The notes below the pieces were generated by a model. It had not been told where the DNA came from. It did not search any database and was given only the letters and a program-made list of their open reading frames with translations. Shown here piece by piece: positions 1 through 64,000 of a stretch of 64,000 nt of DNA. Position 1 is the stretch's first letter. Every line of letters begins with the position of its first letter. Where the stretch lies: assembly GCF_030815985.1 (NCBI RefSeq), contig NZ_JAUSXM010000001.1, positions 5,270,001-5,334,000 on the forward strand, written 5' to 3'. This DNA is from Paenibacillus sp. W2I17 (GTDB lineage Bacteria > Bacillota > Bacilli > Paenibacillales > Paenibacillaceae). The position numbers and the translations under genes were made by a program.

Positions 1-298
1 TTTTAATTTTGTAGAATTTGTCGCTTCATCGTGGAAAATAACGGGTATACATAAACGACTAAATCATTTCTTACGCAAGATGTTCTTAGAAAATATCGTG
101 ATAAGTACAGCTGTGATAAAGGTTTCAAACCTAATAAAGACCCGCACTGCATCAATACATAAATAAATTCAAAACTTTTTTTGATGAATCCGCAACTTTT
201 TGAAATCTGCTGCGTTTAAGATGTAGAGTCGAAAACATTGGGCAACTTACCAAGAATGACCTCGTGAAGAATCTTGTCTATTTATTAGAAAAAATTGC

Positions 299-327
299 TT
301 TACGGCACGAGAGACCCATTGTATAAT
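299..327 (+). promoter_or_regulatory. Putative sigma-A promoter of the SLH protein gene
   Basis: A -35 like TTTACG (299-304) and a perfect TATAAT (322-327) are separated by 17 bases. Transcription from here would give a leader of about 205 nt before the start codon at 539. Long, stable leaders are common for S-layer genes. The -35 is only a partial match, so this is an inference. Confidence 0.45.
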
Positions 328-395
328 ACGTAAGGTAGGATTAGGAAACTACTCTATTTACGTATGATTCTATCATTTATTTTTGTTTACAAGTT

Positions 396-414
396 TCTGT
401 GATATGCTCACAGA
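396..414 (+). promoter_or_regulatory. Perfect hairpin in the SLH gene leader
   Basis: TCTGTGA (396-402) and TCACAGA (408-414) form a perfect 7-bp stem with a 5-base loop, about 125 nt upstream of the start codon. There is no T-run after it, so it is not a terminator. It could stabilise the mRNA, as 5' hairpins do in other S-layer transcripts. The function is inferred. Confidence 0.35.
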
Positions 415-538
415 CATCATTTATATTAACTTGCTCATAACTCTGGAAAGGGGGTGCGACAATAGAATGAGGAATACGAGCGACCCTATTAAAGAAAATT
501 CCAATGTTATGAACGCCCAAGGAGGAGACAAAAAGGTT

Positions 539-3511
539 ATGAAGAAAATTTTATCCGTAGCACTGTCTACAGCAATGGCATTCTCAATGTTTGCATCTGT
601 AGCATTCGGTGACACAGCAGTAACACCACAACAACAGTTTGATGCATTGAAAGCAAAAGGTATCTTCAATGGTTACCCAGATGGCACAGCTGGTCTGGAC
701 AAAGAGATGACTCGCGCTGAGTTCGCAAAAGTTATCACTAAATTGCTTGGTTTGAAAGAGATCACTGGAACTCTTTCTTACACTGACAAAAACTACACAG
801 CTAAAAACTGGGCTGTACCTTACATCGAAGCAGTAACTGCTGCAGGTATCATGGAAGGTAAAAACGTAGAGAAAAAAATCTTTGACTTCAACGGTAAAGT
901 GACAGTAGCTGAAATGGCTACAATCTTGACTCGTGCACTTGATCTTGAAATCCCAACTGAAACTAACAACAATGCAGCAGCATGGGCTAAAGGTTATGTT
1001 CAAGCAGCGATCAACGCAGGTCTGATCGACGCTAACGCTAACTTCTCTGGTAATGCTTCCCGTGAATTGTTGGTAGGTGCAGCTTACTCCATCGATCAAG
1101 CTCAAAGCATTAAAGTTGAATCTTACACAGTATCCGAAGCTGGTAAAGTAGTTGAGTTCAAAATCAGCGACGGCGAAACTGTAAAAGTAACTTTGGATAA
1201 AGCTCTTGAAGCTAACAAAGAAACTGAAGTGAAATTTACTTACAAAGATAAAACTTTCACTGAAAAAGTTACTTATGTTGTAACTGCAGCTCAAAAAGTT
1301 GTTAGTGCAACTGCTAACAACCTTAAACAAGTTGTTGTAACATTTGATGGTGATGTTGATGCTGATAGCGCTGAGCTTGAGTCTAACTACACAGTAGACG
1401 GATTCAAATTCAAATCTGCTACATTGTCTTCTGACAAGAAAACAGTAACTTTGTTGCTGCCAGCAGAGCAAACATTCACTTCCCAAAAAGCTTACAAGTT
1501 GAATGTAAGCAATGTTAAAAACTCTGACAAATCAAAAGTGTTCAAAGAGACAGTAACAGTGACTCCAGTTGACACTACTTTGCCAGAAGTTTCAGAAGTA
1601 AAAGGCCTCGGAACTAAAGCTTTCAAAGTTGTATTCTCTGAGCCGGTTAAAGCTTCTTCTGTAAACACAACTTCTAACTTCCGCATCGACGGTAAAGCAA
1701 TTTCTGGATATGTTAACTTCACTTATCCAAGTGTTGCAGTTATCACAACTGACCTGAGCGTTGGTAAACACACATTGACAGTAAATGGTGTTGAAGACTA
1801 TGCAGGTTACAAACTTCTGCAAAAAGAAGTTGAGTTCGAAGTAGTTGAAGACACTACAGCTCCAGAAGTAGTTAGTGCTAAAGCTACAAACCTGAACAAA
1901 GTAGAAATCGAATTTAACGAGTCTGTTAAATCCGTGAGCAAAGCTTACCACACGTCTTCTGGTAAAACAGGAACTGTTACTGTTGAAGATAACAAAGTAA
2001 CTGTTGACTTCGAAAACGACAACAAGCTTAGCTTGGGTGAAAACACAATTACTTTGGAAGGCGTAACAGACTATAGCAACAACTCTGCTACACGTACTTC
2101 TAAAGTGACTCCAGTGATTGACACTACTCGTCCAGAAGTTGCTTCTGTAACTGCTGAAGTTTACAACAACAACCACGTATTCACTATTGAATTCAGCAAA
2201 GCTGTTGAAGCTACTGATGTTGCGAAAACAGCAAACGCTAACTTCACTTTGAAGAATGAAAAAGGCGAACTGGTTACAACTAGAGGCTTCACAGCTGCTG
2301 GTCACCCAGTTAATGCTCCTAAATTCGTAGATGGCACTGGTAACAAACGTGTACAAATCACTACAATCGGTGAGTTGCCACAAGGTAAATATACTTTGGA
2401 AATCGCTGGTATCCGTGATATCGCTGCGATTGCAAACACAATGTTGCCGTACACTACTACTGTAGATGTAAGTGACGTTGCTAAACCAAAAGTTAACGAT
2501 GCTTGGTTCGTTCAAGAAAACACTGGTAATGGATCTTTGAAAGATCTGGATATCTACGTTACATTCAGCAAAGAAATGGCTGTAAGTGGTAACGGTAGTG
2601 CGATTGATCCAAACAAATATAACTATCAAATCGGCAATGGTCCTTTGTTGCCACTTCCTAACAATACTGAGGTAACTCAAGTAAATGCACAACAAGTGCG
2701 CATTTCCTTGCCTGCCAAAGAAAATGGATACTTGGCTGCAACTGATACTCTGAATCTGCGTATCGCTAATGTAGCAGATACTAAAGATAACTACATCGCT
2801 GGAAACGTAGTTTCTACGCCTGTTGTAGCTAAAGACTCCAGAAAAATTGGTGTTGAGTCAGCTAAAGCTGTATCTGACAAAAAAATTGAAGTTCAATTCA
2901 ATGGATACTTGTCCTCTGTAAGTGCAAGTGACTTCGCTATCAGTGCGACTAGCGCAACTTACGGTTTGAAATTGAACAGTGTTGAGACTAAAGATGGTAA
3001 CACTTTGGCTCACTTCGAAATCACTACAGGTCAATCTTTGGATGCAACAGCTTCCACAGCTAACTTTGTTACGATTCGTTCAGTTGAAAACATCCAATCT
3101 GTAAGTCCTAATGGTATTAAAGTTGGTACTGTTAACGAAGGCTTGACAGATGGTATCGCACCTAAATTGGCAGCAAACAGTAATTTCAACGTTGTTGAAG
3201 GTGCAGTTCAAGCCAATGGTAAGAGACAATACACAGCTACATTGACATTCAACGAAGCTTTGAATGTTGCTAACAATACTACTGGCTTCTTGGCTCGCCT
3301 TGGCGGATCTGAAGCTACCGTTACTGCAGTTGCTGCTGGCACTAACAGTAATGAAGTAGTAGTTACATTTGAAGCTGCTGGTACTACACAGTTGACTGGT
3401 TCTTATGTAGAACTGTACCTCAATTCTACAAATGCAACTAACAAATTTGTAACTGACAAATCCGGTAACGCTGCTGATGCTTCTAACGTTTCCGTACAAA
3501 GACAGTACTAA
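539..3511 (+). CDS. S-layer homology (SLH) domain surface protein
   Basis: Secreted cell-surface protein of 990 residues, probably a major S-layer or surface-array protein. The start at 539 was chosen because AAGGAGGAG (519-527) sits just upstream and the protein then opens with a typical signal peptide (KK, hydrophobic stretch, cleavage near FASVAFG). The frame stays open back to 383, but that extension has no signal peptide. Residues about 30-205 hold SLH-type repeats (FNGYPDGTAG...MTRAEFAKVI; YIEAVTAAGIMEG; YVQAAINAGLID), which in this family bind pyruvylated secondary wall polymer. The rest is a string of beta-sandwich, Ig-like modules of the kind (VSA.A.NLK.V.V.F). Codon use is strongly biased, as expected for a very highly expressed gene. 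It is monocistronic, closed by a strong terminator. The SLH repeats are N-terminal here, C-terminal in the second SLH protein. Confidence 0.9.
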   Translation: MKKILSVALSTAMAFSMFASVAFGDTAVTPQQQFDALKAKGIFNGYPDGTAGLDKEMTRAEFAKVITKLLGLKEITGTLSYTDKNYTAKNWAVPYIEAVTAAGIMEGKNVEKKIFDFNGKVTVAEMATILTRALDLEIPTETNNNAAAWAKGYVQAAINAGLIDANANFSGNASRELLVGAAYSIDQAQSIKVESYTVSEAGKVVEFKISDGETVKVTLDKALEANKETEVKFTYKDKTFTEKVTYVVTAAQKVVSATANNLKQVVVTFDGDVDADSAELESNYTVDGFKFKSATLSSDKKTVTLLLPAEQTFTSQKAYKLNVSNVKNSDKSKVFKETVTVTPVDTTLPEVSEVKGLGTKAFKVVFSEPVKASSVNTTSNFRIDGKAISGYVNFTYPSVAVITTDLSVGKHTLTVNGVEDYAGYKLLQKEVEFEVVEDTTAPEVVSAKATNLNKVEIEFNESVKSVSKAYHTSSGKTGTVTVEDNKVTVDFENDNKLSLGENTITLEGVTDYSNNSATRTSKVTPVIDTTRPEVASVTAEVYNNNHVFTIEFSKAVEATDVAKTANANFTLKNEKGELVTTRGFTAAGHPVNAPKFVDGTGNKRVQITTIGELPQGKYTLEIAGIRDIAAIANTMLPYTTTVDVSDVAKPKVNDAWFVQENTGNGSLKDLDIYVTFSKEMAVSGNGSAIDPNKYNYQIGNGPLLPLPNNTEVTQVNAQQVRISLPAKENGYLAATDTLNLRIANVADTKDNYIAGNVVSTPVVAKDSRKIGVESAKAVSDKKIEVQFNGYLSSVSASDFAISATSATYGLKLNSVETKDGNTLAHFEITTGQSLDATASTANFVTIRSVENIQSVSPNGIKVGTVNEGLTDGIAPKLAANSNFNVVEGAVQANGKRQYTATLTFNEALNVANNTTGFLARLGGSEATVTAVAAGTNSNEVVVTFEAAGTTQLTGSYVELYLNSTNATNKFVTDKSGNAADASNVSVQRQY

Positions 3512-3532
3512 TTTATAAGTTTTTTAGAAAAG

Positions 3533-3561
3533 ACCCTTAGAGAAATCTAAGGGTTTTTTTT
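3533..3561 (+). terminator. Rho-independent terminator after the SLH gene
   Basis: CCCTTAGA (3534-3541) pairs with TCTAAGGG (3546-3553) across a GAAA loop and is followed by a T-run. It lies 22 bases after the stop codon. Confidence 0.9.
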
Positions 3562-3670
3562 ATTGTGGTTTATTCGATAAATCACAACAACATCGTAACT
3601 TTCTACCTTTCCCAAACGTTTATACTATAAGAGCAATAAGAGCAACAAGCAACTTATGGGAGGTTTGGAA

Positions 3671-6268
3671 GTGGATCAAAAGAAAATGTTTGTGAGCTTG
3701 CTCGCGAGTGCGATGTTGATTAGTTCAACGGCTGGCATTGCTATGGCGGCGAGCACAACCAATAAAACGTCTGCCACCAGTTCAAATAGCAGCACATCGA
3801 AGAAAACGACATCAACCACGAAACAGGTTGTACATACACTCGGTAACCTATCGGCTGTTAAAGTGACTGCACGAAGTTCCGTAAGATTAACAGATGTAAA
3901 TATCTTGGCGCAGGACGATGGCAATGTGGTTACGTATACGTTGTCTTATAAGAACAATGACAGCACCCCAATGATGATGCTCGATTACTGGAGCAAGGTG
4001 AAAACCAAGGGTGGAACATCGTTCGCACCTAAACTGATTGCGAAGGATCAGGAAAAGAAAACGGTCGCCCCTGGATCAACAGTTGAGTTGACCTATGTCA
4101 TGAAAGTGGGTCGCGAGGTGAAACTCAGTGATCTGAACTTCCTCATCGTGAAATGGGATTTCAGTCAAGCTAACTATGAACGTACGCTGGGTAAGTTTAA
4201 CGTGCCCGCATCCTATAGTATTACCACACCTGTAGGCAAACCAAAGACGGTTCGTCTAAGCGATTCTGCCGTGAAGGTGAAAGTATCAGGTATTAAAGTG
4301 TTTCCAGGTGAGGATAAGAAACAGTATGTGAAAATTGGCGTGAATTTAAACAATATTAGTTATAAATTGCTTGAAAATCCGAATATCAAATGGATCTTGC
4401 GTACACCAAGTGGAACCAACTATCCGTTAACTCCGGATAAAGACAACACGAGTGTCAGCATCCAGGCTCAAGCTAATAAGGCCCTCAGTTTGATGGCATC
4501 TCTTCCTACGTCAGTGAAGCTTCAAAAGTCTGAGTTGTTGCTGGTAGAAGAACAGGGTGAAGAAAAGAGTGTTCTGCCTGTTGCTGCATTGCAATTGCCA
4601 GAGGCTAGCAAAACGAATGTAGAGGTTGCTGCCAATCAACCAAACATTATTTCAGTTGAAGGACAACGACTATCCACATTGCTTGAATCCGCTAAAGTCC
4701 GAATCGATGATGGTGAGTATAGCCTTAATCTTCAAATGAAGCTCAAGAATGAAGGTAAGAAAGCCATTAAGGTGCCGACATATACCTTCGAGGTACGAAA
4801 TACAGACGGAACAGTCTATCCGATTGAAACTAAAGCATTGGATACATTGAAGTTGAACCCGGGTGATATCAAGACCATTAAGCTCAGTGCAACCCTTCAG
4901 GGTGATGGAGATACGAGCAAAATCAAGTTGTATGTGATGAGTCCGGTAGACAAAAATGAAAGCACAGAATCCACAACATCTTCTCCTACAAATGGATTTG
5001 TCTTCTCCTATCCTGTAGGTGTCTATGGGATTCCTGAATCGGTATCCAGTGGAGATGGATTGACAACCGAAACGGTCATTAAGAATAACAAAGGTACATT
5101 TGGTGTGTCTTTTGGATCGTTACAGCGGTTGCCGTGGCTTGATAGTGATATTATTGCCGCAAAAGTGACCATTCGTAATGCAGGTAACAAAACAGTTCAA
5201 CTTCCTGAACTTGAAGCAATGTTTATGATTGATTCTGCTGAGATTGAAGGAGACAAGAAGTTAATCTACACACAAAGTGGCAAGCTACTTGGAGCTGGCA
5301 TGACAACCGAGGCTTACCTTTTGACCAAGATTCCTTCTGAAATACGTATATCTCGTCTCGAACTTAGTCTAAACGAGAAAGTTAGTGAAGAAGAGACGAA
5401 TGAGTGGATTACGTTAAATACGTCTGGATTAATTCCGCCTGTATCTTATGTTGGAAGCGGCAAGACATACACATCGGGTACTGCTGATAAAGAGACCGAA
5501 ATGGGTGTGCGGAGAACGATTCGTTATCCGGGAACGTCATCGGACATCGTATATACCGAATTCGAGATGACGAACAAATCACTACGTCAAAGTGGTCTCG
5601 GTAAACTGGTAGGTTACTTCAAAACATCGGATGGCCAGTATTACAGAGCAACAGCGAAGCAAGCAGAGCGTCTGCCTGGACCTGGTCAAAAGTCGATTGT
5701 TACGTTCTGGGCTAAGATTCCGAAGTCCGTTACCTTCTCAGACCTGCGCCTGATTGTGGGTGAAGGTATTGCAGACAGCAAGTTTGTAACGGGTGAAGGT
5801 GAAGCGACTGCTTATGTGAATGCTCTGGCATTTGAAGTGCCGCCAACCTCCATTAGTGTTCAAGGCTCGTTGACCAATATTGATCTTTATCCTTACTCTT
5901 GGACTGCCAACAGTGTGAGAGCATATCTGGCAGGGAGTTCGTCTGTACAGATCGAGATGAATTACAGCTTATCCCGTAATGAAGAGATTGAGATGGGTGA
6001 GAACGAGCACAAGTTAATCCTTACAATGACGGACCAAGCAGGTAAATCATATGAGAAAGAGCTGACTTTGGGAACCGATCTGAAAGTGGGAACCAACCAG
6101 ACACTGAGCTGGAGCGTAGAAGATAGCTTCTACGAGAAGTTGCGTGGTGGTTCGTATCGCTTAAGCGTAGATGATCAGTTCCAGGGACAACGTCTTCGTC
6201 TTGCAGAACAGAGCTACGGATATGATTTGACCAAGCTTCCGAAGGAAGAACCTGTCGATTTGAGATAA
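3671..6268 (+). CDS. Large secreted protein of unknown function
   Basis: 865-residue exported protein that I do not recognise. The start is taken as GTG 3671 because GGGAGG (3658-3663) lies seven bases upstream; the in-frame ATG at 3656 overlaps that ribosome binding site. Residues 1-30 form a signal peptide (VSLLASAMLISSTAGIAMAA) followed by a Ser/Thr/Lys-rich linker. The remainder is a tandem of beta-rich modules of about 120-150 residues. Each has a pattern like VTYTLSYKNND, LKNEGKKAIKVPTYTFEVRN or IRNAGNKTVQLPELEAMF, then a P.G....L segment, which resembles Ig-like or DUF4352-like folds. No catalytic motif is evident. It stands alone between two terminators, beside the SLH gene, so a role at the envelope is plausible but unproven. 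Confidence 0.75.
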   Translation: MDQKKMFVSLLASAMLISSTAGIAMAASTTNKTSATSSNSSTSKKTTSTTKQVVHTLGNLSAVKVTARSSVRLTDVNILAQDDGNVVTYTLSYKNNDSTPMMMLDYWSKVKTKGGTSFAPKLIAKDQEKKTVAPGSTVELTYVMKVGREVKLSDLNFLIVKWDFSQANYERTLGKFNVPASYSITTPVGKPKTVRLSDSAVKVKVSGIKVFPGEDKKQYVKIGVNLNNISYKLLENPNIKWILRTPSGTNYPLTPDKDNTSVSIQAQANKALSLMASLPTSVKLQKSELLLVEEQGEEKSVLPVAALQLPEASKTNVEVAANQPNIISVEGQRLSTLLESAKVRIDDGEYSLNLQMKLKNEGKKAIKVPTYTFEVRNTDGTVYPIETKALDTLKLNPGDIKTIKLSATLQGDGDTSKIKLYVMSPVDKNESTESTTSSPTNGFVFSYPVGVYGIPESVSSGDGLTTETVIKNNKGTFGVSFGSLQRLPWLDSDIIAAKVTIRNAGNKTVQLPELEAMFMIDSAEIEGDKKLIYTQSGKLLGAGMTTEAYLLTKIPSEIRISRLELSLNEKVSEEETNEWITLNTSGLIPPVSYVGSGKTYTSGTADKETEMGVRRTIRYPGTSSDIVYTEFEMTNKSLRQSGLGKLVGYFKTSDGQYYRATAKQAERLPGPGQKSIVTFWAKIPKSVTFSDLRLIVGEGIADSKFVTGEGEATAYVNALAFEVPPTSISVQGSLTNIDLYPYSWTANSVRAYLAGSSSVQIEMNYSLSRNEEIEMGENEHKLILTMTDQAGKSYEKELTLGTDLKVGTNQTLSWSVEDSFYEKLRGGSYRLSVDDQFQGQRLRLAEQSYGYDLTKLPKEEPVDLR

Positions 6269-6306
6269 ATGCAGATATTCGAATAATTGTTAGATTTGTC
6301 CACAAG

Positions 6307-6340
6307 ACCTCGTTTCTTCCCCAATGGAAACGAGGTTTTG
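6307..6340 (+). terminator. Rho-independent terminator
   Basis: ACCTCGTTTC (6307-6316) pairs perfectly with GAAACGAGGT (6327-6336), followed by a short T-run. It closes the large secreted-protein gene. Confidence 0.85.
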
Positions 6341-6399
6341 CTTGTCGCATCCCTATTTTTTCTCTATAGTTAAAGTTAATAGATTACCAGAGGAGGAAA

Positions 6400-7002
6400 A
6401 TGATTCACATGAAACCTTATATGAAAGTATCCCTCGCTGCGCTCGCCATTGGTGTTGGCGTCTGGGTTGGGTCGGTATACAGTAATACAGCCATCGGTGC
6501 AGGTACAAGCCAGCCAGGAACAGCAGATGATCCGGTTGTAACAAAGAGTTATGTAGATCAGCAGATCCAACAGGCTTTGGGCGGTAAGATCCCGACTGGA
6601 GGAGGAAGTACCAATACGGGAACAGACAGCAATGCAGGAAATGGTAACAACACTGGCTCTACAGGAACCGGGAACTCCGGTAGCACAGGTGGAAACACAT
6701 CCCTTCCTCCACTGGTCTCGGGCGCTTCTGATGCCGTTGAGATCGTAACCGTGAAGCCGGGTCAACAGCTGATCGGGAAGTCCGGCGCGGAGTTCATTGT
6801 ACGTAGCGGCAAAGCTGTGATCGTCAGTGAGGGTACGAATGGTGTAGCTGATCTGACGGACGGGATTGACCTGACGAATGGACAGGCAGCGCCGACCAAT
6901 CACCTGCTCTCTTTTCCAAGGGATGGACGGGGGATCACGGTCTTGGAAGGAAACAAATACAGCTTAACCGTAATGGTTCGTGGTGGATATACTCTGAAAT
7001 AG
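6400..7002 (+). CDS. Small secreted protein with Gly/Ser/Thr/Asn-rich linker, unknown function
   Basis: 200-residue exported protein. AGGAGG (6391-6396) precedes two possible starts, ATG 6400 (spacing 3) and ATG 6409 (spacing 12); the second may be the true one. An N-terminal hydrophobic segment (SLAALAIGVGVWVGSVY) is a signal peptide or anchor. It is followed by a short DPVVTKSYVDQQIQQAL segment, a 40-residue linker of Gly, Asn, Thr and Ser, and a C-terminal domain of about 95 residues (VEIVTVKPGQQLIGKSGAEFIVRSGKAVIVS...). I do not recognise a family with a known function. The layout suggests a surface-tethered domain, perhaps spore or envelope related given the ssp gene that follows. No terminator is visible downstream. 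Confidence 0.7.
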   Translation: MIHMKPYMKVSLAALAIGVGVWVGSVYSNTAIGAGTSQPGTADDPVVTKSYVDQQIQQALGGKIPTGGGSTNTGTDSNAGNGNNTGSTGTGNSGSTGGNTSLPPLVSGASDAVEIVTVKPGQQLIGKSGAEFIVRSGKAVIVSEGTNGVADLTDGIDLTNGQAAPTNHLLSFPRDGRGITVLEGNKYSLTVMVRGGYTLK

Positions 7003-7150
7003 TTTTTGTAGCTGTTAAAGGAATTATTCATTAGTCATACTTTTCATTTGCTCAGATTACCCAGTTCTAACAAACATTAATACGGCTAGCGTGCCTTCTT
7101 CCTGCTCACTCTATAACTGTTGACAATCAATTAATGGAGGTGCAGGAATC

Positions 7151-7423
7151 ATGGCTAGAAGCAATCGCAAAGTGGTACCCGAAAGTCGTCAAATGTTGGA
7201 TCAAATGAAGTATGAGATTGCTGCAGAGTTTGGTCTCAATGTAGGTTATGGTGGCAGAGGTTTAGCTGGTGCGGATACAGAATTTGGATCTGAACTGGGT
7301 GAAGTGAGTGATCACTCCTATGGGCAATACAAAGGGTGGGGACATCTGACTTCCCGCGAGAATGGATCCGTTGGTGGAGAGATCACCAAAAGGCTAATTC
7401 GTCAGGCAGAGCAGCACTTATAG
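7151..7423 (+). CDS. Alpha/beta-type small acid-soluble spore protein
   Basis: 90-residue DNA-binding spore protein that saturates spore DNA and protects it from damage. The two hallmark segments are present: [13 protein letters not shown] (about 19-31), which contains the GPR germination-protease cleavage site, and [17 protein letters not shown] near the C-terminus. Family members are usually 60-75 residues. This one carries an unusual insert of about 25 residues between the two segments ([20 protein letters not shown]... to ...KGWGHL). GGAGGTG (7136-7142) lies just upstream of the ATG. Expression is expected in the forespore under sigma-G, but I could not identify a convincing sigma-G promoter. 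Confidence 0.92.
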
Positions 7424-7447
7424 GGCATTTTCCTTCCCCCATTTTGT

Positions 7448-7476
7448 TTGACACGTCTTGACAAATACGTTAAGAT
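7448..7476 (+). promoter_or_regulatory. Putative sigma-A promoter of metK
   Basis: A consensus TTGACA (7448-7453) and TAAGAT (7471-7476) are separated by 17 bases. The transcript would have a leader of about 195 nt. A hairpin (AACCTTTTCC paired with GGAAAGGTT, about 7493-7516) follows immediately. I see no SAM-I riboswitch signature in this leader. Confidence 0.6.
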
Positions 7477-7678
7477 GGCACTTGAGGTATGCAACCTTTT
7501 CCACTAGGGAAAGGTTGATTTTCGTTTGAGGCAATTACCTGAAAAATCCTTATCTTCGGTACTGCGGACCCTGCGTCCTTATTCCATTTTGGAAAGCTTC
7601 GAGGGTACAGTGAACGAATCGCTGTCATGTTTTGTTCGGGCAATCGCCATACTACTAGTTATGGGAGGTTGAAACTTC

Positions 7679-8881
7679 ATGTCTGTTAAAGGCCGGCATC
7701 TATTTACATCGGAGTCTGTAACCGAAGGACATCCGGATAAAATCTGCGATCAGATCTCAGACGCCGTATTGGACGCGTTCTTGGCAAACGACCCCAATGC
7801 TCGCGTAGCTTGCGAAGTTTCCGTAGCCACAGGCTTAGTGCTTGTCATCGGTGAAATCAGTTCAGCTTCTGAATACGTGGACATTCCGTCCATCGTTCGT
7901 AATACAATTAAGGATATTGGCTACACACGTGCCAAGTTCGGTTTTGATTATAACACTTGTGCAGTTCTGACTTCTCTGAATGAGCAGTCTGCTGATATTG
8001 CCCAAGGCGTTAACGCAGCGCTAGAGAACCGTGACCCGGAACAAGTTGCTCGTGAAACAGAAAACATTGGTGCAGGTGACCAAGGTCTGATGTTCGGTTT
8101 TGCAACGAACGAAACACCAGAACTCATGCCTTTGCCAATCGCATTGTCTCACCGTATCGCACGCCGTCTGGCGGAAGTGCGTAAGAACGGTACATTGGAA
8201 TATCTTCGTCCGGATGGTAAAACGCAAGTAACGATTGAATACGACGGTGACAAACCGGTACGTGTGGATACAATCGTTGTGTCTACTCAGCACGCTGAAG
8301 AGACTACGCTGGAGCAGATCCAAAAAGATATCAAAGAACATGTAATCTTGCCTGTCGTTCCAGCTGGATTGCTGGATGAGCAGACTAAATATTTCATCAA
8401 CCCAACAGGACGTTTCGTTATTGGCGGACCTCAGGGAGATGCAGGCCTTACTGGACGTAAAATCATCGTAGATACCTACGGCGGTTATGCACGTCACGGC
8501 GGTGGTGCGTTCTCGGGTAAAGATCCAACAAAAGTAGACCGCTCCGCAGCATATGCGGCACGTTACGTAGCGAAAAACCTTGTAGCTGCAGGTCTTGCAG
8601 ACAAAGTTGAAATCCAGCTCGCTTACGCGATTGGTGTAGCCAACCCGGTATCGATCAACGTGGATACATACGGAACTGGCAAAGTCAGCGAAGAGAAATT
8701 GGTTGAGCTCGTGCGTAACAACTTTGATCTTCGTCCGGCTGGCATTATTCGTATGCTGGATCTGCGTCGCCCAATCTACAAACAAACGGCTGCTTACGGT
8801 CACTTCGGCCGTACAGATCTGGATGTACCTTGGGAACAAGTGGACAAAGTAGACCTTTTGAAAACTCAAGCAGGTCTGTAA
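7679..8881 (+). CDS. metK: S-adenosylmethionine synthetase
   Basis: Makes S-adenosylmethionine from methionine and ATP in the cytoplasm, the methyl donor for, among others, the flagellin methylase encoded downstream in this window. The 400-residue length is normal for the family. Diagnostic motifs are all there: [15 protein letters not shown] near residue 17 (ATP site), [12 protein letters not shown] near 117, and the glycine-rich [16 protein letters not shown] near 275. GGGAGGT at 7663-7669 supports the ATG start. The gene is monocistronic, with its own promoter and a very strong terminator. Its long leader hints at regulation, but no known SAM riboswitch could be recognised. Confidence 0.98.
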
Positions 8882-8900
8882 GCTTCTGTTCAACACGTGT

Positions 8901-8941
8901 AGAAGCCCAAGATTCCTATAAGGAATCTTGGGCTTCTTTTT
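8901..8941 (+). terminator. Rho-independent terminator of metK
   Basis: A perfect 17-bp stem (8901-8917 with 8921-8937, ATA loop) is followed by a run of T. It lies 20 bases after the stop. Confidence 0.95.
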
Positions 8942-9097
8942 TTGCATTAGTATTATGGATATCTCTTCATTACAAAAAAGGAAATTATATTTACATATAA
9001 TAACTATTCGCTAATCAAATATTTCCTTTTTGCCGAAATACATAAAGAGGTCTATACATGGAATAAACAGTTGAATCTGGATGAGGAGGAACGAAAG

Positions 9098-9442
9098 GTG
9101 AGTATAAAAGGAATGATCCGCAAGGGGATCATCGGATTGTTAATTGTATTATTGACTACGCAAGGTTGGTATAGTGGTTTGGGGTTGAAAGAGAGTACTG
9201 CATATGCAGATGACGATTTAACGGGTTTGGGGATTGAGTCATCTATGCCAGCATTAGGTGCTCGAAACGTTGATAGTACATTACCATTTAGTCTTGTCTT
9301 CAAGAAGCCAGTAAGAAAAGTTACAGGTACGCTAGAGAACATATCCATATACAGATTACCGGAGAACAAGCTGGTTGCAGAAGTTCCTGTGAATTCTGCA
9401 GTAAATGTTTTAGCCGATTCCGCTGATATCCCAGGTGTGTAG
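9098..9442 (+). pseudogene. N-terminal fragment of a frameshifted SLH surface protein
   Basis: 114-codon fragment. GTG 9098 is the likely start, with AGGAGGA (9084-9090) eight bases upstream; an in-frame TTG at 9071 is weaker. It encodes a signal peptide (KGIIGLLIVLLTTQGWYSGLG) and the beginning of a Big_5-type Ig-like domain (SSMPALGARNVDSTLPFSLVFKKPV). The frame ends at TAG 9440-9442, directly after a GTGTGT run (9435-9440). Removing one GT restores the reading ...ADIPGVGKIINFQLNEALKGGHYAIRIG, which joins it seamlessly to the next reading frame. It is therefore the front part of one gene covering 9098-12825. A sequencing or assembly error is the main alternative. Confidence 0.75.
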
Positions 9443-9462
9443 GAAAAATCATTAATTTTCAG

Positions 9463-12400
9463 TTGAACGAAGCATTAAAAGGTGGGCACTACGCCATTCG
9501 AATCGGAGCGAAATCCTTTGAATACGGAGATAATGAGCCTTTTGATGGCTTAAATGAAGAAGCTTGGTCATTCTATACCTTGGGACTAGGGGCTACGACT
9601 ATAAATTCTTTATTCCCAATTAACGGTGCAGTTTCTGTTACTCGTGATTCAAATTTACAAGTAACTTTTAGCAATCCAATTGATGCTGGTGTGGGAGAAA
9701 TCGTAATTTACGAAGGTGGCGTTGAGTTTGAGCAGTATGACATGGCTCTACCGCAGTCTCGTGTCGTGATTAGCGGCAATACGCTTACAATTGATCCCGT
9801 GAAAAGTTTTTCCAATAATGCTACATACTCAGTTGACATAGATCAAGGAGCTTTAAGAGACAAGGCAGGGAATGATGTCGCTGGAACAGGAATTAACGGG
9901 TGGCAGTTTACATTTTTTCAATCAGACCCAACTTCCTTAGTGGTATCTTCTCTATCACCATCTAACGGAGCGAGTGGAGTCGCGCTGACAGGAGAGCTGA
10001 CAGTTACATATAACAAAGAGCTTGATCCTCGCTATCCCGGATCAGTAACGCTAAGAAATGCGAGCGGAGCAGTAATAACAACATCTACGTCTGTCAATAG
10101 CTCGAATCATCGACAGCTGCGAATTATCCCATCGAGTAGTCTAACTAGCAATACAAGCTATACCGTGGATATTCCAGGAGGACTGTTGCGAGACAAATCA
10201 GGTAATCTGTATACAGGACTTAACGGAGCCACATCGTGGACATTCCGTACACAAACGTTAGATCGAACTGCTCCTGTTCTCAAAACCTCCAAAATGTACA
10301 GTAATACCATCATTCGTCTGACCTATGATAAATTGCTCTCAAGTCTTGATCCTCTGCCATCCAGTTTCTCCGTTACTGTTAATGGGGAGTCACGTAGTGT
10401 ATCTACGTCTTATGTGTCTGGAGATAGTGTTTACGTAGTTCTAGATACAGGTGTAGCAGTAGGACAAGTGGTTCGCATTGGATACTCCCCTGGATCATCA
10501 ACGCGCAAAATTCAGGATTTATCTATGAATTCGGCAGCTGCCTTCGGAGCCAGAGATGTGGAAAATAGTTTGGAATCAATCATGTCCAAACCTAGAGAAG
10601 GCAGCGTCTATAACAGTACGCTCAATCTCTATTATCCTGAGACCGTATATATTAACTCTAGTGAAGCATACAAACAATTCAGCGTGACTGCAGATGGAAC
10701 TTCTGTGGGTGTAAGTAGCATCTCAACCAATAACAGTTCACTTGTCACTCTTAACCTTAGTCGTTCGATCACAAATGGTGAGGTTGTTCGTGTATCCTAT
10801 CAGCCGAGTGAATGGGCTGTAAAGGACAGTCGGGGTCAAGCGCTTGCTGGATTTAACGAATTTTACGTTCGTAACAGTATTGATACGAAGAACCCAGAGT
10901 TCCAAAACGCTGAGGTCAGCGGCAATAAACTGTGGATTCGCTACAACGAACCGCTAAGTAGATCAAATAAACCTTTGAAAAGTCAGTATTCGGTACTGGT
11001 AGACGGGAAAGCTGTATTTGTCAATGATTCGGAAATTGAAGATGATCTCGTGACACTGACATTGGCCTCGTCTGTCACTGATACACAGACCGTGACACTA
11101 TCTTACGTTCCTGGAACGAGCCGTCTAACAGACCTAAACGGAAACCCGGCAGGATACTTGAATTTAACCCCCGTGACCTACACATATGGAAATGGAACGA
11201 TTCTGTCTGGTGTGTTACAAGGAGACACGATACTTATTAACTTCCGTAATGCTTTAAAGACAGAATCTGCATTAAGTCCAGCTCAGTTCAGAGTACAGAT
11301 TGGTAGCAATAACGTAGCTGTTAGCTCCGCATCGGCATCCGGCTCAGTTGTTACTTTAAAGTTGCCCACTTCTGCATCTGCAGGACAAACAGGAATCGTT
11401 AGTTATACACCGGGTGCAGTTTCGCTTCGGGATGCTCTTAATACTGAAGTAGATGCTTTTGGTCCACTGACATTGCAAATAAAAGAGGTAGATACAGTTA
11501 CACCCACACCCACTGCTCCATTGAAGGGCCGTCCCTCATGGATTAGTGAAGTAGGTGCAGCTGAATCCGATTTTGGACAATCAATGTACATTATGAAAAG
11601 TGATACAGCTGCTGTCGAAACTATAACTTCACGGAACAATCGTCCAACACGGCAGTTTACCATTGATGAGACCAAGCTTGCCCAAGCATTTGAATATGCG
11701 TATTCTAGCGGGAAACTAAATCAACCCATCATGTTCGAAGTTCCAGAGAGTGAAGCAACAGCATCTGTGGGAATCCCGTTCCATACGCTCTCTCGGATAG
11801 CTGCAACTTACCGCACGGGTTCATTTGGCATTAAATATAGTGATAGTGTCTGGCTTGTGCCCTTGTCACAACTGGAAGTTGTGGCTATGGGACAAAGTGC
11901 AGGGATAACAACAGCCCCTGGTACTGCCATATTATATGTGCAGTTAGAGGCTCTTCCTATATTCTCCTTAGGAACGTTAGAGTATATGTTAACAAGTTCA
12001 AACGCTCAGCGACTGGCTAACGTGACAGAAGTTCATATTGAGCTCTATAACGGAAATACCGGGCAAACTGTAGAACAGAATATCAAAAGTCAATTTTGGA
12101 TGCAACTTCCTGGAAACACGTCAACAGTCTTATCCGGATTCACTGCTGTGGATTCGAACACACAGACGTTATCCTATATACCAACAACTTTCAGAACTAC
12201 AACATCTGGAATGGTTGCTAGAGGTAAATTAAACGGTAATCAGATCGTAGCCCCCGTGACTCATTTGGTAAGCTTCCCGAATGCAAAACCATGGGCACGA
12301 GATGCTATTACAGAGTTGGCCTCCAAGTGGATCATAAGTGCTGATAATCTTACTGCATTTAAGCCAGATATGAAAATCACTAGAGCAGAGTTTGCTGAGT

Positions 12401-12825
12401 TGATTGCCAAAGGATTAGGGCTAAAAGGCAATCGTGCAGCTGCACAACAGTTCCGAGATTTGAATGCAAACAGTTCAACTTATGCATATATAGGCGCTGC
12501 AGTGGAGGCGAAAATTATTGAGGGTGTTGGCGATAATAAATTCCAACCCAATAGATTCATCACCCGGGAACAAATGGCCATTATGTTGATGAGAGCAATG
12601 AATTATGCTGGGCAATCAGCACCCCTTCAACTTTCAGTTGAGGATACCTTATCTAAATTCAAGGATAAGAAATCTATTAAATCCAAGGACATTGTTGCCA
12701 AAGCAGTACAGACAGAAATTATTAATGGTGTGTCGGATACTGAATTTAAGCCGCTGGCACATGCAACAAAAGCACAAGCGGCAGTCATGCTAAAACGTAT
12801 GCTAAATAGAATTGGTTATCTGTAA
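9463..12825 (+). CDS. SLH-domain surface protein, main part after a frameshift
   Basis: 1120 residues of a large secreted protein whose signal peptide lies in the fragment just upstream, in another frame. The nominal TTG start at 9463 has no ribosome binding site, so this part is probably not translated alone. Order of domains: end of one Big_5 domain (HYAIRIGAKSF), two Big_5 Ig-like domains (LFPINGAVSVTRDSNLQVTFSNP; LSPSNGASGVALTGELTVTYNKE), about four SwmB-type repeats (TIIRLTYDKLLSS...FSVTVNG...GQVVRIGYSPG), a unique region, and three C-terminal SLH repeats over the last 180 residues (AFKPDMKITRAEFAELIAKGLG; KFQPNRFITREQMAIMLMRAM; EFKPLAHATKAQAAVMLKRML). It would be held on the wall polymer. 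A terminator follows. Confidence 0.8.
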   Translation: MNEALKGGHYAIRIGAKSFEYGDNEPFDGLNEEAWSFYTLGLGATTINSLFPINGAVSVTRDSNLQVTFSNPIDAGVGEIVIYEGGVEFEQYDMALPQSRVVISGNTLTIDPVKSFSNNATYSVDIDQGALRDKAGNDVAGTGINGWQFTFFQSDPTSLVVSSLSPSNGASGVALTGELTVTYNKELDPRYPGSVTLRNASGAVITTSTSVNSSNHRQLRIIPSSSLTSNTSYTVDIPGGLLRDKSGNLYTGLNGATSWTFRTQTLDRTAPVLKTSKMYSNTIIRLTYDKLLSSLDPLPSSFSVTVNGESRSVSTSYVSGDSVYVVLDTGVAVGQVVRIGYSPGSSTRKIQDLSMNSAAAFGARDVENSLESIMSKPREGSVYNSTLNLYYPETVYINSSEAYKQFSVTADGTSVGVSSISTNNSSLVTLNLSRSITNGEVVRVSYQPSEWAVKDSRGQALAGFNEFYVRNSIDTKNPEFQNAEVSGNKLWIRYNEPLSRSNKPLKSQYSVLVDGKAVFVNDSEIEDDLVTLTLASSVTDTQTVTLSYVPGTSRLTDLNGNPAGYLNLTPVTYTYGNGTILSGVLQGDTILINFRNALKTESALSPAQFRVQIGSNNVAVSSASASGSVVTLKLPTSASAGQTGIVSYTPGAVSLRDALNTEVDAFGPLTLQIKEVDTVTPTPTAPLKGRPSWISEVGAAESDFGQSMYIMKSDTAAVETITSRNNRPTRQFTIDETKLAQAFEYAYSSGKLNQPIMFEVPESEATASVGIPFHTLSRIAATYRTGSFGIKYSDSVWLVPLSQLEVVAMGQSAGITTAPGTAILYVQLEALPIFSLGTLEYMLTSSNAQRLANVTEVHIELYNGNTGQTVEQNIKSQFWMQLPGNTSTVLSGFTAVDSNTQTLSYIPTTFRTTTSGMVARGKLNGNQIVAPVTHLVSFPNAKPWARDAITELASKWIISADNLTAFKPDMKITRAEFAELIAKGLGLKGNRAAAQQFRDLNANSSTYAYIGAAVEAKIIEGVGDNKFQPNRFITREQMAIMLMRAMNYAGQSAPLQLSVEDTLSKFKDKKSIKSKDIVAKAVQTEIINGVSDTEFKPLAHATKAQAAVMLKRMLNRIGYL

Positions 12826-12865
12826 CCGGTAATCTTAAAGACATAAACAATGTTAGGTATCTAAA

Positions 12866-12906
12866 AAGCACATCAGCCGAACTACTCACGCTGATGTGTT
12901 TCTTTT
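12866..12906 (+). terminator. Rho-independent terminator
   Basis: CACATCAGC (12869-12877) pairs with GCTGATGTG (12890-12898), flanked by an A-run and a T-rich tail. It closes the second SLH gene. Confidence 0.8.
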
Positions 12907-13085
12907 TATATTGACCAATATATGAATGAATGGAATATTCATCGGAGATATGACAGAGTGCTATTTTCAAAATCTATGCATGCTAATATAGGGGGCAAAC
13001 GTAACTTTTTCCACAAAAAGCAGTCTATTAATAGAAGAGTATACTAGAGATCTCGCTATCGGCTGCCTACTTGGCAGTGTTCGTG

Positions 13086-15851
13086 ATGTCTAAGATTGAT
13101 ATACAAGATGGGAGAGACGTTTCAGACATGCTGGGGAAACATGGGAAACAGCTGGAAGACGTTAAGGGCAGTAAGGTGAAGAAATGGGCAATTGTGACGC
13201 TGGCGGGTGTGATCTGGATTGCACCGGTGATGAGCGCAGGCGGGCAGATGTGGTCAGGCACTTCGTGGCAATCGGTGGCCGCTGCAGCATCTACAAATAC
13301 AAGCAAGTTGAGTGAAGAAATTCTGACTTCGGGTGCGAAGCTCATGAAATACAGATATACAACAACACGTTCCGGTTCCAAGGTCAACGTACTGGCGGAT
13401 GTAATCCAGGTGGATCTGCAGAACCCGTATGTGAAGCTGGATGTAATGACAGGCAAGGGCGGTAATCTGAACAGTAAACAGAGCACAGGTGCCATGGCCA
13501 AGGAAAATGGTGCAGTAGCTGCTGTAAATGGCGATTACTTCAATGTATCCGGGGAACTCTCGCCAATTGGTGGACAGGTCTCCGATGGCGTTCTGGTCTC
13601 CACACCTTCCGAACTGTCAGGCATGTATGCCCTCACGGTGACCAAGGATGGCAAACCGATGATCGATGAGTATTCTTTTGACGGAACAGTGAAGGCGCAG
13701 GATGGTTCAACTTTTGCTTTGCGTGGGATAAATAAAGAGGATTATACGGTAGAGTCGGGTGCGGTGAAGTATAGTCATGCCAACTCGATGTATATTTATA
13801 CACCGGCATGGACCTCCACCAAACGTCCAAATGACCCTTCCACAACGCCAACAGAGGTACTCGTTCAGAACGGAGTAATTACCCAAATCTCGGATAAAAA
13901 AGCGTTAAACATGACGGTGCCGCAGGATGGGTACATTTTGCGTGCGCATGGAACAGCAGCAACATGGATCATGAGCCATCTATCCGTTGGGCAAACCTTG
14001 GATGCGGATTACAAGTTAAAAGCCAAAACAACCGGACAATCGGTTGATCCAAGTAATCTGGAGATGATGATTGGCGGTCACACCATTCTTGTGAACGGTG
14101 GAAAGGCAGCATCCTTTTCCCGTGATATCGCATCTTCCGGCATTGGTGGCATTCGTGCCAGAACGGCAGTAGGATACTCCCAGGATGGTCGGTATGTCTA
14201 CATCATCGCCGCGGAGAAAAACAGTAACAGCAGCGGGATGTCGCTGACGGAACTGCAATCCTTTATGACCAGTGTGGGTGTCTGGAAAGGCATGAACCTG
14301 GACGGAGGCGGCTCCACAACAATGGTAACCCGTCCGTTAGGTGAGCAAACCGCCGGTCTGACGTTCAACACAGAGTATGGCACCGAGCAACGTCAGGTTG
14401 TAAACACGCTAGGTGTGTTCTCTACGGCTCCTGTAGGTAAACTGAAGGGCTTCGCCGTGAGTGGCAGCCAAACGTTGCTGGTGGGGCAAGAGGGCAAGTA
14501 CACAGCCAAAGGATATGACACATACTACAACCCGATTGCAACAGGCGATATCAGCATGTCCTGGAAGTCCAGCAACAACGGCATCGTGAGTGTCAGCAAT
14601 GGCACGATCAAAGGTGTGAAGCCAGGCACAGCAACGCTGACGGCAACGAGCAATGGAGCTTCATCCTCCATTAAAGTATCGGTACTGGGTGGAAGTGAAC
14701 TGGCTTCCCTGACAGCAGGATCAGGTCTCGGTTCGCTCAAAGCGGGCACAACGATGTCGATTCCAGTAACGGCAACGACGAAGAGCGGACAAAGTGTTAC
14801 GGTTCCGGCAGACTCGCTGACATGGGAATTTATCGGATTCAAAGGTAAAGTTTCTGCTGACCAATTAACCGTCTCTTCTGTCAATTCTGGTGCACAAGTA
14901 GGATATGCGATTGGTCGTTATGATGGTTACAGCACGGTCGTTGTACTCTCGGCTTCTGCCAGCGAAACGATCTGGGAGAACTTCGAGAACGTGAATTATC
15001 CGATTAACTTCACAACGAACGCAGCGGGTGTAACTGGTACGGCAACCGTTACAGCAGGAACTGGTGAAAAAGCCGGCTCCAATGTGCTGCAACTTGGTTA
15101 TGATATGACTGCTGGAACAGGCAAAATGTACGCTTATGCACAACTGAATGGCTCTAGCGGTAGAGAGGTATCTGCTGCAGCTACATCAATGTCGATGGAT
15201 GTTATGGGAGATAAAAGTCTGAACTGGCTGCGTGCCGAATTCACGGATGCCAATGGCAAAACGGTATATGCCGATCTCGCCAAGGCGATTGACTGGAACG
15301 GGTGGAAGAAGCTGAGTGTGGACCTGAACGGACTGAACATCGCCTATCCGGCGAAGCTGAAGCGGGTCTATGTGGTGAACGTGGAAGAAGGTCAGGATGA
15401 GCGTGCGAAATCAGGTACGGTTGCTTTTGACAATATCGCATTCACGATGCCTTCCAAGTCCAGTGAAGTAGGATTGCCTACGGGTACAGCTTCGCTCGTG
15501 CTTGGACAGAAATCGATGACGGTGAACGGAACGAAAAAAGCCATTGATGCAGCACCGGTCCTGAAAAATGGTACGACGTATGTGCCAATCAAACATGTTT
15601 TGGACGCTTTTGGTGGTCAGGCAAGCTGGGATAGCAAAAATCAGCGGATCACGGTATTACGTGGTGGCAAGCTGATTGATCTGGTTGTAGGGCAGAAAGA
15701 ATTCACTCTGAATGGTAAAAGACAGAGCGCAACTGTTGCACCTTACGTAATAGGTGGTAGGACTTTAGTCCCGCTTAGACTCGTTTCCGAGCAACTTGGT
15801 CTGACTGTAAAATGGGAACAGAAAACGAAGACCGTTACCATCTCATCGTGA
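13086..15851 (+). CDS. Exported phosphodiester glycosidase (NAGPA domain) with Big_2 and stalk domains
   Basis: About 921 residues. A membrane or signal segment (WAIVTLAGVIWIAPVMSAGG) lies near residue 45. A NAGPA/phosphodiester glycosidase domain (EpsL/YngK-like) follows, with AVNGDYFNVSGE and the hallmark NLDGGGSTTMV. The family cleaves phosphodiester-linked sugars and often acts on exopolysaccharide or wall glycans. Further on are a Big_2 Ig-like domain (VSNGTIKGVKPGTATLTAT), a beta-rich carbohydrate-binding-like region, and a C-terminal pair of copper amine oxidase N-terminal-like stalk repeats (VPIKHVLDAFGGQASWDSKNQRI; LVPLRLVSEQLGLTVKWEQ). The start is uncertain: ATG 13086 has no clear ribosome binding site, and ATG 13128 with GGGAGAG upstream is possible. 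It lies 47 bases ahead of degS and has no terminator, so read-through is likely. Confidence 0.85.
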   Translation: MSKIDIQDGRDVSDMLGKHGKQLEDVKGSKVKKWAIVTLAGVIWIAPVMSAGGQMWSGTSWQSVAAAASTNTSKLSEEILTSGAKLMKYRYTTTRSGSKVNVLADVIQVDLQNPYVKLDVMTGKGGNLNSKQSTGAMAKENGAVAAVNGDYFNVSGELSPIGGQVSDGVLVSTPSELSGMYALTVTKDGKPMIDEYSFDGTVKAQDGSTFALRGINKEDYTVESGAVKYSHANSMYIYTPAWTSTKRPNDPSTTPTEVLVQNGVITQISDKKALNMTVPQDGYILRAHGTAATWIMSHLSVGQTLDADYKLKAKTTGQSVDPSNLEMMIGGHTILVNGGKAASFSRDIASSGIGGIRARTAVGYSQDGRYVYIIAAEKNSNSSGMSLTELQSFMTSVGVWKGMNLDGGGSTTMVTRPLGEQTAGLTFNTEYGTEQRQVVNTLGVFSTAPVGKLKGFAVSGSQTLLVGQEGKYTAKGYDTYYNPIATGDISMSWKSSNNGIVSVSNGTIKGVKPGTATLTATSNGASSSIKVSVLGGSELASLTAGSGLGSLKAGTTMSIPVTATTKSGQSVTVPADSLTWEFIGFKGKVSADQLTVSSVNSGAQVGYAIGRYDGYSTVVVLSASASETIWENFENVNYPINFTTNAAGVTGTATVTAGTGEKAGSNVLQLGYDMTAGTGKMYAYAQLNGSSGREVSAAATSMSMDVMGDKSLNWLRAEFTDANGKTVYADLAKAIDWNGWKKLSVDLNGLNIAYPAKLKRVYVVNVEEGQDERAKSGTVAFDNIAFTMPSKSSEVGLPTGTASLVLGQKSMTVNGTKKAIDAAPVLKNGTTYVPIKHVLDAFGGQASWDSKNQRITVLRGGKLIDLVVGQKEFTLNGKRQSATVAPYVIGGRTLVPLRLVSEQLGLTVKWEQKTKTVTISS

Positions 15852-15853
15852 TA

Positions 15854-15862
15854 TGGTATGAT
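15854..15862 (+). promoter_or_regulatory. Extended -10 promoter candidate for degSU
   Basis: TGGTATGAT (15854-15862) fits an extended -10 (TGn followed by a near-consensus hexamer) between the glycosidase stop and degS. No good -35 is seen. It would give degSU a short leader. Confidence 0.35.
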
Positions 15863-15898
15863 ATATACCGGAAACGATAGAAATGGAGTCGAACAAAC

Positions 15899-17059
15899 GT
15901 GGATTTACAAGCCGATGCCATAGACCGCGTCATTAAAAACGCCATACAAGTCATGGAAAACAGCAAATATCAAATGTTCGAAATTATGGACGCAACTCGC
16001 GATGAGCTGAAAACACTCAACGAGGAGTTAAAGTCGGTGCTGAAGGAAACGGCGGAAACGATCGAGAAAGTAGATCAATTGGAGCTGAACTACCGCCGTT
16101 CCCGGATCCGGCTGACTGAGGTTAGCCGCGACTTTGTCCGATATTCCGAGCATGATATCAAGCAGGCGTATGAGAAAGCAACACAGCTGCAGCTGGATCT
16201 GATGATTTATCGTGAGAAGGAAATGTATCTGAAGGCCCGTCGGGATGACCTACAGAAGCGTGCCAAAAATGTGGAAGCTTCTGTGGAGCGTGCCGAGACC
16301 ATCGGTTCGCAGATGGGTGTTGTACTCGAATACCTGTCAGGTGAACTGGGTCAAGTGACCCGGATCATCGAATCTGCCAAAAATCGACAAATGATTGGTT
16401 TGAAAATAATTTTGGCCCAGGAAGAAGAGCGGAAACGTATTGCTCGTGAGATTCATGACGGGCCTGCGCAGATGCTCGCCAATCTAGTGCTTAGGACGGA
16501 AATTGTAGAAAGAATGCTCATTAAGCAGGATTTTAAGATGGTCCAGGCCGAAATAGTAGATTTGAAAGGCCAGGTTCGTTCCAGTCTTGAAGAAATGAGA
16601 AAAGTTATTTTCAATCTGCGTCCTATGGCACTGGATGATCTGGGACTGATTCCAACGCTTCGGAAGTACGTGCAGGATTTTGAGGTAAAAACGAAAATCC
16701 GGTCGCTTTTTGAAACAAGAGGTAAAGAACACCGTTTATCTTCTGCGATGGAGGCAGCGATCTACCGCCTCGTGCAGGAAGGTCTGTCGAATGCTGCAAA
16801 GCATGCTTATCCCACTTATGTTGTAGTGGAAATTACATACCAGGCTCAGCTCGTCAAAATTGTCGTTCAGGACAATGGGCTTGGGTTCAAACCGGAGCTT
16901 CTTGCGAAGAAAAGCAAGGATCATACCCACTTCGGTCTGATTGGGATGAGAGAACGGGTGGAACTGTTAGAAGGAAGAATAGAGATTGAATCAGGAGAAA
17001 ATCAAGGAACCAAAATAGTGATTCATATCCCGACAAACGTGGATAAGGGAAAGGAGTAG
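15899..17059 (+). CDS. degS: Sensor histidine kinase DegS
   Basis: Cytoplasmic two-component kinase of 386 residues that phosphorylates DegU. The N-terminal 170 residues are a long coiled coil (sensor domain, no membrane segments), as in B. subtilis DegS. The HisKA_3 box REIHDGPAQ places the phosphorylated histidine at 186. The C-terminal ATPase domain has the N box (EGLSNAAKHA) and G boxes (DNGLGF; HFGLIGMRERVELLEG). The start is GTG 15899. It is followed four bases later by degU, so the two form an operon. In relatives this pair controls exoenzymes, biofilm, competence and flagellar genes, which fits its position next to the com and fla clusters. Confidence 0.97.
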   Translation: MDLQADAIDRVIKNAIQVMENSKYQMFEIMDATRDELKTLNEELKSVLKETAETIEKVDQLELNYRRSRIRLTEVSRDFVRYSEHDIKQAYEKATQLQLDLMIYREKEMYLKARRDDLQKRAKNVEASVERAETIGSQMGVVLEYLSGELGQVTRIIESAKNRQMIGLKIILAQEEERKRIAREIHDGPAQMLANLVLRTEIVERMLIKQDFKMVQAEIVDLKGQVRSSLEEMRKVIFNLRPMALDDLGLIPTLRKYVQDFEVKTKIRSLFETRGKEHRLSSAMEAAIYRLVQEGLSNAAKHAYPTYVVVEITYQAQLVKIVVQDNGLGFKPELLAKKSKDHTHFGLIGMRERVELLEGRIEIESGENQGTKIVIHIPTNVDKGKE

Positions 17060-17063
17060 CAGG

Positions 17064-17789
17064 ATGATGGAAAACCGTGATACTGGTAAAGCATCGATTA
17101 AAGTTCTTTTGGCTGATGATCATCAGCTGTTCCGTGAGGGACTGAAACGCATTTTAAATATGGAGGACGACATTGAGGTCATCGGCGAATGCGGCGATGG
17201 AATTCAAGTGCTCGAATTCTGCAATCAGGATAAACCTGATATCGTATTGATGGATATCAACATGCCAATCGAAAACGGGGTTGAAGCAACGGAGAAATTG
17301 CGTGAGCTGTTCCCTGATGTCAAAGTGATTATCTTGTCCATTCATGATGATGAAAGTTATGTATTTGAGACGCTTCGTAAAGGGGCTAACGGATACTTGC
17401 TGAAGGATATGGAGGCCGAGTCTCTGATCAATGCGATTCGTTCCGTGCATGAAGGACATGCGTTCATACATCCGAAAGTAACAGGCAAACTAATCATGCA
17501 GCTGCGTCGTATGACGTATCTTAATGAAACAGGGGCAATGAGTGAAGGAGCTTCGAAGGAGGCAGGTGTTAAATTTGTTGCTGGCGACAATAACCCGCTT
17601 ACACGTCGTGAGGCTGAAGTGCTTCGCTTGATGGCAGAAGGTAAGAGCAATAAAATGATTGGTGAATTCCTGTTCATCAGTGAAAAAACAGTAAAAAACC
17701 ATGTCAGCAGTATTCTGCAGAAGATGGAAGTGGACGACCGTACTCAAGCTGTTATCAATTCGATCAAATATGGTTGGGTTACGCTCTAA
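17064..17789 (+). CDS. degU: Response regulator DegU
   Basis: 241-residue NarL/LuxR-type response regulator, partner of DegS. The receiver domain (about 11-130) has the acidic pair ADDH (D18, D19), the phosphoacceptor D64 in VLMDINMP, and the conserved Lys in YLLKDME. The C-terminal helix-turn-helix (about 175-241) contains LTRREAEVLRLMAEGKSNKMIGE and EKTVKNHVSSIL. AAGGAG (17051-17056) overlaps the end of degS, so translation is coupled. A second ATG at 17067 is also possible. No clear terminator follows; the 357-base gap up to 18147 shows no gene that I can support. Confidence 0.97.
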   Translation: MMENRDTGKASIKVLLADDHQLFREGLKRILNMEDDIEVIGECGDGIQVLEFCNQDKPDIVLMDINMPIENGVEATEKLRELFPDVKVIILSIHDDESYVFETLRKGANGYLLKDMEAESLINAIRSVHEGHAFIHPKVTGKLIMQLRRMTYLNETGAMSEGASKEAGVKFVAGDNNPLTRREAEVLRLMAEGKSNKMIGEFLFISEKTVKNHVSSILQKMEVDDRTQAVINSIKYGWVTL

Positions 17790-18146
17790 TACCTTATGTT
17801 TTTCGTAAAGCAGTATTCTTACGGTAAGTCAGTCCATTGGTTGATTCAACCTAGACGAAGTATAGATTGGTGTTCACTCTCGCCCTTTCCAGAATGTTGG
17901 ATTGGTCTGCGGGTTAATGGACTTTATCACTGCAAATGAGCAAAGTGTAAGGTTGTGCGGAACATATGTTCAAGCTTAGGCGTGAATGAATGACCTGGCC
18001 TGTCTTTCTTCGTCCGGTGTCGATCAGCGTGGAATATGAGTGATAGGAAATGCAAGTGTAACCCTTCAGGAAGTACAGCATATACTTGTTGTATACAGGG
18101 ATGTTCGCCATGGGTGAGCATGACCTTCCGAGGAGGTGCAGTTGCC

Positions 18147-18524
18147 ATGGTTGCTCATCTGACTATGATTCTGCTCATATACTTCCTGGCGGCAATGGCC
18201 GTTCATGCCATGCACCAGCGCCATCTTTCCCGTCCGGAATCTGAAGGTTTCGAGCAGATTCTGCTCATCCCTTCCAATCAGGCAGGGCGGATCGAAGGCA
18301 TTGTAAGAGAACTTTGCCGGGAATTATTATACCGTGGTAAGAGCTTCAGATTAACCGTTGTTGCTGATCGTGCAGAAGCGGAAACGATTACGATTATTGA
18401 AAAGCTTATGCAAAGGCAAGGCATGGAGACATCTTATCTGCCTGCTGTCCCTGCTGATATTGAACGGGTAGCACAGACCGATCACACGTTTCGCCTGATT
18501 GATTTGCGTGAGTCAGAGCAATAA
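18147..18524 (+). CDS. Small protein with one N-terminal membrane segment, unknown function
   Basis: 125 residues starting at ATG 18147, with AGGAGG at 18131-18136. The upstream in-frame extension to 18036 is Cys-rich, lacks a ribosome binding site and is probably untranslated. Residues about 3-20 (HLTMILLIYFLAAMAVHA) are a membrane anchor. The remaining 100 residues look like a small alpha/beta cytoplasmic domain (FEQILLIPSNQAGRIEGIVRELCRELLYRGKSFRLTVVAD..., DHTFRLIDLRESEQ) with a Rossmann-like alternation. I do not recognise it. It sits between degU and comFA, where B. subtilis has unrelated yv genes, and ends at its own terminator. Confidence 0.7.
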   Translation: MVAHLTMILLIYFLAAMAVHAMHQRHLSRPESEGFEQILLIPSNQAGRIEGIVRELCRELLYRGKSFRLTVVADRAEAETITIIEKLMQRQGMETSYLPAVPADIERVAQTDHTFRLIDLRESEQ

Positions 18525-18576
18525 ATCAGCATGTGAACGGGAAATGGGATTAGCATTTCGCAGATCTACAGTGAAA

Positions 18577-18606
18577 AGATTACAGCAGAAGCTGTAGTCT
18601 TTTTTT
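18577..18606 (+). terminator. Rho-independent terminator
   Basis: AGATTACAGC (18577-18586) pairs with GCTGTAGTCT (18591-18600), one G-T wobble, AGAA loop, then a T-run. Confidence 0.85.
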
Positions 18607-18830
18607 GTAATTGTAGCCAAGTCTGCTTTTAAATTAAAAATGGGTTTTTATGCAATCTATGGTTATTGTCTGGGTTTTGACGAGTTCATGAGTATTAAAA
18701 TAAACTTTTCGAAGTCAGAACTCTTAATTTAAAAGTATAGACGATTCAGATTGGAAAAAGTTTCGCAATTTTATAGAAAGATTCTGGTTATTAGCAGAAT
18801 TGTATGATGGATCATGTTGTGTAACTAACC

Positions 18831-18859
18831 TTGTGATGTAAAGGTTCAATTGGTATAGT
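18831..18859 (+). promoter_or_regulatory. Promoter upstream of comFA
   Basis: TTGTGA (18831-18836), 17 bases, then TATAGT (18854-18859) preceded by TGG, an extended -10. Expected transcription start is near 18866, only about 35 bases ahead of a terminator-like hairpin and about 115 bases ahead of comFA. No ComK box could be identified with confidence. Confidence 0.55.
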
Positions 18860-18900
18860 GATAAGTAGATTGATCATACGAAGATGGAATATGGACATGA

Positions 18901-18944
18901 AGCACATGCTCCGGCGAACAGCCGGGTTGGCATGTGCTTTTTTT
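18901..18944 (+). terminator. Terminator-like hairpin in the comFA leader (attenuator candidate)
   Basis: AGCACATGC (18901-18909) pairs with GCATGTGCT (18930-18938). An inner helix CCGGC/GCCGG (18911-18915 with 18921-18925) and a T-run of six (18939-18944) complete it. It lies between the promoter and the comFA start at 18980, so it could end a short RNA or attenuate comFA. Confidence 0.7.
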
Positions 18945-18979
18945 GCGTTCGGAGAATGTGCGATGGGGGAGGAGAGTAA

Positions 18980-20869
18980 ATGAAGGTTGCTTTATATGTG
19001 TGCCGTTTAGGGGAAGGATGGAGCATGATGTTATCACTCGACATTCGAGTGGATGTGGCTTGGTGGCTGGAGGGAGGAAGTGGGCGACATGTGCTGCGCT
19101 GGCTGCTGTTAGACAAAGCGTTACCGTTAAGTCAGGCATCCTGGTTGGTTGAACATTTTGAGATGGAGCGAAGTATGGATCAGTGGGGCCAGCGCGATTG
19201 GCAGAGTTATCTTGCACGGAAGCTGGATGTGTATGAATTGGCCTCGGGGGAAACAGAGGCCAGAAAAGGCATAGCGGGCAAAGCGGGGAGTGTCGCTGCG
19301 CGTGGTGCTTTGGTAGGCGGGATGCCCGAGCCGTATCCCGCCGGGCAGTGGGCTCAGCTCGAGCGGGACGCGGCCCTGCTGGCTGAGCGTATCAGCGGCC
19401 GCCAATTACTGGCGGCCGAGGCGGAGGCGTTGCTGGCGGATACCGCCCAGCCGCCAGAGGAGTCGCACGCGGCTGCGCAGCTCGCGCGCTTGCATGGGCG
19501 GCTGAGCATCACAGCCGCCCTCGAAGCGCCTGCCACGCGCCGTCGGCACGCGTGGCTTGGACGCGCGCGGAGCGCGCCCCGCTGCCACCGTTGTGGCAGC
19601 GAAGCCAGGCAGCGCGTGCCCTGCGCTGCCTGCGGCCTGGCGGCGTGCGCCTACTGCGAGGATTGCCTCGCGCTGGGGCGCAGCCGTGCTTGTGCGCTGC
19701 TGCTACGCAGTGCAGCGCAAGGGGCCGTGCCACGACGCGGCGAAGCACCGCGTGGCACGGCCTTGGCCCCCACCGGCGGCGGGCTCGCCCGGTGGGGGCT
19801 TAGCGCAGCGCAAAGCGCGGCAGCAGCCGCGGCGCTTGCGTTTTTGGCCCGGCCGCCCGCAGGGGATGGGCCGGGGCGGTTCTTGCTGTGGGCCGTGACC
19901 GGGGCCGGTAAGACCGAGATGATTTTTCCATTGCTCCAACATACATTGGATCGTGGTGGAGGAGCTTTGGTCGCTACGCCGCGCAGGGATGTGGTACTGG
20001 AACTGGCCCCGCGCCTGGCGAAAGCTTTTCCGGACACCTCACTCGCTACCCTTTACGGAGGCAGTGACGAACGCTGGAAAGACGCTCAGCTCACGCTTGC
20101 GACCACACATCAACTGATGCGTTTTTATCAGGGATTTGATCTCGTTATCATCGACGAACTTGATGCGTTCCCTTATCACAACGATCCCATGCTCGCTCAC
20201 GCGGCGGCATCCGCCTGTAAACCGGACGGGAATTTCGTCTATCTATCTGCTACACCGCCAGCTCGGCTCCAGAGGGAAGCAGCACAGGGGAAACTAACTC
20301 ATGCTAAAGTTCCAGTACGTTTCCACCGTCATCCTTTGCCCGTGCCAAGCTTGATCAAGATGGTTACCGTTGCTGAATGTATTAAGAAACGAAATCTTCC
20401 TTCTACCTTGAAGACTAACATCCAAATTTCATTGAAGCGCGACGCTCAGGTATTTGTCTTTGTAACACGCATTGCCCAGATTGAGACGTTTGTGAACCTG
20501 ATGCGTCGTACTTTTCCCGGAATCCATATCGAAGGAACCTCATCTCAGGACCCTGATCGCGCTAGCAAAGTTATAGCCTTTCGTGAGTGCACAATTCGTT
20601 TGCTCGTAACGACAACAATTCTGGAGCGTGGCGTTACCATTCCGCGCAGTGATGTTTTTATATTGGATGCAGACAATGGTCTCTTTGATGAAGCGTCGCT
20701 GGTCCAGATGGCAGGTAGAGCAGGGCGTTCGATGGATGACCCGGCGGGTAGAGTGGTTTTTGCATCATCTCGTCGGACACGTTCACAGGTGAAGGCCGTT
20801 GCACAGATTCGGAGAATGAACACCATCGCTCGTCGCAAAGGTTACCTGCATCCGCCATCCCAGACATAA
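18980..20869 (+). CDS. comFA: Competence helicase-like ATPase ComFA
   Basis: 629-residue DEAD/DEAH-type ATPase that helps drive single-stranded DNA through ComEC during transformation. A four-cysteine zinc-binding region is near residue 205-235 (CHRCG, CAACG, CAYCEDC). Walker A is AVTGAGKTEM near 310, Walker B/DEAD-like box is IIDELDAF, motif III is LSATPP, and the C-terminal helicase domain has TTTILERGVTIP and QMAGRAGRS. ATG 18980 has GGGGGAGGAG just upstream. The N-terminal 100 residues are poorly conserved. The segment at roughly 19300-19900 is far richer in G+C than the flanks and rich in Ala, Arg and Gly codons. comFC follows after 110 bases; comFB is missing. Confidence 0.95.
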   Translation: MKVALYVCRLGEGWSMMLSLDIRVDVAWWLEGGSGRHVLRWLLLDKALPLSQASWLVEHFEMERSMDQWGQRDWQSYLARKLDVYELASGETEARKGIAGKAGSVAARGALVGGMPEPYPAGQWAQLERDAALLAERISGRQLLAAEAEALLADTAQPPEESHAAAQLARLHGRLSITAALEAPATRRRHAWLGRARSAPRCHRCGSEARQRVPCAACGLAACAYCEDCLALGRSRACALLLRSAAQGAVPRRGEAPRGTALAPTGGGLARWGLSAAQSAAAAAALAFLARPPAGDGPGRFLLWAVTGAGKTEMIFPLLQHTLDRGGGALVATPRRDVVLELAPRLAKAFPDTSLATLYGGSDERWKDAQLTLATTHQLMRFYQGFDLVIIDELDAFPYHNDPMLAHAAASACKPDGNFVYLSATPPARLQREAAQGKLTHAKVPVRFHRHPLPVPSLIKMVTVAECIKKRNLPSTLKTNIQISLKRDAQVFVFVTRIAQIETFVNLMRRTFPGIHIEGTSSQDPDRASKVIAFRECTIRLLVTTTILERGVTIPRSDVFILDADNGLFDEASLVQMAGRAGRSMDDPAGRVVFASSRRTRSQVKAVAQIRRMNTIARRKGYLHPPSQT

Positions 20870-20979
20870 TTTTCATCTGCCTAAATATATGAATTAGCAT
20901 CCATATTTCAAAGTACACACAGCGTATATTTCCTACATACCATTAGATTCTCCAGACCAGATTGGAGGTTTACACGATT

Positions 20980-21876
20980 ATGTTTAACTGGCTCAGCAAC
21001 ATGACCGATCACGCTCAACACCTTACCCAACGCCTCCACCATCTGCTCGCCCCACCGGGAGCGACTTGTCTGACATGCGGCACTCGGGCGATCCTTTCCT
21101 CGCTCTATCCAGGTATATGCCCACGTTGTGTGAAGCAGATTCCATGGATTCGTTCTATCCGCTGTCTGCGTTGTGGTCGGGGTGTCGGATGCCCGGACTG
21201 TGCTCGTCCACATATGCAAAACCGTTCTTTTATCTCCAACCGCAGTGCCGTACAATACAACCCTCTTATGAAAGAATGGATTGGAATGTACAAATTTCGA
21301 GGCCATGAAAGATACGCGCCGCTCCTAACCGCGCTGTTGATTCAAGCCTTTCAAGCGATGAGTGATGAACAGAATTCTGCTTTGGCAAAAGAACCCCCAG
21401 CCCTCGTGGCTCATTCCGCCACACATGCTCAACAAACGAAGCCGCAATGGCGGCCTGACGCGGTTACCTATGTCCCGGTGAGCAGCGAGCGTCTGACCGA
21501 GCGCGGCTTCAATCAGGCGGAGCGGCTGGCTGCTGGGCTCGCCACCGCCTGCAGCCTACCCATCGTTGATCTGTTGCAGCGCCAGATCAACACCACCAAA
21601 CAAAGCTTCAAATCACGCGGTGAGCGTATTGAAACGATGAAGAACGCTTTTTCCATCAACCCGGATGGTATGCATCTAATTGAAGAGCTATACAGGGGAT
21701 CTCATCTGCCAACACAAAAGGGCATGTCACATGCCAAACCCATACAGATACTGCTGATTGATGATATATACACAACAGGGAGCACGTTGGACGCTTGTGG
21801 GCGGGGTATTCTAAATGCTGGCTTCTACATGGAGATTCCGGTCGAGATTTACACACTGACACTGGCAAGATCCTAA
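20980..21876 (+). CDS. comFC: Competence protein ComFC, phosphoribosyltransferase-like
   Basis: 298 residues. ATG 20980 has TTGGAGG (20962-20968) upstream. The N-terminus carries a double zinc-ribbon-like Cys set (CLTCG, CPRC, CLRCG, CPDC, residues about 31-75). The core is a type I phosphoribosyltransferase fold with PVSSERLTERGFNQAE and the PRPP loop ILLIDDIYTTGSTLDACG. ComFC/GntX proteins act in DNA uptake with ComFA, where the catalytic activity is not established. A poorly conserved insert (AMSDEQNSALAKEPPALVAHSATHAQQ) lies in the middle. It ends the competence pair and is followed by 243 bases with no supported gene before yvyF. Confidence 0.93.
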   Translation: MFNWLSNMTDHAQHLTQRLHHLLAPPGATCLTCGTRAILSSLYPGICPRCVKQIPWIRSIRCLRCGRGVGCPDCARPHMQNRSFISNRSAVQYNPLMKEWIGMYKFRGHERYAPLLTALLIQAFQAMSDEQNSALAKEPPALVAHSATHAQQTKPQWRPDAVTYVPVSSERLTERGFNQAERLAAGLATACSLPIVDLLQRQINTTKQSFKSRGERIETMKNAFSINPDGMHLIEELYRGSHLPTQKGMSHAKPIQILLIDDIYTTGSTLDACGRGILNAGFYMEIPVEIYTLTLARS

Positions 21877-22119
21877 TTAATAAATGGGACTTTTAATATA
21901 TTTATGGAATAATTTTATTTTTAATGTACGAGTAGCATGCTCCACGGGAGGAGAATGGAGCGATATTTTAAGCAAAATGGCCATGAGAGGGATTTCGTAT
22001 ATGTGCATCATGTGCCCCTCTTTTGTTCTGTAAATAGACTATGGCTTCATCAGAGAAAATAAGGTAATGTATAGTTATTATCTATTCGGAAATGGAAGTT
22101 TGAGAGGGGCGTTTTAGCG

Positions 22120-22527
22120 ATGAATCTAGGTAATTGTCCTCGCTGTGGTAAATTATATGCGTTGAATTTTCGAGATGTATGTTCAAACTGTATTAAGGAA
22201 ATAGAGAAGGAATATCAGATTTGTGTAGATTATTTGCGCGAGAACAAAGGTACCAACATACAGGAACTATCTGATGCAACAGAAGTTTCAATTAAAAACA
22301 TTACCAAGTTCATTCGTGAGGGACGAATTTCCATCGAGAATGCCCCGAATATGATGTATCCTTGTGAAGTATGCGGTACATTGATTCGTGAAGGTCATAT
22401 GTGTGATTCTTGCCGCAATCGTTTAACGAAAGACTTGGCAGGAGCAGCTCGTGAAGTAGGTCAGAAGGATAACAACAATGTAGGCGGACGAACCTACAAT
22501 GCTGTCGACAAACTACGCGATTCATAG
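22120..22527 (+). CDS. yvyF: Flagellar operon protein YvyF (TIGR03826 family)
   Basis: 135-residue zinc-ribbon protein placed immediately before flgM, exactly as in B. subtilis. Two Cys clusters are visible: CPRCGKLY...CSNC (residues about 6-27) and CEVCGTLI...CDSC (about 86-106). A helical middle with a winged-helix-like stretch (NIQELSDATEVSIKNITKFIREGRI) lies between them. The function is not established; it is assumed to be regulatory for flagellar genes. The start is ATG 22120, with GAGAGGGG upstream. A terminator follows, so flgM downstream must have its own promoter or depend on read-through. Confidence 0.9.
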   Translation: MNLGNCPRCGKLYALNFRDVCSNCIKEIEKEYQICVDYLRENKGTNIQELSDATEVSIKNITKFIREGRISIENAPNMMYPCEVCGTLIREGHMCDSCRNRLTKDLAGAAREVGQKDNNNVGGRTYNAVDKLRDS

Positions 22528-22576
22528 GAGCGAGGGCTCAAATACATGTTTTGCTATAACAAATGTTTTGAAACGT

Positions 22577-22610
22577 ACCGATAAACTTATTAAAGATTAT
22601 CGGTTTTTTT
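22577..22610 (+). terminator. Rho-independent terminator after yvyF
   Basis: ACCGATAA (22577-22584) pairs with TTATCGGT (22597-22604), followed by a T-run. Confidence 0.8.
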
Positions 22611-22701
22611 TATTATCCTAATCATTTTGACAACATAAAGATTAAAGTAAGAAAAACGTATATCGTCGTAAAAACCTAATGTGGAAGGAAGTGCAAGTTA
22701 A

Positions 22702-22986
22702 ATGAAAATCAATGAACCGAGTAGAATTGGCGCCATCAATTCATATCAAAGGAACGTTGAATCCAATCAGCAGGCTGATGCCAAGAAGAGCCGCCGTAAG
22801 GACGAGGTATCCATTTCTCCGGAGGCGATGAAGATGCTTGAGGAACAAAGTCGTACACAGGATGCAGGACGCATACAACGGATACAGGAACTCAAAGAAC
22901 AGGTGAGTTCGGGAACGTATCAGGTAGATAGCAGCAAGCTTGCTGACAAGCTGCTGCCGTATTTTAAGTCTTTTGATAAGGAATAG
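22702..22986 (+). CDS. flgM: Anti-sigma factor FlgM
   Basis: 94 residues. Binds and inhibits the flagellar sigma factor (sigma-D/FliA) until the hook-basal body is finished, when FlgM is neutralised or exported. The family signature is clear: MKIN near the start, DEVSISPEAMKML in the middle, and the C-terminal sigma-binding helices (RIQRIQELKEQVSSGTYQVDSSKLADKLL). GGAAGGAAG lies upstream of ATG 22702. It is followed 11 bases later by flgN, the order seen in Firmicutes. Its target promoters are visible in this window (hag and flaG). Confidence 0.96.
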   Translation: MKINEPSRIGAINSYQRNVESNQQADAKKSRRKDEVSISPEAMKMLEEQSRTQDAGRIQRIQELKEQVSSGTYQVDSSKLADKLLPYFKSFDKE

Positions 22987-22997
22987 GTGATCACGTA

Positions 22998-23501
22998 ATG
23001 GCAGCACTGGACAGATTGATTGCAGTTTTGCAGCAAATGGAACAAAGTCACCGCGATATGCTGGCACTTAGCGAGGTCAAGAGACAGGTTATTGTCAAAA
23101 ATGATGTAGATGAACTCATTGCCCTCCTCAACAAAGAATCTCGTTTCATGAAACAACAGGAGCCATTGGAGATCGAACGGCAGAGTGCAGTACACGAACT
23201 GCTACAGGAGCGTGGAATCAAATCTATGCTGAACCTGAATATTACTGAGATCTCGAAGCTGATTTTTGATCCGGCTGATAAACTGCGATTGCTTGAAGTC
23301 CAGAAGAAGCTGGCGGGAACACTGCAGGAGTTAAAAGAAATTAATCAATTGAACCAAATGCTGATCGAGCAATCCTTGATGTTTATTGATCTCTCAATGG
23401 ATATCTTCGCTTCTCGACCAGAACAGGATGCCACATATCAGCATCCTGCTGATAAGAACGGTAATCCAGGGCGAATCGGTCTGTTTGACACGCGTGCCTG
23501 A
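22998..23501 (+). CDS. flgN: Flagellar export chaperone FlgN
   Basis: 167-residue, mostly helical protein that escorts the hook-filament junction proteins FlgK and FlgL, both encoded next, to the type III export gate. The helical hairpin of the family is evident (LDRLIAVLQQMEQSHRDMLALSEVKRQ...VDELIALLNKES; RLLEVQKKLAGTLQELKEINQLNQMLIEQSL). AGGTGATC (22985-22992) overlaps the end of flgM, pointing to coupled translation. The length is in the normal range. The last 30 residues are low-complexity. Confidence 0.92.
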   Translation: MAALDRLIAVLQQMEQSHRDMLALSEVKRQVIVKNDVDELIALLNKESRFMKQQEPLEIERQSAVHELLQERGIKSMLNLNITEISKLIFDPADKLRLLEVQKKLAGTLQELKEINQLNQMLIEQSLMFIDLSMDIFASRPEQDATYQHPADKNGNPGRIGLFDTRA

Positions 23502-23520
23502 TTAATTAGGGGGAAACCAG

Positions 23521-25077
23521 GTGACATCTACATTTCATTCAATCGAAACGGCTAAACGCAGTTTGTTCACACAGACGACAGCTCTTAGCACAACAGGTCA
23601 TAACATTTCCAATGCCAACACGGAAGGTTACTCACGCCAAAAGGTAAACATGCAGGCATCTATTCCAATGGAGCCATTTGCATTTCTGCATAGCACAACA
23701 CCAGGGCAGCTCGGTACAGGGGTAGAGTTCGACTCCATTACACGTGTGCGTGAGAAATTCCTGGATGACCAGTATCGTAATGAAAATACCAACTTCGGGA
23801 GTTGGTCCATTCAACGAGATACTCTTGAGAAACTTGAAGCTATTGTAAACGAACCATCAAACACTGGTTTTCGAACCGTTATGGATAATTTCTACAAATC
23901 ATGGTCAGATCTGAGTAAAAATCCTGAGGATGTCACAGCACGGCGGATCGTAAAAGAAACGACGTTGGCTCTGACCGATGCGATGAATCAGATTAGCCGT
24001 CAACTGGATGCACTTAGCGAGGATCTTGATAGTAACATTGCTGTGAAAGGCAATGAAATTCAGGGCTACCTGGGTAATATAGCGAACCTTAATAGTGCCA
24101 TTGTAAAAGTCGAGTCTCTTGGCGACAATGCCAACGATTTACGTGACCAACGTGATCTGATGACAGACAAGCTTTCCAAAATCATGAATGTTACCGTTAC
24201 GGATTCTCCGCAAGGATACCAGATTCAGATGAATGGACAGGCACTAGTCACTGGCGGGGCGGTACAAGTAGCGGTTGATCCTGCTTTTCTGAATGCTGCG
24301 TATACAGCAGGCACGCTCACCAACGGTGAGGTCCATGGCATGATCAAGTCCAGAGACACGTTGGTGACGGATTATCAGAAACAAATGGATGACTTAGCTA
24401 ATACGCTTGCCAACGGAGATATGCAGATTACGCTGCCAGCAGGCTCCGTCCTGCCAGATAATACTGTTCTGGATGGAGTGACATATACTGGAGCTGCACG
24501 TACACTGACCGCTGATTTGACTGTTACGGTTAAAGGCTTAAACGGTTTGCATCAATTGGGATACAGCATGGATGGAACGACTTCTCCTGGATTGCCATTT
24601 TTCACATCATCTGATGGTGGAACCGCGATCACTGCTGGCAATATTTCTTTGAATGCAGCGATTCTGGCTGATCCGAATAAGATTGCGACATCTTTAAGAA
24701 CAACTACTGATGCCTCAGGCACAGAGACTGTAATCAAGGGGAATAATACACTGGCGAATCTACTTGCCAATCTGAAAGATACGCCCATGAAGTCTGCTGA
24801 TGGTTTACGTAATGCAACGGTTGGTGCTCAGTTCAGTGCCATTGTGGGACAACTCGGGGTCCAATCTCAGGAAGCGGCACGTCAGACATCAAATTCGGAG
24901 TTTCTTGTAGAACAAGTAGATACTCGCCGTCAATCGGTTAGTGGTGTTTCTCTGGATGAAGAGATGGCTAACATGATCAAATTCCAGCATGCATACAGTG
25001 CATCAGCACGTTTTATGACCACATATGACCAATTGCTTGATAAATTGATTAACTCTACCGGTACGGTAGGCAGATAA
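23521..25077 (+). CDS. flgK: Flagellar hook-associated protein FlgK (HAP1)
   Basis: 518 residues. Forms the first hook-filament junction ring. Typical FlgK N-terminus: SIETAKRSLFTQTTALSTTGHNISNANTEGYSRQ. Typical C-terminus: VSLDEEMANMIKFQHAYSASARFMTTYDQLLDKLI. The first and last parts form the coiled-coil D0/D1 domains; the centre is variable. The start is GTG 23521, with AGGGGG about seven bases upstream. It sits 19 bases after flgN and 23 bases before flgL, so all belong to one operon. Confidence 0.97.
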   Translation: MTSTFHSIETAKRSLFTQTTALSTTGHNISNANTEGYSRQKVNMQASIPMEPFAFLHSTTPGQLGTGVEFDSITRVREKFLDDQYRNENTNFGSWSIQRDTLEKLEAIVNEPSNTGFRTVMDNFYKSWSDLSKNPEDVTARRIVKETTLALTDAMNQISRQLDALSEDLDSNIAVKGNEIQGYLGNIANLNSAIVKVESLGDNANDLRDQRDLMTDKLSKIMNVTVTDSPQGYQIQMNGQALVTGGAVQVAVDPAFLNAAYTAGTLTNGEVHGMIKSRDTLVTDYQKQMDDLANTLANGDMQITLPAGSVLPDNTVLDGVTYTGAARTLTADLTVTVKGLNGLHQLGYSMDGTTSPGLPFFTSSDGGTAITAGNISLNAAILADPNKIATSLRTTTDASGTETVIKGNNTLANLLANLKDTPMKSADGLRNATVGAQFSAIVGQLGVQSQEAARQTSNSEFLVEQVDTRRQSVSGVSLDEEMANMIKFQHAYSASARFMTTYDQLLDKLINSTGTVGR

Positions 25078-25100
25078 TAGAAGGGAGTGACTAGAAGACA

Positions 25101-26021
25101 ATGAGAATAACAAATAATATGCTTAGCTCACAGTTGATTCTTAACCTGAACCGGAATGCGCAGCAGATGAACAATACGCAAACTCAATTGGCCACAGGCC
25201 GTAAAATCAATAAACCGTCTGACGACCCTGTAGGGATTACATACTCCCTTCGTTATCGTGCCGAGCTGTCTTCCAACGAACAGTATCAAAAAAATGTGGA
25301 TAGCACGATTTCATGGTTAGATTTTAATGATACAGTAATGGATCAGGCGGGCAGTGTAGTTGAACGTTTAAGGGAACTAACGGTGCAGGCAGGGACTGGA
25401 ACCAACCCACAAGCTGCACTGGATAGTATTAATGAAGAGGTAATGCAACTTAAGGCACAACTCGTTGATATTGCAAACAGCACGTTGAATGGAAAGTATG
25501 TATTCAATGGTGAAACCTACGATGTGAAACCGTATGATTTCCCTGTCAGTGCTGACGGTTCGTTCGATACAACCAATGCTGCTTCCGTCGTTACTGATTC
25601 AGGTAAAATTAATTTTATCGTGGGAGAGAGTATCCAACTTCCAATTAACGTAACCGGTAATGAAGTATTTGGTGACTCTACAGAAGCTGATAATCTATTT
25701 GTAATCTTTAATACGATTAGTCAGGCTCTCGCCAGTGGGGATCAGAAGGAAGTGTCGAATCAGCTTGCAAACATTGATACTCGAACAAACAAGATGCTTG
25801 CGATCCGTGCAGAGATTGGGGCGAAAACCAATCGCGTCGAACTCATGCAAGGTCGATTAAGTGATCTTGAAGTGAACTTAACGGATTTGCAAGCCAAGGT
25901 TGAGGATGCAGATTACGCTGAACTATCAATTAAGTCTAAAATTCAAGAAAATATATATAATGCTTCACTTTCCGCTGGTGCTAAAATTATATCCCAGTCA
26001 TTAGTTGATTTTCTTAGATAA
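25101..26021 (+). CDS. flgL: Flagellar hook-associated protein FlgL (HAP3)
   Basis: 306 residues, the second junction protein between hook and filament and a flagellin homologue. The N-terminus (MRITNNMLSSQLILNLNRNAQQMNNTQTQLATGRKINKPSDDPVG) and the C-terminal helix (YAELSIKSKIQENIYNASLSAGAKIISQSLVDFL) are diagnostic. The ribosome binding site AAGGGAGTGA is about 10 bases upstream of ATG. It is followed 18 bases later by the yviE homologue. Confidence 0.97.
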   Translation: MRITNNMLSSQLILNLNRNAQQMNNTQTQLATGRKINKPSDDPVGITYSLRYRAELSSNEQYQKNVDSTISWLDFNDTVMDQAGSVVERLRELTVQAGTGTNPQAALDSINEEVMQLKAQLVDIANSTLNGKYVFNGETYDVKPYDFPVSADGSFDTTNAASVVTDSGKINFIVGESIQLPINVTGNEVFGDSTEADNLFVIFNTISQALASGDQKEVSNQLANIDTRTNKMLAIRAEIGAKTNRVELMQGRLSDLEVNLTDLQAKVEDADYAELSIKSKIQENIYNASLSAGAKIISQSLVDFLR

Positions 26022-26039
26022 CAAAGGAGAGATCATCTA

Positions 26040-26609
26040 ATGAGTACTCTTCCAGTGGTACAAATTCACACAACGCCCACGCTATTGCATATCGATGCGG
26101 ACATTGGGCAGTATTCAATTCGCCAGCCGAAGGCAGAGGTCCAGCTCCATACCAAGCCTAGTAAATTAACGGTGCAAAGCCATGCAATAGAGCTGAATGT
26201 GGACCAATCCAAGGCTTTTTCTGCCTATCATGGTGGGAATATGATCGATATGAATGCCCGAATATATTCGGGTATTCAGCAATTATTCATGCAGAATATG
26301 GCTGAGCGTGTTCAGCAAGGGAATGAGCTGGCGGCTATACACAAGCCAGGCAATACGATTGCGAATATTATAGGGACCAATTGGAAGTCCAAGCCCTTCC
26401 CCGAAACAAGAACGCCCGCCTCTATGGATAACGTGGATATACGCATTGAGACGCGTGCACCAAGTGTTCGTTTCGAAGCGGCTGTCTCTGAGATGAACGT
26501 CATCGTAAATAAACCTGAGATTGAGTATCAGCGTGGCAAGTTAGACATTTATGTTAAGCAGTATGCTTCTATACAATTCACTCCAACTGCTATAGATCTG
26601 GAGTTATAA
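26040..26609 (+). CDS. yviE: YviE-like flagellar cluster protein (DUF6470)
   Basis: 189 residues. Matches the uncharacterised YviE/DUF6470 proteins found between flgL and fliW in Bacillales. It is rich in short beta-like repeats with alternating hydrophobics (VQIHTTPTLLHIDADIGQYSIRQPKAEVQLHTKPSKLTVQS), then a helical part (IYSGIQQLFMQNMAERVQQGNELAAI) and a second beta-rich half. AAAGGAGA is nine bases upstream of ATG. The role is unknown; the position suggests filament assembly or regulation. A terminator-like hairpin follows immediately. Confidence 0.85.
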   Translation: MSTLPVVQIHTTPTLLHIDADIGQYSIRQPKAEVQLHTKPSKLTVQSHAIELNVDQSKAFSAYHGGNMIDMNARIYSGIQQLFMQNMAERVQQGNELAAIHKPGNTIANIIGTNWKSKPFPETRTPASMDNVDIRIETRAPSVRFEAAVSEMNVIVNKPEIEYQRGKLDIYVKQYASIQFTPTAIDLEL

Positions 26610-26618
26610 GCTATAATG

Positions 26619-26661
26619 AAAGCTATAGACGGTCATTCGTATGCCTGCTATAGCTTTTTTT
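26619..26661 (+). terminator. Rho-independent terminator between yviE and fliW
   Basis: AAAGCTATAG (26619-26628) pairs perfectly with CTATAGCTTT (26648-26657), followed by a T-run. It lies 10 bases after yviE and about 35 bases before fliW, inside what is otherwise a continuous operon. Confidence 0.75.
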
Positions 26662-26693
26662 GCATCAAAAAAACTATCGCCAAGGAGGCGTTT

Positions 26694-27143
26694 ATGATTA
26701 AGATTCAGACAAGCATGTGGGGAGAAGTAGAGGTTCAGGACGAAGATGTATATCAATTCCCGAAAGGTTTACCTGGGTTCGATGAAGAGACTGAATTTGC
26801 ATTGGTTCCTTGGGAGGAGACGCCTTTCAGTTATTTACAATCCACAAGGGAGCCGGGACTGGCATTCCTTTTGGTAAATCCATTTACTTTCGTACCAGAT
26901 TACTGCTTTGAATTGGGAGAGGTAGATAAGGAAGAACTGGAGATTATAGAGCAAGTATCCGTGTATTCTATGGTGACCATCCATTCGCAGGCGAACAAAT
27001 CAACAATGAACCTGCTTGCACCCGTAGTTCTTAACCCCGAGCAGCATGTAGGGAAACAAGTCGTGCTCCATCAGTCTTCTTACGATACACGCCATCTGAT
27101 CTGGGCAGAAGACGATGCCAAGTCAGTGAAGGGTGGAGTGTAA
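26694..27143 (+). CDS. fliW: Flagellar assembly factor FliW
   Basis: 149 residues. Binds free flagellin and, alternatively, CsrA; released FliW sequesters CsrA and so derepresses hag translation. The family pattern is clear: FPKGLPGFDEETEFALVPWE, then FLLVNPFTFVPDYCFELG and MNLLAPVVLNPEQHVGKQVVLHQSSYDTRHLI. The start at ATG 26694 was chosen because AAGGAGG (26682-26688) precedes it and the N-terminus then begins MIKIQTSMWG. The frame is open back to 26616, but that region contains a terminator hairpin. The stop codon abuts the csrA start. Confidence 0.96.
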   Translation: MIKIQTSMWGEVEVQDEDVYQFPKGLPGFDEETEFALVPWEETPFSYLQSTREPGLAFLLVNPFTFVPDYCFELGEVDKEELEIIEQVSVYSMVTIHSQANKSTMNLLAPVVLNPEQHVGKQVVLHQSSYDTRHLIWAEDDAKSVKGGV

Positions 27144-27389
27144 ATGCTGGTATTATCACGTAAAAAAGGCGAGTCTATTATCATTCAGGATCAGATTGAA
27201 GTGACTGTGCTCGCTGTAGAGGGAGATACAGTGCGAATTGGAATCTCCGCTCCCAAGCATATTGATATATTCAGGCAGGAAATATATGCATCCATTCAAG
27301 AGACGAATCGGGAGTCTGCAACCCCGCTTGCAGCCAATATTGAAGCCTTTATGGAACGTCTACGAAATACAGAACTCAAAAAAGATTAA
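27144..27389 (+). CDS. csrA: Carbon storage regulator CsrA
   Basis: 81-residue dimeric RNA-binding protein ([25 protein letters not shown]...[22 protein letters not shown]). In Bacillales it binds the hag leader and blocks ribosome access; FliW antagonises it. The gene begins at the base right after the fliW stop, so the two are translationally coupled. The C-terminal tail (about 20 residues after the core) matches the extended form that FliW binds in B. subtilis. Its target hairpin is visible in the hag leader 100 bases downstream. Confidence 0.97.
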
Positions 27390-27407
27390 AAATATTCCAA
27401 TTAGCTA

Positions 27408-27435
27408 TAAACAGTTGCTCACCTTCCGCCGATAT
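27408..27435 (+). promoter_or_regulatory. Sigma-D promoter of hag
   Basis: TAAA (27408-27411), a 16-base spacer, and a perfect GCCGATAT (27428-27435) match the sigma-D/FliA consensus. The transcript would start near 27443 and have a leader of about 90 nt. This promoter would be shut off by FlgM until the hook is complete. Confidence 0.9.
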
Positions 27436-27488
27436 ATTATATAGACGCTGCTTCGGCAGGGCGGCCGACCTTAATGTCGCGGCGTTTA

Positions 27489-27528
27489 CCACAAGGATGT
27501 GGAACTAACTTAATTTCAGGGAGGAAAT
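27489..27528 (+). promoter_or_regulatory. CsrA binding sites in the hag leader
   Basis: CCACAAGGATGTGG (27489-27502) is a perfect 5-bp hairpin presenting AGGA in its loop and matches the CsrA consensus (ACARGGAUGU). A second GGA lies in the ribosome binding site CAGGGAGGAAAT (27518-27528). This is the two-site arrangement known from B. subtilis hag, in which one CsrA dimer bridges both and occludes ribosomes. Confidence 0.85.
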
Positions 27529-27534
27529 ACTCTA

Positions 27535-28368
27535 ATGATTATCAACCACAATATCGCAGCAATGAACACTCACCGTCAGCTGTCCGTTAACACTACCAAC
27601 ACTAACAAGTCGATCGAGAAGCTGTCTTCGGGTCTGCGTATCAACCGTGCAGGCGATGACGCTGCTGGCTTGGCAATTTCCGAAAAAATGCGTGGACAAA
27701 TTCGTGGTTTGGACATGGCTGCCAAGAACTCACAAGATGGCATCTCGCTGATCCAAACAACTGAAGGCGCACTGAACGAAGTGCATTCGATCCTGCAACG
27801 CCAAAGAGAACTGGCAGTTCAATCTGCTTCGGATACAAACGTGACAGCAGATAGAACTGCTTTGAAAGATGAATTTGATCAGCTTACAGAAGAAGTCGGA
27901 CGTATCAAAGATACGACAGAATTCAACACAATGAAGCTGTTGGATGGAAGCGCAGGGACTGCTGGCGTATTGAAGCTCCAAGTGGGTGCGAATGCTACTC
28001 AATCGATTGACCTGGATCTGGGTAAAGCCGGAGTAAAGCTGGATGCTATTGAGACAGCAATCACAGGTGCAGACATCAGCACACAAGCTGGTGCGGATAC
28101 TGCGATTACTACACTTGATACTCAGATCGCTTCCGTATCTTCGGGCCGAAGCTACCTGGGTGCCGTTCAAAATCGTCTGGAGCACACAATCAACAACTTG
28201 AATACTTCGTCGGAAAACCTCTCTGCTGCTGAATCTCGTGTTCGTGACGTTGATATGGCGAAAGAAATGATGGCACAAACCAAAAATAACATCTTGGCGC
28301 AAGCTTCGCAAGCGATGTTGGCACAAGCAAACCAACAGCCACAAGGCGTTCTGCAATTGCTTCGTTAA
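27535..28368 (+). CDS. hag: Flagellin Hag
   Basis: 277 residues, the filament subunit. N-terminal D0/D1 (MIINHNIAAMNTHRQLSVNTTNTNKSIEKLSSGLRINRAGDDAAGLAISEKMRGQ) and C-terminal D1/D0 (SRVRDVDMAKEMMAQTKNNILAQASQAMLAQANQQPQGVLQLL) are fully conserved. The middle is very short (about 60 residues), so the filament surface domains D2/D3 are absent. Many lysines are present, possible targets of the adjacent FliB methylase. Controlled by the sigma-D promoter and by CsrA in the leader. Codon use is that of a highly expressed gene, and a strong terminator follows. Confidence 0.98.
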   Translation: MIINHNIAAMNTHRQLSVNTTNTNKSIEKLSSGLRINRAGDDAAGLAISEKMRGQIRGLDMAAKNSQDGISLIQTTEGALNEVHSILQRQRELAVQSASDTNVTADRTALKDEFDQLTEEVGRIKDTTEFNTMKLLDGSAGTAGVLKLQVGANATQSIDLDLGKAGVKLDAIETAITGADISTQAGADTAITTLDTQIASVSSGRSYLGAVQNRLEHTINNLNTSSENLSAAESRVRDVDMAKEMMAQTKNNILAQASQAMLAQANQQPQGVLQLLR

Positions 28369-28386
28369 TTTTAAAAGCTTGTTTGG

Positions 28387-28417
28387 AAAAACCAGAGCAT
28401 CCAGCTCTGGTTTTTTT
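28387..28417 (+). terminator. Rho-independent terminator of hag
   Basis: ACCAGAGC (28391-28398) pairs with GCTCTGGT (28404-28411), extended by A-T pairs and followed by a T-run. Confidence 0.9.
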
Positions 28418-28506
28418 ATGTTTATTTGTTGTAAAGGGTTATAACCTGGGGCTTTTTTTCCGATATCTATAATAACAATGTTTTAAAAGAAAGGAAGTGA
28501 CCTTTA

Positions 28507-29736
28507 GTGACTCAAACTATTCTTGCGGCACAGTATATGCAAAAATTTACCTGTATCGGTTCAGCTTGTGAAGATAGCTGCTGCTCAGGCTGGCGAGTAG
28601 ATATTGACGAAAAGACTTATAAAAAATATCGTAAAGTGAAACATGCGAAGTTAACTCATATGTTCAAAGAATTTGTTTCCAGAAATCGATCAAATCCAAA
28701 TAAATTTAGATATGCTAAGCTCAAAATGGATGATAATCATAGCTGTTCATTTTTAAATGAAAAAAAATTATGCTCGATTCAATTAGAATTAGGAGAATCG
28801 TATCTTTCTAAAGTTTGCAGCACATATCCACGGAATATTAATAGAGTGGATGAAGGGCTTGAAAAATCAGGAACAGTGTCTTGTCCTGAAATTGCCAGAT
28901 TAGCTTTGCTTAATCCTGATGGGATTGAATTTGATCAGATAATTCAAAATGGAGAGGCAGAATCTAGCCGTCATAGAGTGTTGCATACCCAAAATGAAAA
29001 TGCGACTCCAATTGCTGAATATTTCTGGGATTTAAGAATTTTCACCATACAGATTTTGCAGGATCGAAATTATGAGCTTCAGAATCGTTTGATTTTTTTG
29101 GGGATGTTTTACAAGAAACTTGATGAGTATGTGAAAGCGAGTCGTTATAAAGAGATTCCTGATTTGATTGCTAGTTATAAAGTTATGTTTAATGATCTAA
29201 GCTTGAAGTCGTCTTTCGATAAAATTCCTGTTCAACAAGTCGTTCAAATGGAACTAATCAAAAAGATTGCCGAGCAAAGATTCGTTTACGGAATTTCAAG
29301 CAAACGATATCTGGAACTATACAATAAGGTAATGCATAGTTTGAAGGCTTCTGAAAATTCTCTTTTGGACGAAAAAGCTGCTGCATATGATCGTGCTTTT
29401 CACTCTTACTATCATCCTTTCATGTCAGAACACGAATATATTTTGGAAAATTATCTGGTCAACCATGTTTACCAAAATCTTTTCCCTCTTTCTGGTTTTG
29501 ATGAGATCTTCGACAATTACGTCTTGCTTGTCATCCACTATGCGATTATTAAATTGCATCTTATCGGACTTGCTGGTGCGGAAGAAGGTCTTAGTCAAGA
29601 GTCGATAATTGCTACAATTCAGGTTTTTTCTAAAGTAGTTGAACATAATAGTTTGTTTTTAAGTGGGATCTTTAATCTCTTAAAAGAGAACGGTTTTACA
29701 AGTATGGCTTACATGTCTGTATTGATCAAAAACTAA
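28507..29736 (+). CDS. fliB: Flagellin lysine-N-methylase FliB
   Basis: 409 residues. Methylates lysine side chains of flagellin using S-adenosylmethionine. The N-terminal Cys cluster (CIGSACEDSCCSGW, residues about 16-29) and later cysteines in CSFLNEKKLCSIQ and CSTYP fit the metal or iron-sulphur binding region of the FliB/YkgJ-like family. AAAGGAAGTG (28489-28498) lies ahead of GTG 28507. The gene has lower G+C and a different codon bias from its neighbours, and B. subtilis lacks it at this site, so it may have been acquired between hag and flaG. No terminator separates it from flaG, but flaG has its own sigma-D promoter. Confidence 0.9.
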   Translation: MTQTILAAQYMQKFTCIGSACEDSCCSGWRVDIDEKTYKKYRKVKHAKLTHMFKEFVSRNRSNPNKFRYAKLKMDDNHSCSFLNEKKLCSIQLELGESYLSKVCSTYPRNINRVDEGLEKSGTVSCPEIARLALLNPDGIEFDQIIQNGEAESSRHRVLHTQNENATPIAEYFWDLRIFTIQILQDRNYELQNRLIFLGMFYKKLDEYVKASRYKEIPDLIASYKVMFNDLSLKSSFDKIPVQQVVQMELIKKIAEQRFVYGISSKRYLELYNKVMHSLKASENSLLDEKAAAYDRAFHSYYHPFMSEHEYILENYLVNHVYQNLFPLSGFDEIFDNYVLLVIHYAIIKLHLIGLAGAEEGLSQESIIATIQVFSKVVEHNSLFLSGIFNLLKENGFTSMAYMSVLIKN

Positions 29737-29764
29737 CTTCAAAAAAGCGAATTTTCGGAATTCC

Positions 29765-29792
29765 TAAACCATTCACTCCTCATTGCCGATAA
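29765..29792 (+). promoter_or_regulatory. Sigma-D promoter of flaG-fliD-fliS-fliT
   Basis: TAAA (29765-29768), a 16-base spacer, then GCCGATAA (29785-29792), one base off the consensus. The spacing is identical to that of the hag promoter. The start of flaG is about 42 bases downstream. Confidence 0.85.
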
Positions 29793-29833
29793 TAAGGAGT
29801 AATGAGTGAATTTGAATGTCGGAGGGTTTGAAG

Positions 29834-30211
29834 ATGAATATTCAGTTTTCGATGTCAGCCAAAACTAAGTCTGAGGTATCACCTGCGATTGCCGGCTTGG
29901 GGACTCTTGGAACACTTGTGTCCGCTTCCCATGGAACTAAGGATTTGAACAGTCTTGAACAACAAGGACTTGTTACTGCTTCTTTAGGGCAAGAGCAATT
30001 GATTAGCCGCATCGAGAAGGCAGTAAAAGCGTTAGAAGGTCCGCAAACTACCCTGGACATTAGCATTCACGAAAAAACAAATCAAATCATAGTGAAAGTG
30101 CTTAACAAAGAGACTGGTGAATTACTACGTGAGGTTCCGCCTGAAAAGACATTGGATTTAGTAGCTAACATGATGGAGCTCGCTGGAATTATTGTTGACG
30201 AGAGAGTATAA
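29834..30211 (+). CDS. flaG: FlaG family flagellar protein
   Basis: 125 residues; ATG 29834 with GGAGGG (29821-29826) seven bases upstream. The C-terminal half carries the FlaG signature (LDISIHEKTNQIIVKVLNKETGELLREVPPEKTLDLVANMMELAGIIVDERV). FlaG proteins affect filament length in other bacteria; the mechanism is not settled. The N-terminal half is low-complexity and poorly conserved. It is the first gene of the operon driven by the sigma-D promoter at 29765 and lies 15 bases before fliD. Confidence 0.93.
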   Translation: MNIQFSMSAKTKSEVSPAIAGLGTLGTLVSASHGTKDLNSLEQQGLVTASLGQEQLISRIEKAVKALEGPQTTLDISIHEKTNQIIVKVLNKETGELLREVPPEKTLDLVANMMELAGIIVDERV

Positions 30212-30226
30212 GAGGGAGGGAAATTA

Positions 30227-31762
30227 ATGGTTACAAGAGTTAATGGCTTTTCAGGTATGGATATAGATAGTTTGGTCAAAAGCATGATGGCATCCAAGCG
30301 AATTCCTTTGGATAAAATGAATCAAAATAAACAGGCTCTGCAATGGCAACGAGAGACTTACAGAGAAGTAAACAGCCAACTGTTTGATTTCGGGAAAAAC
30401 AAGTTGACAGCTCAAGCTAGTGGTTATCGTAATTCGGCTGCTCTCAACACGCAAATTGCAACTATGAAAGATAGCAGTGGCAATATGGTTGATTCGGCAA
30501 GTTCAGCCGTTAAGGCTGAAGCACTGGCTTCGGCTAATGGTGTTCAGATGGATGTAACAGTTACGAAGTTGGCTACAGCAGCCAAAATCGAAACACCTCC
30601 AAAGTCCGGAATAAAAAATACAGATACTTTAGCAACTCTAAAAGGCTCTAGTGATCTTACTGAGCAGTTCAAGGTTACAATCAACGGAAAGACCCTTGAT
30701 TTTAAGGCTACTGATCAACTTTCTTCTGTTCTTTCCAAAATTAATGCTGATCCGGATATGAAGGTTAAAGCTGCTTTTGATGATTTATCAGGGAAGCTCA
30801 TACTTACGTCTAAAATAGAAGGCTCAGCTAGCAAAATTGAGATTCCTGGGGCTTTAAAACCTGAAGTTAGCGGAGACTTTGCAGTAAACAATAGTTTTTT
30901 AACACTGTTCGATACACAGCAAAATTGGACTGATAAGTCAGTTGCAGCAAAGGGGGAGCAAGCCGAGTATTCAATTAATGGTGGGGGAGTATTGAAAAGT
31001 GATTCAAATTCTGCCACGCACAATGGAGTTAAATTGACGTTCCAAGGTTTAACTGCTGATAAAGGTCCTATTACTGTAACAACCAAAACGGATCCTACTA
31101 AGGCGCTGGAAACAGTCAAAGCCTTTATTGAGGATTACAATAAATTGATCAATAATTTAAATACGATGATCAGAGAAGAAAAATTCAAGGACTTTCCTCC
31201 TCTTACAGAGGAACAACGTTCTGCTATGAGTGAAACCGATATTACAGCTTGGGAGAAAAAAGCTAAAAGTGGTCTACTTAAGAATGACCCCTTCTTAAAA
31301 ACAATGCTTAGTGAGATGCGATCAGCCCTGCAGGTTCCTGGCTTAAGCTCAATGGGCATATCGACTAAATATTATTATGAGAATGGTAAACTCCACCTAG
31401 ACGAACAGAAATTCAAAGAAGCTATTGAATCGAATCCGCAGCAATTAACTGAGTTATTCCTAGGGACAGGAGAAAATGTATCTCAATCCATATTCGGTAA
31501 ATTAGCAGCTGCTGCAGATAAGGCAATGGATAGTATTTCTAAGAGAGCGGGTACATCAAAGTTTGACGGAAGCACCACGGTTGCTTTTAAACCTGAAAGC
31601 ATCATGGGTAAACAAATGGAAGACTATAATAGTCGTATTAAAAGAATGACAACTCAAATGAGTGCTGCTGAAAATCGCTATTACAAACAATTTGCAGCTA
31701 TGGAAGCAGCAATGACCAAATATCAATCGCAACTCTCACAGTTAACAGGATCAGTCGGTTAA
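30227..31762 (+). CDS. fliD: Flagellar filament cap protein FliD (HAP2)
   Basis: 511 residues. Forms the cap at the filament tip that inserts flagellin subunits. The N-terminus has the FliD_N pattern (VNGFSGMDIDSLVKSMMASKRIPLDKMNQNKQALQWQRETYREVNSQL). The C-terminal half matches FliD_C (LETVKAFIEDYNKLINNLNTMI...; the tail MGKQMEDYNSRIKRMTTQMSAAENRYYKQFAAMEAAMTKYQSQLSQL forms the coiled coil). GGGAGGG precedes ATG 30227. It is followed by fliS. Confidence 0.97.
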   Translation: MVTRVNGFSGMDIDSLVKSMMASKRIPLDKMNQNKQALQWQRETYREVNSQLFDFGKNKLTAQASGYRNSAALNTQIATMKDSSGNMVDSASSAVKAEALASANGVQMDVTVTKLATAAKIETPPKSGIKNTDTLATLKGSSDLTEQFKVTINGKTLDFKATDQLSSVLSKINADPDMKVKAAFDDLSGKLILTSKIEGSASKIEIPGALKPEVSGDFAVNNSFLTLFDTQQNWTDKSVAAKGEQAEYSINGGGVLKSDSNSATHNGVKLTFQGLTADKGPITVTTKTDPTKALETVKAFIEDYNKLINNLNTMIREEKFKDFPPLTEEQRSAMSETDITAWEKKAKSGLLKNDPFLKTMLSEMRSALQVPGLSSMGISTKYYYENGKLHLDEQKFKEAIESNPQQLTELFLGTGENVSQSIFGKLAAAADKAMDSISKRAGTSKFDGSTTVAFKPESIMGKQMEDYNSRIKRMTTQMSAAENRYYKQFAAMEAAMTKYQSQLSQLTGSVG

Positions 31763-31803
31763 TTCAATTCACAATAATAATTATGTAAAGGGTGAATGAG
31801 AAG

Positions 31804-32208
31804 ATGATGACTTCCCCACATGAGAAATATCGCCAAAATGCAGTTCAAACTTCTCCTGCACAACTTCTAATCATGACTTACGATGGAGCAATTCGTTTTG
31901 TGAAAACAGCGATTCATGGAGTCGAGAATGGAGATATTGAAAAAGCAAATCTCTTTTTCGGAAAGGCTCAGACGATCGTATTTGAACTTATGGCTACTTT
32001 AGACCGCTCTTATGAAATATCGGAAAGTTTATTTTCCTTATATGAATATATGAATCATCTTCTAATTCAAGCCAATATCAAAAAATCCAAAGAACTGGCC
32101 GAAGAAGCTCTCGGCTACCTGTGTGATCTAAAAGAAACCTGGATCGAAGCCAGCAAACTTGATTCTGCGACTCCGGCGCCTTCCGTAGGGAGTGCGGTTA
32201 ATGTCTGA
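31804..32208 (+). CDS. fliS: Flagellar export chaperone FliS
   Basis: 134 residues from ATG 31804. GTG 31792 is in frame, but AAAGGGTGA (31786-31794) fits 31804 better. Chaperone that binds the C-terminus of flagellin and prevents early polymerisation; also linked to the FliW-Hag homeostasis loop. Family pattern: YRQNAVQTSPAQLLIMTYDGAIRFVKTAIHGVENGDIEKANLFFGKAQTIVFELMATLD...LFSLYEYMNHLLIQANIKK. Its last eight bases overlap the start of the fliT-like gene (ATGTCTGA), so the two are coupled. Confidence 0.96.
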   Translation: MMTSPHEKYRQNAVQTSPAQLLIMTYDGAIRFVKTAIHGVENGDIEKANLFFGKAQTIVFELMATLDRSYEISESLFSLYEYMNHLLIQANIKKSKELAEEALGYLCDLKETWIEASKLDSATPAPSVGSAVNV

Positions 32209-32536
32209 TTCGATCAGACTTCTCGAAGAGCTGTCGGAAGATATCCAGAGCAGGCTGGGTGCGCTGACTTATGAAGAGCTCTCCGAACTGATGGACCGAA
32301 GACAGATCATCGTGGATCAGATCGAACAGGAAGCGTCGGAAAGTCCGCTAACAGAAGTAGAAAAACAGTGCATAAGAGCAGTTATTGGCCGTGATACGAC
32401 GATTCAAGTTCGCATTAATTTCTTACTCAACGAAGCGGCTCATTGGATGAAGCAGCGCAATCAGGCTAAAGCACAGCGAAGTGTCTATGAAACAGCCTAT
32501 ACGCCAGATGCTTATCTGATGGATAGTCGGAAATAG
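32201..32536 (+). CDS. fliT: FliT-like flagellar protein
   Basis: 111 residues, mostly helical (SIRLLEELSEDIQSRLGALTYEELSELMDRRQIIVDQIEQE...IRAVIGRDTTIQVRINFLLNEAAHWMKQRNQAKAQRSVYE). Sequence conservation in FliT is weak. The call rests on size, helical pattern and the position directly after fliS with an 8-base overlap, as in B. subtilis. FliT would be the chaperone of the cap protein FliD. It is the last gene of the flagellar block; no clear terminator follows. Confidence 0.75.
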   Translation: MSDSIRLLEELSEDIQSRLGALTYEELSELMDRRQIIVDQIEQEASESPLTEVEKQCIRAVIGRDTTIQVRINFLLNEAAHWMKQRNQAKAQRSVYETAYTPDAYLMDSRK

Positions 32537-32877
32537 AATGTAACAACAAGGCATATCGGTGCTTTGGAGACAGAGGAGATATGCAGCTTCTGTTTCCACT
32601 TGCCGGATGTCTTATTTATTTTGCGGATTATCGGAAGAACTTGATTCAAACGCGTAGAAACCAGTTATTTAACTCATAGTTTAAAGTTTGTCTAACCACC
32701 TTAATGGATCAATATCTTTTACTAGAATATATTTGAATAAAATCATTTTGAGGACTCTTCAAGCAGACTTCGTCTAGTCATTTGTGAATCTGAAATTACT
32801 AGTGAGGTTAAGAAACGGTAGCTCGGATCATGTGCTAAGGTATTTTTGTTGTACGGCTCTGCGGTATTCATTCGGAG
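32537..32877. other. Intergenic stretch, nothing recognised
   Basis: 341 bases after fliT with no supported open frame. An imperfect inverted repeat GCATATC/GATATGC (about 32550-32584) has no T-run. I see no promoter or RNA gene with confidence. Confidence 0.5.
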
Positions 32878-33266
32878 TCATTTATAGATCCTAATCAGAT
32901 ATATCTCTTCATACTCATCGAGATAATGGAAGGAAAGCGTGTTAGGACCGTATATGTAGATCATGTCACATCCACCTTCCGCTTCGTTCATATACTCATG
33001 CTGCGGCTTCCCTAGCCATAACTTCACCATATCAGGATACAGGTATTGTTGCCCGGGAAACAAATTGAACACCCATGACTCTTGAACTGTTGTCCAGTTC
33101 ATGCAGATAAGAATCAAAACCGATCGCGTTCTGAGAGTACACATAGTATGCTCCCCATTCACCGTTCTCCTTGTAATGAGCCCTCTTTAATCTACTGCGT
33201 AGAGACTTATGAGTCATCCCTAGCTTAAACTGGGCTGATTGGGTAGTATCCCTTTCATAGCCGAAT
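32878..33266 (-). pseudogene. Frameshifted remnant of an unknown gene
   Basis: On the minus strand two frames read sensibly and join near 33060-33090. The upstream one gives YEEFGYERDTTQSAQFKLGM...RLKRAHYKENGEWGAYYVYSQNAIGFDSYLHELDN. The downstream one gives FNLFPGQQYLYPDMVKLW...HEYMNEAEGGCDMIYIYGPNTLSFHYLDEYEEIYLIRIYK. Each is cut off by stops in the other's half, which points to a single former gene with at least one frameshift. I recognise no family. No intact start with a ribosome binding site was found. Confidence 0.45.
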
Positions 33267-33269
33267 TCT

Positions 33270-33784
33270 TCATATTTTCCAGATAGGCACGATCTCCAAC
33301 CCCTGAATTAGGCCATCTGCTTGCTCGAAGCTAACATATCGGGTATCAATTAACCGTAGCTGTAATTTACTGATATTCAGTTTGAAGGTTTCGATTTCAT
33401 TTTTAAAAACACTGTTATTGTAGAATCTGAACTGTACCCTGGCATCAGACAGCATACGTACAACATCATCTCTGCCGGCAGAGAAGGAGTTATCAATCTT
33501 TTTACCCTTGCTATCTACGAATGTTAGCGGTTGTAATACGTTTGAACGTACAATGAATGGTTTAGCTAAGTTGAAGTTAGAGGAACCCCAATCAGTAATT
33601 AGCAGTAGTAATGGAGTACCCTTTGCCTTGCTATTAATCGTGTAATGCCAATTTTGGGGCAACGTAATCGAATGAAGATCAAGTTTAAAGTTAGCGACTT
33701 GTAGGGTACCTTGGGTCGCCTTCTCTTTAACAATGCTGCTCGATAATTCCCTGTGTATGTATGGTCGCCAGGTTTTTTGCCCAT
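33270..33784 (-). pseudogene. Frameshifted remnant of an unknown gene
   Basis: Minus strand. An ATG at 33784 with a good GAGGAGG (33793-33799) opens MGKKPGDHTYTGNYRAALL, but the sensible continuation (KEKATQGTLQVANFKLDL...TLPQNWHYTINSKAKGTPLLLLITDWGSSNFNLAKPFIVRS...) is in another frame and runs to 33270. One frameshift near 33720-33730 therefore splits the gene. A further short start with GGGGAGG (ATG at 33927, reading MIHSVLKSKWQKIS...) stops after 26 codons. The product would be a soluble, beta-rich protein of about 170 residues; I recognise no family. Confidence 0.5.
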
Positions 33785-34113
33785 CCAGTAATCCTCCTCG
33801 GCTAGGATCGTTTTTTTTCTTTTGGAGCATAGATATACACTGTATACTACGCCTGGTAGGCATCGCGAAGCGTGAAGGATATACGGCTGATTTTTTGCCA
33901 TTTCGACTTTAGAACGCTGTGAATCATCTTGGTAACCTCCCCTTATACAATAGATAATAATTACCACACTTAATTTTACGTTTAATGGATATGAACATCA
34001 ATTGGACTCTTTATGTTTGTTATTAACGTCTACGCTAAGTTCCCCTTGTACCACTCGATCTAGATCGAAACCACTATTCGTCCAGTGGCTTGCTTGAATT
34101 GTTGGAGGTGGTT

Positions 34114-34344
34114 ATTTATAGATACGGTCCATACACCGTAAGCTTAATGAAGAATAAGGTTTTTATGGAATATACTATTAAATATGTTCGGTAACTAGTA
34201 GGTAATCGAAGTAAGATTGATTCGGTGTTCTGTACGGATGATGAAAACCCATTAGAATTTGTTGAATGTAAATCAAACTTCACTATTGTAATGCCTTCTA
34301 CCTTGCCGATTACTGAGCTTAGTCGGAGAGATAGGAAAAAATAG
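34114..34344 (+). pseudogene. Faint coding remnant with an internal stop
   Basis: The frame from 34114 reads YRYGPYTVSLMKNKVFMEYTIKYVR, stop (TAA 34192-34194), then LVGNRSKIDSVFCTDDENPLEFVECKSNF...ITELSRRDRKK to TAG 34342. GGAGGTGG just upstream could be an old ribosome binding site. No family is recognised and the call rests only on the protein-like composition. The 330 bases from here to the cold-shock gene hold a promoter but no gene. Confidence 0.3.
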
Positions 34345-34577
34345 ATTATCTTAGGATTGATTATGATTATTTAAGTGGAATTTATGTTCGCCAGAAATAT
34401 ACATAGCTTGCTTTAACGTAGATTACGATGATTCCTAAATATTAAATAGCTTCTCAGATTTTTTATTGTCTGAGCAGATGTCATAATTCATATTCTCTAA
34501 ACGTTGAATCAATTACATTTTTCATAAGTTCGACAATAATATACAAAAAACTTCCAATAAAACATTTTCATTACCAA

Positions 34578-34607
34578 TTGACAATGGATAACTTTGGATG
34601 GTATTAT
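34578..34607 (+). promoter_or_regulatory. Promoter of the cold-shock gene
   Basis: A consensus TTGACA (34578-34583), an 18-base spacer and TATTAT (34602-34607) preceded by TGG (extended -10). It leaves a leader of about 60 nt before the start codon. Confidence 0.65.
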
Positions 34608-34674
34608 CTGAATTGTGGGCAGAGGTTAAGGCCGAAAGCTTCACTTCATTTGATGACGAAGGGAATGTTAGTGC

Positions 34675-34872
34675 ATGCAAGGTAAAGTAAAATGGTTCAA
34701 CGCAGAAAAAGGTTACGGTTTCATTGAAACTGAAGACGGCGGCGACGTATTCGTACATTTCTCCGCAATTCAATCCGAAGGATTCAAAACTTTGGAAGAA
34801 GGTCAATCCGTAGAATTCGACATCGTCGAAGGTGCGCGTGGACCGCAAGCAGCTAACGTAATCAAATTATAA
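34675..34872 (+). CDS. Cold-shock protein, CspA/CspB family
   Basis: 65-residue single OB-fold RNA chaperone. RNP1 (KGYGFIET, residues about 12-19) and RNP2 (DVFVHFS, about 24-30) are intact; the N-terminus [13 protein letters not shown] is canonical. The ribosome binding site is weak (AAGGGA ten bases upstream), which is usual for genes whose leaders are remodelled in the cold. It is monocistronic, with its own promoter and a terminator. In B. subtilis no csp gene is found between fliT and hpf. Confidence 0.95.
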
Positions 34873-34937
34873 TCATCCGGACAATCCGACCTACATATAT
34901 GGTTAGATGGTTACCAAATTGAATTATCGCTAGCATC

Positions 34938-34967
34938 AGACTCCGGTACGTTTCGGGGTCTTTTTTT
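34938..34967 (+). terminator. Rho-independent terminator of the csp gene
   Basis: AGACTCCG (34938-34945) pairs with CGGGGTCT (34954-34961), one wobble, followed by seven T. Confidence 0.8.
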
Positions 34968-35232
34968 GTTCTAATAGAATACAGATTTGAGGATCGTTTA
35001 GGAAACATTATTCTTAAAAATCTAATAGATTCAAGCGATAGATTAAAGTTCATTTTACATAATAGATTGAGCAAGCTCAAAATGGGTTAATTACATCATC
35101 AAGCGCCTAATAAGACATAGCATGTAAATTTGCGATTATGGCTGAATATGATGGAATATCGCGAAATATGGCGTTATGCCTACGTTGGCAGATGTGGCTT
35201 GAACAGACGTCATTATTCGGTCACCGGGAGTT

Positions 35233-35262
35233 TTTACATGGCGCTTACATTCGTGTTATAAT
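35233..35262 (+). promoter_or_regulatory. Promoter of hpf
   Basis: TTTACA (35233-35238), an 18-base spacer and a perfect TATAAT (35257-35262) with an upstream TGT (extended -10). It lies only about 25 bases before the hpf ribosome binding site. Confidence 0.65.
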
Positions 35263-35293
35263 GAAGTGGCAAAGGAAAAAGGAGGAGTGCCCT

Positions 35294-35857
35294 ATGAATT
35301 TAAGTATTCGAGGTCAACAAATCGAGGTTACTGATGCTTTGAAGGATTATGTCGACAAAAAGTTGAGTAGACTCGAGAAGTATTTCGATGCACCCCTTAA
35401 CTCTGACGGTGCTGTTACATTGAGCACGACGAGAGGCTTGCATACGGTAGAGGTGACGATCCCTTTGAAAGGCATTGTGCTCCGCGCCGAGGATGAGAGC
35501 GACGATATGTACGCATCCATTGACTCCGTGGTGGACAAGCTGGAACGTCAGATCCGCAAACACAAAACAAAAATTAACCGTAAGTTCCGCCAGGAAGGTA
35601 GCCTGAAAACACTCTTCGTTGAAGATCCAACAGGTACTGTAGCTACAGCTGAGCTGGATGCGGACACGGATGACGATGATCTGGAAGTTGTACGGACGAA
35701 ACGCTTTATGTTGAAACCAATGGACGTGGAAGAGGCCATCCTCCAAATGAACATGGTTGGTCATAATTTCTTCGTATTCTCCAACATTGACAGTGAAGAA
35801 GTTAGCGTAGTTTACAAACGGAACGATGGTAAGTACGGATTGATCGAACAAGGTTAA
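35294..35857 (+). CDS. hpf: Ribosome hibernation promoting factor, long form
   Basis: 187 residues. Dimerises 70S ribosomes into inactive 100S particles in stationary phase. N-terminal HPF/RaiA domain (MNLSIRGQQIEVTDALKDYVDKKLSRLEKYFD..., about 1-100), acidic linker (DADTDDDD), and the C-terminal dimerisation domain of the long form (RTKRFMLKPMDVEEAILQMNMVGHNFFVFSN...VVYKRNDGKYGLIE). ATG 35294 has AGGAGGAG upstream; the in-frame extension to 35138 contains the promoter, so it is not coding. Position before secA matches B. subtilis yvyD. Confidence 0.97.
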   Translation: MNLSIRGQQIEVTDALKDYVDKKLSRLEKYFDAPLNSDGAVTLSTTRGLHTVEVTIPLKGIVLRAEDESDDMYASIDSVVDKLERQIRKHKTKINRKFRQEGSLKTLFVEDPTGTVATAELDADTDDDDLEVVRTKRFMLKPMDVEEAILQMNMVGHNFFVFSNIDSEEVSVVYKRNDGKYGLIEQG

Positions 35858-35948
35858 TCTTAATGTACAGGATCATCGGATCGAACTTGCATATGAATAT
35901 CTAATAATAATGAACACAGGGACTGTAGTTTCCTGGATTAGACTTAAC

Positions 35949-35984
35949 AAGAGCTTCCATTCCTTAGGGGATGGGGCTCTTTTG
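35949..35984 (+). terminator. Rho-independent terminator of hpf
   Basis: AAGAGCTTCCATTCC (35949-35963) pairs, with G-T wobbles, with GGGGATGGGGCTCTT and is followed by a short T-run. Confidence 0.75.
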
Positions 35985-36310
35985 TGCGTAGAGGAGCTGG
36001 GAAATCACCTTTGGAAATAAAATGGTGAAACTATTCCCTATGCTGCTGCGTCTAATAGATAGTAAGAAGAAGCACAAACTGTAAAAGTTTACTGCCAGAT
36101 TCGGATGGTTACGAAAATATTCGTACACCTACATTCGAGAACTGGATATTGAGATTTCCATCCAAATTTACCATCAAAATTCGTTGACAGGGGTGTCTAT
36201 CCTGCAAAACGAAACATGACAATTGAACGCTTCCGCTAACGACTATGATTTTTTGCACTTAAACTCCATTTGATATGTCTCAGAAGTTCAAAGAAGTGTG
36301 CCGTGGCGTG

Positions 36311-36339
36311 TTGCGGCGGCCCTTACAAACTGTTACAAT
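36311..36339 (+). promoter_or_regulatory. Putative promoter of the secA leader
   Basis: TTGCGG (36311-36316), a 17-base spacer, then TACAAT (36334-36339) preceded by TGT. It would give secA a leader near 495 nt that carries a copy of the structured repeat. The 980 bases between hpf and secA hold no supported gene. Confidence 0.45.
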
Positions 36340-36584
36340 TTATGCAAAGAGAATCATTGTCCTGATGAGGAATTGTCAACGAATGATCGCTAATCATAAT
36401 CAATGACAGGCACAGCACCATGAACATGATTCGCAAGGCTCGGGCTTCGGCTAGTTTTTAATAACCGAATCCGTTTGAATACCGAATCAGCTTCATGAGG
36501 AACCCTTGGCAAGCCTGGAGTTGATTCATCATATTACTTATTAGTATATGATTTGAATTTGATTTTTACACGAATGACGAAGAG

Positions 36585-36697
36585 GGCAGAAATGACCTGT
36601 AGAAGCGAAGCGTTCGCCTTTATCCCCGGATTTAACCCTCTGAGAAGAGAGTTTAAAAGAAATCAGGGGATAACAGCGATCGAAAGGACATTCTGGC
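36585..36697 (+). repeat. Structured dispersed repeat, copy A (upstream of secA)
   Basis: About 113 nt. Outer helix CAGAAATGACCT (from 36587) with AGGACATTCTG (36685-36695). Small hairpin GCGAAGCGTTCGC (36605-36617). Main helix TTATCCCC (36620-36627) with GGGGATAA (36666-36673), topped by an apical hairpin AACCCTCT/AGAGAGTT. The conserved single-stranded CAGCGATC follows. It lies about 140 bases upstream of the secA start. Confidence 0.8.
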
Positions 36698-36839
36698 AAC
36701 TGAGTTGATGAAGTGTAACCTTCATTAAGCTCAAATCATATTGTTTGTCACCCCCGGGCAAGTGGATACAACATCCATCCGATGGTGTCGCGTGGCGGCA
36801 ACAGGGGGTCTATTCTGTTTTGCACGAAAGGGGTATACC

Positions 36840-39344
36840 ATGCTAGGACTTGTCAAAAAGATCTTCGGCGACATGAATGAACGTGATGTTAAACGTCTGA
36901 TGAAGACGGTCGATGTGATCAATAAACTGGAACCACAATTTCAGGCGTTGTCTGATGAACAACTGAAAGGTAAAACGGACGAATACCGTGCTCGTATTGA
37001 AAAGGGAGAAACAACAGATGAGCTTCTTCCAGAGGCATTTGCAACCGTACGTGAGGCATCACGTCGTGTGCTGGGCAAACGTCACTACGATGTACAGATG
37101 CTGGGCGGTATCGCTCTGCATGAAGGCCGTATTTCCGAGATGAAAACGGGTGAAGGTAAAACGCTGGTAGGAACACTTCCGGTATATCTGAACGCGTTGA
37201 TGTCCAAAGGTGTACACGTGGTCACGGTCAATGACTATTTGGCACAACGGGATAGCCAGGAAATGGGACAAATCTATGAATTCATGGGCATGTCGGTAGG
37301 GGTTAACCTGAGCGGTATGGACCATGCTTTGAAACAACATGCGTATGCATGTGATATTACGTACGGAACGAACAACGAGTTTGGATTTGACTATCTGCGT
37401 GACAACATGGTGCTATACAAAGAGCAAATGGTACAACGTCCATTGTTCTTCTGTATCATTGATGAAGTGGACTCCATCCTGGTCGATGAGGCGCGTACGC
37501 CACTCATTATCTCTGGACAAGCTCAGAAGTCGACGGATATGTACTATGCAGCAGATCGTTTTGTGAAACGTTTGGTGCCGGAAGAAGACTTTACGGTAGA
37601 CATTAAGGTGAAATCCGTAGCGTTGACTGAGGCGGGCGTGGCAAAAGCAGAGAAAGCATTTGGTATCGAGAACTTGTATGATCATGCCAATGTAACTCTC
37701 AACCATCACATTGTACAGGGCTTGAAAGCTAATGCAATCATGCGTCGTGACGTGGATTATGTTGTCAGTGATGAGGAAGTCATGATCGTTGATGAATTCA
37801 CAGGTCGTCTGATGTCTGGACGTCGTTACAGTGATGGATTGCATCAGGCGATTGAAGCCAAAGAAGGCATTGAAGTACAAAACGAAAGCATGACGCTTGC
37901 TACGATTACCTTCCAGAACTATTTCCGGATGTACCGTAAACTTGCGGGTATGACGGGTACAGCGAAAACCGAGGAAGAAGAGTTTAAAAAAATCTACGGT
38001 CTCGAAGTACTGCAAATTCCAACCAACCGTCCAAACAAACGCGATGACATGGCAGATGTCGTGTATAAAAGCATCGATGGCAAGTTCAATGCCGTCGTAG
38101 AAGAGATCGTGGCACGCCACAGTAAGAACCAGCCGGTTCTGGTAGGTACAGTATCCATCGAGAACTCGGAGCGCCTGTCTGACATGCTGAAACGCCGTGG
38201 TGTAAAACACCAGGTACTGAACGCCAAGTACCATGCGGAAGAAGCAGAGATCATCTCAGGAGCTGGTCAAGCGGGTGCAGTAACGATTGCAACCAACATG
38301 GCTGGACGGGGTACAGATATTATCTTGGGTGAAGGTGTAGCTGAAGTAGGCGGCCTTCATATCATCGGTACAGAGCGTCACGAATCACGCCGGATTGATA
38401 ATCAGCTGCGTGGTCGTGCGGGACGTCAAGGTGACCCGGGTTCAACACAATTCTACCTGTCACTGGGTGATGAATTGATGAGACGTTTCGGTGCAGACAA
38501 TGTATTGAACATGATGGAGCGCCTTGGTTTTGAAGAAGACCAACCGATTGAGAGCCGAATGATTACCCGTGCAGTAGAATCAGCGCAGAAGCGTGTTGAA
38601 GGTAACAACTTTGACGTACGTAAAATCGTCCTCCAATATGATGATGTTATGAACCAACAACGTGAAATTATATATAAACAGCGCCGCGAGGTACTGGAGT
38701 CCGAAAATATCAAACAGATCGTTATGGATATGATCAAACCTTCCATTGAACGTATCGTTGAAGCACATTGTAGTGACGATATCCCGGAAAACTGGGAGCT
38801 TCAGGAAGTTGCTGATTACATGAACAGCAAATTGCTGGACGATGGTTCCATAACTAAAGATGATCTGTGGGGCAAGGAAGCAGAAGAGATTATCGAGTTC
38901 CTGTTTACGAAAGTTCAGAACAAGTACAATGCACGTGAAGAGCGAATTGGCGAAGAGATGGTTCGTGAGTTCGAGAAAGTCGTTGTGCTCCGTGCAGTAG
39001 ACAGCAAGTGGATGGATCATATTGATGCAATGGATCAATTGCGTCAAGGTATCCACCTTCGCGCCTACGGTGGTACAGATCCACTGCGTGAATACCAGTT
39101 CGAAGGCTTCGAGATGTTCCATCAGATGATCGCTTCGATTCAGGAAGAAGTAGCGACATATGTGATGAGAGCACAGATCGAGAGCAATCAGGAGCGTCAA
39201 GCGGTTGTTGAGGAAAGCCAGATCTCGACAAGCGGTGAGCCTGCTGAGAAACGTCCAGTGAAGGTTTCTGACCAAATCGGACGTAACGATCCATGTCCAT
39301 GCGGTAGTGGCAAGAAGTTCAAACACTGCCACGGTCAAGAGTAG
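36840..39344 (+). CDS. secA: Preprotein translocase ATPase SecA
   Basis: 834 residues. ATP-driven motor that pushes unfolded preproteins through SecYEG, including the SLH and other secreted proteins of this window. Walker A MKTGEGKT at 101-108; Walker B/DEAD box [16 protein letters not shown] near 208; motif III-VI helicase region with [10 protein letters not shown] and [13 protein letters not shown]. The C-terminus has the zinc-binding SEC-C motif ([16 protein letters not shown]). The start at ATG 36840 has GAAAGGGG upstream; the in-frame extension to 36741 is not conserved. The length is close to the 841 of B. subtilis. Confidence 0.98.
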
Positions 39345-39345
39345 C

Positions 39346-39378
39346 GCGATCGGAAGATGCTACTGTAATCGGAGTGCA
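39346..39378 (+). repeat. 3' half copy of the structured repeat
   Basis: GCGATCGGAAGATG...CTGTAATCGGAGTGC, just after the secA stop, resembles the 3' part and right flank of copy B (GCGATCGGAAGG...CTGTCATTGGAGTGC). The 5' part is missing. Confidence 0.5.
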
Positions 39379-39629
39379 GGTGTAACATTTACTAGGTCAA
39401 CTTATATAGCATGACATGAACGGCTCCTCGCAGCCGGGTATTCCATAGGATGAAGTGAAGGATGCAAAACAGATTAATGGTGCATAGTTATAATAATATG
39501 ACCATGATCACGGAGAAGAGATATACTGATACACCAGTAATCTCAACACCGGTTTGGCGCATCGGATACTTGATCTGGAGGAATGCCCTGGATGCGGGGA
39601 GCTTATCTTAATGAAAAGAGGAATTGCAC

Positions 39630-40743
39630 ATGATCGATCCAAATGTGAAGCATGACCTGCGTGAAATAGGCAAGAAACTAACAAACCTTAGGGGGTCTCT
39701 TTGACTTAGATCTGAAGCAAGAGATGATCGGCAACTTCGAAGTGAAGATGTCTGCCCCGGATTTCTGGGATGACAGTGACAAGGCACAATCCGTAATCGC
39801 TGAGTTAAACGCGGTAAAGGGATCTGTAGATCAATACACCAAACTTCAACAAGATTATGATGATGCGGTGATGATGATTGAGCTGGCGGACGAAGAAGGC
39901 GACGAAGACCTCGCATCCGAGATTGGTAACAGTATTACAGCGATCGTGAACAAAGTCGCAGAGTTCGAACTTCAGCTTCTGCTGAATCAACCATATGACA
40001 AGATGAATGCGATTCTGGAGCTTCACCCGGGTGCGGGTGGTACCGAGTCCCAAGATTGGGGACAGATGCTGCTCCGGATGTACACACGTTGGTCCGAGAA
40101 GCGTGGCTTCAAGGTTGAGGTATTGGATTATCTGCCAGGTGATGAGGCTGGGATCAAGAGTGTTACGTTGTCGATTAAGGGACATAACGCTTATGGATAT
40201 CTGAAAGCCGAGAAGGGTGTACACCGACTGGTGCGGATCTCTCCTTTTGACTCATCGGGCCGTAGACATACGTCCTTCGTATCCTGTGATGTGGTACCGG
40301 AGATTGATGATACGATTGAATTGGACATTCGCACAGAGGATCTCAAGATCGATACGTACCGGGCAAGTGGCGCGGGTGGACAACATATTAATACCACCGA
40401 CTCTGCCGTACGGATTACTCACCTTCCGACAGGTGTAGTTGTAACGTGTCAGAATGAGCGTTCACAGATCAAGAACCGTGAGCGAGCGATGACGATGCTC
40501 CGTTCGAAATTGTATGAGCGTAAAATTGAAGAGCAAAAACAACAGCTGGATGAAATCCGAGGAGATCAATCGGATATTTCATGGGGTAGCCAGATTCGCT
40601 CCTATGTGTTCCATCCCTATAGTATGGTAAAGGATCACCGTACAAGCGTAGAGACTGGAAATACAGGAGCAGTAATGGACGGCGACCTCGATGCATTCAT
40701 CGATGGTTATTTGCGTAGCCAGATTAAAGTAGAAACCGATTAA
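39630..40743 (+). CDS. prfB: Peptide chain release factor 2 (programmed +1 frameshift)
   Basis: Recognises UGA and UAA stop codons. It is encoded in two frames: 24 codons from ATG 39630 to TGA 39702-39704, then +1 into the frame starting at 39703, 370 residues in all. The frameshift signal AGGGGGTCTCTTTGAC (39690-39705) is the classical one, with an internal Shine-Dalgarno-like AGGGGG, slippery CTT and TGA followed by C. The main part has the RF2-type SPF tripeptide ([16 protein letters not shown]) and the catalytic GGQ ([20 protein letters not shown]). AAGAGGA precedes the ATG. Low RF2 stalls at TGA and so favours its own synthesis. Confidence 0.97.
39690..39705 (+). promoter_or_regulatory. 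RF2 programmed frameshift site
   Basis: AGGGGGTCTCTTTGAC: Shine-Dalgarno-like stimulator three bases before the CTT slippery codon, then TGA-C. It is almost base-for-base the E. coli prfB site. Confidence 0.95.
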
Positions 40744-40747
40744 TATA

Positions 40748-40805
40748 AGTTCCTGTATGGACCCATACGTGTAGGCGTATGCTGGTGTGTACAGGAGCTT
40801 TTTTT
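40748..40805 (+). terminator. Rho-independent terminator of prfB
   Basis: AGTTCCTGTA (40748-40757) pairs with TACAGGAGCT (40790-40799), with an inner ATACG/CGTAT helix and a T-run. Confidence 0.85.
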
Positions 40806-40836
40806 GAGTTTACAGACAAAAGGAGAGCAAGATGAT

Positions 40837-41745
40837 ATGCAACAACGATCACAACTTCACAATAATCGCAAAAAGAGGATAACTAGCCTCATTCCACTCA
40901 ATGGTCCATGGAGGAACGTGGTGGATACGGTATCCATCATTGTAGGTTCGTTTTTAATCGCAGTGGCCTTTAATTTATTTTTATTACCGAATCAGATCGC
41001 TTCGGGTGGGGTGTCAGGCTTATCAATTCTGGGCAAGGAGTGGCTCAATCTGGAGCCGGCATACACCCAATGGGCAATTAACATTCCACTTCTGATTGCG
41101 GGTTTCCTGCTCATTGGCAAGCAGTATGGTGTTCGCTCAGTACTGGGAAGTATTGTCCTGCCACTGTTAGTCTATCTTACGAAGGATTGGGCGATTCCAA
41201 CAACGAATCCACTCCTTGGTTCACTGTATGGTGGAATTGGCGTTGGCCTGGGGATCGGAATTGTATACCGGGGTAGAGGATCAACAGGCGGCATGAGCAT
41301 TCTTGCCAGAATCGTGCAGAAGTACAGTGGACTCAGTTACTCTCTCTGTGTTGTGATTATGGATGCCACGGTTATTATTATGGCTGCTTTTGTATTGTCA
41401 TTGGAACAGTCTCTCTATGCGTTGATTGGGTTGTATGTTACCGGTAAAGTGATCGATGCCGTCGAGATGGGGTTGGGCTTCTCCAAGGTAGCATATATTA
41501 TCTCCAACCAGACGGAAGCGATTAGCAAAGTGATTCTGGATGACTTGGATCGCGGATTAACGAAGCTGGAAGCCAAAGGTGGTTACACTGACGATCAACG
41601 TACAGTACTAATGGTAGTGGTTGGGCAAAATGAGGTGCCAAGACTCAAAGCGTTGATCCGGTCTGTGGACCCGGGGGCTTTTGTCATTATCAGTAACGCG
41701 CATGAAGTGCTCGGCGAAGGTTTTAAGCGGGGAGAACATGTGTGA
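40837..41745 (+). CDS. YitT/YvjA family membrane protein (DUF161, DUF2179)
   Basis: 302 residues. ATG 40837 with AAAGGAGA upstream; the frame runs back to 40804 inside the prfB terminator. Five to six membrane segments (VDTVSIIVGSFLIAVAFNLFLLP; INIPLLIAGFLLIG; SIVLPLLVYL; YGGIGVGLGIGIVYRG; IIMAAFVLSL) with the conserved SGGVSGLSIL and GRGSTGGMSILA, then a cytosolic DUF2179 domain (GGYTDDQRTVLMVVVGQNEVPRLKALIRSVDPGAFVIISNAHEVLGEGF). Transport substrate unknown. Its place right after prfB matches B. subtilis yvjA. Confidence 0.9.
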   Translation: MQQRSQLHNNRKKRITSLIPLNGPWRNVVDTVSIIVGSFLIAVAFNLFLLPNQIASGGVSGLSILGKEWLNLEPAYTQWAINIPLLIAGFLLIGKQYGVRSVLGSIVLPLLVYLTKDWAIPTTNPLLGSLYGGIGVGLGIGIVYRGRGSTGGMSILARIVQKYSGLSYSLCVVIMDATVIIMAAFVLSLEQSLYALIGLYVTGKVIDAVEMGLGFSKVAYIISNQTEAISKVILDDLDRGLTKLEAKGGYTDDQRTVLMVVVGQNEVPRLKALIRSVDPGAFVIISNAHEVLGEGFKRGEHV

Positions 41746-41810
41746 ACGGTGTGAAAAATAGCGAGTGAACCATATAGGCTTAATAAGTTTGGGAGTTCAA
41801 AACAAGAAAA

Positions 41811-41862
41811 AAACAGGCATATCCTTCTCCGAAATGACGGGAGAGGATATGCCTGTTTTTTT
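41811..41862. terminator. Bidirectional terminator between the YitT gene and cls
   Basis: AAACAGGCATATCC (41811-41824) pairs with GGATATGCCTGTTT (about 41845-41858), with A-run on one side and T-run on the other. It can serve the YitT-family gene on the plus strand and cls on the minus strand. Confidence 0.85.
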
Positions 41863-41905
41863 TACTATTACTATAATTTCGACTAAACATCACGATAACG
41901 GAGAG

Positions 41906-41978
41906 GACAGAAATAGCCTGAAGAAGCGAAGCGTTCGCCTTTATCCTGGGGATAACAGCGATCGGAAGGGATTCTGTC
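41906..41978 (+). repeat. Structured dispersed repeat, copy B (minimal form)
   Basis: 73 nt, the shortest complete copy. Outer helix GACAGAA (41906-41912) with TTCTGTC (41972-41978), hairpin AAGCGAAGCGTTCGCCTT, and a main helix cut down to TTATCC (41941-41946) with GGATAA (41950-41955) and a 3-base loop. It lies just past the bidirectional terminator and 15 bases before the cls stop on the other strand. Confidence 0.8.
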
Positions 41979-41993
41979 ATTGGAGTGCCACCG

Positions 41994-43442
41994 CTACAGA
42001 ATCGGAGACAACAGACGGGAAATCGCTTCTTTGAAGCGGATAATCAGACTACGTTTTTGGTATTCATCAAGCGTCATTTCCCGCGATACATGCAGGTCGT
42101 GCTCAAAGGTTTGTACAAGTGCTGTCGCAATCGCTTCATCATACATAAAAGCATTAACCTCAAAGTTTAACCGGAAACTGCGGTAGTCAATATTGGCGGT
42201 TCCCACGGATGCAACCAAACTGTCAATGATAAGTGTTTTGGCATGAATGAAGCCATTATCATATATAAATACTTTGGCGCCCACCTTCAACAACTCACCA
42301 ATATAAGATAGCGTAGCCCAATATACAAAGGCATGATCGGGTTTATTTGGAATCATGATACGAACATCTATGCCGGACAGACACGCGAGACGAATAGCTT
42401 CGAATACACTGGCATCCGGGATAAAATAAGGCGTTTGAATCAGAATCGATTGTTTGGCACCATTAATCATCTTGAGATAACTGTTCTTGATATGTTCAGT
42501 CTCTGCATCCGGTCCACTGGAGACAATCTGCATGGCAATCTTTCCAGTGCCCTCGATATGAGGGAAATGCGCCGGAACGTAAGGTGTGTCGTGTTGTTTG
42601 GACGCTTCATTCCAATCCAGAAGGAAACGGGTCTGCAGCGCATGAACGGCATTCCCCTGAATACGCAGATGTGTGTCGCGCCAGTAACCAAATTTCGAGT
42701 TTAAGCCAAGATACTCATCTCCGACGTTAAATCCGCCCGTGTACCCGAGGTTACCATCAATGATGACAATTTTACGGTGGTTCCGGTAGTTCATACGCAA
42801 GTTGATCAGACTGAATTTGGAGGGGAAAAAGACTTCAACCAAACCGCCTGCTTCGCGCAATTCTTTGAAAAAACGTTTTGATACCCGCCGTGATCCGAGC
42901 GCGTCATACAGTAAACGAACTTTGATGCCTTCCCGCGCTTTGCGGATGAGTGCATCCCGGATTCTTTTGCCCAGACGGTCGCCTCTATAGATGTAGTATT
43001 GTACGTGTACGTGATCCTGAGCCGCTTCGATGTCATCCAAGAGCCGCTGGAACTTGTCTGTTCCGTCCGTAATGATCTCAACCGCATTATCCTCCGTTAA
43101 CAGAGCACCGTTCTGCTTCAGGTTCATATAAATCATGTCCTGGCTACTCTCGGTTGCTTGGTTGCGGAAAGGGGCGCGGTTATCGTGCAACTGTGTGAGC
43201 TGGGCTTCAATACGTTCCTCTAGCCCGAGCTTCTTACGTTCCTTCCACTGGAAAAGCCGGTATCGGGTCAGATTCTGACCGGTTAAAAGATAAAGTACAA
43301 ACCCAAACACCGGAATAAAGTTCAAGACGAGCAGCCAAGCCCAGGAAGCGCTGGCATCCTTCCGTTCGAAGAAAACGACTGCTGCCGCAAAAATAATATT
43401 CAGGCCCAGGAGTACAATAAGTAAAATGGATTCGATATGCAC
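41994..43442 (-). CDS. cls: Cardiolipin synthase
   Basis: 482 residues, minus strand, GTG start at 43442 with GGGGGA upstream. Makes cardiolipin by joining two phosphatidylglycerols in the membrane. Two N-terminal membrane helices (ILLIVLLGLNIIFAAAVVFF; WAWLLVLNFIPVFGFVLYLL) are followed by two phospholipase D motifs: HRKIVIIDGNLGYTGGFN near 225 and HAKTLIIDSLVASVGTANID near 405. The length is typical. It is transcribed towards the YitT-family gene and shares its terminator. Confidence 0.96.
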   Translation of the reverse strand: MHIESILLIVLLGLNIIFAAAVVFFERKDASASWAWLLVLNFIPVFGFVLYLLTGQNLTRYRLFQWKERKKLGLEERIEAQLTQLHDNRAPFRNQATESSQDMIYMNLKQNGALLTEDNAVEIITDGTDKFQRLLDDIEAAQDHVHVQYYIYRGDRLGKRIRDALIRKAREGIKVRLLYDALGSRRVSKRFFKELREAGGLVEVFFPSKFSLINLRMNYRNHRKIVIIDGNLGYTGGFNVGDEYLGLNSKFGYWRDTHLRIQGNAVHALQTRFLLDWNEASKQHDTPYVPAHFPHIEGTGKIAMQIVSSGPDAETEHIKNSYLKMINGAKQSILIQTPYFIPDASVFEAIRLACLSGIDVRIMIPNKPDHAFVYWATLSYIGELLKVGAKVFIYDNGFIHAKTLIIDSLVASVGTANIDYRSFRLNFEVNAFMYDEAIATALVQTFEHDLHVSREMTLDEYQKRSLIIRFKEAISRLLSPIL

Positions 43443-43640
43443 TATAGTCCCCCACGTCTCATAATGACCATCATGAATCTATTCATATGTCCTTGATTAG
43501 CAGGTTAGTTATGAATGAGACCCTGATTGTAATGTTTCCTACTAATACGTATTTTAACAGATGTATACCTATTCGTCCCGGATGTTAAAAAAGATATGTT
43601 CGGATTGGATGGAAATCCATGTGAAATTGATGATAGAGTG

Positions 43641-43669
43641 TTGTATTTATATAACCAGAGTCGTATAAT
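43641..43669 (+). promoter_or_regulatory. Promoter of the arginine cluster
   Basis: TTGTAT (43641-43646), 17 bases, then a perfect TATAAT (43664-43669), giving a leader near 100 nt before argC. An ArgR/AhrC box probably overlaps, since GTATAATAATAC is weakly palindromic, but I cannot assign one with confidence. Confidence 0.6.
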
Positions 43670-43772
43670 AATACACAAATATGCATATAAGCGACGGAAT
43701 TGCTGTGTTCGAGTATCCTTCATGCGAGGGCACAGCACAAGTAGCGCATACATCGAGATTGGGGGAGCGAGA

Positions 43773-44822
43773 GTGAATAATAAATTAAAAGTAGCAATCG
43801 TCGGTTCCACCGGCTACGGCGGGGTGGAGCTGATTCGTTTTTTCCAGAACCATCCGCTGGTTGAAATCACATCGGTGATCTCATCATCGAGCAGTGGTGA
43901 GTCCATCGCAGATGGATTTCCGCATTTGACGGACGTGATTCACAGGCCACTCGACGGTGTAGATCCGGCTGAAATTGCGAGTCGTGCGGATCTGGTATTC
44001 ACAGCGACCCCGTCCGGCGTAAGTGCCAAGCTCGTACCAAGTCTTCTGGCAGCAGGGCTTAAGGTGATTGACCTTTCTGGCGATTTCAGACTCAAGGATG
44101 GAACAGTGTACGAAGAGTGGTACAAACATCCGGCGCCTTCAGCTGATTTGCTGGAACAAGCGGTATACGGCATGGCTGAGGTGTATGGTGAAGAAGTGAA
44201 GGGACAGAATTTTATTTCAAACCCGGGCTGTTATCCAACGGCTACACTTCTTGGACTGATCCCTGCTGTAGAGGCAGGCTGGATTGATCCTTCTACTATT
44301 ATAATTGATGCCAAATCAGGCGTATCTGGAGCAGGACGCGGAACAAGTCTGACAAACCATTATGCAGAGATGAATGAGAATTTCAAAGCCTATAAACTGA
44401 ATAAACATCAACATATTCCCGAGATCGAACAAGTGCTTGGCAGTATAACGGGAACGCCTGTTACGGTTACCTTCACAACACATCTGGTGCCAATGACACG
44501 TGGAATCATGAGTACGATGTATGCCAGCCTCGTGGGGGGACACAGCGACCGGGAGATCGTAGATTTGTACCGTAAATATTATGAGAACAGACCTTTTGTA
44601 CGTGTACGTGAACCGGGCATCTGGCCTTCTACCAAGGAAGTGTACGGATCCAACTATTGTGATATCGGATTTGCGGTGGATCCTCGCACAGGTCGTTTAA
44701 CGATTATTTCGGTCATCGACAACCTGGTGAAGGGTGCTTCCGGGCAAGCGATTCAAAATATGAACCTGATGATGGGATGGGAGGAGAACCTCGGGCTGAA
44801 CATGACACCGGTATATCCATAA
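43773..44822 (+). CDS. argC: N-acetyl-gamma-glutamyl-phosphate reductase
   Basis: 349 residues. Third step of arginine synthesis: NADPH reduction of N-acetylglutamyl phosphate. The start is GTG 43773, with GGGGGAG (43761-43767); the frame is open back to 43596 across the promoter. The nucleotide-binding motif VGSTGYGGVEL begins at residue 10, and the catalytic Cys153 sits in SNPGCYPTA. First gene of a collinear argC-J-B-D-F-G-H set. A 131-base leader separates it from argJ. Confidence 0.97.
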   Translation: MNNKLKVAIVGSTGYGGVELIRFFQNHPLVEITSVISSSSSGESIADGFPHLTDVIHRPLDGVDPAEIASRADLVFTATPSGVSAKLVPSLLAAGLKVIDLSGDFRLKDGTVYEEWYKHPAPSADLLEQAVYGMAEVYGEEVKGQNFISNPGCYPTATLLGLIPAVEAGWIDPSTIIIDAKSGVSGAGRGTSLTNHYAEMNENFKAYKLNKHQHIPEIEQVLGSITGTPVTVTFTTHLVPMTRGIMSTMYASLVGGHSDREIVDLYRKYYENRPFVRVREPGIWPSTKEVYGSNYCDIGFAVDPRTGRLTIISVIDNLVKGASGQAIQNMNLMMGWEENLGLNMTPVYP

Positions 44823-44953
44823 GGGATTGGAAATCAGGAGGAGCACTGGAACATTCGGTGTAAAAGTGCTCTCTCAGAGTCTTCTAGGGAGAACGGATCA
44901 GGTTAAGCAGGCGGATCATCAGCATATAGCTGAACGCATACGGGGGATATGAT

Positions 44954-46192
44954 ATGGGAACGAATGTGGAGCAACAGACTTTTACCGTGGTAGAGAACGG
45001 AACAATTGTAACCCCTGGGGGATTCACTGCTGGTGGACTTCACTGCGGATTGAAAAAGACATCTCGCAATGACATCGGAGCGATCCGATGTGATATACCA
45101 GCTACAGCTGCTGCTGTATACACAACGAACGTGTTTCAAGCCGCACCACTCAAAGTAACGCGCGAAAGCTTGAGCAATGGACGCCTTCAGGCTGTTATCG
45201 TTAACAGTGGTAATGCCAATGCATGTACAGGGCAACAAGGGGAAGAAGATGCTTATGCGATGCGTTCGGCTGCTGCGCGTGAGTTGGGTGTGGCTGAAGA
45301 GGACGTTGCTGTGGCTTCCACAGGTGTCATTGGTGAATTGCTCAAAATGGATGCTGTACATTCAGGCATTACCGGACTTCCGGCGCATATGGGCAAGGAG
45401 TCGAATGAGGCGGAGCAATTTTCACAAGCGATTCTGACAACGGATTTGGTGAAAAAGGAAGCCTGCGTCTCCGTTATGGTAAACGGCAAGACGGTAACAA
45501 TTGCAGGTGCCGCTAAAGGCTCGGGTATGATTCATCCGAATATGGCGACAATGCTCGCTTTCATGACCTCTGACGCGGTCATTGGTGCAGAAGCGTTGCA
45601 GCGCCTGCTGCGCCAGGCAACGAATCATACATTCAACATGATTACAGTCGATGGGGATACAAGTACAAACGACATGCTGGTAGCTATGTCCAGTGGATAT
45701 GCAGGCAATGAAGAGCTGACCACAGAGCATCCGGATTGGGACGCTTTTGCAGCCGGCTTCACCTATGTATGCCAAGTGTTGGCCAAAGCCATTGCTCGCG
45801 ATGGTGAAGGAGCAACCAAACTGGTCGAGGTAGAAGTTACAGGAGCAGTAAGTGATGAGTCCGCGCAAGCAATCGCGAAAACTGTCATCGGGTCCAGTCT
45901 GGTGAAATCCGCCATGTTTGGCGCTGACGCCAACTGGGGACGGATTATTGCAGCCGTAGGGCGTGCAGGACAACCGGTGAACCCGGATACCGTGGATATC
46001 CGTTTGGGTGAGATCTCCGTACTCGCGCAGTCCCGCCCAGTCGTGTTTGACGAAGAAGTGGCACTGGCGTATTTGCAGACTGATACAGTTCGCATCGTGG
46101 TGGATTTGCACCACGGCGAAGGAACGGCAACAGCCTGGGGCTGTGACCTGACGTATGACTACGTCCGAATTAACGCCGCATACCGCACTTAA
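44954..46192 (+). CDS. argJ: Bifunctional glutamate N-acetyltransferase / amino-acid acetyltransferase
   Basis: 412 residues. Recycles the acetyl group from N-acetylornithine to glutamate and, in bifunctional forms, uses acetyl-CoA as well. It is made as a proenzyme that cleaves itself before the nucleophilic Thr199 in HPNMATMLAF. GGGGGAT lies upstream of ATG 44954. The absence of argA and argE in the cluster agrees with a cyclic pathway. The 320-base gap to argB contains copy C of the structured repeat. Confidence 0.97.
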   Translation: MGTNVEQQTFTVVENGTIVTPGGFTAGGLHCGLKKTSRNDIGAIRCDIPATAAAVYTTNVFQAAPLKVTRESLSNGRLQAVIVNSGNANACTGQQGEEDAYAMRSAAARELGVAEEDVAVASTGVIGELLKMDAVHSGITGLPAHMGKESNEAEQFSQAILTTDLVKKEACVSVMVNGKTVTIAGAAKGSGMIHPNMATMLAFMTSDAVIGAEALQRLLRQATNHTFNMITVDGDTSTNDMLVAMSSGYAGNEELTTEHPDWDAFAAGFTYVCQVLAKAIARDGEGATKLVEVEVTGAVSDESAQAIAKTVIGSSLVKSAMFGADANWGRIIAAVGRAGQPVNPDTVDIRLGEISVLAQSRPVVFDEEVALAYLQTDTVRIVVDLHHGEGTATAWGCDLTYDYVRINAAYRT

Positions 46193-46324
46193 TAAGAATT
46201 AGCATTTATTCTATTGAAGCTAACAGCTTCCCTATGAGAAGCTGTTTCGTAAATATATAGAAAATCTATAAGGATTGAACTTTATTTGGTCTTTGAGATA
46301 ACTGGCGAAGGCAGTGGAGAAGAC

Positions 46325-46428
46325 GGAATCGATTCTGAAGAAGCGAAGCGTTCGCCTTTGTCTCCGGGTTTCCCCTTTAAAAAGGGAATCAAAAAACCTG
46401 GAGACAACAGCGATCAAAAGAACGATCC
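46325..46428 (+). repeat. Structured dispersed repeat, copy C (upstream of argB)
   Basis: 104 nt and the most diverged copy. Outer helix GGAATCGATTCT (46325-46336) with AGAACGATCC (46419-46428), two bulged A. Hairpin GCGAAGCGTTCGC (46343-46355). Main helix TTGTCTCC (46358-46365) with GGAGACAA (46400-46407), apical CCCTTT/AAAGGG. Relative to the other copies the main helix differs at two positions on each side and every change is compensated. Confidence 0.8.
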
Positions 46429-46511
46429 GGATTCGGAACGGTCAGCTACCGAATATGCATCAATTAAGTGTTAAGCCTTTTAGAATATTTGAACGAAAGG
46501 AGCTTGCCCTC

Positions 46512-47351
46512 ATGAACTCAACAATGCCAAACGAGAGTACCGCAACGGAAGCGAGCACAGAGAAACAGATGTTTGTCATGAAATGTGGAGGCAGCACGCT
46601 GGCAGCATTGCCCGAGTCTTTCTTTGCGGATCTGCGTGATTTGCAATCTCAGGGCACGCAACCGGTAATCGTGCATGGTGGAGGTCCTGCGATCTCAGAT
46701 AACCTGGCGAAGCTTGGTATCGAAACCGAATTCGTTAATGGCCTGCGCAAAACGACTGAACCTGTGCTGGACGTAGTGGAGATGGTGCTCGCTGGAAGTA
46801 TCAACAAGCAGATCGTACGTCTGATTCAACGTGTGGGCGGTCGTGCACTAGGCTTGTCCGGCGTTGATGGAGGTCTGATTCAGGCGAAGCCCGTATCGAA
46901 CCACGCAGAGATCGGTTGGGTAGGCGATGTCACTGGTGTGAACGCAGAGATTATCCAAGGCATCGTGAACATGGGATACATGCCGGTTATCGCACCAGTT
47001 GGCGTAGATGCAACTGGACAACGCTACAACATTAACGCAGATACAGCTGCGGGTGCAGTGGCGTCTCATCTCGGCGTAAGTCGGATGATTGTCGTGACTG
47101 ACGTTCCTGGCATCATGAAGAACGTAGGCGGCGAGAAAAAAGTACTGCCATCCGTATCTGTACAAGAGATTGAGGACATGATCCAGACCGGAGAAATCTA
47201 TGGCGGCATGATTCCCAAAGTGCGTGCAGCAATTGCATGTATTCATGGTCAAGTACGTGAGGTCGTCATCGTAGACGGCAGCGAACCTCAGATCCTGAGC
47301 CGTGTGCTCAGCGGAGAAATCATCGGGACAAGAATCATCCGTATGCAATAA
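46512..47351 (+). CDS. argB: Acetylglutamate kinase
   Basis: 279 residues from ATG 46512, with AAAGGAG (46496-46502) upstream; the long in-frame extension to 46314 crosses repeat copy C and is not coding. Phosphorylates N-acetylglutamate. Amino-acid kinase fold: MKCGGSTL at the N-terminus, PVIVHGGGPAISDNL, NINADTAAGAVASHL and GGMIPKVRAAI. The length and motifs are typical. The 359 bases between argB and argD hold repeat copy D and two partial copies. Confidence 0.97.
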   Translation: MNSTMPNESTATEASTEKQMFVMKCGGSTLAALPESFFADLRDLQSQGTQPVIVHGGGPAISDNLAKLGIETEFVNGLRKTTEPVLDVVEMVLAGSINKQIVRLIQRVGGRALGLSGVDGGLIQAKPVSNHAEIGWVGDVTGVNAEIIQGIVNMGYMPVIAPVGVDATGQRYNINADTAAGAVASHLGVSRMIVVTDVPGIMKNVGGEKKVLPSVSVQEIEDMIQTGEIYGGMIPKVRAAIACIHGQVREVVIVDGSEPQILSRVLSGEIIGTRIIRMQ

Positions 47352-47437
47352 TTTGCTCTCGATGAGCTAGGGTCTTAATAGCCTTATATTATATATAAAA
47401 ATATGTGCACGATTTTTTTGTGAATCTGGACATAACG

Positions 47438-47477
47438 CGATAACGGAAGAGTGCAAAGCCAATCTGAAGAAAAGACG
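47438..47477 (+). repeat. 5' partial copy of the structured repeat
   Basis: CGATAACGGAAGAGTGC...GCC...CTGAAGAAAAGACG resembles the left flank and 5' arm of copy B (CGATAACGGAGAGGACAG...GCCTGAAGAAGCG). It sits immediately before full copy D. Confidence 0.45.
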
Positions 47478-47490
47478 TAAGAACGGAGAG

Positions 47491-47601
47491 GACAGAAATA
47501 ACCTGAAGAAGCGAAGCGTGCGCCTTTATCCCCGGATTTCTACCTTTAAACAATTAATCAAAGAAATCCGGGGATAACAGCGATCAGAAGGTTGTTCTGT
47601 C
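47491..47601 (+). repeat. Structured dispersed repeat, copy D (upstream of argD)
   Basis: 111 nt. Outer helix GACAGAAATAACCT (47491-47504) with AGGTTGTTCTGTC (47589-47601), one bulged A. Main helix TTATCCCC (47526-47533) with GGGGATAA (47570-47577), extended by GGATTT/AAATCC. The first hairpin reads GCGAAGCGTGCGC and has one mismatch. The end is about 110 bases before the argD start. Confidence 0.8.
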
Positions 47602-47623
47602 ATCGAAGTGGAAGTATGCATAC

Positions 47624-47652
47624 GTTCGGAAGATGGACTGCAATCGAAGTGG
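47624..47652 (+). repeat. 3' partial copy of the structured repeat
   Basis: GTTCGGAAGATGGACTG...CAATCGAAGTGG matches the 3' arm and right flank of copy D (CATCGAAGTGG) and the half copy after secA (CGGAAGATGC). Confidence 0.4.
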
Positions 47653-47710
47653 TCTAGTGTTATGTTTATTCACCTTAGGCGTGCACCAACCAATAGGGAG
47701 TGATATGGTC

Positions 47711-48964
47711 ATGGCAAAAGGCAACGAACAGCCAGGTTCTGGCATAGCGGTAGCGGGCGCGACAGCAACAGGTACAGCGGCACAGACGGAAAGCTCACTT
47801 TTCCAAACGTACGCGCGTTATCCAATCAGTCTGGTTAAAGGTAAAGGCAGCTGGTTATGGGATGATCAGGGTAACCGTTATCTCGATTTCATGTGCGGAC
47901 TCGCTGTAACTAGCCTGGGCCATGCACCGGAGAAAGTTGGAGCCAAGCTGAAAGCTCAGATTGATGAGTTGTGGCATGTATCCAACCTATTCCAGATTCC
48001 AGGCCAGGAGAAAGCAGCAGCATTGTTGACAGCCAATACATGTGCTGACGCGGTGTTTTTCTGTAACAGTGGTGCCGAAGCGAACGAAGCGGCTATTAAA
48101 GTCGCACGTCGTTATCACCAGAAGGTGAAAGGCACAGATCGCTATGAAGTGATCACATTTGCCCAGTCCTTCCATGGACGGACACTCGCTACATTGACAG
48201 CAACCGGACAGGATAAGGTGAAAGAAGGATTTTTACCATTGCCAGCCGGATTTGTAACCGTACCTTTGCATGACATCCCTGCACTTGAAGCGGCAATTGG
48301 ACCCAACACTGCAGCTATTATGCTGGAAATGGTTCAGGCCGAGGGTGGTGTGTATCCGGTTGAACCGGAATTCGTCAAACATGTACGGAAATTGTGTGAC
48401 GAGCATGGATTGTTGCTCATTGTTGATGAAGTTCAAACGGGAATGGGACGTACAGGCAAACTGTTTGCACACGAACATTATGGCATTGAGCCAGACGTGT
48501 TCACCGTTGCCAAAGGTATCGGCAGTGGTTTCCCTGTAGGCGCAATGCTGGGTAAAGGTTTCCTGCGGGATGCGTTCACGCCAGGAAGTCATGCGACGAC
48601 ATTTGGCGGAACACCACTTGCTTCATCCGTTGTGATTGCTACAATCGAAACGATGCTTGAAGATCGCTTGCCAGAGCGTGCAGCGGAGATGGGCGAATAC
48701 CTGATGAGCTCCCTACGGGATCGTTTGGCGGGTAACTCCTTTGTGAAGGAAGTTCGTGGTTTGGGATTGTTGGTCGGCATCGAATGCGCTGAACCGGTAG
48801 GTGATATTGTGCTTGCTGGGCAAAAACGAGGTATCTTGTTTGTCTCTGCAGGACCAAATGTGATTCGTTTGCTTCCGAACCTGTATGTGAGCAAAGAAGA
48901 GATCGACGAGGCGGTATCTCTGGTAGCCACATTGATCGAAGAGCAAGTAGCGGCGAAAGCCTAA
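47711..48964 (+). CDS. argD: Acetylornithine aminotransferase
   Basis: About 417 residues. PLP enzyme converting N-acetylglutamate semialdehyde to N-acetylornithine. GGGAG (47696-47700) serves ATG 47711 or the in-frame ATG 47705. The N-terminal 30 residues (QPGSGIAVAGATATGTAAQTE) are low-complexity. The class III aminotransferase core follows: GSWLWDDQGNRYLDFMCGLAV, FCNSGAEANEAAIK, LLIVDEVQTGMGRTGKLFAHEHYGI and FTVAKGIGSGFPVGAML, which contains the PLP lysine. No terminator follows; argF begins 200 bases later. Confidence 0.97.
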   Translation: MAKGNEQPGSGIAVAGATATGTAAQTESSLFQTYARYPISLVKGKGSWLWDDQGNRYLDFMCGLAVTSLGHAPEKVGAKLKAQIDELWHVSNLFQIPGQEKAAALLTANTCADAVFFCNSGAEANEAAIKVARRYHQKVKGTDRYEVITFAQSFHGRTLATLTATGQDKVKEGFLPLPAGFVTVPLHDIPALEAAIGPNTAAIMLEMVQAEGGVYPVEPEFVKHVRKLCDEHGLLLIVDEVQTGMGRTGKLFAHEHYGIEPDVFTVAKGIGSGFPVGAMLGKGFLRDAFTPGSHATTFGGTPLASSVVIATIETMLEDRLPERAAEMGEYLMSSLRDRLAGNSFVKEVRGLGLLVGIECAEPVGDIVLAGQKRGILFVSAGPNVIRLLPNLYVSKEEIDEAVSLVATLIEEQVAAKA

Positions 48965-49164
48965 TATAAAAATGAGAACCTTTCTGTATCGGGGCCATTA
49001 CCGGCCTCGAAGCAGAACGAGATGATGAATCCCTGTAGCCGCGCGGTGACTCTCGCAGAAGGTGGAAATGAATAAATTTGAGAAGCACGAAGCCAAGGTG
49101 TCAACGTTGCTCTCTCTTCTGCCCATGCGGGTGCAGGGAACCGGAAATAAGGAGGACATTATAG

Positions 49165-50130
49165 ATGACAGCACAACAGACGGAAAAGGTTCAAAAGATT
49201 GATCTGAGAGGCCGGGATTTTATCGAATTCACGGACTACACGGCCGAGGAAATTCGTTATCTGCTTGATCTCGCGATTGAGATTAAAGGCAAGCAAAAAA
49301 GCGGTGTACCTTTCCAACCGTTGAAAGGTAAAACGATCGGACTTATTTTTGAAAAATCATCCACACGTACACGTGTATCCTTTGAAGTGGGTATGTTCCA
49401 ATTGGGCGGACACGCGCTCTTCCTGAGCAAAAATGATATCCAGCTGGGTCGTGGGGAAACAACACATGATACAGCCAAAGTATTGTCCCGTTACCTGGAC
49501 GGCATCATGATCCGTACCTTTGGACACCATAATGTTACTGAACTGGCAGAGCATGCTGATGTTCCAGTCATTAACGGCCTGAGCGATGCAGCGCATCCTT
49601 GTCAGGTACTGGCAGACTTCCAAACGGTGCTGGAGCACAAAGGCAAGCTCGCAGGTCTGAAAATGGCTTACATCGGAGATGGCAACAACATGGCACATTC
49701 CCTGATGCTCGGAGCAGCGAAGATGGGTATGCATGTTGCTGTAGCAACGCCAGAAGGCTATGAGCCGGATAGCGCAGTTGTGGAGCAGGCACGCATTATC
49801 GCACAGGAGAGCGGTTCTGAAGTGACTGTAACCTACAGTGCACAAGAGGCAGCCAAAGATGCAGATATCGTGTATACGGATGTATGGGCTAGCATGGGCT
49901 TTGAGGAAGAGCAAAAGATTCGGGAGCAGGCATTTGCGGCATATCAAGTGGACGAGGAACTGATGAAAGGCGCGAAGCCGGACTACATGTTCTTGCATTG
50001 TCTGCCAGCACACCGCGGCGAAGAAGTAAGTGCCGGTGTAATTGACGGACCGAACTCCCTGATCTTTGATCAGGCGGAGAATCGTTTGCATGCACAGAAA
50101 GCATTAATGGCTGCATTAATGAGCGAATAG
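49165..50130 (+). CDS. argF: Ornithine carbamoyltransferase
   Basis: 321 residues. Makes citrulline from ornithine and carbamoyl phosphate. Carbamoyl-phosphate site STRT at 66-69 (EKSSTRTRVSFEVG), FLSKNDIQLGRGETTHDTAKVLSRYLDG, HPCQVLADFQT, and the ornithine-site HCLPAHRGEEV. AAGGAGG is upstream of ATG 49165. In B. subtilis argF follows carAB; here carAB is absent from the cluster and the carbamoyl phosphate must come from elsewhere. The 286-base gap to argG holds repeat copy E. Confidence 0.97.
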   Translation: MTAQQTEKVQKIDLRGRDFIEFTDYTAEEIRYLLDLAIEIKGKQKSGVPFQPLKGKTIGLIFEKSSTRTRVSFEVGMFQLGGHALFLSKNDIQLGRGETTHDTAKVLSRYLDGIMIRTFGHHNVTELAEHADVPVINGLSDAAHPCQVLADFQTVLEHKGKLAGLKMAYIGDGNNMAHSLMLGAAKMGMHVAVATPEGYEPDSAVVEQARIIAQESGSEVTVTYSAQEAAKDADIVYTDVWASMGFEEEQKIREQAFAAYQVDEELMKGAKPDYMFLHCLPAHRGEEVSAGVIDGPNSLIFDQAENRLHAQKALMAALMSE

Positions 50131-50241
50131 CTGCTATTTCATTGAATGGGTTGATTTTAGGCGAAGATTTCGCGATGATAGATTCATCTATAATGTACTT
50201 TAAAAAGTTAGTTAAATAAGAAGCATACACAACAACGAAGA

Positions 50242-50353
50242 GATAGAAAAAACCTGAAGAAGCGAAGCGTGCGCCTTTATCCCCGGATTTTACCCTTTGT
50301 CATAAAGGGATGAAAAAATCTGGGGATAACAGTGATCGGAAGGGTTTTCTGGC
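50242..50353 (+). repeat. Structured dispersed repeat, copy E (upstream of argG)
   Basis: 112 nt. Outer helix AGAAAAAACCT (from 50245) with AGGGTTTTCT (50341-50350). Main helix TTATCCCC (50277-50284) with GGGGATAA (50322-50329). Apical hairpin CCCTTT/AAAGGG. The conserved tail reads CAGTGATCGGAAGG. It ends 64 bases before the argG start. Confidence 0.8.
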
Positions 50354-50416
50354 TCGTAGGGTTCAGTGTATGAAGGCTCTGTTTAACTTAACTGATCTTG
50401 GGGAGGACCATCGAAC

Positions 50417-51652
50417 ATGGCTAAGGAAAAAATTGTACTCGCATATTCAGGCGGGTTGGACACATCTGTAATTTTGAAATGGTTGAAAGAAACGTATGAT
50501 GCAGAGATTATTGCGTTCACAGCGGATATTGGACAAAAGGATGAACTGGATGGTTTGGAGGAAAAAGCACTGGCAACAGGCGCTTCCAAAGTATACATTG
50601 ACGATCTACGCGATGAGTTCGCAAAAGATTTCATCTATCCGATGTTCCAGGCTGGGGCCCTCTATGAAGGACAATACCTGCTTGGTACAAGTATCGCTCG
50701 TCCACTGATCGCTAAACGTATGGTGGATATCGCTCGTGCAGAAGGTGCTACAGCCATCGCTCACGGCGCTACAGGTAAAGGTAATGACCAAGTTCGCTTT
50801 GAGCTGAACGCGGCTGCGCTGACACCAGACATTAACGTAATTGCACCTTGGCGTCTGGAGGAATTCCGTAACCAATTCCCGGGACGTGCCGAGATGATTG
50901 CTTACGCTGAAAAACATGGTATTCCGGTAACCGCTTCTGCGGCTAAACCATACTCCACAGACCGTAACTTGCTGCATATCAGCTATGAGAGCGGTGTGCT
51001 CGAAGATCCTTGGTTCGATCCAAGCGCGGACGAGAACAAAGACATGTTCCTGCTGAGCAGTGCACCTGAAGATGCACCAGATCAAGCGGAATATGTTGAA
51101 CTTGAATTCGAACAAGGTGACTGTGTTGCGCTGAACGGTGAGCGTTTGAGCCCGCTGCAAGTGATGGAGCAACTGAACGAGCTGGGTGGCAAACATGGTA
51201 TTGGCCGTGTAGATATGGTTGAGAACCGTTTTGTTGGTATGAAGAGCCGTGGCGTATACGAAACACCAGGTGGAACAATTTTGTTCACCGCACATCGCAA
51301 AATGGAGTCCATCACGATGGACCGTGAAGTGATGAACCTGCGTGATAGCCTGATCACACGTTACAGCACACTCGTTTACAACGGTTTCTGGTTCGCACCG
51401 GAACGTCTGGCGCTGCAAGCACTGGTGACTGAAAGCCAGAAGAACGTTACAGGTACAGTTCGTGTGAAACTGTACAAAGGCAACATCATCGGCGCTGGTG
51501 TGAAAAGTCCTGTCAGCCTCTACAATCCGGACATCGCAACAATGGAAGCTGATCCAACGCAAGCCTACGATCAAGGTGATGCAACAGGCTTTATCCGCCT
51601 GAATGCATTACGTTTGAAAGTAAACTCCGGCGTGGAGCAAAACAAAAACTAA
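50417..51652 (+). CDS. argG: Argininosuccinate synthase
   Basis: 411 residues. Joins citrulline and aspartate with ATP. N-terminal ATP pyrophosphatase loop [15 protein letters not shown], then [33 protein letters not shown] and [24 protein letters not shown], all diagnostic. TTGGGGAGG precedes ATG 50417. The length is normal. argH follows after about 105 bases, without a terminator. Confidence 0.98.
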
Positions 51653-51758
51653 TTTATACCTGCATACAAGAGCTACATCAATATAAATGACAAGGCAGGC
51701 CGTTCTTGCACATCTGGCAGGAGCGGCTTTGTCCATGAGCGAAAGGGGAGTACTCACT

Positions 51759-53162
51759 GTGAGCAAGCTGTGGGGAGGACGTTTTACAAAACAAACCAAT
51801 CATTTGGTTGAGGAATATACGGCATCGATCAATTTTGACAAAGCTTTGGCTGAGGAAGATATTCAAGGAAGTCTGGCTCATGTAACGATGCTGGGCAAAT
51901 GCGGCATTCTGCCAGCGGAAGATGTAGAGACCATCAAAGAAGGATTAATCACCGTTCTGCACAAAATCCGTGCGGGCGAAGTGGAATTCTCCGTATCGGA
52001 CGAAGACATCCACATGAATATTGAGAAAAACCTGATCGAGACGATTGGTCCTGTAGGGGGTAAATTACATACAGGCCGTAGCCGGAACGATCAAGTTGCA
52101 ACGGATATGCACCTATACCTGCGCGAACGCGTGGTTGGATTTGTAGGCATGCTGCATTCCTTGCAGGAAGCACTGATCGGACAAGCGAAAGATAACCTCG
52201 ATACGATTGTACCGGGTTATACGCATCTTCAACGGGCACAGCCAATTCTGTTCGCCCATCACCTGATGGCGTATGTATCCATGTTCCAACGGGATGCGGA
52301 GCGTCTGATGGACAGCTACAAACGCATTAACATCCTGCCACTGGGCGCAGGTGCGCTCGCGGGCACAACATTCCCGATTGACCGTCATTTTGTGGCGGAA
52401 CAACTGGGCTTTGATGGCGTCTACGAGAACAGTCTGGACGCAGTAAGCGACCGTGACTTCATCGTTGAGTTTCTGGCGGCAGCTTCGCTGATCATGACCC
52501 ACTTGTCCCGTCTGAGTGAAGAGCTGGTACTGTGGAGCAGCACGGAGTTTGGATTTGTTGAACTGGACGATGCGTTCTGTACAGGCAGCAGCATCATGCC
52601 TCAGAAGAAAAATCCAGACGTTCCTGAACTTGTTCGTGGTAAAACAGGACGTGTGTACGGCAACCTGATCGGTTTGCTGACGGTACTGAAGTCTCTTCCA
52701 TTGGCGTACAACAAAGACATGCAGGAAGACAAAGAAGGCATGTTTGACACAGTAGCGACGTTGGAGGGTGCACTGCAACTATTCGCACCAATGATCGCGA
52801 CGATGACAGTGAACAAGGATCGGATGCGTCAAGCGGTCAACCAGGATTTCTCCAACGCTACGGATATTGCCGACTTCCTCGTGGGCGAAGGCTTGCCTTT
52901 CCGTCAAGCGCATGAAGTAATTGGTAAAACCGTGCTGTACTGTATCCAGAACAGCAAGTATTTGCTGGATCTGACGATTGATGAATTCCGTCAGTTCTCA
53001 CCACTGTTTGATGACCGAATCTATGATGTGCTGCAACCGGAAGCGGTAGTGAACGCTCGTAATGTTTACGGCGGGACAGCTTCGGGTCAAGTTGCTGAAG
53101 CGATTGGACGCAGTGAGAAGGTACTGGAGATCACCGAGCAATGGATTACGAACCGCGGTTAA
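51759..53162 (+). CDS. argH: Argininosuccinate lyase
   Basis: 467 residues from GTG 51759, with AAAGGGGAG (51742-51750). In-frame ATGs at 51687 and 51735 are less likely, as homologues begin at [10 protein letters not shown]. Last step of arginine synthesis, releasing fumarate. Signature [12 protein letters not shown] lies near residue 282; [19 protein letters not shown] and [17 protein letters not shown] are also present. It ends the arg set with a strong terminator. A GC-rich inverted repeat (GCCGTTCTTGC/GCAGGAGCGGC, 51697-51728) lies in the argG-argH gap without a T-run. Confidence 0.98.
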
Positions 53163-53207
53163 TACCACCGCTACTATAAGGTACCCTTACAGATACAACA
53201 GTACAAC

Positions 53208-53252
53208 AAAGAAGCAGGCCAGAGAACTTTGTTCTCAACGGCCTGCTTCTTT
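53208..53252 (+). terminator. Rho-independent terminator of the arg cluster
   Basis: AAAGAAGCAGGCC (53208-53220) pairs perfectly with GGCCTGCTTCTTT (53240-53252), with an inner AGAGAAC/GTTCTC helix. The A and T runs on both sides allow use by the esterase gene on the other strand too. Confidence 0.9.
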
Positions 53253-53294
53253 GTGTTTTACAGCGATGTGCTCTAGATATATTCAACTCAACCG

Positions 53295-53328
53295 CGAACG
53301 GAAGGAAGGTTGTTCTGTCATCGGAGTA
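53295..53328 (+). repeat. 3' half copy of the structured repeat
   Basis: CGGAAGGAAGGTTGTTCTGT then CATCGGAGTA, nearly identical to the 3' arm and right flank of copy D, lies between the arg terminator and the esterase. An ACAGCGATG just upstream (about 53259) may be the remnant of the conserved CAGCGATC. Confidence 0.5.
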
Positions 53329-53365
53329 CCAGCCTTCATTATCCGCAGTAGCTCCCAATGATCAC

Positions 53366-54154
53366 CTAGTCCCGTTTGGGCAAAGGCAACCATTTCAATA
53401 CATCCTGAATCTTGGCATCCCAGTAGCCCCACTCATGTTCACCAGGCCCTTCCTCGTATGTCAATTCGAAGTTCTTTTGTTCACAGGCATGCCGGAAGGT
53501 TTGATTATCCTCATACAGGAAATCTTCCGTTCCGCAGCATTGGTAGAGCAAAGGTCGAGGACTTTCGCTAGATTGATTTTCTTTTAACAGATGAATCAGA
53601 TCGTTCTCTGTACCTGCCACCTCGGGTCCGAAAATCCGCTGTAACTCCGTCTGTTGTAATGCTGAGGATGCGTTTCTATCCATATGTGCAGACATATCGA
53701 GTGCTCCAGACAAACTAGCAGCTGCGGCATATTGATTTGGTTTACGAAGGGCGAGCTTGAACGCCCCGTAGCCACCCATGGATAATCCGGCAACGAAATT
53801 GTCCTCCCGTTGATCTGACAGCGGGAAGAAAGAACGAGCAAGTGCCGGCAGTTCTTCACTGATAAAGCTCCAATAACGTCCGCCTTCGACCATATCTGTA
53901 TAGAAGCTACGATGTACCTGTGGCATAACAACGGCGATCCCGAGGTTGGCCACATAACGTTCGATGGAAGTCCGGCGTAGCCAGATGGAATCATCATCAG
54001 ACAGACCGTGCAGCAGGTACAGGGTTGGATGCAGTCCTTTGCCAGTCACATTCTCCATGCCGATCTGATTGTGGGTTTGTTGCGGCAGAATGACATGCAT
54101 GCTGGTGCTAAGCCCGAGCGTATCCGAGTAAAAATCACATTTAATAAGTGCCAT
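53366..54154 (-). CDS. Esterase, EstA / esterase D-like alpha/beta hydrolase
   Basis: 262 residues, minus strand. AAAGGGG lies ahead of ATG 54154. Alpha/beta hydrolase of the putative esterase (PF00756) family, close to tributyrin esterases and S-formylglutathione hydrolase. [19 protein letters not shown] forms the oxyanion region, [14 protein letters not shown] carries the nucleophilic Ser, [11 protein letters not shown] the Asp, and [11 protein letters not shown] the His. No signal peptide, so cytoplasmic. The natural substrate cannot be told from sequence. It is convergent with argH and divergent from the yhbD-like gene. Confidence 0.92.
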
Positions 54155-54372
54155 GAGTGTAAGAAACCCCTTTCATAAGTTCGTCAACCACGTGTTCTGA
54201 CATGAGACGATGGGATGGAAATCGGATGCCTAAGCCTCCAAAGTGTTTATATGTAACAGGTTATACGCATTACTCTTCCATTGCAATAACAAGATCTACA
54301 GTAGAAAACAAAGAATTTCACACCAGTGGTTAAAATGGAAGTCTGTAATCTGATCATCGATTTTTAACGCAC

Positions 54373-54401
54373 TTCACAACGTAACAATGTTATGTTACAC
54401 T
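54373..54401 (+). promoter_or_regulatory. Promoter with palindromic operator in the spacer (yhbD-like gene)
   Basis: TTCACA (54373-54378), 17 bases, TACACT (54396-54401) with TG upstream. The inverted repeat GTAACA-N6-TGTTAC (54381-54398) fills the spacer, the arrangement expected for a MerR-type autoregulator. Confidence 0.5.
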
Positions 54402-54427
54402 CGTTTCAATAAAAAGGGGGACCATAT

Positions 54428-55051
54428 ATGACGGATGATTTGATCTCCAAGAAAGAATTGTTGGACCTGACAGGAATCTCATACGGCCAGTTATACCGTT
54501 GGAAGCGGAAAAATCTCATTCCGGAAGAATGGTTCATTCGGAAGTCGTCCTACACCGGACAAGAGACCTTTTTTCCCAAACAACAGATTTTACTGCGCAT
54601 TGACAAGATTCTCAATATGAAAGACGGATTATCGCTGGATGAGCTGGCAGACGTGTTCTCACCTACGTTGGGTGAAGTAGAGATGTCTGCACAGCAACTA
54701 TTAGAGCGAAACATTGTTTCACAGATCTCGCTGGATCTGTTAAAAGAAGCAGGTCGAGAACAACCGCTGTATGCTTTGGAGCAGATTATGATGCTCTACG
54801 TCCTTGATAAGCTGTTAATGAGCGGAGATATTACTCGGCAAGAGGGCGCGTTGCTGATCGAAGTGATGTCCGAACATTATTATCGTTTCACAGGCAAACC
54901 CAGCGAACTCGTGCTTATTCGTAAGATGGGTGTTCCTTCATTCATGCTGGTAACAGCAGGAACGGAGTTTTATTTTGACAATGGTGTGAAAGTGGTTCTT
55001 AGGCAGCCGATGGGAACATTTATGGAAGAATTAAAACTCAAATTGGGATAA
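54428..55051 (+). CDS. yhbD: YhbD-like protein with MerR-type helix-turn-helix (DUF4004)
   Basis: 207 residues. N-terminal winged-helix of the MerR kind (SKKELLDLTGISYGQLYRWKRKNLIPEEWFIRKSSYTGQETFFPKQQILLRIDKIL, about 6-65), then a helical C-terminal domain (DGLSLDELADVFSP...). In B. subtilis yhbD precedes yhbE and yhbF, two bactofilin-like genes, and the same trio is kept here with gaps of 14 and about 35 bases. A role as regulator of the trio is inferred. AAAGGGGG is upstream of ATG 54428. Confidence 0.88.
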   Translation: MTDDLISKKELLDLTGISYGQLYRWKRKNLIPEEWFIRKSSYTGQETFFPKQQILLRIDKILNMKDGLSLDELADVFSPTLGEVEMSAQQLLERNIVSQISLDLLKEAGREQPLYALEQIMMLYVLDKLLMSGDITRQEGALLIEVMSEHYYRFTGKPSELVLIRKMGVPSFMLVTAGTEFYFDNGVKVVLRQPMGTFMEELKLKLG

Positions 55052-55065
55052 GGAGAGGATCATCT

Positions 55066-55794
55066 ATGGAAGAGCGGAATAAGCGGAATGATCTGAATGT
55101 GGCGGGCATAAGTCAAACGGCAGGCGGGAATTTTCACCGTGTATCTATTGATGGTATGGCTAAGGTGAACGGCAACCTGGACTGCACCTCTATGGAAGTG
55201 AATGGAACATTGAAGATGCACGGCGCTTTGACCTCCGAGAGTGCAACGATTAACGGCATGTGCACGTTGAATGGACCTCTGACCAGTTCTCGTGTTCGGG
55301 TGGATGGTTTAACTACGATTAACGGAGATCTCCATAGCCCTGAGCTTGAAGTGAACGGAAAGTGTACCGTACGTGGAAGAGTGGATGGGGAACGAATTGA
55401 TATTGGCGGTGTGATCGATATTGATGGGGATGTCCAATGTGAGTCCCTGAATGTACGGGGCAATATTAAGATCAGCGGCTTACTGAATGCGGGAACAGTG
55501 GAGATTAGGCTTCACACATCTTCTTCGGCTAAAGAGATTGGCGGAGAGCGTATCGATATTCGTCGCAAGGAGCAACAGAATGGCTTTTGGAAAAGTATTG
55601 GTCTGGGCGGGACCCCTTCTTTTAAGACATCCTTAATTGAGGGTGATGAGATTGTGCTGGAAGATACCGAAGCTGACATTGTTCGGGGGAGTAACATTTT
55701 TATCGGTCGCGGCTGTAACATCAGGCTGGTCGAGTATTCGGGTGAACTTGAGGTAGATCAGGATGCCAATGTGGGCAGCAGTCAGCGAATTTAA
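55066..55794 (+). CDS. yhbE: Bactofilin-like polymer-forming protein YhbE
   Basis: 242 residues. A right-handed beta-helix of short repeats (VNGNLDCTSMEVNGTLKMHGALTSESATINGMCTLNGPLTSSRVRVDGLTTINGDL..., about residues 20-140), the hallmark of bactofilins that polymerise into filaments without nucleotide. The C-terminal part (SLIEGDEIVLEDTEADIVRGSNIFIGRGCNIRLVEYSGELEV) is shared with the next gene. No signal peptide or membrane segment. AAGGAGAGG overlaps the end of yhbD. Confidence 0.88.
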   Translation: MEERNKRNDLNVAGISQTAGGNFHRVSIDGMAKVNGNLDCTSMEVNGTLKMHGALTSESATINGMCTLNGPLTSSRVRVDGLTTINGDLHSPELEVNGKCTVRGRVDGERIDIGGVIDIDGDVQCESLNVRGNIKISGLLNAGTVEIRLHTSSSAKEIGGERIDIRRKEQQNGFWKSIGLGGTPSFKTSLIEGDEIVLEDTEADIVRGSNIFIGRGCNIRLVEYSGELEVDQDANVGSSQRI

Positions 55795-55828
55795 AGTTTG
55801 GATATGGAGAGAAAGGGATGGGATCGAC

Positions 55829-56512
55829 ATGAATAACAATCCTGGGCGTTCATTGGACAAAAAAATGGATATCAGCATCGTTGGTGATGGCAGTTCTTCT
55901 GGTGGCGTGTACGGCAAGATCAAGGTCGTAGGGGACGCGTCCTTTAACGACAATCTATCTTGTGATCGATTCAAATGTACGGGTACATCGGTCATATACG
56001 GATCGCTTGAATCCACAGAGATTAAAATTACCGGAACCCTTACTCTGACAGAGCGAGCGGCCAGCAACGAAGGTGAGGATGGAATCCAGGCATCTGGCAT
56101 GCATGCCAAAGCTGAGCATATAAAAGTGGTAGGTGAGCTTCATCTGTCAGGGGATTGTCAGGCGGAAAATATCAAGCTGAACGGACGGTTGACGATAGCG
56201 GGGATGCTCAGCGCTGAACACATGACACTCAAAATCATGGGTCCATCCGAGGTCAAGGAAATGGGTGGTTCCATCATCTCGGTGAAGAGTGGCCGGTTGA
56301 ATGACTTGTTTACGGGGAATAAATCAATTCTCAAGGCACAGATTATCGAAGGTGATGATATTGAATTAGAGAATACGGAGGCCGAGATTGTCCGTGGCGA
56401 TAAAATAAAAATCGGTCCTGGCTGCCGGATTGGTACAGTGGAATACCGTTCATCTCTGCAAATTCATCCGCAATCGGAAGTTTTGCTGCAAAGCAATCGG
56501 TCCTTGGACTGA
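55829..56512 (+). CDS. yhbF: Bactofilin-like polymer-forming protein YhbF
   Basis: 227 residues from ATG 55829 with AAAGGGATGG upstream; the open frame to 55763 overlaps yhbE and is not conserved. A tandem paralogue of yhbE: beta-helix repeats (GVYGKIKVVGDASFNDNLSCDRFKCTGTSVIYGSLESTEIKITGTLTL) and the same C-terminal block (IIEGDDIELENTEAEIVRGDKIKIGPGCRIGTVEYRSSLQI). Probably co-assembles with YhbE. Cellular role not known. Confidence 0.86.
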   Translation: MNNNPGRSLDKKMDISIVGDGSSSGGVYGKIKVVGDASFNDNLSCDRFKCTGTSVIYGSLESTEIKITGTLTLTERAASNEGEDGIQASGMHAKAEHIKVVGELHLSGDCQAENIKLNGRLTIAGMLSAEHMTLKIMGPSEVKEMGGSIISVKSGRLNDLFTGNKSILKAQIIEGDDIELENTEAEIVRGDKIKIGPGCRIGTVEYRSSLQIHPQSEVLLQSNRSLD

Positions 56513-56584
56513 TTAACGGAAACTTCTTTTCGGATATACTAATGCAGTCATATGAATAGAGCGTGAATGGAGAGATTGAGTACA

Positions 56585-58138
56585 ATGGTTGCACGTAAAA
56601 ACAGTATTGGATTGGTGCTGGCAGGGTTACTGCTCAGCATACTAATGGCTTCGATGGATAACACCATCGTGGCAACAGCTATGGGGGACATTGTCGGGAA
56701 GCTGGGTGGGCTCGACAAGTTCGTCTGGGTTACCTCCGCGTACATGGTGGCTGAGATGGCAGGGATGCCGATATTCGGTAAGCTATCCGATATGTATGGA
56801 CGGAAGAAGTTTTTTGTATTTGGTATTATTGTATTTATGCTTGGCTCAGCGCTGTGCGGAACGGCAACGTCTATTGTGGAATTGACGATGTACAGAGCGA
56901 TTCAAGGTATTGGTGCGGGGGCCCTGGTGCCGATTGCCTTTACGATCATGTTTGATGTCGTTGCACCAGAATCTCGTGGTAAATTGGGTGGATTGTTTGG
57001 AGCGGTCTTTGGCCTGTCCAGCGTATTTGGACCTCTGCTCGGTGCTTACATTACCCAGTATGCGACATGGGAATGGGTATTCTATATCAACCTGCCGCTA
57101 GGCTTGATTGCATTTGTGTTTATTGCGTTCTTCTATAAAGAATCCCATCAGCATCAATCCCAACAGATCGACTGGCTGGGTGCTGTAACGCTGATCGGTG
57201 CTGTTGTGTGCCTGATCTTTGGTCTGGAACTGGGCGGCAAAACATTTGCCTGGGGTTCGTGGCAGATTCTTGGCTTGTTTGCCGGATTTGTAGCATTAGC
57301 GCTGCTCTTCCTTTTTGCAGAAACCAAAGCCAAAGAACCAATCATCTCCTTCAGCATGTTCCGCAACCGGGTCTACTGGTCCAGTAACGTTATTGGGATG
57401 TTCAGTGGTGCGGCGTTCATTACAGCATCCGTGTACATTCCGATCTTCATACAGGGGGTACTTGGTGGTAAAGCGACCAACTCCGGTCTTGTGCTGCTGC
57501 CCATGATGCTTGGGTCCGTTGTGACGGCGTCCTTGGGCGGGGTGTTGATGACCAAAATCAAGTATCGTAATATCATGATCCCTACGTTAGCCTTACTTGT
57601 CATTGGACTTGGATTGCTGACCACACTGGATGAGAATTCTTCCCTTTGGACGATACGTATCTACATGGTGATGGTTGGTCTGGGTGTCGGTGCTTCGTTT
57701 TCGGTACTCAGCAACGCAGCCATGAACGCGTTTGAACCGCAAAGACGCGGAGCAGCAAGCTCCACACTTAACTTTTTGCGGTCCCTCGGTATGACGATGG
57801 GCATTACGATCTTTGGTATCGTACAGAGTCAGGTATTTACACGTAAAATGAACGATGCTCTCGCTGGTTCAGCTGCGGAAGCAGGCGGTGCTTCAGCGGG
57901 TGGCGTGCCTCAGGGAGTGGATCTGACCGATCCACATGCGTTGCTCTCACCAGAACTCAGACAGGCGATTCCGCCTCAGGTGCTGGATACCATCACACAT
58001 GCCCTGTCTTCTTCCATCGTACAGTTATTTGCCTGGGCTGTAATTCCGGCTGCACTCGCGTTGGTCGCTTCCTTCTTCATGGGAAAAGAGAAGATGGTTA
58101 TAGGCGAAGAGCAAGGCGAATACACGGGCGGTCACTAA
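56585..58138 (+). CDS. MFS multidrug exporter, DHA2 (14-TMS) family
   Basis: 517 residues. ATG 56585 with GGAGAGA (56569-56575) upstream; ATG 56567 is in frame but overlaps that site. Proton-coupled drug exporter in the cytoplasmic membrane. Motif D1 (LLSILMASMDNTIVATAMGDI), motif A (GKLSDMYGRKK), motif B (LTMYRAIQGIGAGAL) and motif C (GLSSVFGPLLGAYIT) are present, with about 14 membrane helices and a Gly/Ala-rich loop near residue 435. Substrates cannot be predicted. No regulator is adjacent apart from yhbD. It ends at a convergent terminator. Confidence 0.93.
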   Translation: MVARKNSIGLVLAGLLLSILMASMDNTIVATAMGDIVGKLGGLDKFVWVTSAYMVAEMAGMPIFGKLSDMYGRKKFFVFGIIVFMLGSALCGTATSIVELTMYRAIQGIGAGALVPIAFTIMFDVVAPESRGKLGGLFGAVFGLSSVFGPLLGAYITQYATWEWVFYINLPLGLIAFVFIAFFYKESHQHQSQQIDWLGAVTLIGAVVCLIFGLELGGKTFAWGSWQILGLFAGFVALALLFLFAETKAKEPIISFSMFRNRVYWSSNVIGMFSGAAFITASVYIPIFIQGVLGGKATNSGLVLLPMMLGSVVTASLGGVLMTKIKYRNIMIPTLALLVIGLGLLTTLDENSSLWTIRIYMVMVGLGVGASFSVLSNAAMNAFEPQRRGAASSTLNFLRSLGMTMGITIFGIVQSQVFTRKMNDALAGSAAEAGGASAGGVPQGVDLTDPHALLSPELRQAIPPQVLDTITHALSSSIVQLFAWAVIPAALALVASFFMGKEKMVIGEEQGEYTGGH

Positions 58139-58182
58139 ACCGTAATGCAGTAAACCATAAAGTTAAGGTTTTATAAAACATG

Positions 58183-58232
58183 AAAGACACACTTCTCGTG
58201 TATCCCCAAATGGGGCGGGATGTGTGTCTTTT
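58183..58232. terminator. Bidirectional terminator between the MFS gene and vanW
   Basis: AAAGACACAC (58183-58192) pairs with GTGTGTCTTT (58222-58231), inner CCCC/GGGG helix, T-run on the plus strand. It lies between convergent genes. Confidence 0.8.
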
Positions 58233-58259
58233 TGTTTTTGTTGGCTTCGAACATAGAAC

Positions 58260-59693
58260 CTAAGGCTGTTTTGTATCGCTAATCCCGTCCTCAACCACAG
58301 AAGGCCCTTGTGGATCAGGCAGGCTGCTATGACCGGAGCGGGCAATCAGGCGATTCTGAGCTTTGTACGTGTCCCGTGTAATCGTTTTGGATTCGACCAC
58401 TTTGCCGTCCAGTCTTTTGGTTCTTACCGTCTCGACAATATATCCAGGCTGTCCGTCTTGCAGCACCTGCTGTGCACCATCAGGCAGTACCGTACTGGAC
58501 ACATATTTTACTGGAACACTTAATGTTTCAATGGTACGAGATTCAAGTGCATAGCTGACATTCTCCGGAAATGTGCCAAAAAATTTCACCATCAATTGGT
58601 GATTCTTCACCTCTGCATGAATGAGTAAGGATTTTCCGGTATTATTCTTGAAGCGAAAATTGATGGCTCCCGAGGCAAAGGTGGCATCCAGTCCTTTGGG
58701 TAAATATTTGACCGGCAGGGAATGGTTGCGACGCTCAATAATATCAAGACCCGTCAATAGCGCTGCATTATACACTGTACTTGATACCTGGCAGATTCCC
58801 CCGCCAATTCCGGGGGTTAGTCTTCCATTAACAATGACCGGTGCCTCACGAAACCCATACTCCTTTTCAGCTTGACGGACGACCTTCTCATAATCGAATG
58901 TGGCATCTGGTGGCAAAATCATGCCGTTAATCGCTTCCGCCGCTGCGCTGACATTATGTATCCGGCCTTCACTACTATTGCCCAGACCCGTGGAGAACTG
59001 GATGATCTTCCGGTCAATGCCTTCCTGGCGCAGCGAATCAAGAGTTACTTCAGGCTTCAGCGTATACAGTGGTACCTGGATCAGCAATGGGGCTGGTTTT
59101 TCATCCGGGTTCAGTACACTGAAATCCCTGTGCAGCTTCGTCTGAATGAGACTTGTGAGTGTAATCCAATCAATGCGGCGGACGCCCTTTTCCGGGATAT
59201 ACTGGACTTTGTCACTTGTGGTAATACGGCGAACAGCGTCCGCAGGTGTACCGAAGGTTTCTTTTTCCCAGGCAGGGCTGAGATGTTCTTGGAGTGGTCT
59301 TGAGTTGTAGGTCATATCGAGAGAGAACTCTTTCGGAAAATGATAACGTGCATAAGCGCGTTCCCACAGGTTACCTTCCTCCAGCTGCTGTATTGCGGAC
59401 TCCAAGCTGTTAACGTTGTAACTCACCCCCACCTGAGCTGCGGTATACGACATCGTCTGGGGGTTGGGTTCAGTCACTTCAAAGGTGACAGGCCAGTCCT
59501 CCAGCTTTTGGATCTGTTCATCCAATTCATGCAATACGTTTTTGCGATTCTTCCCCTCCACAAGCATGCCGCCAACATGAACATCTTTGGGCAGGGCAGG
59601 TTGATTCACGTACATATACAGCAATCCATAAGACGCGGAGCCGATCAAGAGGATGGAGAATAGAACAATGACCGTCAGATGTATTTTTTTCAT
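58260..59693 (-). CDS. VanW family protein with peptidoglycan-binding-like and G5 domains
   Basis: 477 residues, minus strand. One N-terminal membrane segment (LTVIVLFSILLIGSASYGLLYMYV) anchors an outside domain. A PG_binding_4-like region (about 50-210) precedes the VanW domain (FSTGLGNSSEGRIHNVSAAAEAINGMILPPDATFDY...GGGICQVSSTVYNAALLTGLDIIERRNHS). A G5-like domain (RTIETLSVPVKYVSSTVLPDGAQQVLQDGQPGYIVETVR) follows. VanW proteins are tied to cell-wall metabolism, but their activity is unknown. A WalR-box-like site lies about 100 bases upstream. It is divergent from ftsEX. Confidence 0.93.
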   Translation of the reverse strand: MKKIHLTVIVLFSILLIGSASYGLLYMYVNQPALPKDVHVGGMLVEGKNRKNVLHELDEQIQKLEDWPVTFEVTEPNPQTMSYTAAQVGVSYNVNSLESAIQQLEEGNLWERAYARYHFPKEFSLDMTYNSRPLQEHLSPAWEKETFGTPADAVRRITTSDKVQYIPEKGVRRIDWITLTSLIQTKLHRDFSVLNPDEKPAPLLIQVPLYTLKPEVTLDSLRQEGIDRKIIQFSTGLGNSSEGRIHNVSAAAEAINGMILPPDATFDYEKVVRQAEKEYGFREAPVIVNGRLTPGIGGGICQVSSTVYNAALLTGLDIIERRNHSLPVKYLPKGLDATFASGAINFRFKNNTGKSLLIHAEVKNHQLMVKFFGTFPENVSYALESRTIETLSVPVKYVSSTVLPDGAQQVLQDGQPGYIVETVRTKRLDGKVVESKTITRDTYKAQNRLIARSGHSSLPDPQGPSVVEDGISDTKQP

Positions 59694-59787
59694 AACCGTA
59701 CGCTCCTTTATACTTCAGTTGTTCCCGACTTTGTAACACTTTCTATATATATGATCCAATGCAGGAAAACTTTCGGGTACTCAATAG

Positions 59788-59804
59788 GTAACAAATTTGT
59801 TACA
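59788..59804 (-). promoter_or_regulatory. WalR-box-like palindrome upstream of vanW
   Basis: GTAACAAATTTGTTAC (59788-59803) is a perfect 16-bp palindrome. Read on the minus strand it is TGTAAC-N5-TGTTAC, which fits the WalR consensus TGTWAH-N5-TGTWAH, oriented towards vanW. It could also affect ftsE on the other side. Confidence 0.5.
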
Positions 59805-59947
59805 ATAAACTTCATATGAATCCATGCTTCACCATTGAAACAGGAACGAAGTGGATTTTTTCCTGATGAAATTCAGGTCTTTTTAAAGGAAATGCCGGGA
59901 TTGTGTCGAAATTATAATGGCTAACTATGCGAGCAGGAAGTGATGAT

Positions 59948-60634
59948 GTGATAGAAATGCAGGACGTGTGGAAGACCTACGCCAATGGGACCCACGCATT
60001 ACAAGGGGTGTCGGTGAAGATCGACCGCAATGAATTTGTCTATATCGTCGGTCCGTCCGGCGCAGGTAAATCGACATTTATGAAATTGATGTACAGAGAA
60101 GAAGTTCCGACCAAAGGACAAATATCCATTAACGGATTTAATATTGGTAAGTTGAAGCCAAGAAAGATTCCTTATGTGCGTCGTAACATCGGCGTTGTGT
60201 TCCAGGATTTTCGTCTGCTGCCACGGATGACAGCATTTGAGAATGTGGCATTTGCCATGGAAGTTATTGAAGCGCCGAAGCGTCATATCAAGAAACGGGT
60301 GATGGAAGTGCTTGATCTGGTGGGACTGCGGAGTAAGGCAAATCGCGAACCTTCACAGCTCTCGGGTGGAGAACAGCAGCGTATTGCTATTGCACGGGCT
60401 ATCGTCAATAACCCATCGGTTATTATCGCGGATGAGCCTACAGGTAACCTCGATCCGGAGACGTCGTGGGGCATTATGCAACTGCTGGATGAGATTAATT
60501 TCCGGGGAACAACCATTGTTATGGCGACCCACAACAAAGATATCGTGAATACGATGCGTAAACGGGTAATTGCGATTGAACGTGGACAGATTGTACGGGA
60601 TCAGATGAGAGGGGAATACGGTTATGAATTTTAG
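59948..60634 (+). CDS. ftsE: Cell division ABC-type ATPase FtsE
   Basis: 228 residues, the usual FtsE length, from GTG 59948 (AGGAAGTGAT at 59936-59945); an ATG at 59927 is in frame but unlikely. Powers FtsX to activate a periplasmic or wall hydrolase. Walker A GPSGAGKST, Q-loop VVFQDFRLLP, signature LSGGEQQR, Walker B VIIADEPTGNLDPE. Its last 11 bases overlap ftsX. A TATAAT at 59913-59918 may be the -10 of the operon. Confidence 0.97.
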   Translation: MIEMQDVWKTYANGTHALQGVSVKIDRNEFVYIVGPSGAGKSTFMKLMYREEVPTKGQISINGFNIGKLKPRKIPYVRRNIGVVFQDFRLLPRMTAFENVAFAMEVIEAPKRHIKKRVMEVLDLVGLRSKANREPSQLSGGEQQRIAIARAIVNNPSVIIADEPTGNLDPETSWGIMQLLDEINFRGTTIVMATHNKDIVNTMRKRVIAIERGQIVRDQMRGEYGYEF

Positions 60635-61541
60635 TACTCTCTTGCGCCATCTGCGGGAGGGATTCAAAAACGTATTCCGCAACGGCTGGATGTCTGTGGC
60701 CTCCATCATGTCCATCATTGTGTCGCTATTGATTCTTGGTGTGTTCATGCTGCTGGTGCTCAATGTGAACTCCATGGCAAATCAGGTTGATAGCCAGGTG
60801 GAAATCAGCACGTTCCTCGAACTGAATGTGGACGAGAACCTGCGTAACACACTGGAGAAAGAAATCAGTGCGATGCCTGAAGTAAGTGAGATTCGTTTTG
60901 TTTCCAAGGAAGAAGGACTCAAGGAATTCCGTGAGCGTCTTGGAGAGAGTGCAGATAACGTGCTTAGCGGTTTCGATGTGGACAACAACCCACTGCCGGA
61001 GACCATTGAAGTTGAGGTCATTGAACCGGAAACCGTCACTTTTGTGGCGCAAAAAATCGAAGCTTTGAACGAAAAACATCCGGAGAAGCCAATCATGAAA
61101 GTGAACTACGGCAAGGAAACGGTGGAAGTGTTGTTCAAATTTACGAAGCTTGTTCGTAACATCGGATTTATTTTTGTCGGGGGACTGGGTCTCATGTCCA
61201 TGTTCCTGATCTCGAATACGATTCGCGTAACGATTCTGGCACGTCGCCGGGAGATCGGAATTATGAAGTTGGTTGGTGCAACCAATACCTTTATTCGCTG
61301 GCCTTTCTTTATTGAAGGTGCACTCATTGGATTTATTGGCTCGGTCATTACGGTTGGTGTGCTGTTTGTTGGATACAGCCAGTTGATGAAGACGATTGGT
61401 CAGGATGTCTTCATGCAGATGCTTAACTTGATTCCGCTCGGCGAAATCTGGGGGCTGTTTGGAACACTGTTGATCGGACTCGGTGTGCTGGTAGGTATTT
61501 TGGGAAGTACACTGTCCATTCGGAAATCACTCAACGTTTAA
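60624..61541 (+). CDS. ftsX: Cell division protein FtsX
   Basis: 305 residues, four membrane helices. After helix 1 (VASIMSIIVSLLILGVFMLLVLNV) comes the large outer loop (QVEISTFLELNVDENLRNTLEKEI...), which in Firmicutes docks the coiled coil of the hydrolase. Then helices 2-4 (LVRNIGFIFVGGLGLMSMFLI; GALIGFIGSVITVGVLFVGY; GEIWGLFGTLLIGLGVLVGILGSTLSI). Conserved ARRREIGIMKLVGAT is present. Overlaps ftsE by 11 bases. The hydrolase encoded next is the likely partner. Confidence 0.97.
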   Translation: MNFSTLLRHLREGFKNVFRNGWMSVASIMSIIVSLLILGVFMLLVLNVNSMANQVDSQVEISTFLELNVDENLRNTLEKEISAMPEVSEIRFVSKEEGLKEFRERLGESADNVLSGFDVDNNPLPETIEVEVIEPETVTFVAQKIEALNEKHPEKPIMKVNYGKETVEVLFKFTKLVRNIGFIFVGGLGLMSMFLISNTIRVTILARRREIGIMKLVGATNTFIRWPFFIEGALIGFIGSVITVGVLFVGYSQLMKTIGQDVFMQMLNLIPLGEIWGLFGTLLIGLGVLVGILGSTLSIRKSLNV

Positions 61542-61728
61542 TTTTGTTTTCAACGATCGAATTGCAGAATATGTCGAAAAGAATGGTAAAGCAGGTTCAT
61601 TAATGGACGCTGTTTGACGATATGTAGGAAAGACGGAGTCTTTTAAGATTGAAGAAAGCAAAGAACATGCTGTTCACCACCTGTGCAGGTTGCTTTCTTG
61701 TGAAATCATAGGATGGGGGATCATCATT

Positions 61729-63009
61729 TTGAAAAAAACCGCTTCGCTGCTGGCCTTTACGTTATTGGCCAGTTTGACGCTTCAACCTTCTGACGGATAT
61801 GCCAAGAGTAGCATCAGCGATATTGACCAACAGATTCAGCAACTGGAGAGCAAGGCGGCTTCTGCCAAGCAGGAGCAAAAAAAAGCGGCTTCCAACAAAA
61901 AGGAAGCACAGCATTACAAGAACAAAACCAACGCTTATCTGAAGGTTGTCATGGAACAGATCAATGTCGTTAGTGATGAACTGGCGAGTGTATCCTTGCA
62001 GATCGAGAACACGGAGGAAGATCTTCGTACAACGAAAAAAGATCTGCAAGCGGCAGAAGAACGCATTGTTGCAAGGGAAAAATTGTTGGAGTCACGCGTG
62101 CGCCTCATGTATACGGACGGTGCTGTATCCTATCTGGATGTATTGTTGTCCTCTACTAGCTTCACTGACTTCCTGACCCGTGCGGATTCACTCAAAACGA
62201 TTGTGGATCAGGATCAGCATCTGCTGGATGAGCACAAAGCGGACAAGCAACTTGTCGTGGACAAAAAGGCAGAATTGGATGTGCAATATGCGGAAGCCAA
62301 GAGCCTGTATGCACAGAAGAAACAGCGCAAGTCCCAATTGAATGAAAAAGAAGCGGAAAAGCAAGTGCTTCTCGCTTCATATGATGCTAAAATTGAAGAG
62401 TCAGAAGAGCTGACACAAGAGCAGGAAGATGTATTAATGCAGATTGCCAGCAAACGTTCGGCACTTCTTCAAGAGAAAAATAAATTGCGTGAACAGCAGG
62501 CAGCAGCCGCAGCCAAAGCAAAAGCCGCGGCAGCAGCCCGGGCGAAAGCTGCAGCCAAGACACCAACCAGAGTGAGTTCGGATAGCAGCAGTGAGGTCAC
62601 GTATTCATCCGGTAATGGTATCTTCTCAAGACCGGTATCTGGAGGACGTATTTCTTCTGGATTCGGTCCCCGTACCCATCCGATTACGGGTGTAGTGGGT
62701 AAGATGCATGCCGGTGTCGATTTTGCTGTTCCTCAAGGAACTTCGGTTCACGCTGCTTCTGGCGGAATCGTGATCATGGCTGAATGGTATAGCGGTTATG
62801 GTTATACGGTTATTGTGGACCACGGCGGTGGACTATGGACGTTATATGGTCACTTGCGCGAAGGTGGATTCAAAGTCAGCAAGGGAGACACAGTAAGCAA
62901 AGGGGATACCATTGCTGAGTCAGGAAATACAGGGAACTCTACTGGACCTCACTTGCACTTTGAAGTGAGAGATAACGGTACCGCTGTAAATCCGATGAAC
63001 TATTTGTAA
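61729..63009 (+). CDS. Coiled-coil M23 peptidoglycan hydrolase (EnvC/CwlO-like)
   Basis: 426 residues from TTG 61729 with ATGGGGGAT upstream, giving a signal peptide (LKKTASLLAFTLLASLTLQPSDGYAK). Residues about 28-265 are a long coiled coil (ISDIDQQIQQLESKAASAKQEQKKAA...). An Ala/Lys-rich linker leads to an M23 LytM domain (about 310-426). Its zinc ligands are H and D in GKMHAGVDFAVPQG and H in GPHLHFEVRD, all present, so it is likely an active endopeptidase. In B. subtilis FtsEX controls CwlO through its coiled coil; the position right after ftsX supports the same pairing here. Confidence 0.92.
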   Translation: MKKTASLLAFTLLASLTLQPSDGYAKSSISDIDQQIQQLESKAASAKQEQKKAASNKKEAQHYKNKTNAYLKVVMEQINVVSDELASVSLQIENTEEDLRTTKKDLQAAEERIVAREKLLESRVRLMYTDGAVSYLDVLLSSTSFTDFLTRADSLKTIVDQDQHLLDEHKADKQLVVDKKAELDVQYAEAKSLYAQKKQRKSQLNEKEAEKQVLLASYDAKIEESEELTQEQEDVLMQIASKRSALLQEKNKLREQQAAAAAKAKAAAAARAKAAAKTPTRVSSDSSSEVTYSSGNGIFSRPVSGGRISSGFGPRTHPITGVVGKMHAGVDFAVPQGTSVHAASGGIVIMAEWYSGYGYTVIVDHGGGLWTLYGHLREGGFKVSKGDTVSKGDTIAESGNTGNSTGPHLHFEVRDNGTAVNPMNYL

Positions 63010-63144
63010 TTATTGCTCCATTGTTCGAATGGAAAAAACATATTCCGTACAAGCTAGACATATACTAAGCTGGCATGTTCAGGGAATGGATTCTGGCAAC
63101 AATGGAATCGGACACGCTTCAAAACTAAAGGCGGTGACAAACGG

Positions 63145-64000
63145 ATGATGAAGAAAAGATCGGCGCTACTGCTTGTCATTGTGGGTCTCCTGGGTGGTAG
63201 TTTGCTAACCCTGGTACTAATGACTTACCCGGGAATAGCAAATCAAACCACAGCGGGCGAAGGTTTGCTGGCTAGTGTAACCGGCAATACACAGCAGAAG
63301 AACGATTTGAAAAAGATTGAAACTGCGATGGATTTGATCTCAAGCAACTATTATAAAGACGTGGATCAGACCAAATTGATTGACGGTGCGATCAACGGCA
63401 TGATGGAATCGCTTGATGATCCGTACTCCAACTATATGGGGCAGGAAACGGCTGCTCAGTTTGAAGAGTCGATCGAAGGTTCATTTACCGGTATTGGCGC
63501 AGAGGTATCCTCACAGGATGGAAACGTTGTTGTTGTTTCCCCAATCAAAGGATCACCTGCCGAGAAAGCGGGTATTCGTGCAAAAGACATGATTATGTCA
63601 GTCAACGGCGAATCCCTGCAAGGTTTGGAACTGAACAAGGCTGTCAACAAAATCAGAGGTCCCAAGGGCAGTGAAGCGAAGGTACAGGTCAAACGTGCCG
63701 GATCTTCCGAGCTGATTGAATTTGTCATTGTACGCGATGACATTGATCTGGAAACCGTATATGCTCACATGGAGGATGGCGGAATTGGCGTTATTGCCAT
63801 TACTCAATTCTCTTTGAATACAGGCGATCGCTTCAAGGAAGAGTTGGCGAAGCTTGAGAAGCAGAACATGAAAGGTCTGGTCATCGACGTACGGAATGAC
63901 CCAGGCGGTGTATTGCAAGTTGTTATTGATATTGCTGAACAGTTTGTTCCTAAAGGCAAGGTTATTGTGCAAGTTGAAGACAAGAACGGCAAAAAGGAAC
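63145..64000 (+). CDS. ctpB: C-terminal processing protease, S41 family (CtpB-like), 3' end outside window
   Basis: At least 285 residues, cut by the window end. ATG 63145 with GGCGGTGA upstream. N-terminal membrane segment (LLLVIVGLLGGSLLTLVLMTY), then the S41 cap region (IETAMDLISSNYYKDVDQTKLIDGAINGMMESLDDPYSNYMG), a PDZ domain (SFTGIGAEVSSQDGNVVVVSPIKGSPAEKAGIRAKDMIMSVNGES) and the start of the protease core (GLVIDVRNDPGGVLQVVIDIAEQFV). The catalytic Ser and Lys lie beyond the edge. Follows ftsX and an M23 gene, the B. subtilis yvjB/ctpB position. CtpB acts in spore development by cleaving SpoIVFA. Confidence 0.93.
   Translation, partial: MMKKRSALLLVIVGLLGGSLLTLVLMTYPGIANQTTAGEGLLASVTGNTQQKNDLKKIETAMDLISSNYYKDVDQTKLIDGAINGMMESLDDPYSNYMGQETAAQFEESIEGSFTGIGAEVSSQDGNVVVVSPIKGSPAEKAGIRAKDMIMSVNGESLQGLELNKAVNKIRGPKGSEAKVQVKRAGSSELIEFVIVRDDIDLETVYAHMEDGGIGVIAITQFSLNTGDRFKEELAKLEKQNMKGLVIDVRNDPGGVLQVVIDIAEQFVPKGKVIVQVEDKNGKKE

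Follow-up and report, generated by a model that had tools for sequence, protein, structure and literature searches.

How should a single repeat that recurs before secA and among arginine genes be understood: as a genomic parasite, or as a working part of the messages that carry it? The window analyzed here (64,000 nucleotides from Paenibacillus sp. W2I17) poses this question through what a preliminary description took to be five complete, folded copies with compensatory base changes, all in one orientation. All five places do hold the element on the + strand according to our model, though only copies A, C, D and E are full, the long stem of copy B being cut short. The extent first proposed was too small, as outer arms make the unit about 190 bp. 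The features are:

36547..36740, + strand: copy A with outer arms (TATGATTTGA...TCAAATCATA); model match of 115.6 bits, and arm positions
36577-36701, + strand: inner structured part of copy A, in the secA leader (secA start at 36840)
39343..39410, + strand: 3'-half stub of another copy, adjoining the secA stop, in the secA-prfB gap
41898..41982, + strand: copy B, with main stem P4 shortened; model match of 78.9 bits
46315..46435, + strand: copy C, second subfamily with the GACGGAATCGATT-type stem, in the argJ-argB gap; 119 bits
47439..47471, + strand: 5' piece of an older copy interrupted by copy D (GATAACGGAAGAGTGCAAAGCCAATCTGAAGAA)
47483..47605, + strand: copy D, inside the older copy, in the argB-argD gap; model match of 137.3 bits
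47625..47659, + strand: 3' piece of the same older copy, on the other side of copy D (TTCGGAAGATGGACTGCAATCGAAGTGGTCTAGTG)
50205..50389, + strand: copy E with outer arms, in the argF-argG gap; model match of 112.1 bits
50234-50357, + strand: inner part of copy E

Genes secA, prfB, yitT and cls were named by their Pfam domains, and the arg genes and hpf by the preliminary description and our own reading of the translations rather than by a domain scan. The proposed siting in 5' leaders suits copy A (secA leader) and copies C–E (arg gaps) but not copy B, which lies between the convergent yitT (+) and cls (-). The core occurs six times in the window at ≤3 mismatches (0.5 expected; 0 of 100 shuffles reach six), one of the six, at 44188, not being an element. 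Folding was likewise borne out in part: the four full copies are far more stable than shuffles (z -3.7 to -7.6), and copy B is not (z -0.95). The compensatory changes are real, with two-sided changes among the five copies at 8 of 30 predicted pairs.

The family extends far beyond this locus. At least 150 model matches occur in the 7.0 Mb genome itself (164 core matches, vs 3 for the reversed pattern). Every one of 60 genomes searched within the genus has matches, as do 4 of 149 drawn across the phylum, and these four belong to the same taxonomic family; Paenibacillus chromosomes can carry well over a hundred copies. No Rfam family exceeded its gathering threshold in the window, the best score in the locus with copies C and D being about 25 bits against thresholds of 50–99, and a known Rfam RNA is rejected. 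Both findings that the preliminary description had named as fatal to it, an Rfam match and uncompensated copies placed at random to genes, were looked for, and neither appeared. Copy D had no match in plasmid and phage collections (from which records near the window's genome were perhaps excluded). Titles and abstract openings in the open-licence literature yielded no description of this repeat in Paenibacillus, and the available text of a P. riograndensis transcriptome paper names riboswitches and contains no word starting with "repeat" (PMC5670726).

Mobile-element character

We mark the element as non-autonomous and MITE-like because it shows filled and empty sites, a nested insertion (copy D within the older copy) and derivatives with the inside deleted and both arms retained, which upholds the palindromic mobile unit among the earlier suggestions. 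The unit is short, present in many copies and outside genes, with long terminal inverted repeats that in intact copies read CTATATAAGTTGAACTAA...TTTAGTTCAACTTATATAG; none of these were seen in the second subfamily. Filled and empty alleles, differing by about 190–200 bp, occur at the orthologous hpf-secA, secA-prfB and argF-argG gaps, and those for copy A include clean empty sites in relatives. Each terminus pairs better with its own partner than across copies (-14.2 vs -9.5 kcal/mol), and the outer arms still pair where their sequence wholly differs. With ends of the form C-TA-TATAAG...CTTATA-TA-G, insertion is consistent with a TA target; the secA site fits a TA duplication, though the termini are themselves TA-rich. 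An IS630-type partner in the same genome was rejected, as DDE_3, the only transposase family searched, was absent there at E 0.001 (a control search detected it in 3 of 14 genomes). Among 20 stretches with ends but no core, the members of the sole pair are separated by 3.8 kb, in which inspection by eye showed no transposase.

Occupancy differs among places. Copies stand at the argJ-argB and argB-argD places (copies C and D) in 20/20 relatives examined, at the secA-prfB gap, where the window holds the stub, in 12/20, and at the argF-argG place (copy E) in 5/20, the rest being empty or lacking the inside. Element identity at orthologous argB and argD sites is 89–94%, vs 63–77% for the flanks; gene conversion could be a partial source of the conservation of copies. 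At sites other than these two, copies come and go among relatives, and most single copies therefore seem dispensable.

By description, the element comes closest in kind to BOX, the Correia elements and the bcr repeats of Bacillus cereus. As given in the available text, bcr1–bcr18 of the B. cereus group are intergenic, bcr1–3 are MITE-like, about half of the copies lie within transcripts (in UTRs or operon gaps), and mRNA decay rate correlates with whether bcr3 is present (3.6 vs 2.5; PMC3446304). Compared by description rather than sequence, they resemble the Paenibacillus element in being intergenic and MITE-like; they differ in belonging to another genus, and that text reports neither a sense bias nor placement before Shine-Dalgarno sequences (PMC3446304). 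BOX and RUP of Streptococcus pneumoniae are described as small interspersed repeats of slow turnover whose terminal repeats pair in the fold, BOX being modular and the RUP termini resembling those of IS630-Spn1 (PMC3049150, available text). Correia and ERIC are likewise short inverted-repeat mobile units, from other taxa; according to the same text, RNase III can cleave the folded transcripts of Correia, and ERIC can destabilize RNA upstream (PMC3049150). REP/BIME and their RAYT systems share the many intergenic palindromic copies, though REPs measure 20–40 bp and carry GTAG or CGTC tags in the source text available (PMC3733652) vs about 190 bp for the Paenibacillus unit. Correia elements are also reported as promoter-making (PMC3049150), and TATATA lies within the terminal repeat of our element, so a mobile promoter driving the downstream gene was considered; yet sigma-A-like matches at 9/12 in the 3' arm occur in 22 of 141 copies (15.6%) vs 10.6% of shuffles, an excess at most weak, and we rejected this account as deserving hardly any weight.

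Fold and strand preference

Evolution of the inner ~125 nt is that of a single strand that folds. When the structure was predicted de novo in a second genus, two-sided changes fell at 24 of 47 pairs, against 13.3 pairs in shuffles and 4–7 when slid; 5'-GNA/5'-GNA internal loops and a mini-hairpin are conserved in this part. The strand is evident as well. Inner pairs read on the sense strand hold G-U in 86 cases vs A-C in 29 (19 vs 3 counted by pairs), an excess limited to the inside of the element, and the sense strand gives the more stable fold in 112 of 141 copies (antisense in 27). Our own tree-based covariation test, weak per pair, found only 1 of 18,336 column pairs, or 3 in another run, significant singly, and in the former run only 10 of the 45 best pairs listed belong to its structure.

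Could such changes arise with no selection on the fold, through DNA template switching in quasi-palindromes? As a long imperfect palindrome whose outer arms pair even where wholly different, the unit would suit this process. Yet template switching would erase mismatches, whereas the non-complementary GNA/GNA, CU/CA and GAAGAAGCG loop positions are strongly conserved; the inner excess of G-U over A-C, together with outer arms that lack any top-strand wobble preference (181/2577 top strand, 239/2695 bottom), also speaks against it. We consider it very unlikely overall and disfavour it for the inner part, though it may have some share in the outer arms.

The second GNA/GNA loop and the register of the mini-hairpin are less clear than the first GNA/GNA loop. 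RNAalifold gives a GC-GNA-GC mini-hairpin (columns 65-71, 66-70), similar in the second genus, and another run gave a shifted three-pair form (65-73, 66-72, 67-71); we lean towards the former because G-C to A-U changes occur at the 65-71 pair. An alternative hairpin, GCGAA/UUCGC, inside the core is disfavoured: columns 74-76 are TCG in most copies, yet column 68 is variable (A 89, G 34, T 5, C 4). A hammerhead-like reading of CUGAAGA was considered as well.

Placement and a candidate role in messages

None of the 145 placed copies overlaps a predicted gene. In co-directional gaps, 95 copies lie sense and 14 antisense (45 vs 5 in other Paenibacillus genomes), and the sense copies mostly end shortly 5' of the start codon; for 62 of these 95, no more than 110 nt separate the inner part from that codon. 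In convergent and divergent gaps, replication-strand bias is unsupported as the cause of orientation, as copies there are near even relative to replication (19 vs 14). Less favourable to a role in messages, the gaps whose flanking genes run against replication (n = 11) hold 5 sense and 6 antisense copies, and the two copies of a third genus each have an antisense longest downstream ORF.

The reading that we prefer, at a probability of about 0.55, is that of a MITE-derived RNA module of leaders and intercistronic gaps, one that influences in cis how its mRNA is processed, stabilized or translated. As the folded inner part usually stands just before start signals in the reading direction, it probably tunes processing or translation of the messages that carry it; the earlier suggestion of a processing or stability element thus survives by inference, from sense-strand selection on a single strand and from placement before start codons. 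Beyond the copies, the signs of mobility, the fold, the sense-strand selection and the placement, which the data show, we infer that copies are transcribed and affect their mRNAs in the following way. A MITE-like family of about 190 bp would have spread through Paenibacillus and some kin, its inner part now being retained as an RNA module and, in leaders and operon gaps, transcribed as the sense strand. This RNA would fold into a single long, jointed hairpin that includes the mini-hairpin and two internal loops of the GNA/GNA type and ends shortly before the Shine-Dalgarno sequence and start codon. Such a stable block may mark or protect the 5' side of the downstream cistron in cis, probably as a site of ribonuclease processing or protection, and may keep the ribosome site open.

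Against this stands the plain parasitic MITE, in which the fold serves transposition only (through cruciform DNA or a folded single DNA strand) and the gene-side bias reflects the purging of harmful insertions. The MITE anatomy, site polymorphism and internally deleted derivatives with both arms kept all accord with it; single-strand DNA also allows G-T wobble, and GNA mini-hairpins and GGA/GGA loops are very stable in DNA too. However, strand preference is confined to the inner part, orientation tracks transcription strongly and is near even relative to replication in convergent and divergent gaps, and the argB and argD places are filled in every relative examined. BOX and RUP are regarded as parasitic and are found in excess between convergent genes (PMC3049150, available text), whereas the Paenibacillus element, compared by description, favours sense leaders and operon gaps, with 11 of 145 copies in convergent gaps (of the 472 gaps of ≥40 nt in these segments, 57 separate convergent genes). 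We regard the purely parasitic account as credible but rather unlikely.

This is an unusually clear instance of a MITE-like family with sense-strand structural constraint inside and a rather constant position with respect to translation starts. More than 100 natural copies in a genome, filled and empty alleles in close relatives and two arg places that stay filled make the question of parasites versus working mRNA parts directly testable, and the family would add an RNA to the annotation of a common bacterial genus. A bolder proposal, which we hold tentatively and think rather improbable, is that a mobile element spreading as a folded single strand became a standard mRNA part genus-wide: a GNA/GNA-joint module before the ribosome sites of >100 unrelated genes, forming a shared post-transcriptional layer with a common processing enzyme or binding protein.

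Alternatively, an RNA-binding protein or another trans-factor might recognize the element and control many genes jointly as one regulon, which would fit the unpaired GGA and GNA motifs conserved at fixed positions and the fairly fixed distance to the start codon. This we find distinctly improbable, as the named downstream genes are unrelated and the set of copies differs between species. The same genes share no common pathway, which makes a metabolite riboswitch unlikely, as the preliminary description had judged. Of 30 downstream genes scanned, 11 had no family; those above the cut-off encode CarA, cytidine deaminase, PepT, acetoacetate decarboxylase, PcrA, SdhB, CntA and a GGDEF protein, and the rest fell below it.

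Copies of the repeat in the window

All five copies of the MITE-like hairpin repeat in the window, described beforehand as lying in the same orientation, are matched on the plus strand by R1, a covariance model trained on nine copies, of which four lie in the window and five elsewhere in the same genome.

Copies of the repeat in the window (coordinates, strand, feature)
36577-36701, +, copy A, R1 match in front of secA
41898-41982, +, copy B, R1 match between convergent yitT and cls
46315-46435, +, copy C, R1 match in front of argB
47483-47605, +, copy D, R1 match in front of argD
50234-50357, +, copy E, R1 match in front of argG

Copies A, C, D and E precede secA, argB, argD and argG, which bears out their assignment to the leaders of plus-strand genes. 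These four are also complete as described, but copy B has lost most of the main stem and folds no better than shuffles. The core CTGAAGAAGCGAAGCG occurs six times in the window at ≤3 mismatches (0.5 expected), five of them within copies. No Rfam family reaches threshold in the window, in agreement with the initial failure to match the repeat to a known family, and a permissive Rfam search of the copy C and D locus gave ~25 bits at best, with thresholds of at least 50. The weak ylbH leader match that overlaps the start of copy C (25 bits, threshold 50; positions 273-378 of locus L009) is probably chance. An inverted repeat, AACAGCTTCCC..GAGAAGCTGTT, lies 5' of copy C in the argJ-argB gap and is recognisable, though varied, in relatives.

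Abundance, placement and possible function

With ≤2 mismatches allowed, the 7.0 Mb genome contains the core pattern 164 times and the reversed pattern 3 times, and R1 has at least 150 matches there, each spanning the full model (a lower bound, with 150 of 1186 first-look candidates scored). Matches to R1 were found in 71 of 99 relatives searched (own genome included), i.e., in 60/60 genomes of the same genus, some of them poor in matches (1 to 17), and in 11/39 from other genera of the order; filters were stricter here and ≤36 candidates were scored per genome. A phylum-wide draw, with stricter filters that can lose weak matches, gave matches in 4 of 149 genomes, all four from the family of the host. 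Scanning named genomes with a 28-base core yielded at least 120 stretches, and the 80 loci among the matches listed are all Paenibacillus; copy D had no match in plasmid and phage collections.

Placement was assessed in 819 kb of the own genome around copies, with genes predicted by a simple codon-usage caller; of 164 nhmmer matches, 145 copies remained once 18 incomplete matches and one close to the end of a segment had been removed (141 in sequence-based counts, after removal of four lacking recognised core motifs). The random placement that the preliminary description named as a refuting outcome is not seen: 0/145 copies overlap a predicted gene by >30 nt and, between co-directional genes, 95 are sense and 14 antisense (p = 6e-16), the remainder being in divergent (22) or convergent (11) gaps or at segment edges (3). 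Gene strand bias, by which origin and terminus were located, changes sign (a crude estimate) near ~4.6 Mb and ~1.1 Mb, suggesting that these are the origin and terminus regions. On this basis the sense:antisense ratio is 90:8 with leading-strand genes and 5:6 with lagging-strand genes, and of the 33 copies between divergent or convergent genes 19 are on the leading strand. Where the flanking genes diverge, 15/22 copies are closer to the gene whose orientation they share. A start codon follows within 110 nt of the end of the inner part in 62/95 sense cases, and in 70 of the 73 copies, sense or divergent, that have a start within 130 nt, the 20 nt preceding it contain a loose Shine-Dalgarno-like motif (counted without background control). 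The 80 named Paenibacillus loci listed comprise 45 sense, 5 antisense, 12 divergent and 8 convergent cases, 10 edges and 1 duplicate; by a crude measure, 12/14 copies of a second-genus genome (G120) and 0/2 of a third-genus genome (G202) are in sense orientation to the longest ORF downstream. Among sense copies of the sequence-based set, 56/92 have an upstream gene ≤150 nt from the core, and the preceding stretch contains TTTTT in 7 of those 56; many copies therefore seem to lie inside operons, like argJ-argB-argD and argF-argG here.

Of 47 downstream genes outside the window that fell within the distance and length limits, 30 were scanned against NCBIfam: eight were named above cut-off, 11 had no family at the limit used and the rest were below cut-off. 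The 30 genes show no common pathway, which disfavours a ligand-specific switch, upholds the earlier view that a metabolite riboswitch is unlikely, and speaks for a general cis effect. We prefer to see the element as a MITE-derived mRNA module that would act on processing, stability or translation. The main rival is a purely parasitic MITE. Pneumococcal BOX and RUP are interpreted as parasitic in the account of PMC3049150, where they are enriched between convergent genes; the Paenibacillus element instead has a sense and start-site bias, which is among our reasons for favouring the mRNA module. The same source describes Correia and ERIC transcripts as cut or destabilised and, according to PMC3446304, about half of B. 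cereus bcr repeats lie within transcripts, bcr3 correlating with decay rate.

Fold, covariation and strand of selection

Intact copies have the layout CTATATAAGTTGAACTAA..ATTTACAC..AACGGAGAGGACAGAA (core) TTCTGTCATCGGAGTG..GTGTAAAT..TTTAGTTCAACTTATATAG. In an alignment of 132 copies dereplicated from 168 (117 own and 51 from relatives), the inner part runs through a stem, a 3x3 loop (5'-GNA/5'-GNA), a stem, a second such loop, a two-pair stem, a mini-hairpin, the stem P3, a CU/CA joint and, beyond it, P4, a long stem with a variable tip. The first loop has G in 132 and 127 and A in 131 and 130 of the 132 copies; the second, of the same kind, is looser (G 130 and 105, A 126 and 132). The mini-hairpin loop is GNA in 118/132 and AAA or AGA in 14; predictions disagree on its register, and it would best be read as GC-GNA-GC.

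The claim that differences between copies keep pairing is borne out by two-sided changes, although the tree-based test of single pairs was weak. Covariation was scored by a G-test with average-product correction, the null being tree-simulated alignments: 117 copies gave 3 pairs at E ≤0.05, all structure pairs, and 132 copies gave 1, numbers that are low because deep subfamilies inflate the null. Of the 18,336 column pairs, the nine ranked highest include 8 structure pairs, the first 12 include 9 and the first 45 include 10. For 14 of the 16 G120 copies (two were omitted because they carry the optional module or abut a further match), RNAalifold recovers the same architecture unprompted, with 47 pairs, of which 24 have two-sided changes (13.3 in shuffles, 4-7 in slid structures); 95.7% of cells pair (86.8% shuffled, 35-48% slid). 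Orthologous argB copies (19/21 sequences, those without the optional module) have two-sided changes at 5/34 pairs; conservation at the argB and argD sites is 0.89 and 0.94 in the element and 0.63-0.77 in the flanks.

In the structure from the 132-copy alignment, and with two pairs that are most often wobbles excluded, inner pairs hold 86 G-U cells versus 29 A-C (19 pairs versus 3, p = 0.0009). For whole copies, the sense RNA has the better fold in 112/141 cases and the worse in 27. The outer arms of a copy pair better with each other than with arms of other copies and have no top-strand preference (top better in 59/141, bottom in 82/141; likewise by wobbles). The arms therefore look like DNA inverted repeats, and the inner part looks selected as a sense-orientation single strand. 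Since G-T in single-strand DNA would count alike, it is from placement that we infer RNA as the selected form.

Insertion sites and derivatives

We compared the syntenic secA-argH block in 20 relatives, mostly the nearest of 59 by ArgB. The argJ-argB and argB-argD gaps hold a copy in 20/20 (motif test and model); by a tolerant motif test the hpf-secA gap does so in 7, secA-prfB in 12 and argF-argG in 5 of 20. Filled and empty gaps differ by ~190-200 bp (~230 bp with an optional 40-nt hairpin module), and intermediate lengths include stubs and internal deletions. The empty allele TTTTTATATTGTTTG and the filled allele at the secA site are compatible with TA insertion, which is suggestive, not proven, because the element ends are TA-rich. 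Copy D is nested in an older copy that survives as two halves, at 47439-47471 and 47625-47659; the nest is common to most relatives among the matches listed, with L041, L044 and L057 looking different. A stub of a further copy directly follows secA, and elsewhere in the genome are derivatives with both ends and no inside. A search of the own genome for IS630-type DDE_3 transposases gave no match, and by eye there is no transposase between the one pair of element ends spaced 3.8 kb apart. Per aligned base, the pairwise score is 0.93 for the best pair and 0.44 for the median comparable pair, and thus no fresh burst of copying is seen.

One locus (L140, own genome 332006-332046) is a bare 41-bp palindrome of two terminal repeats, the entire inside absent. 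In the argF-argG gap, L040 has flanks resembling L042 and an inner hairpin resembling L046, as if inner parts may have been exchanged between copies. The optional ~40-nt hairpin module AAAAGCTTTCTGAAAGAAAGCTGCATCGGAAGCATA sits at the main-stem base in L139 (1575-1620), L049, L050 and a subset of own copies, and is both present and absent at one orthologous site, argF-argG.
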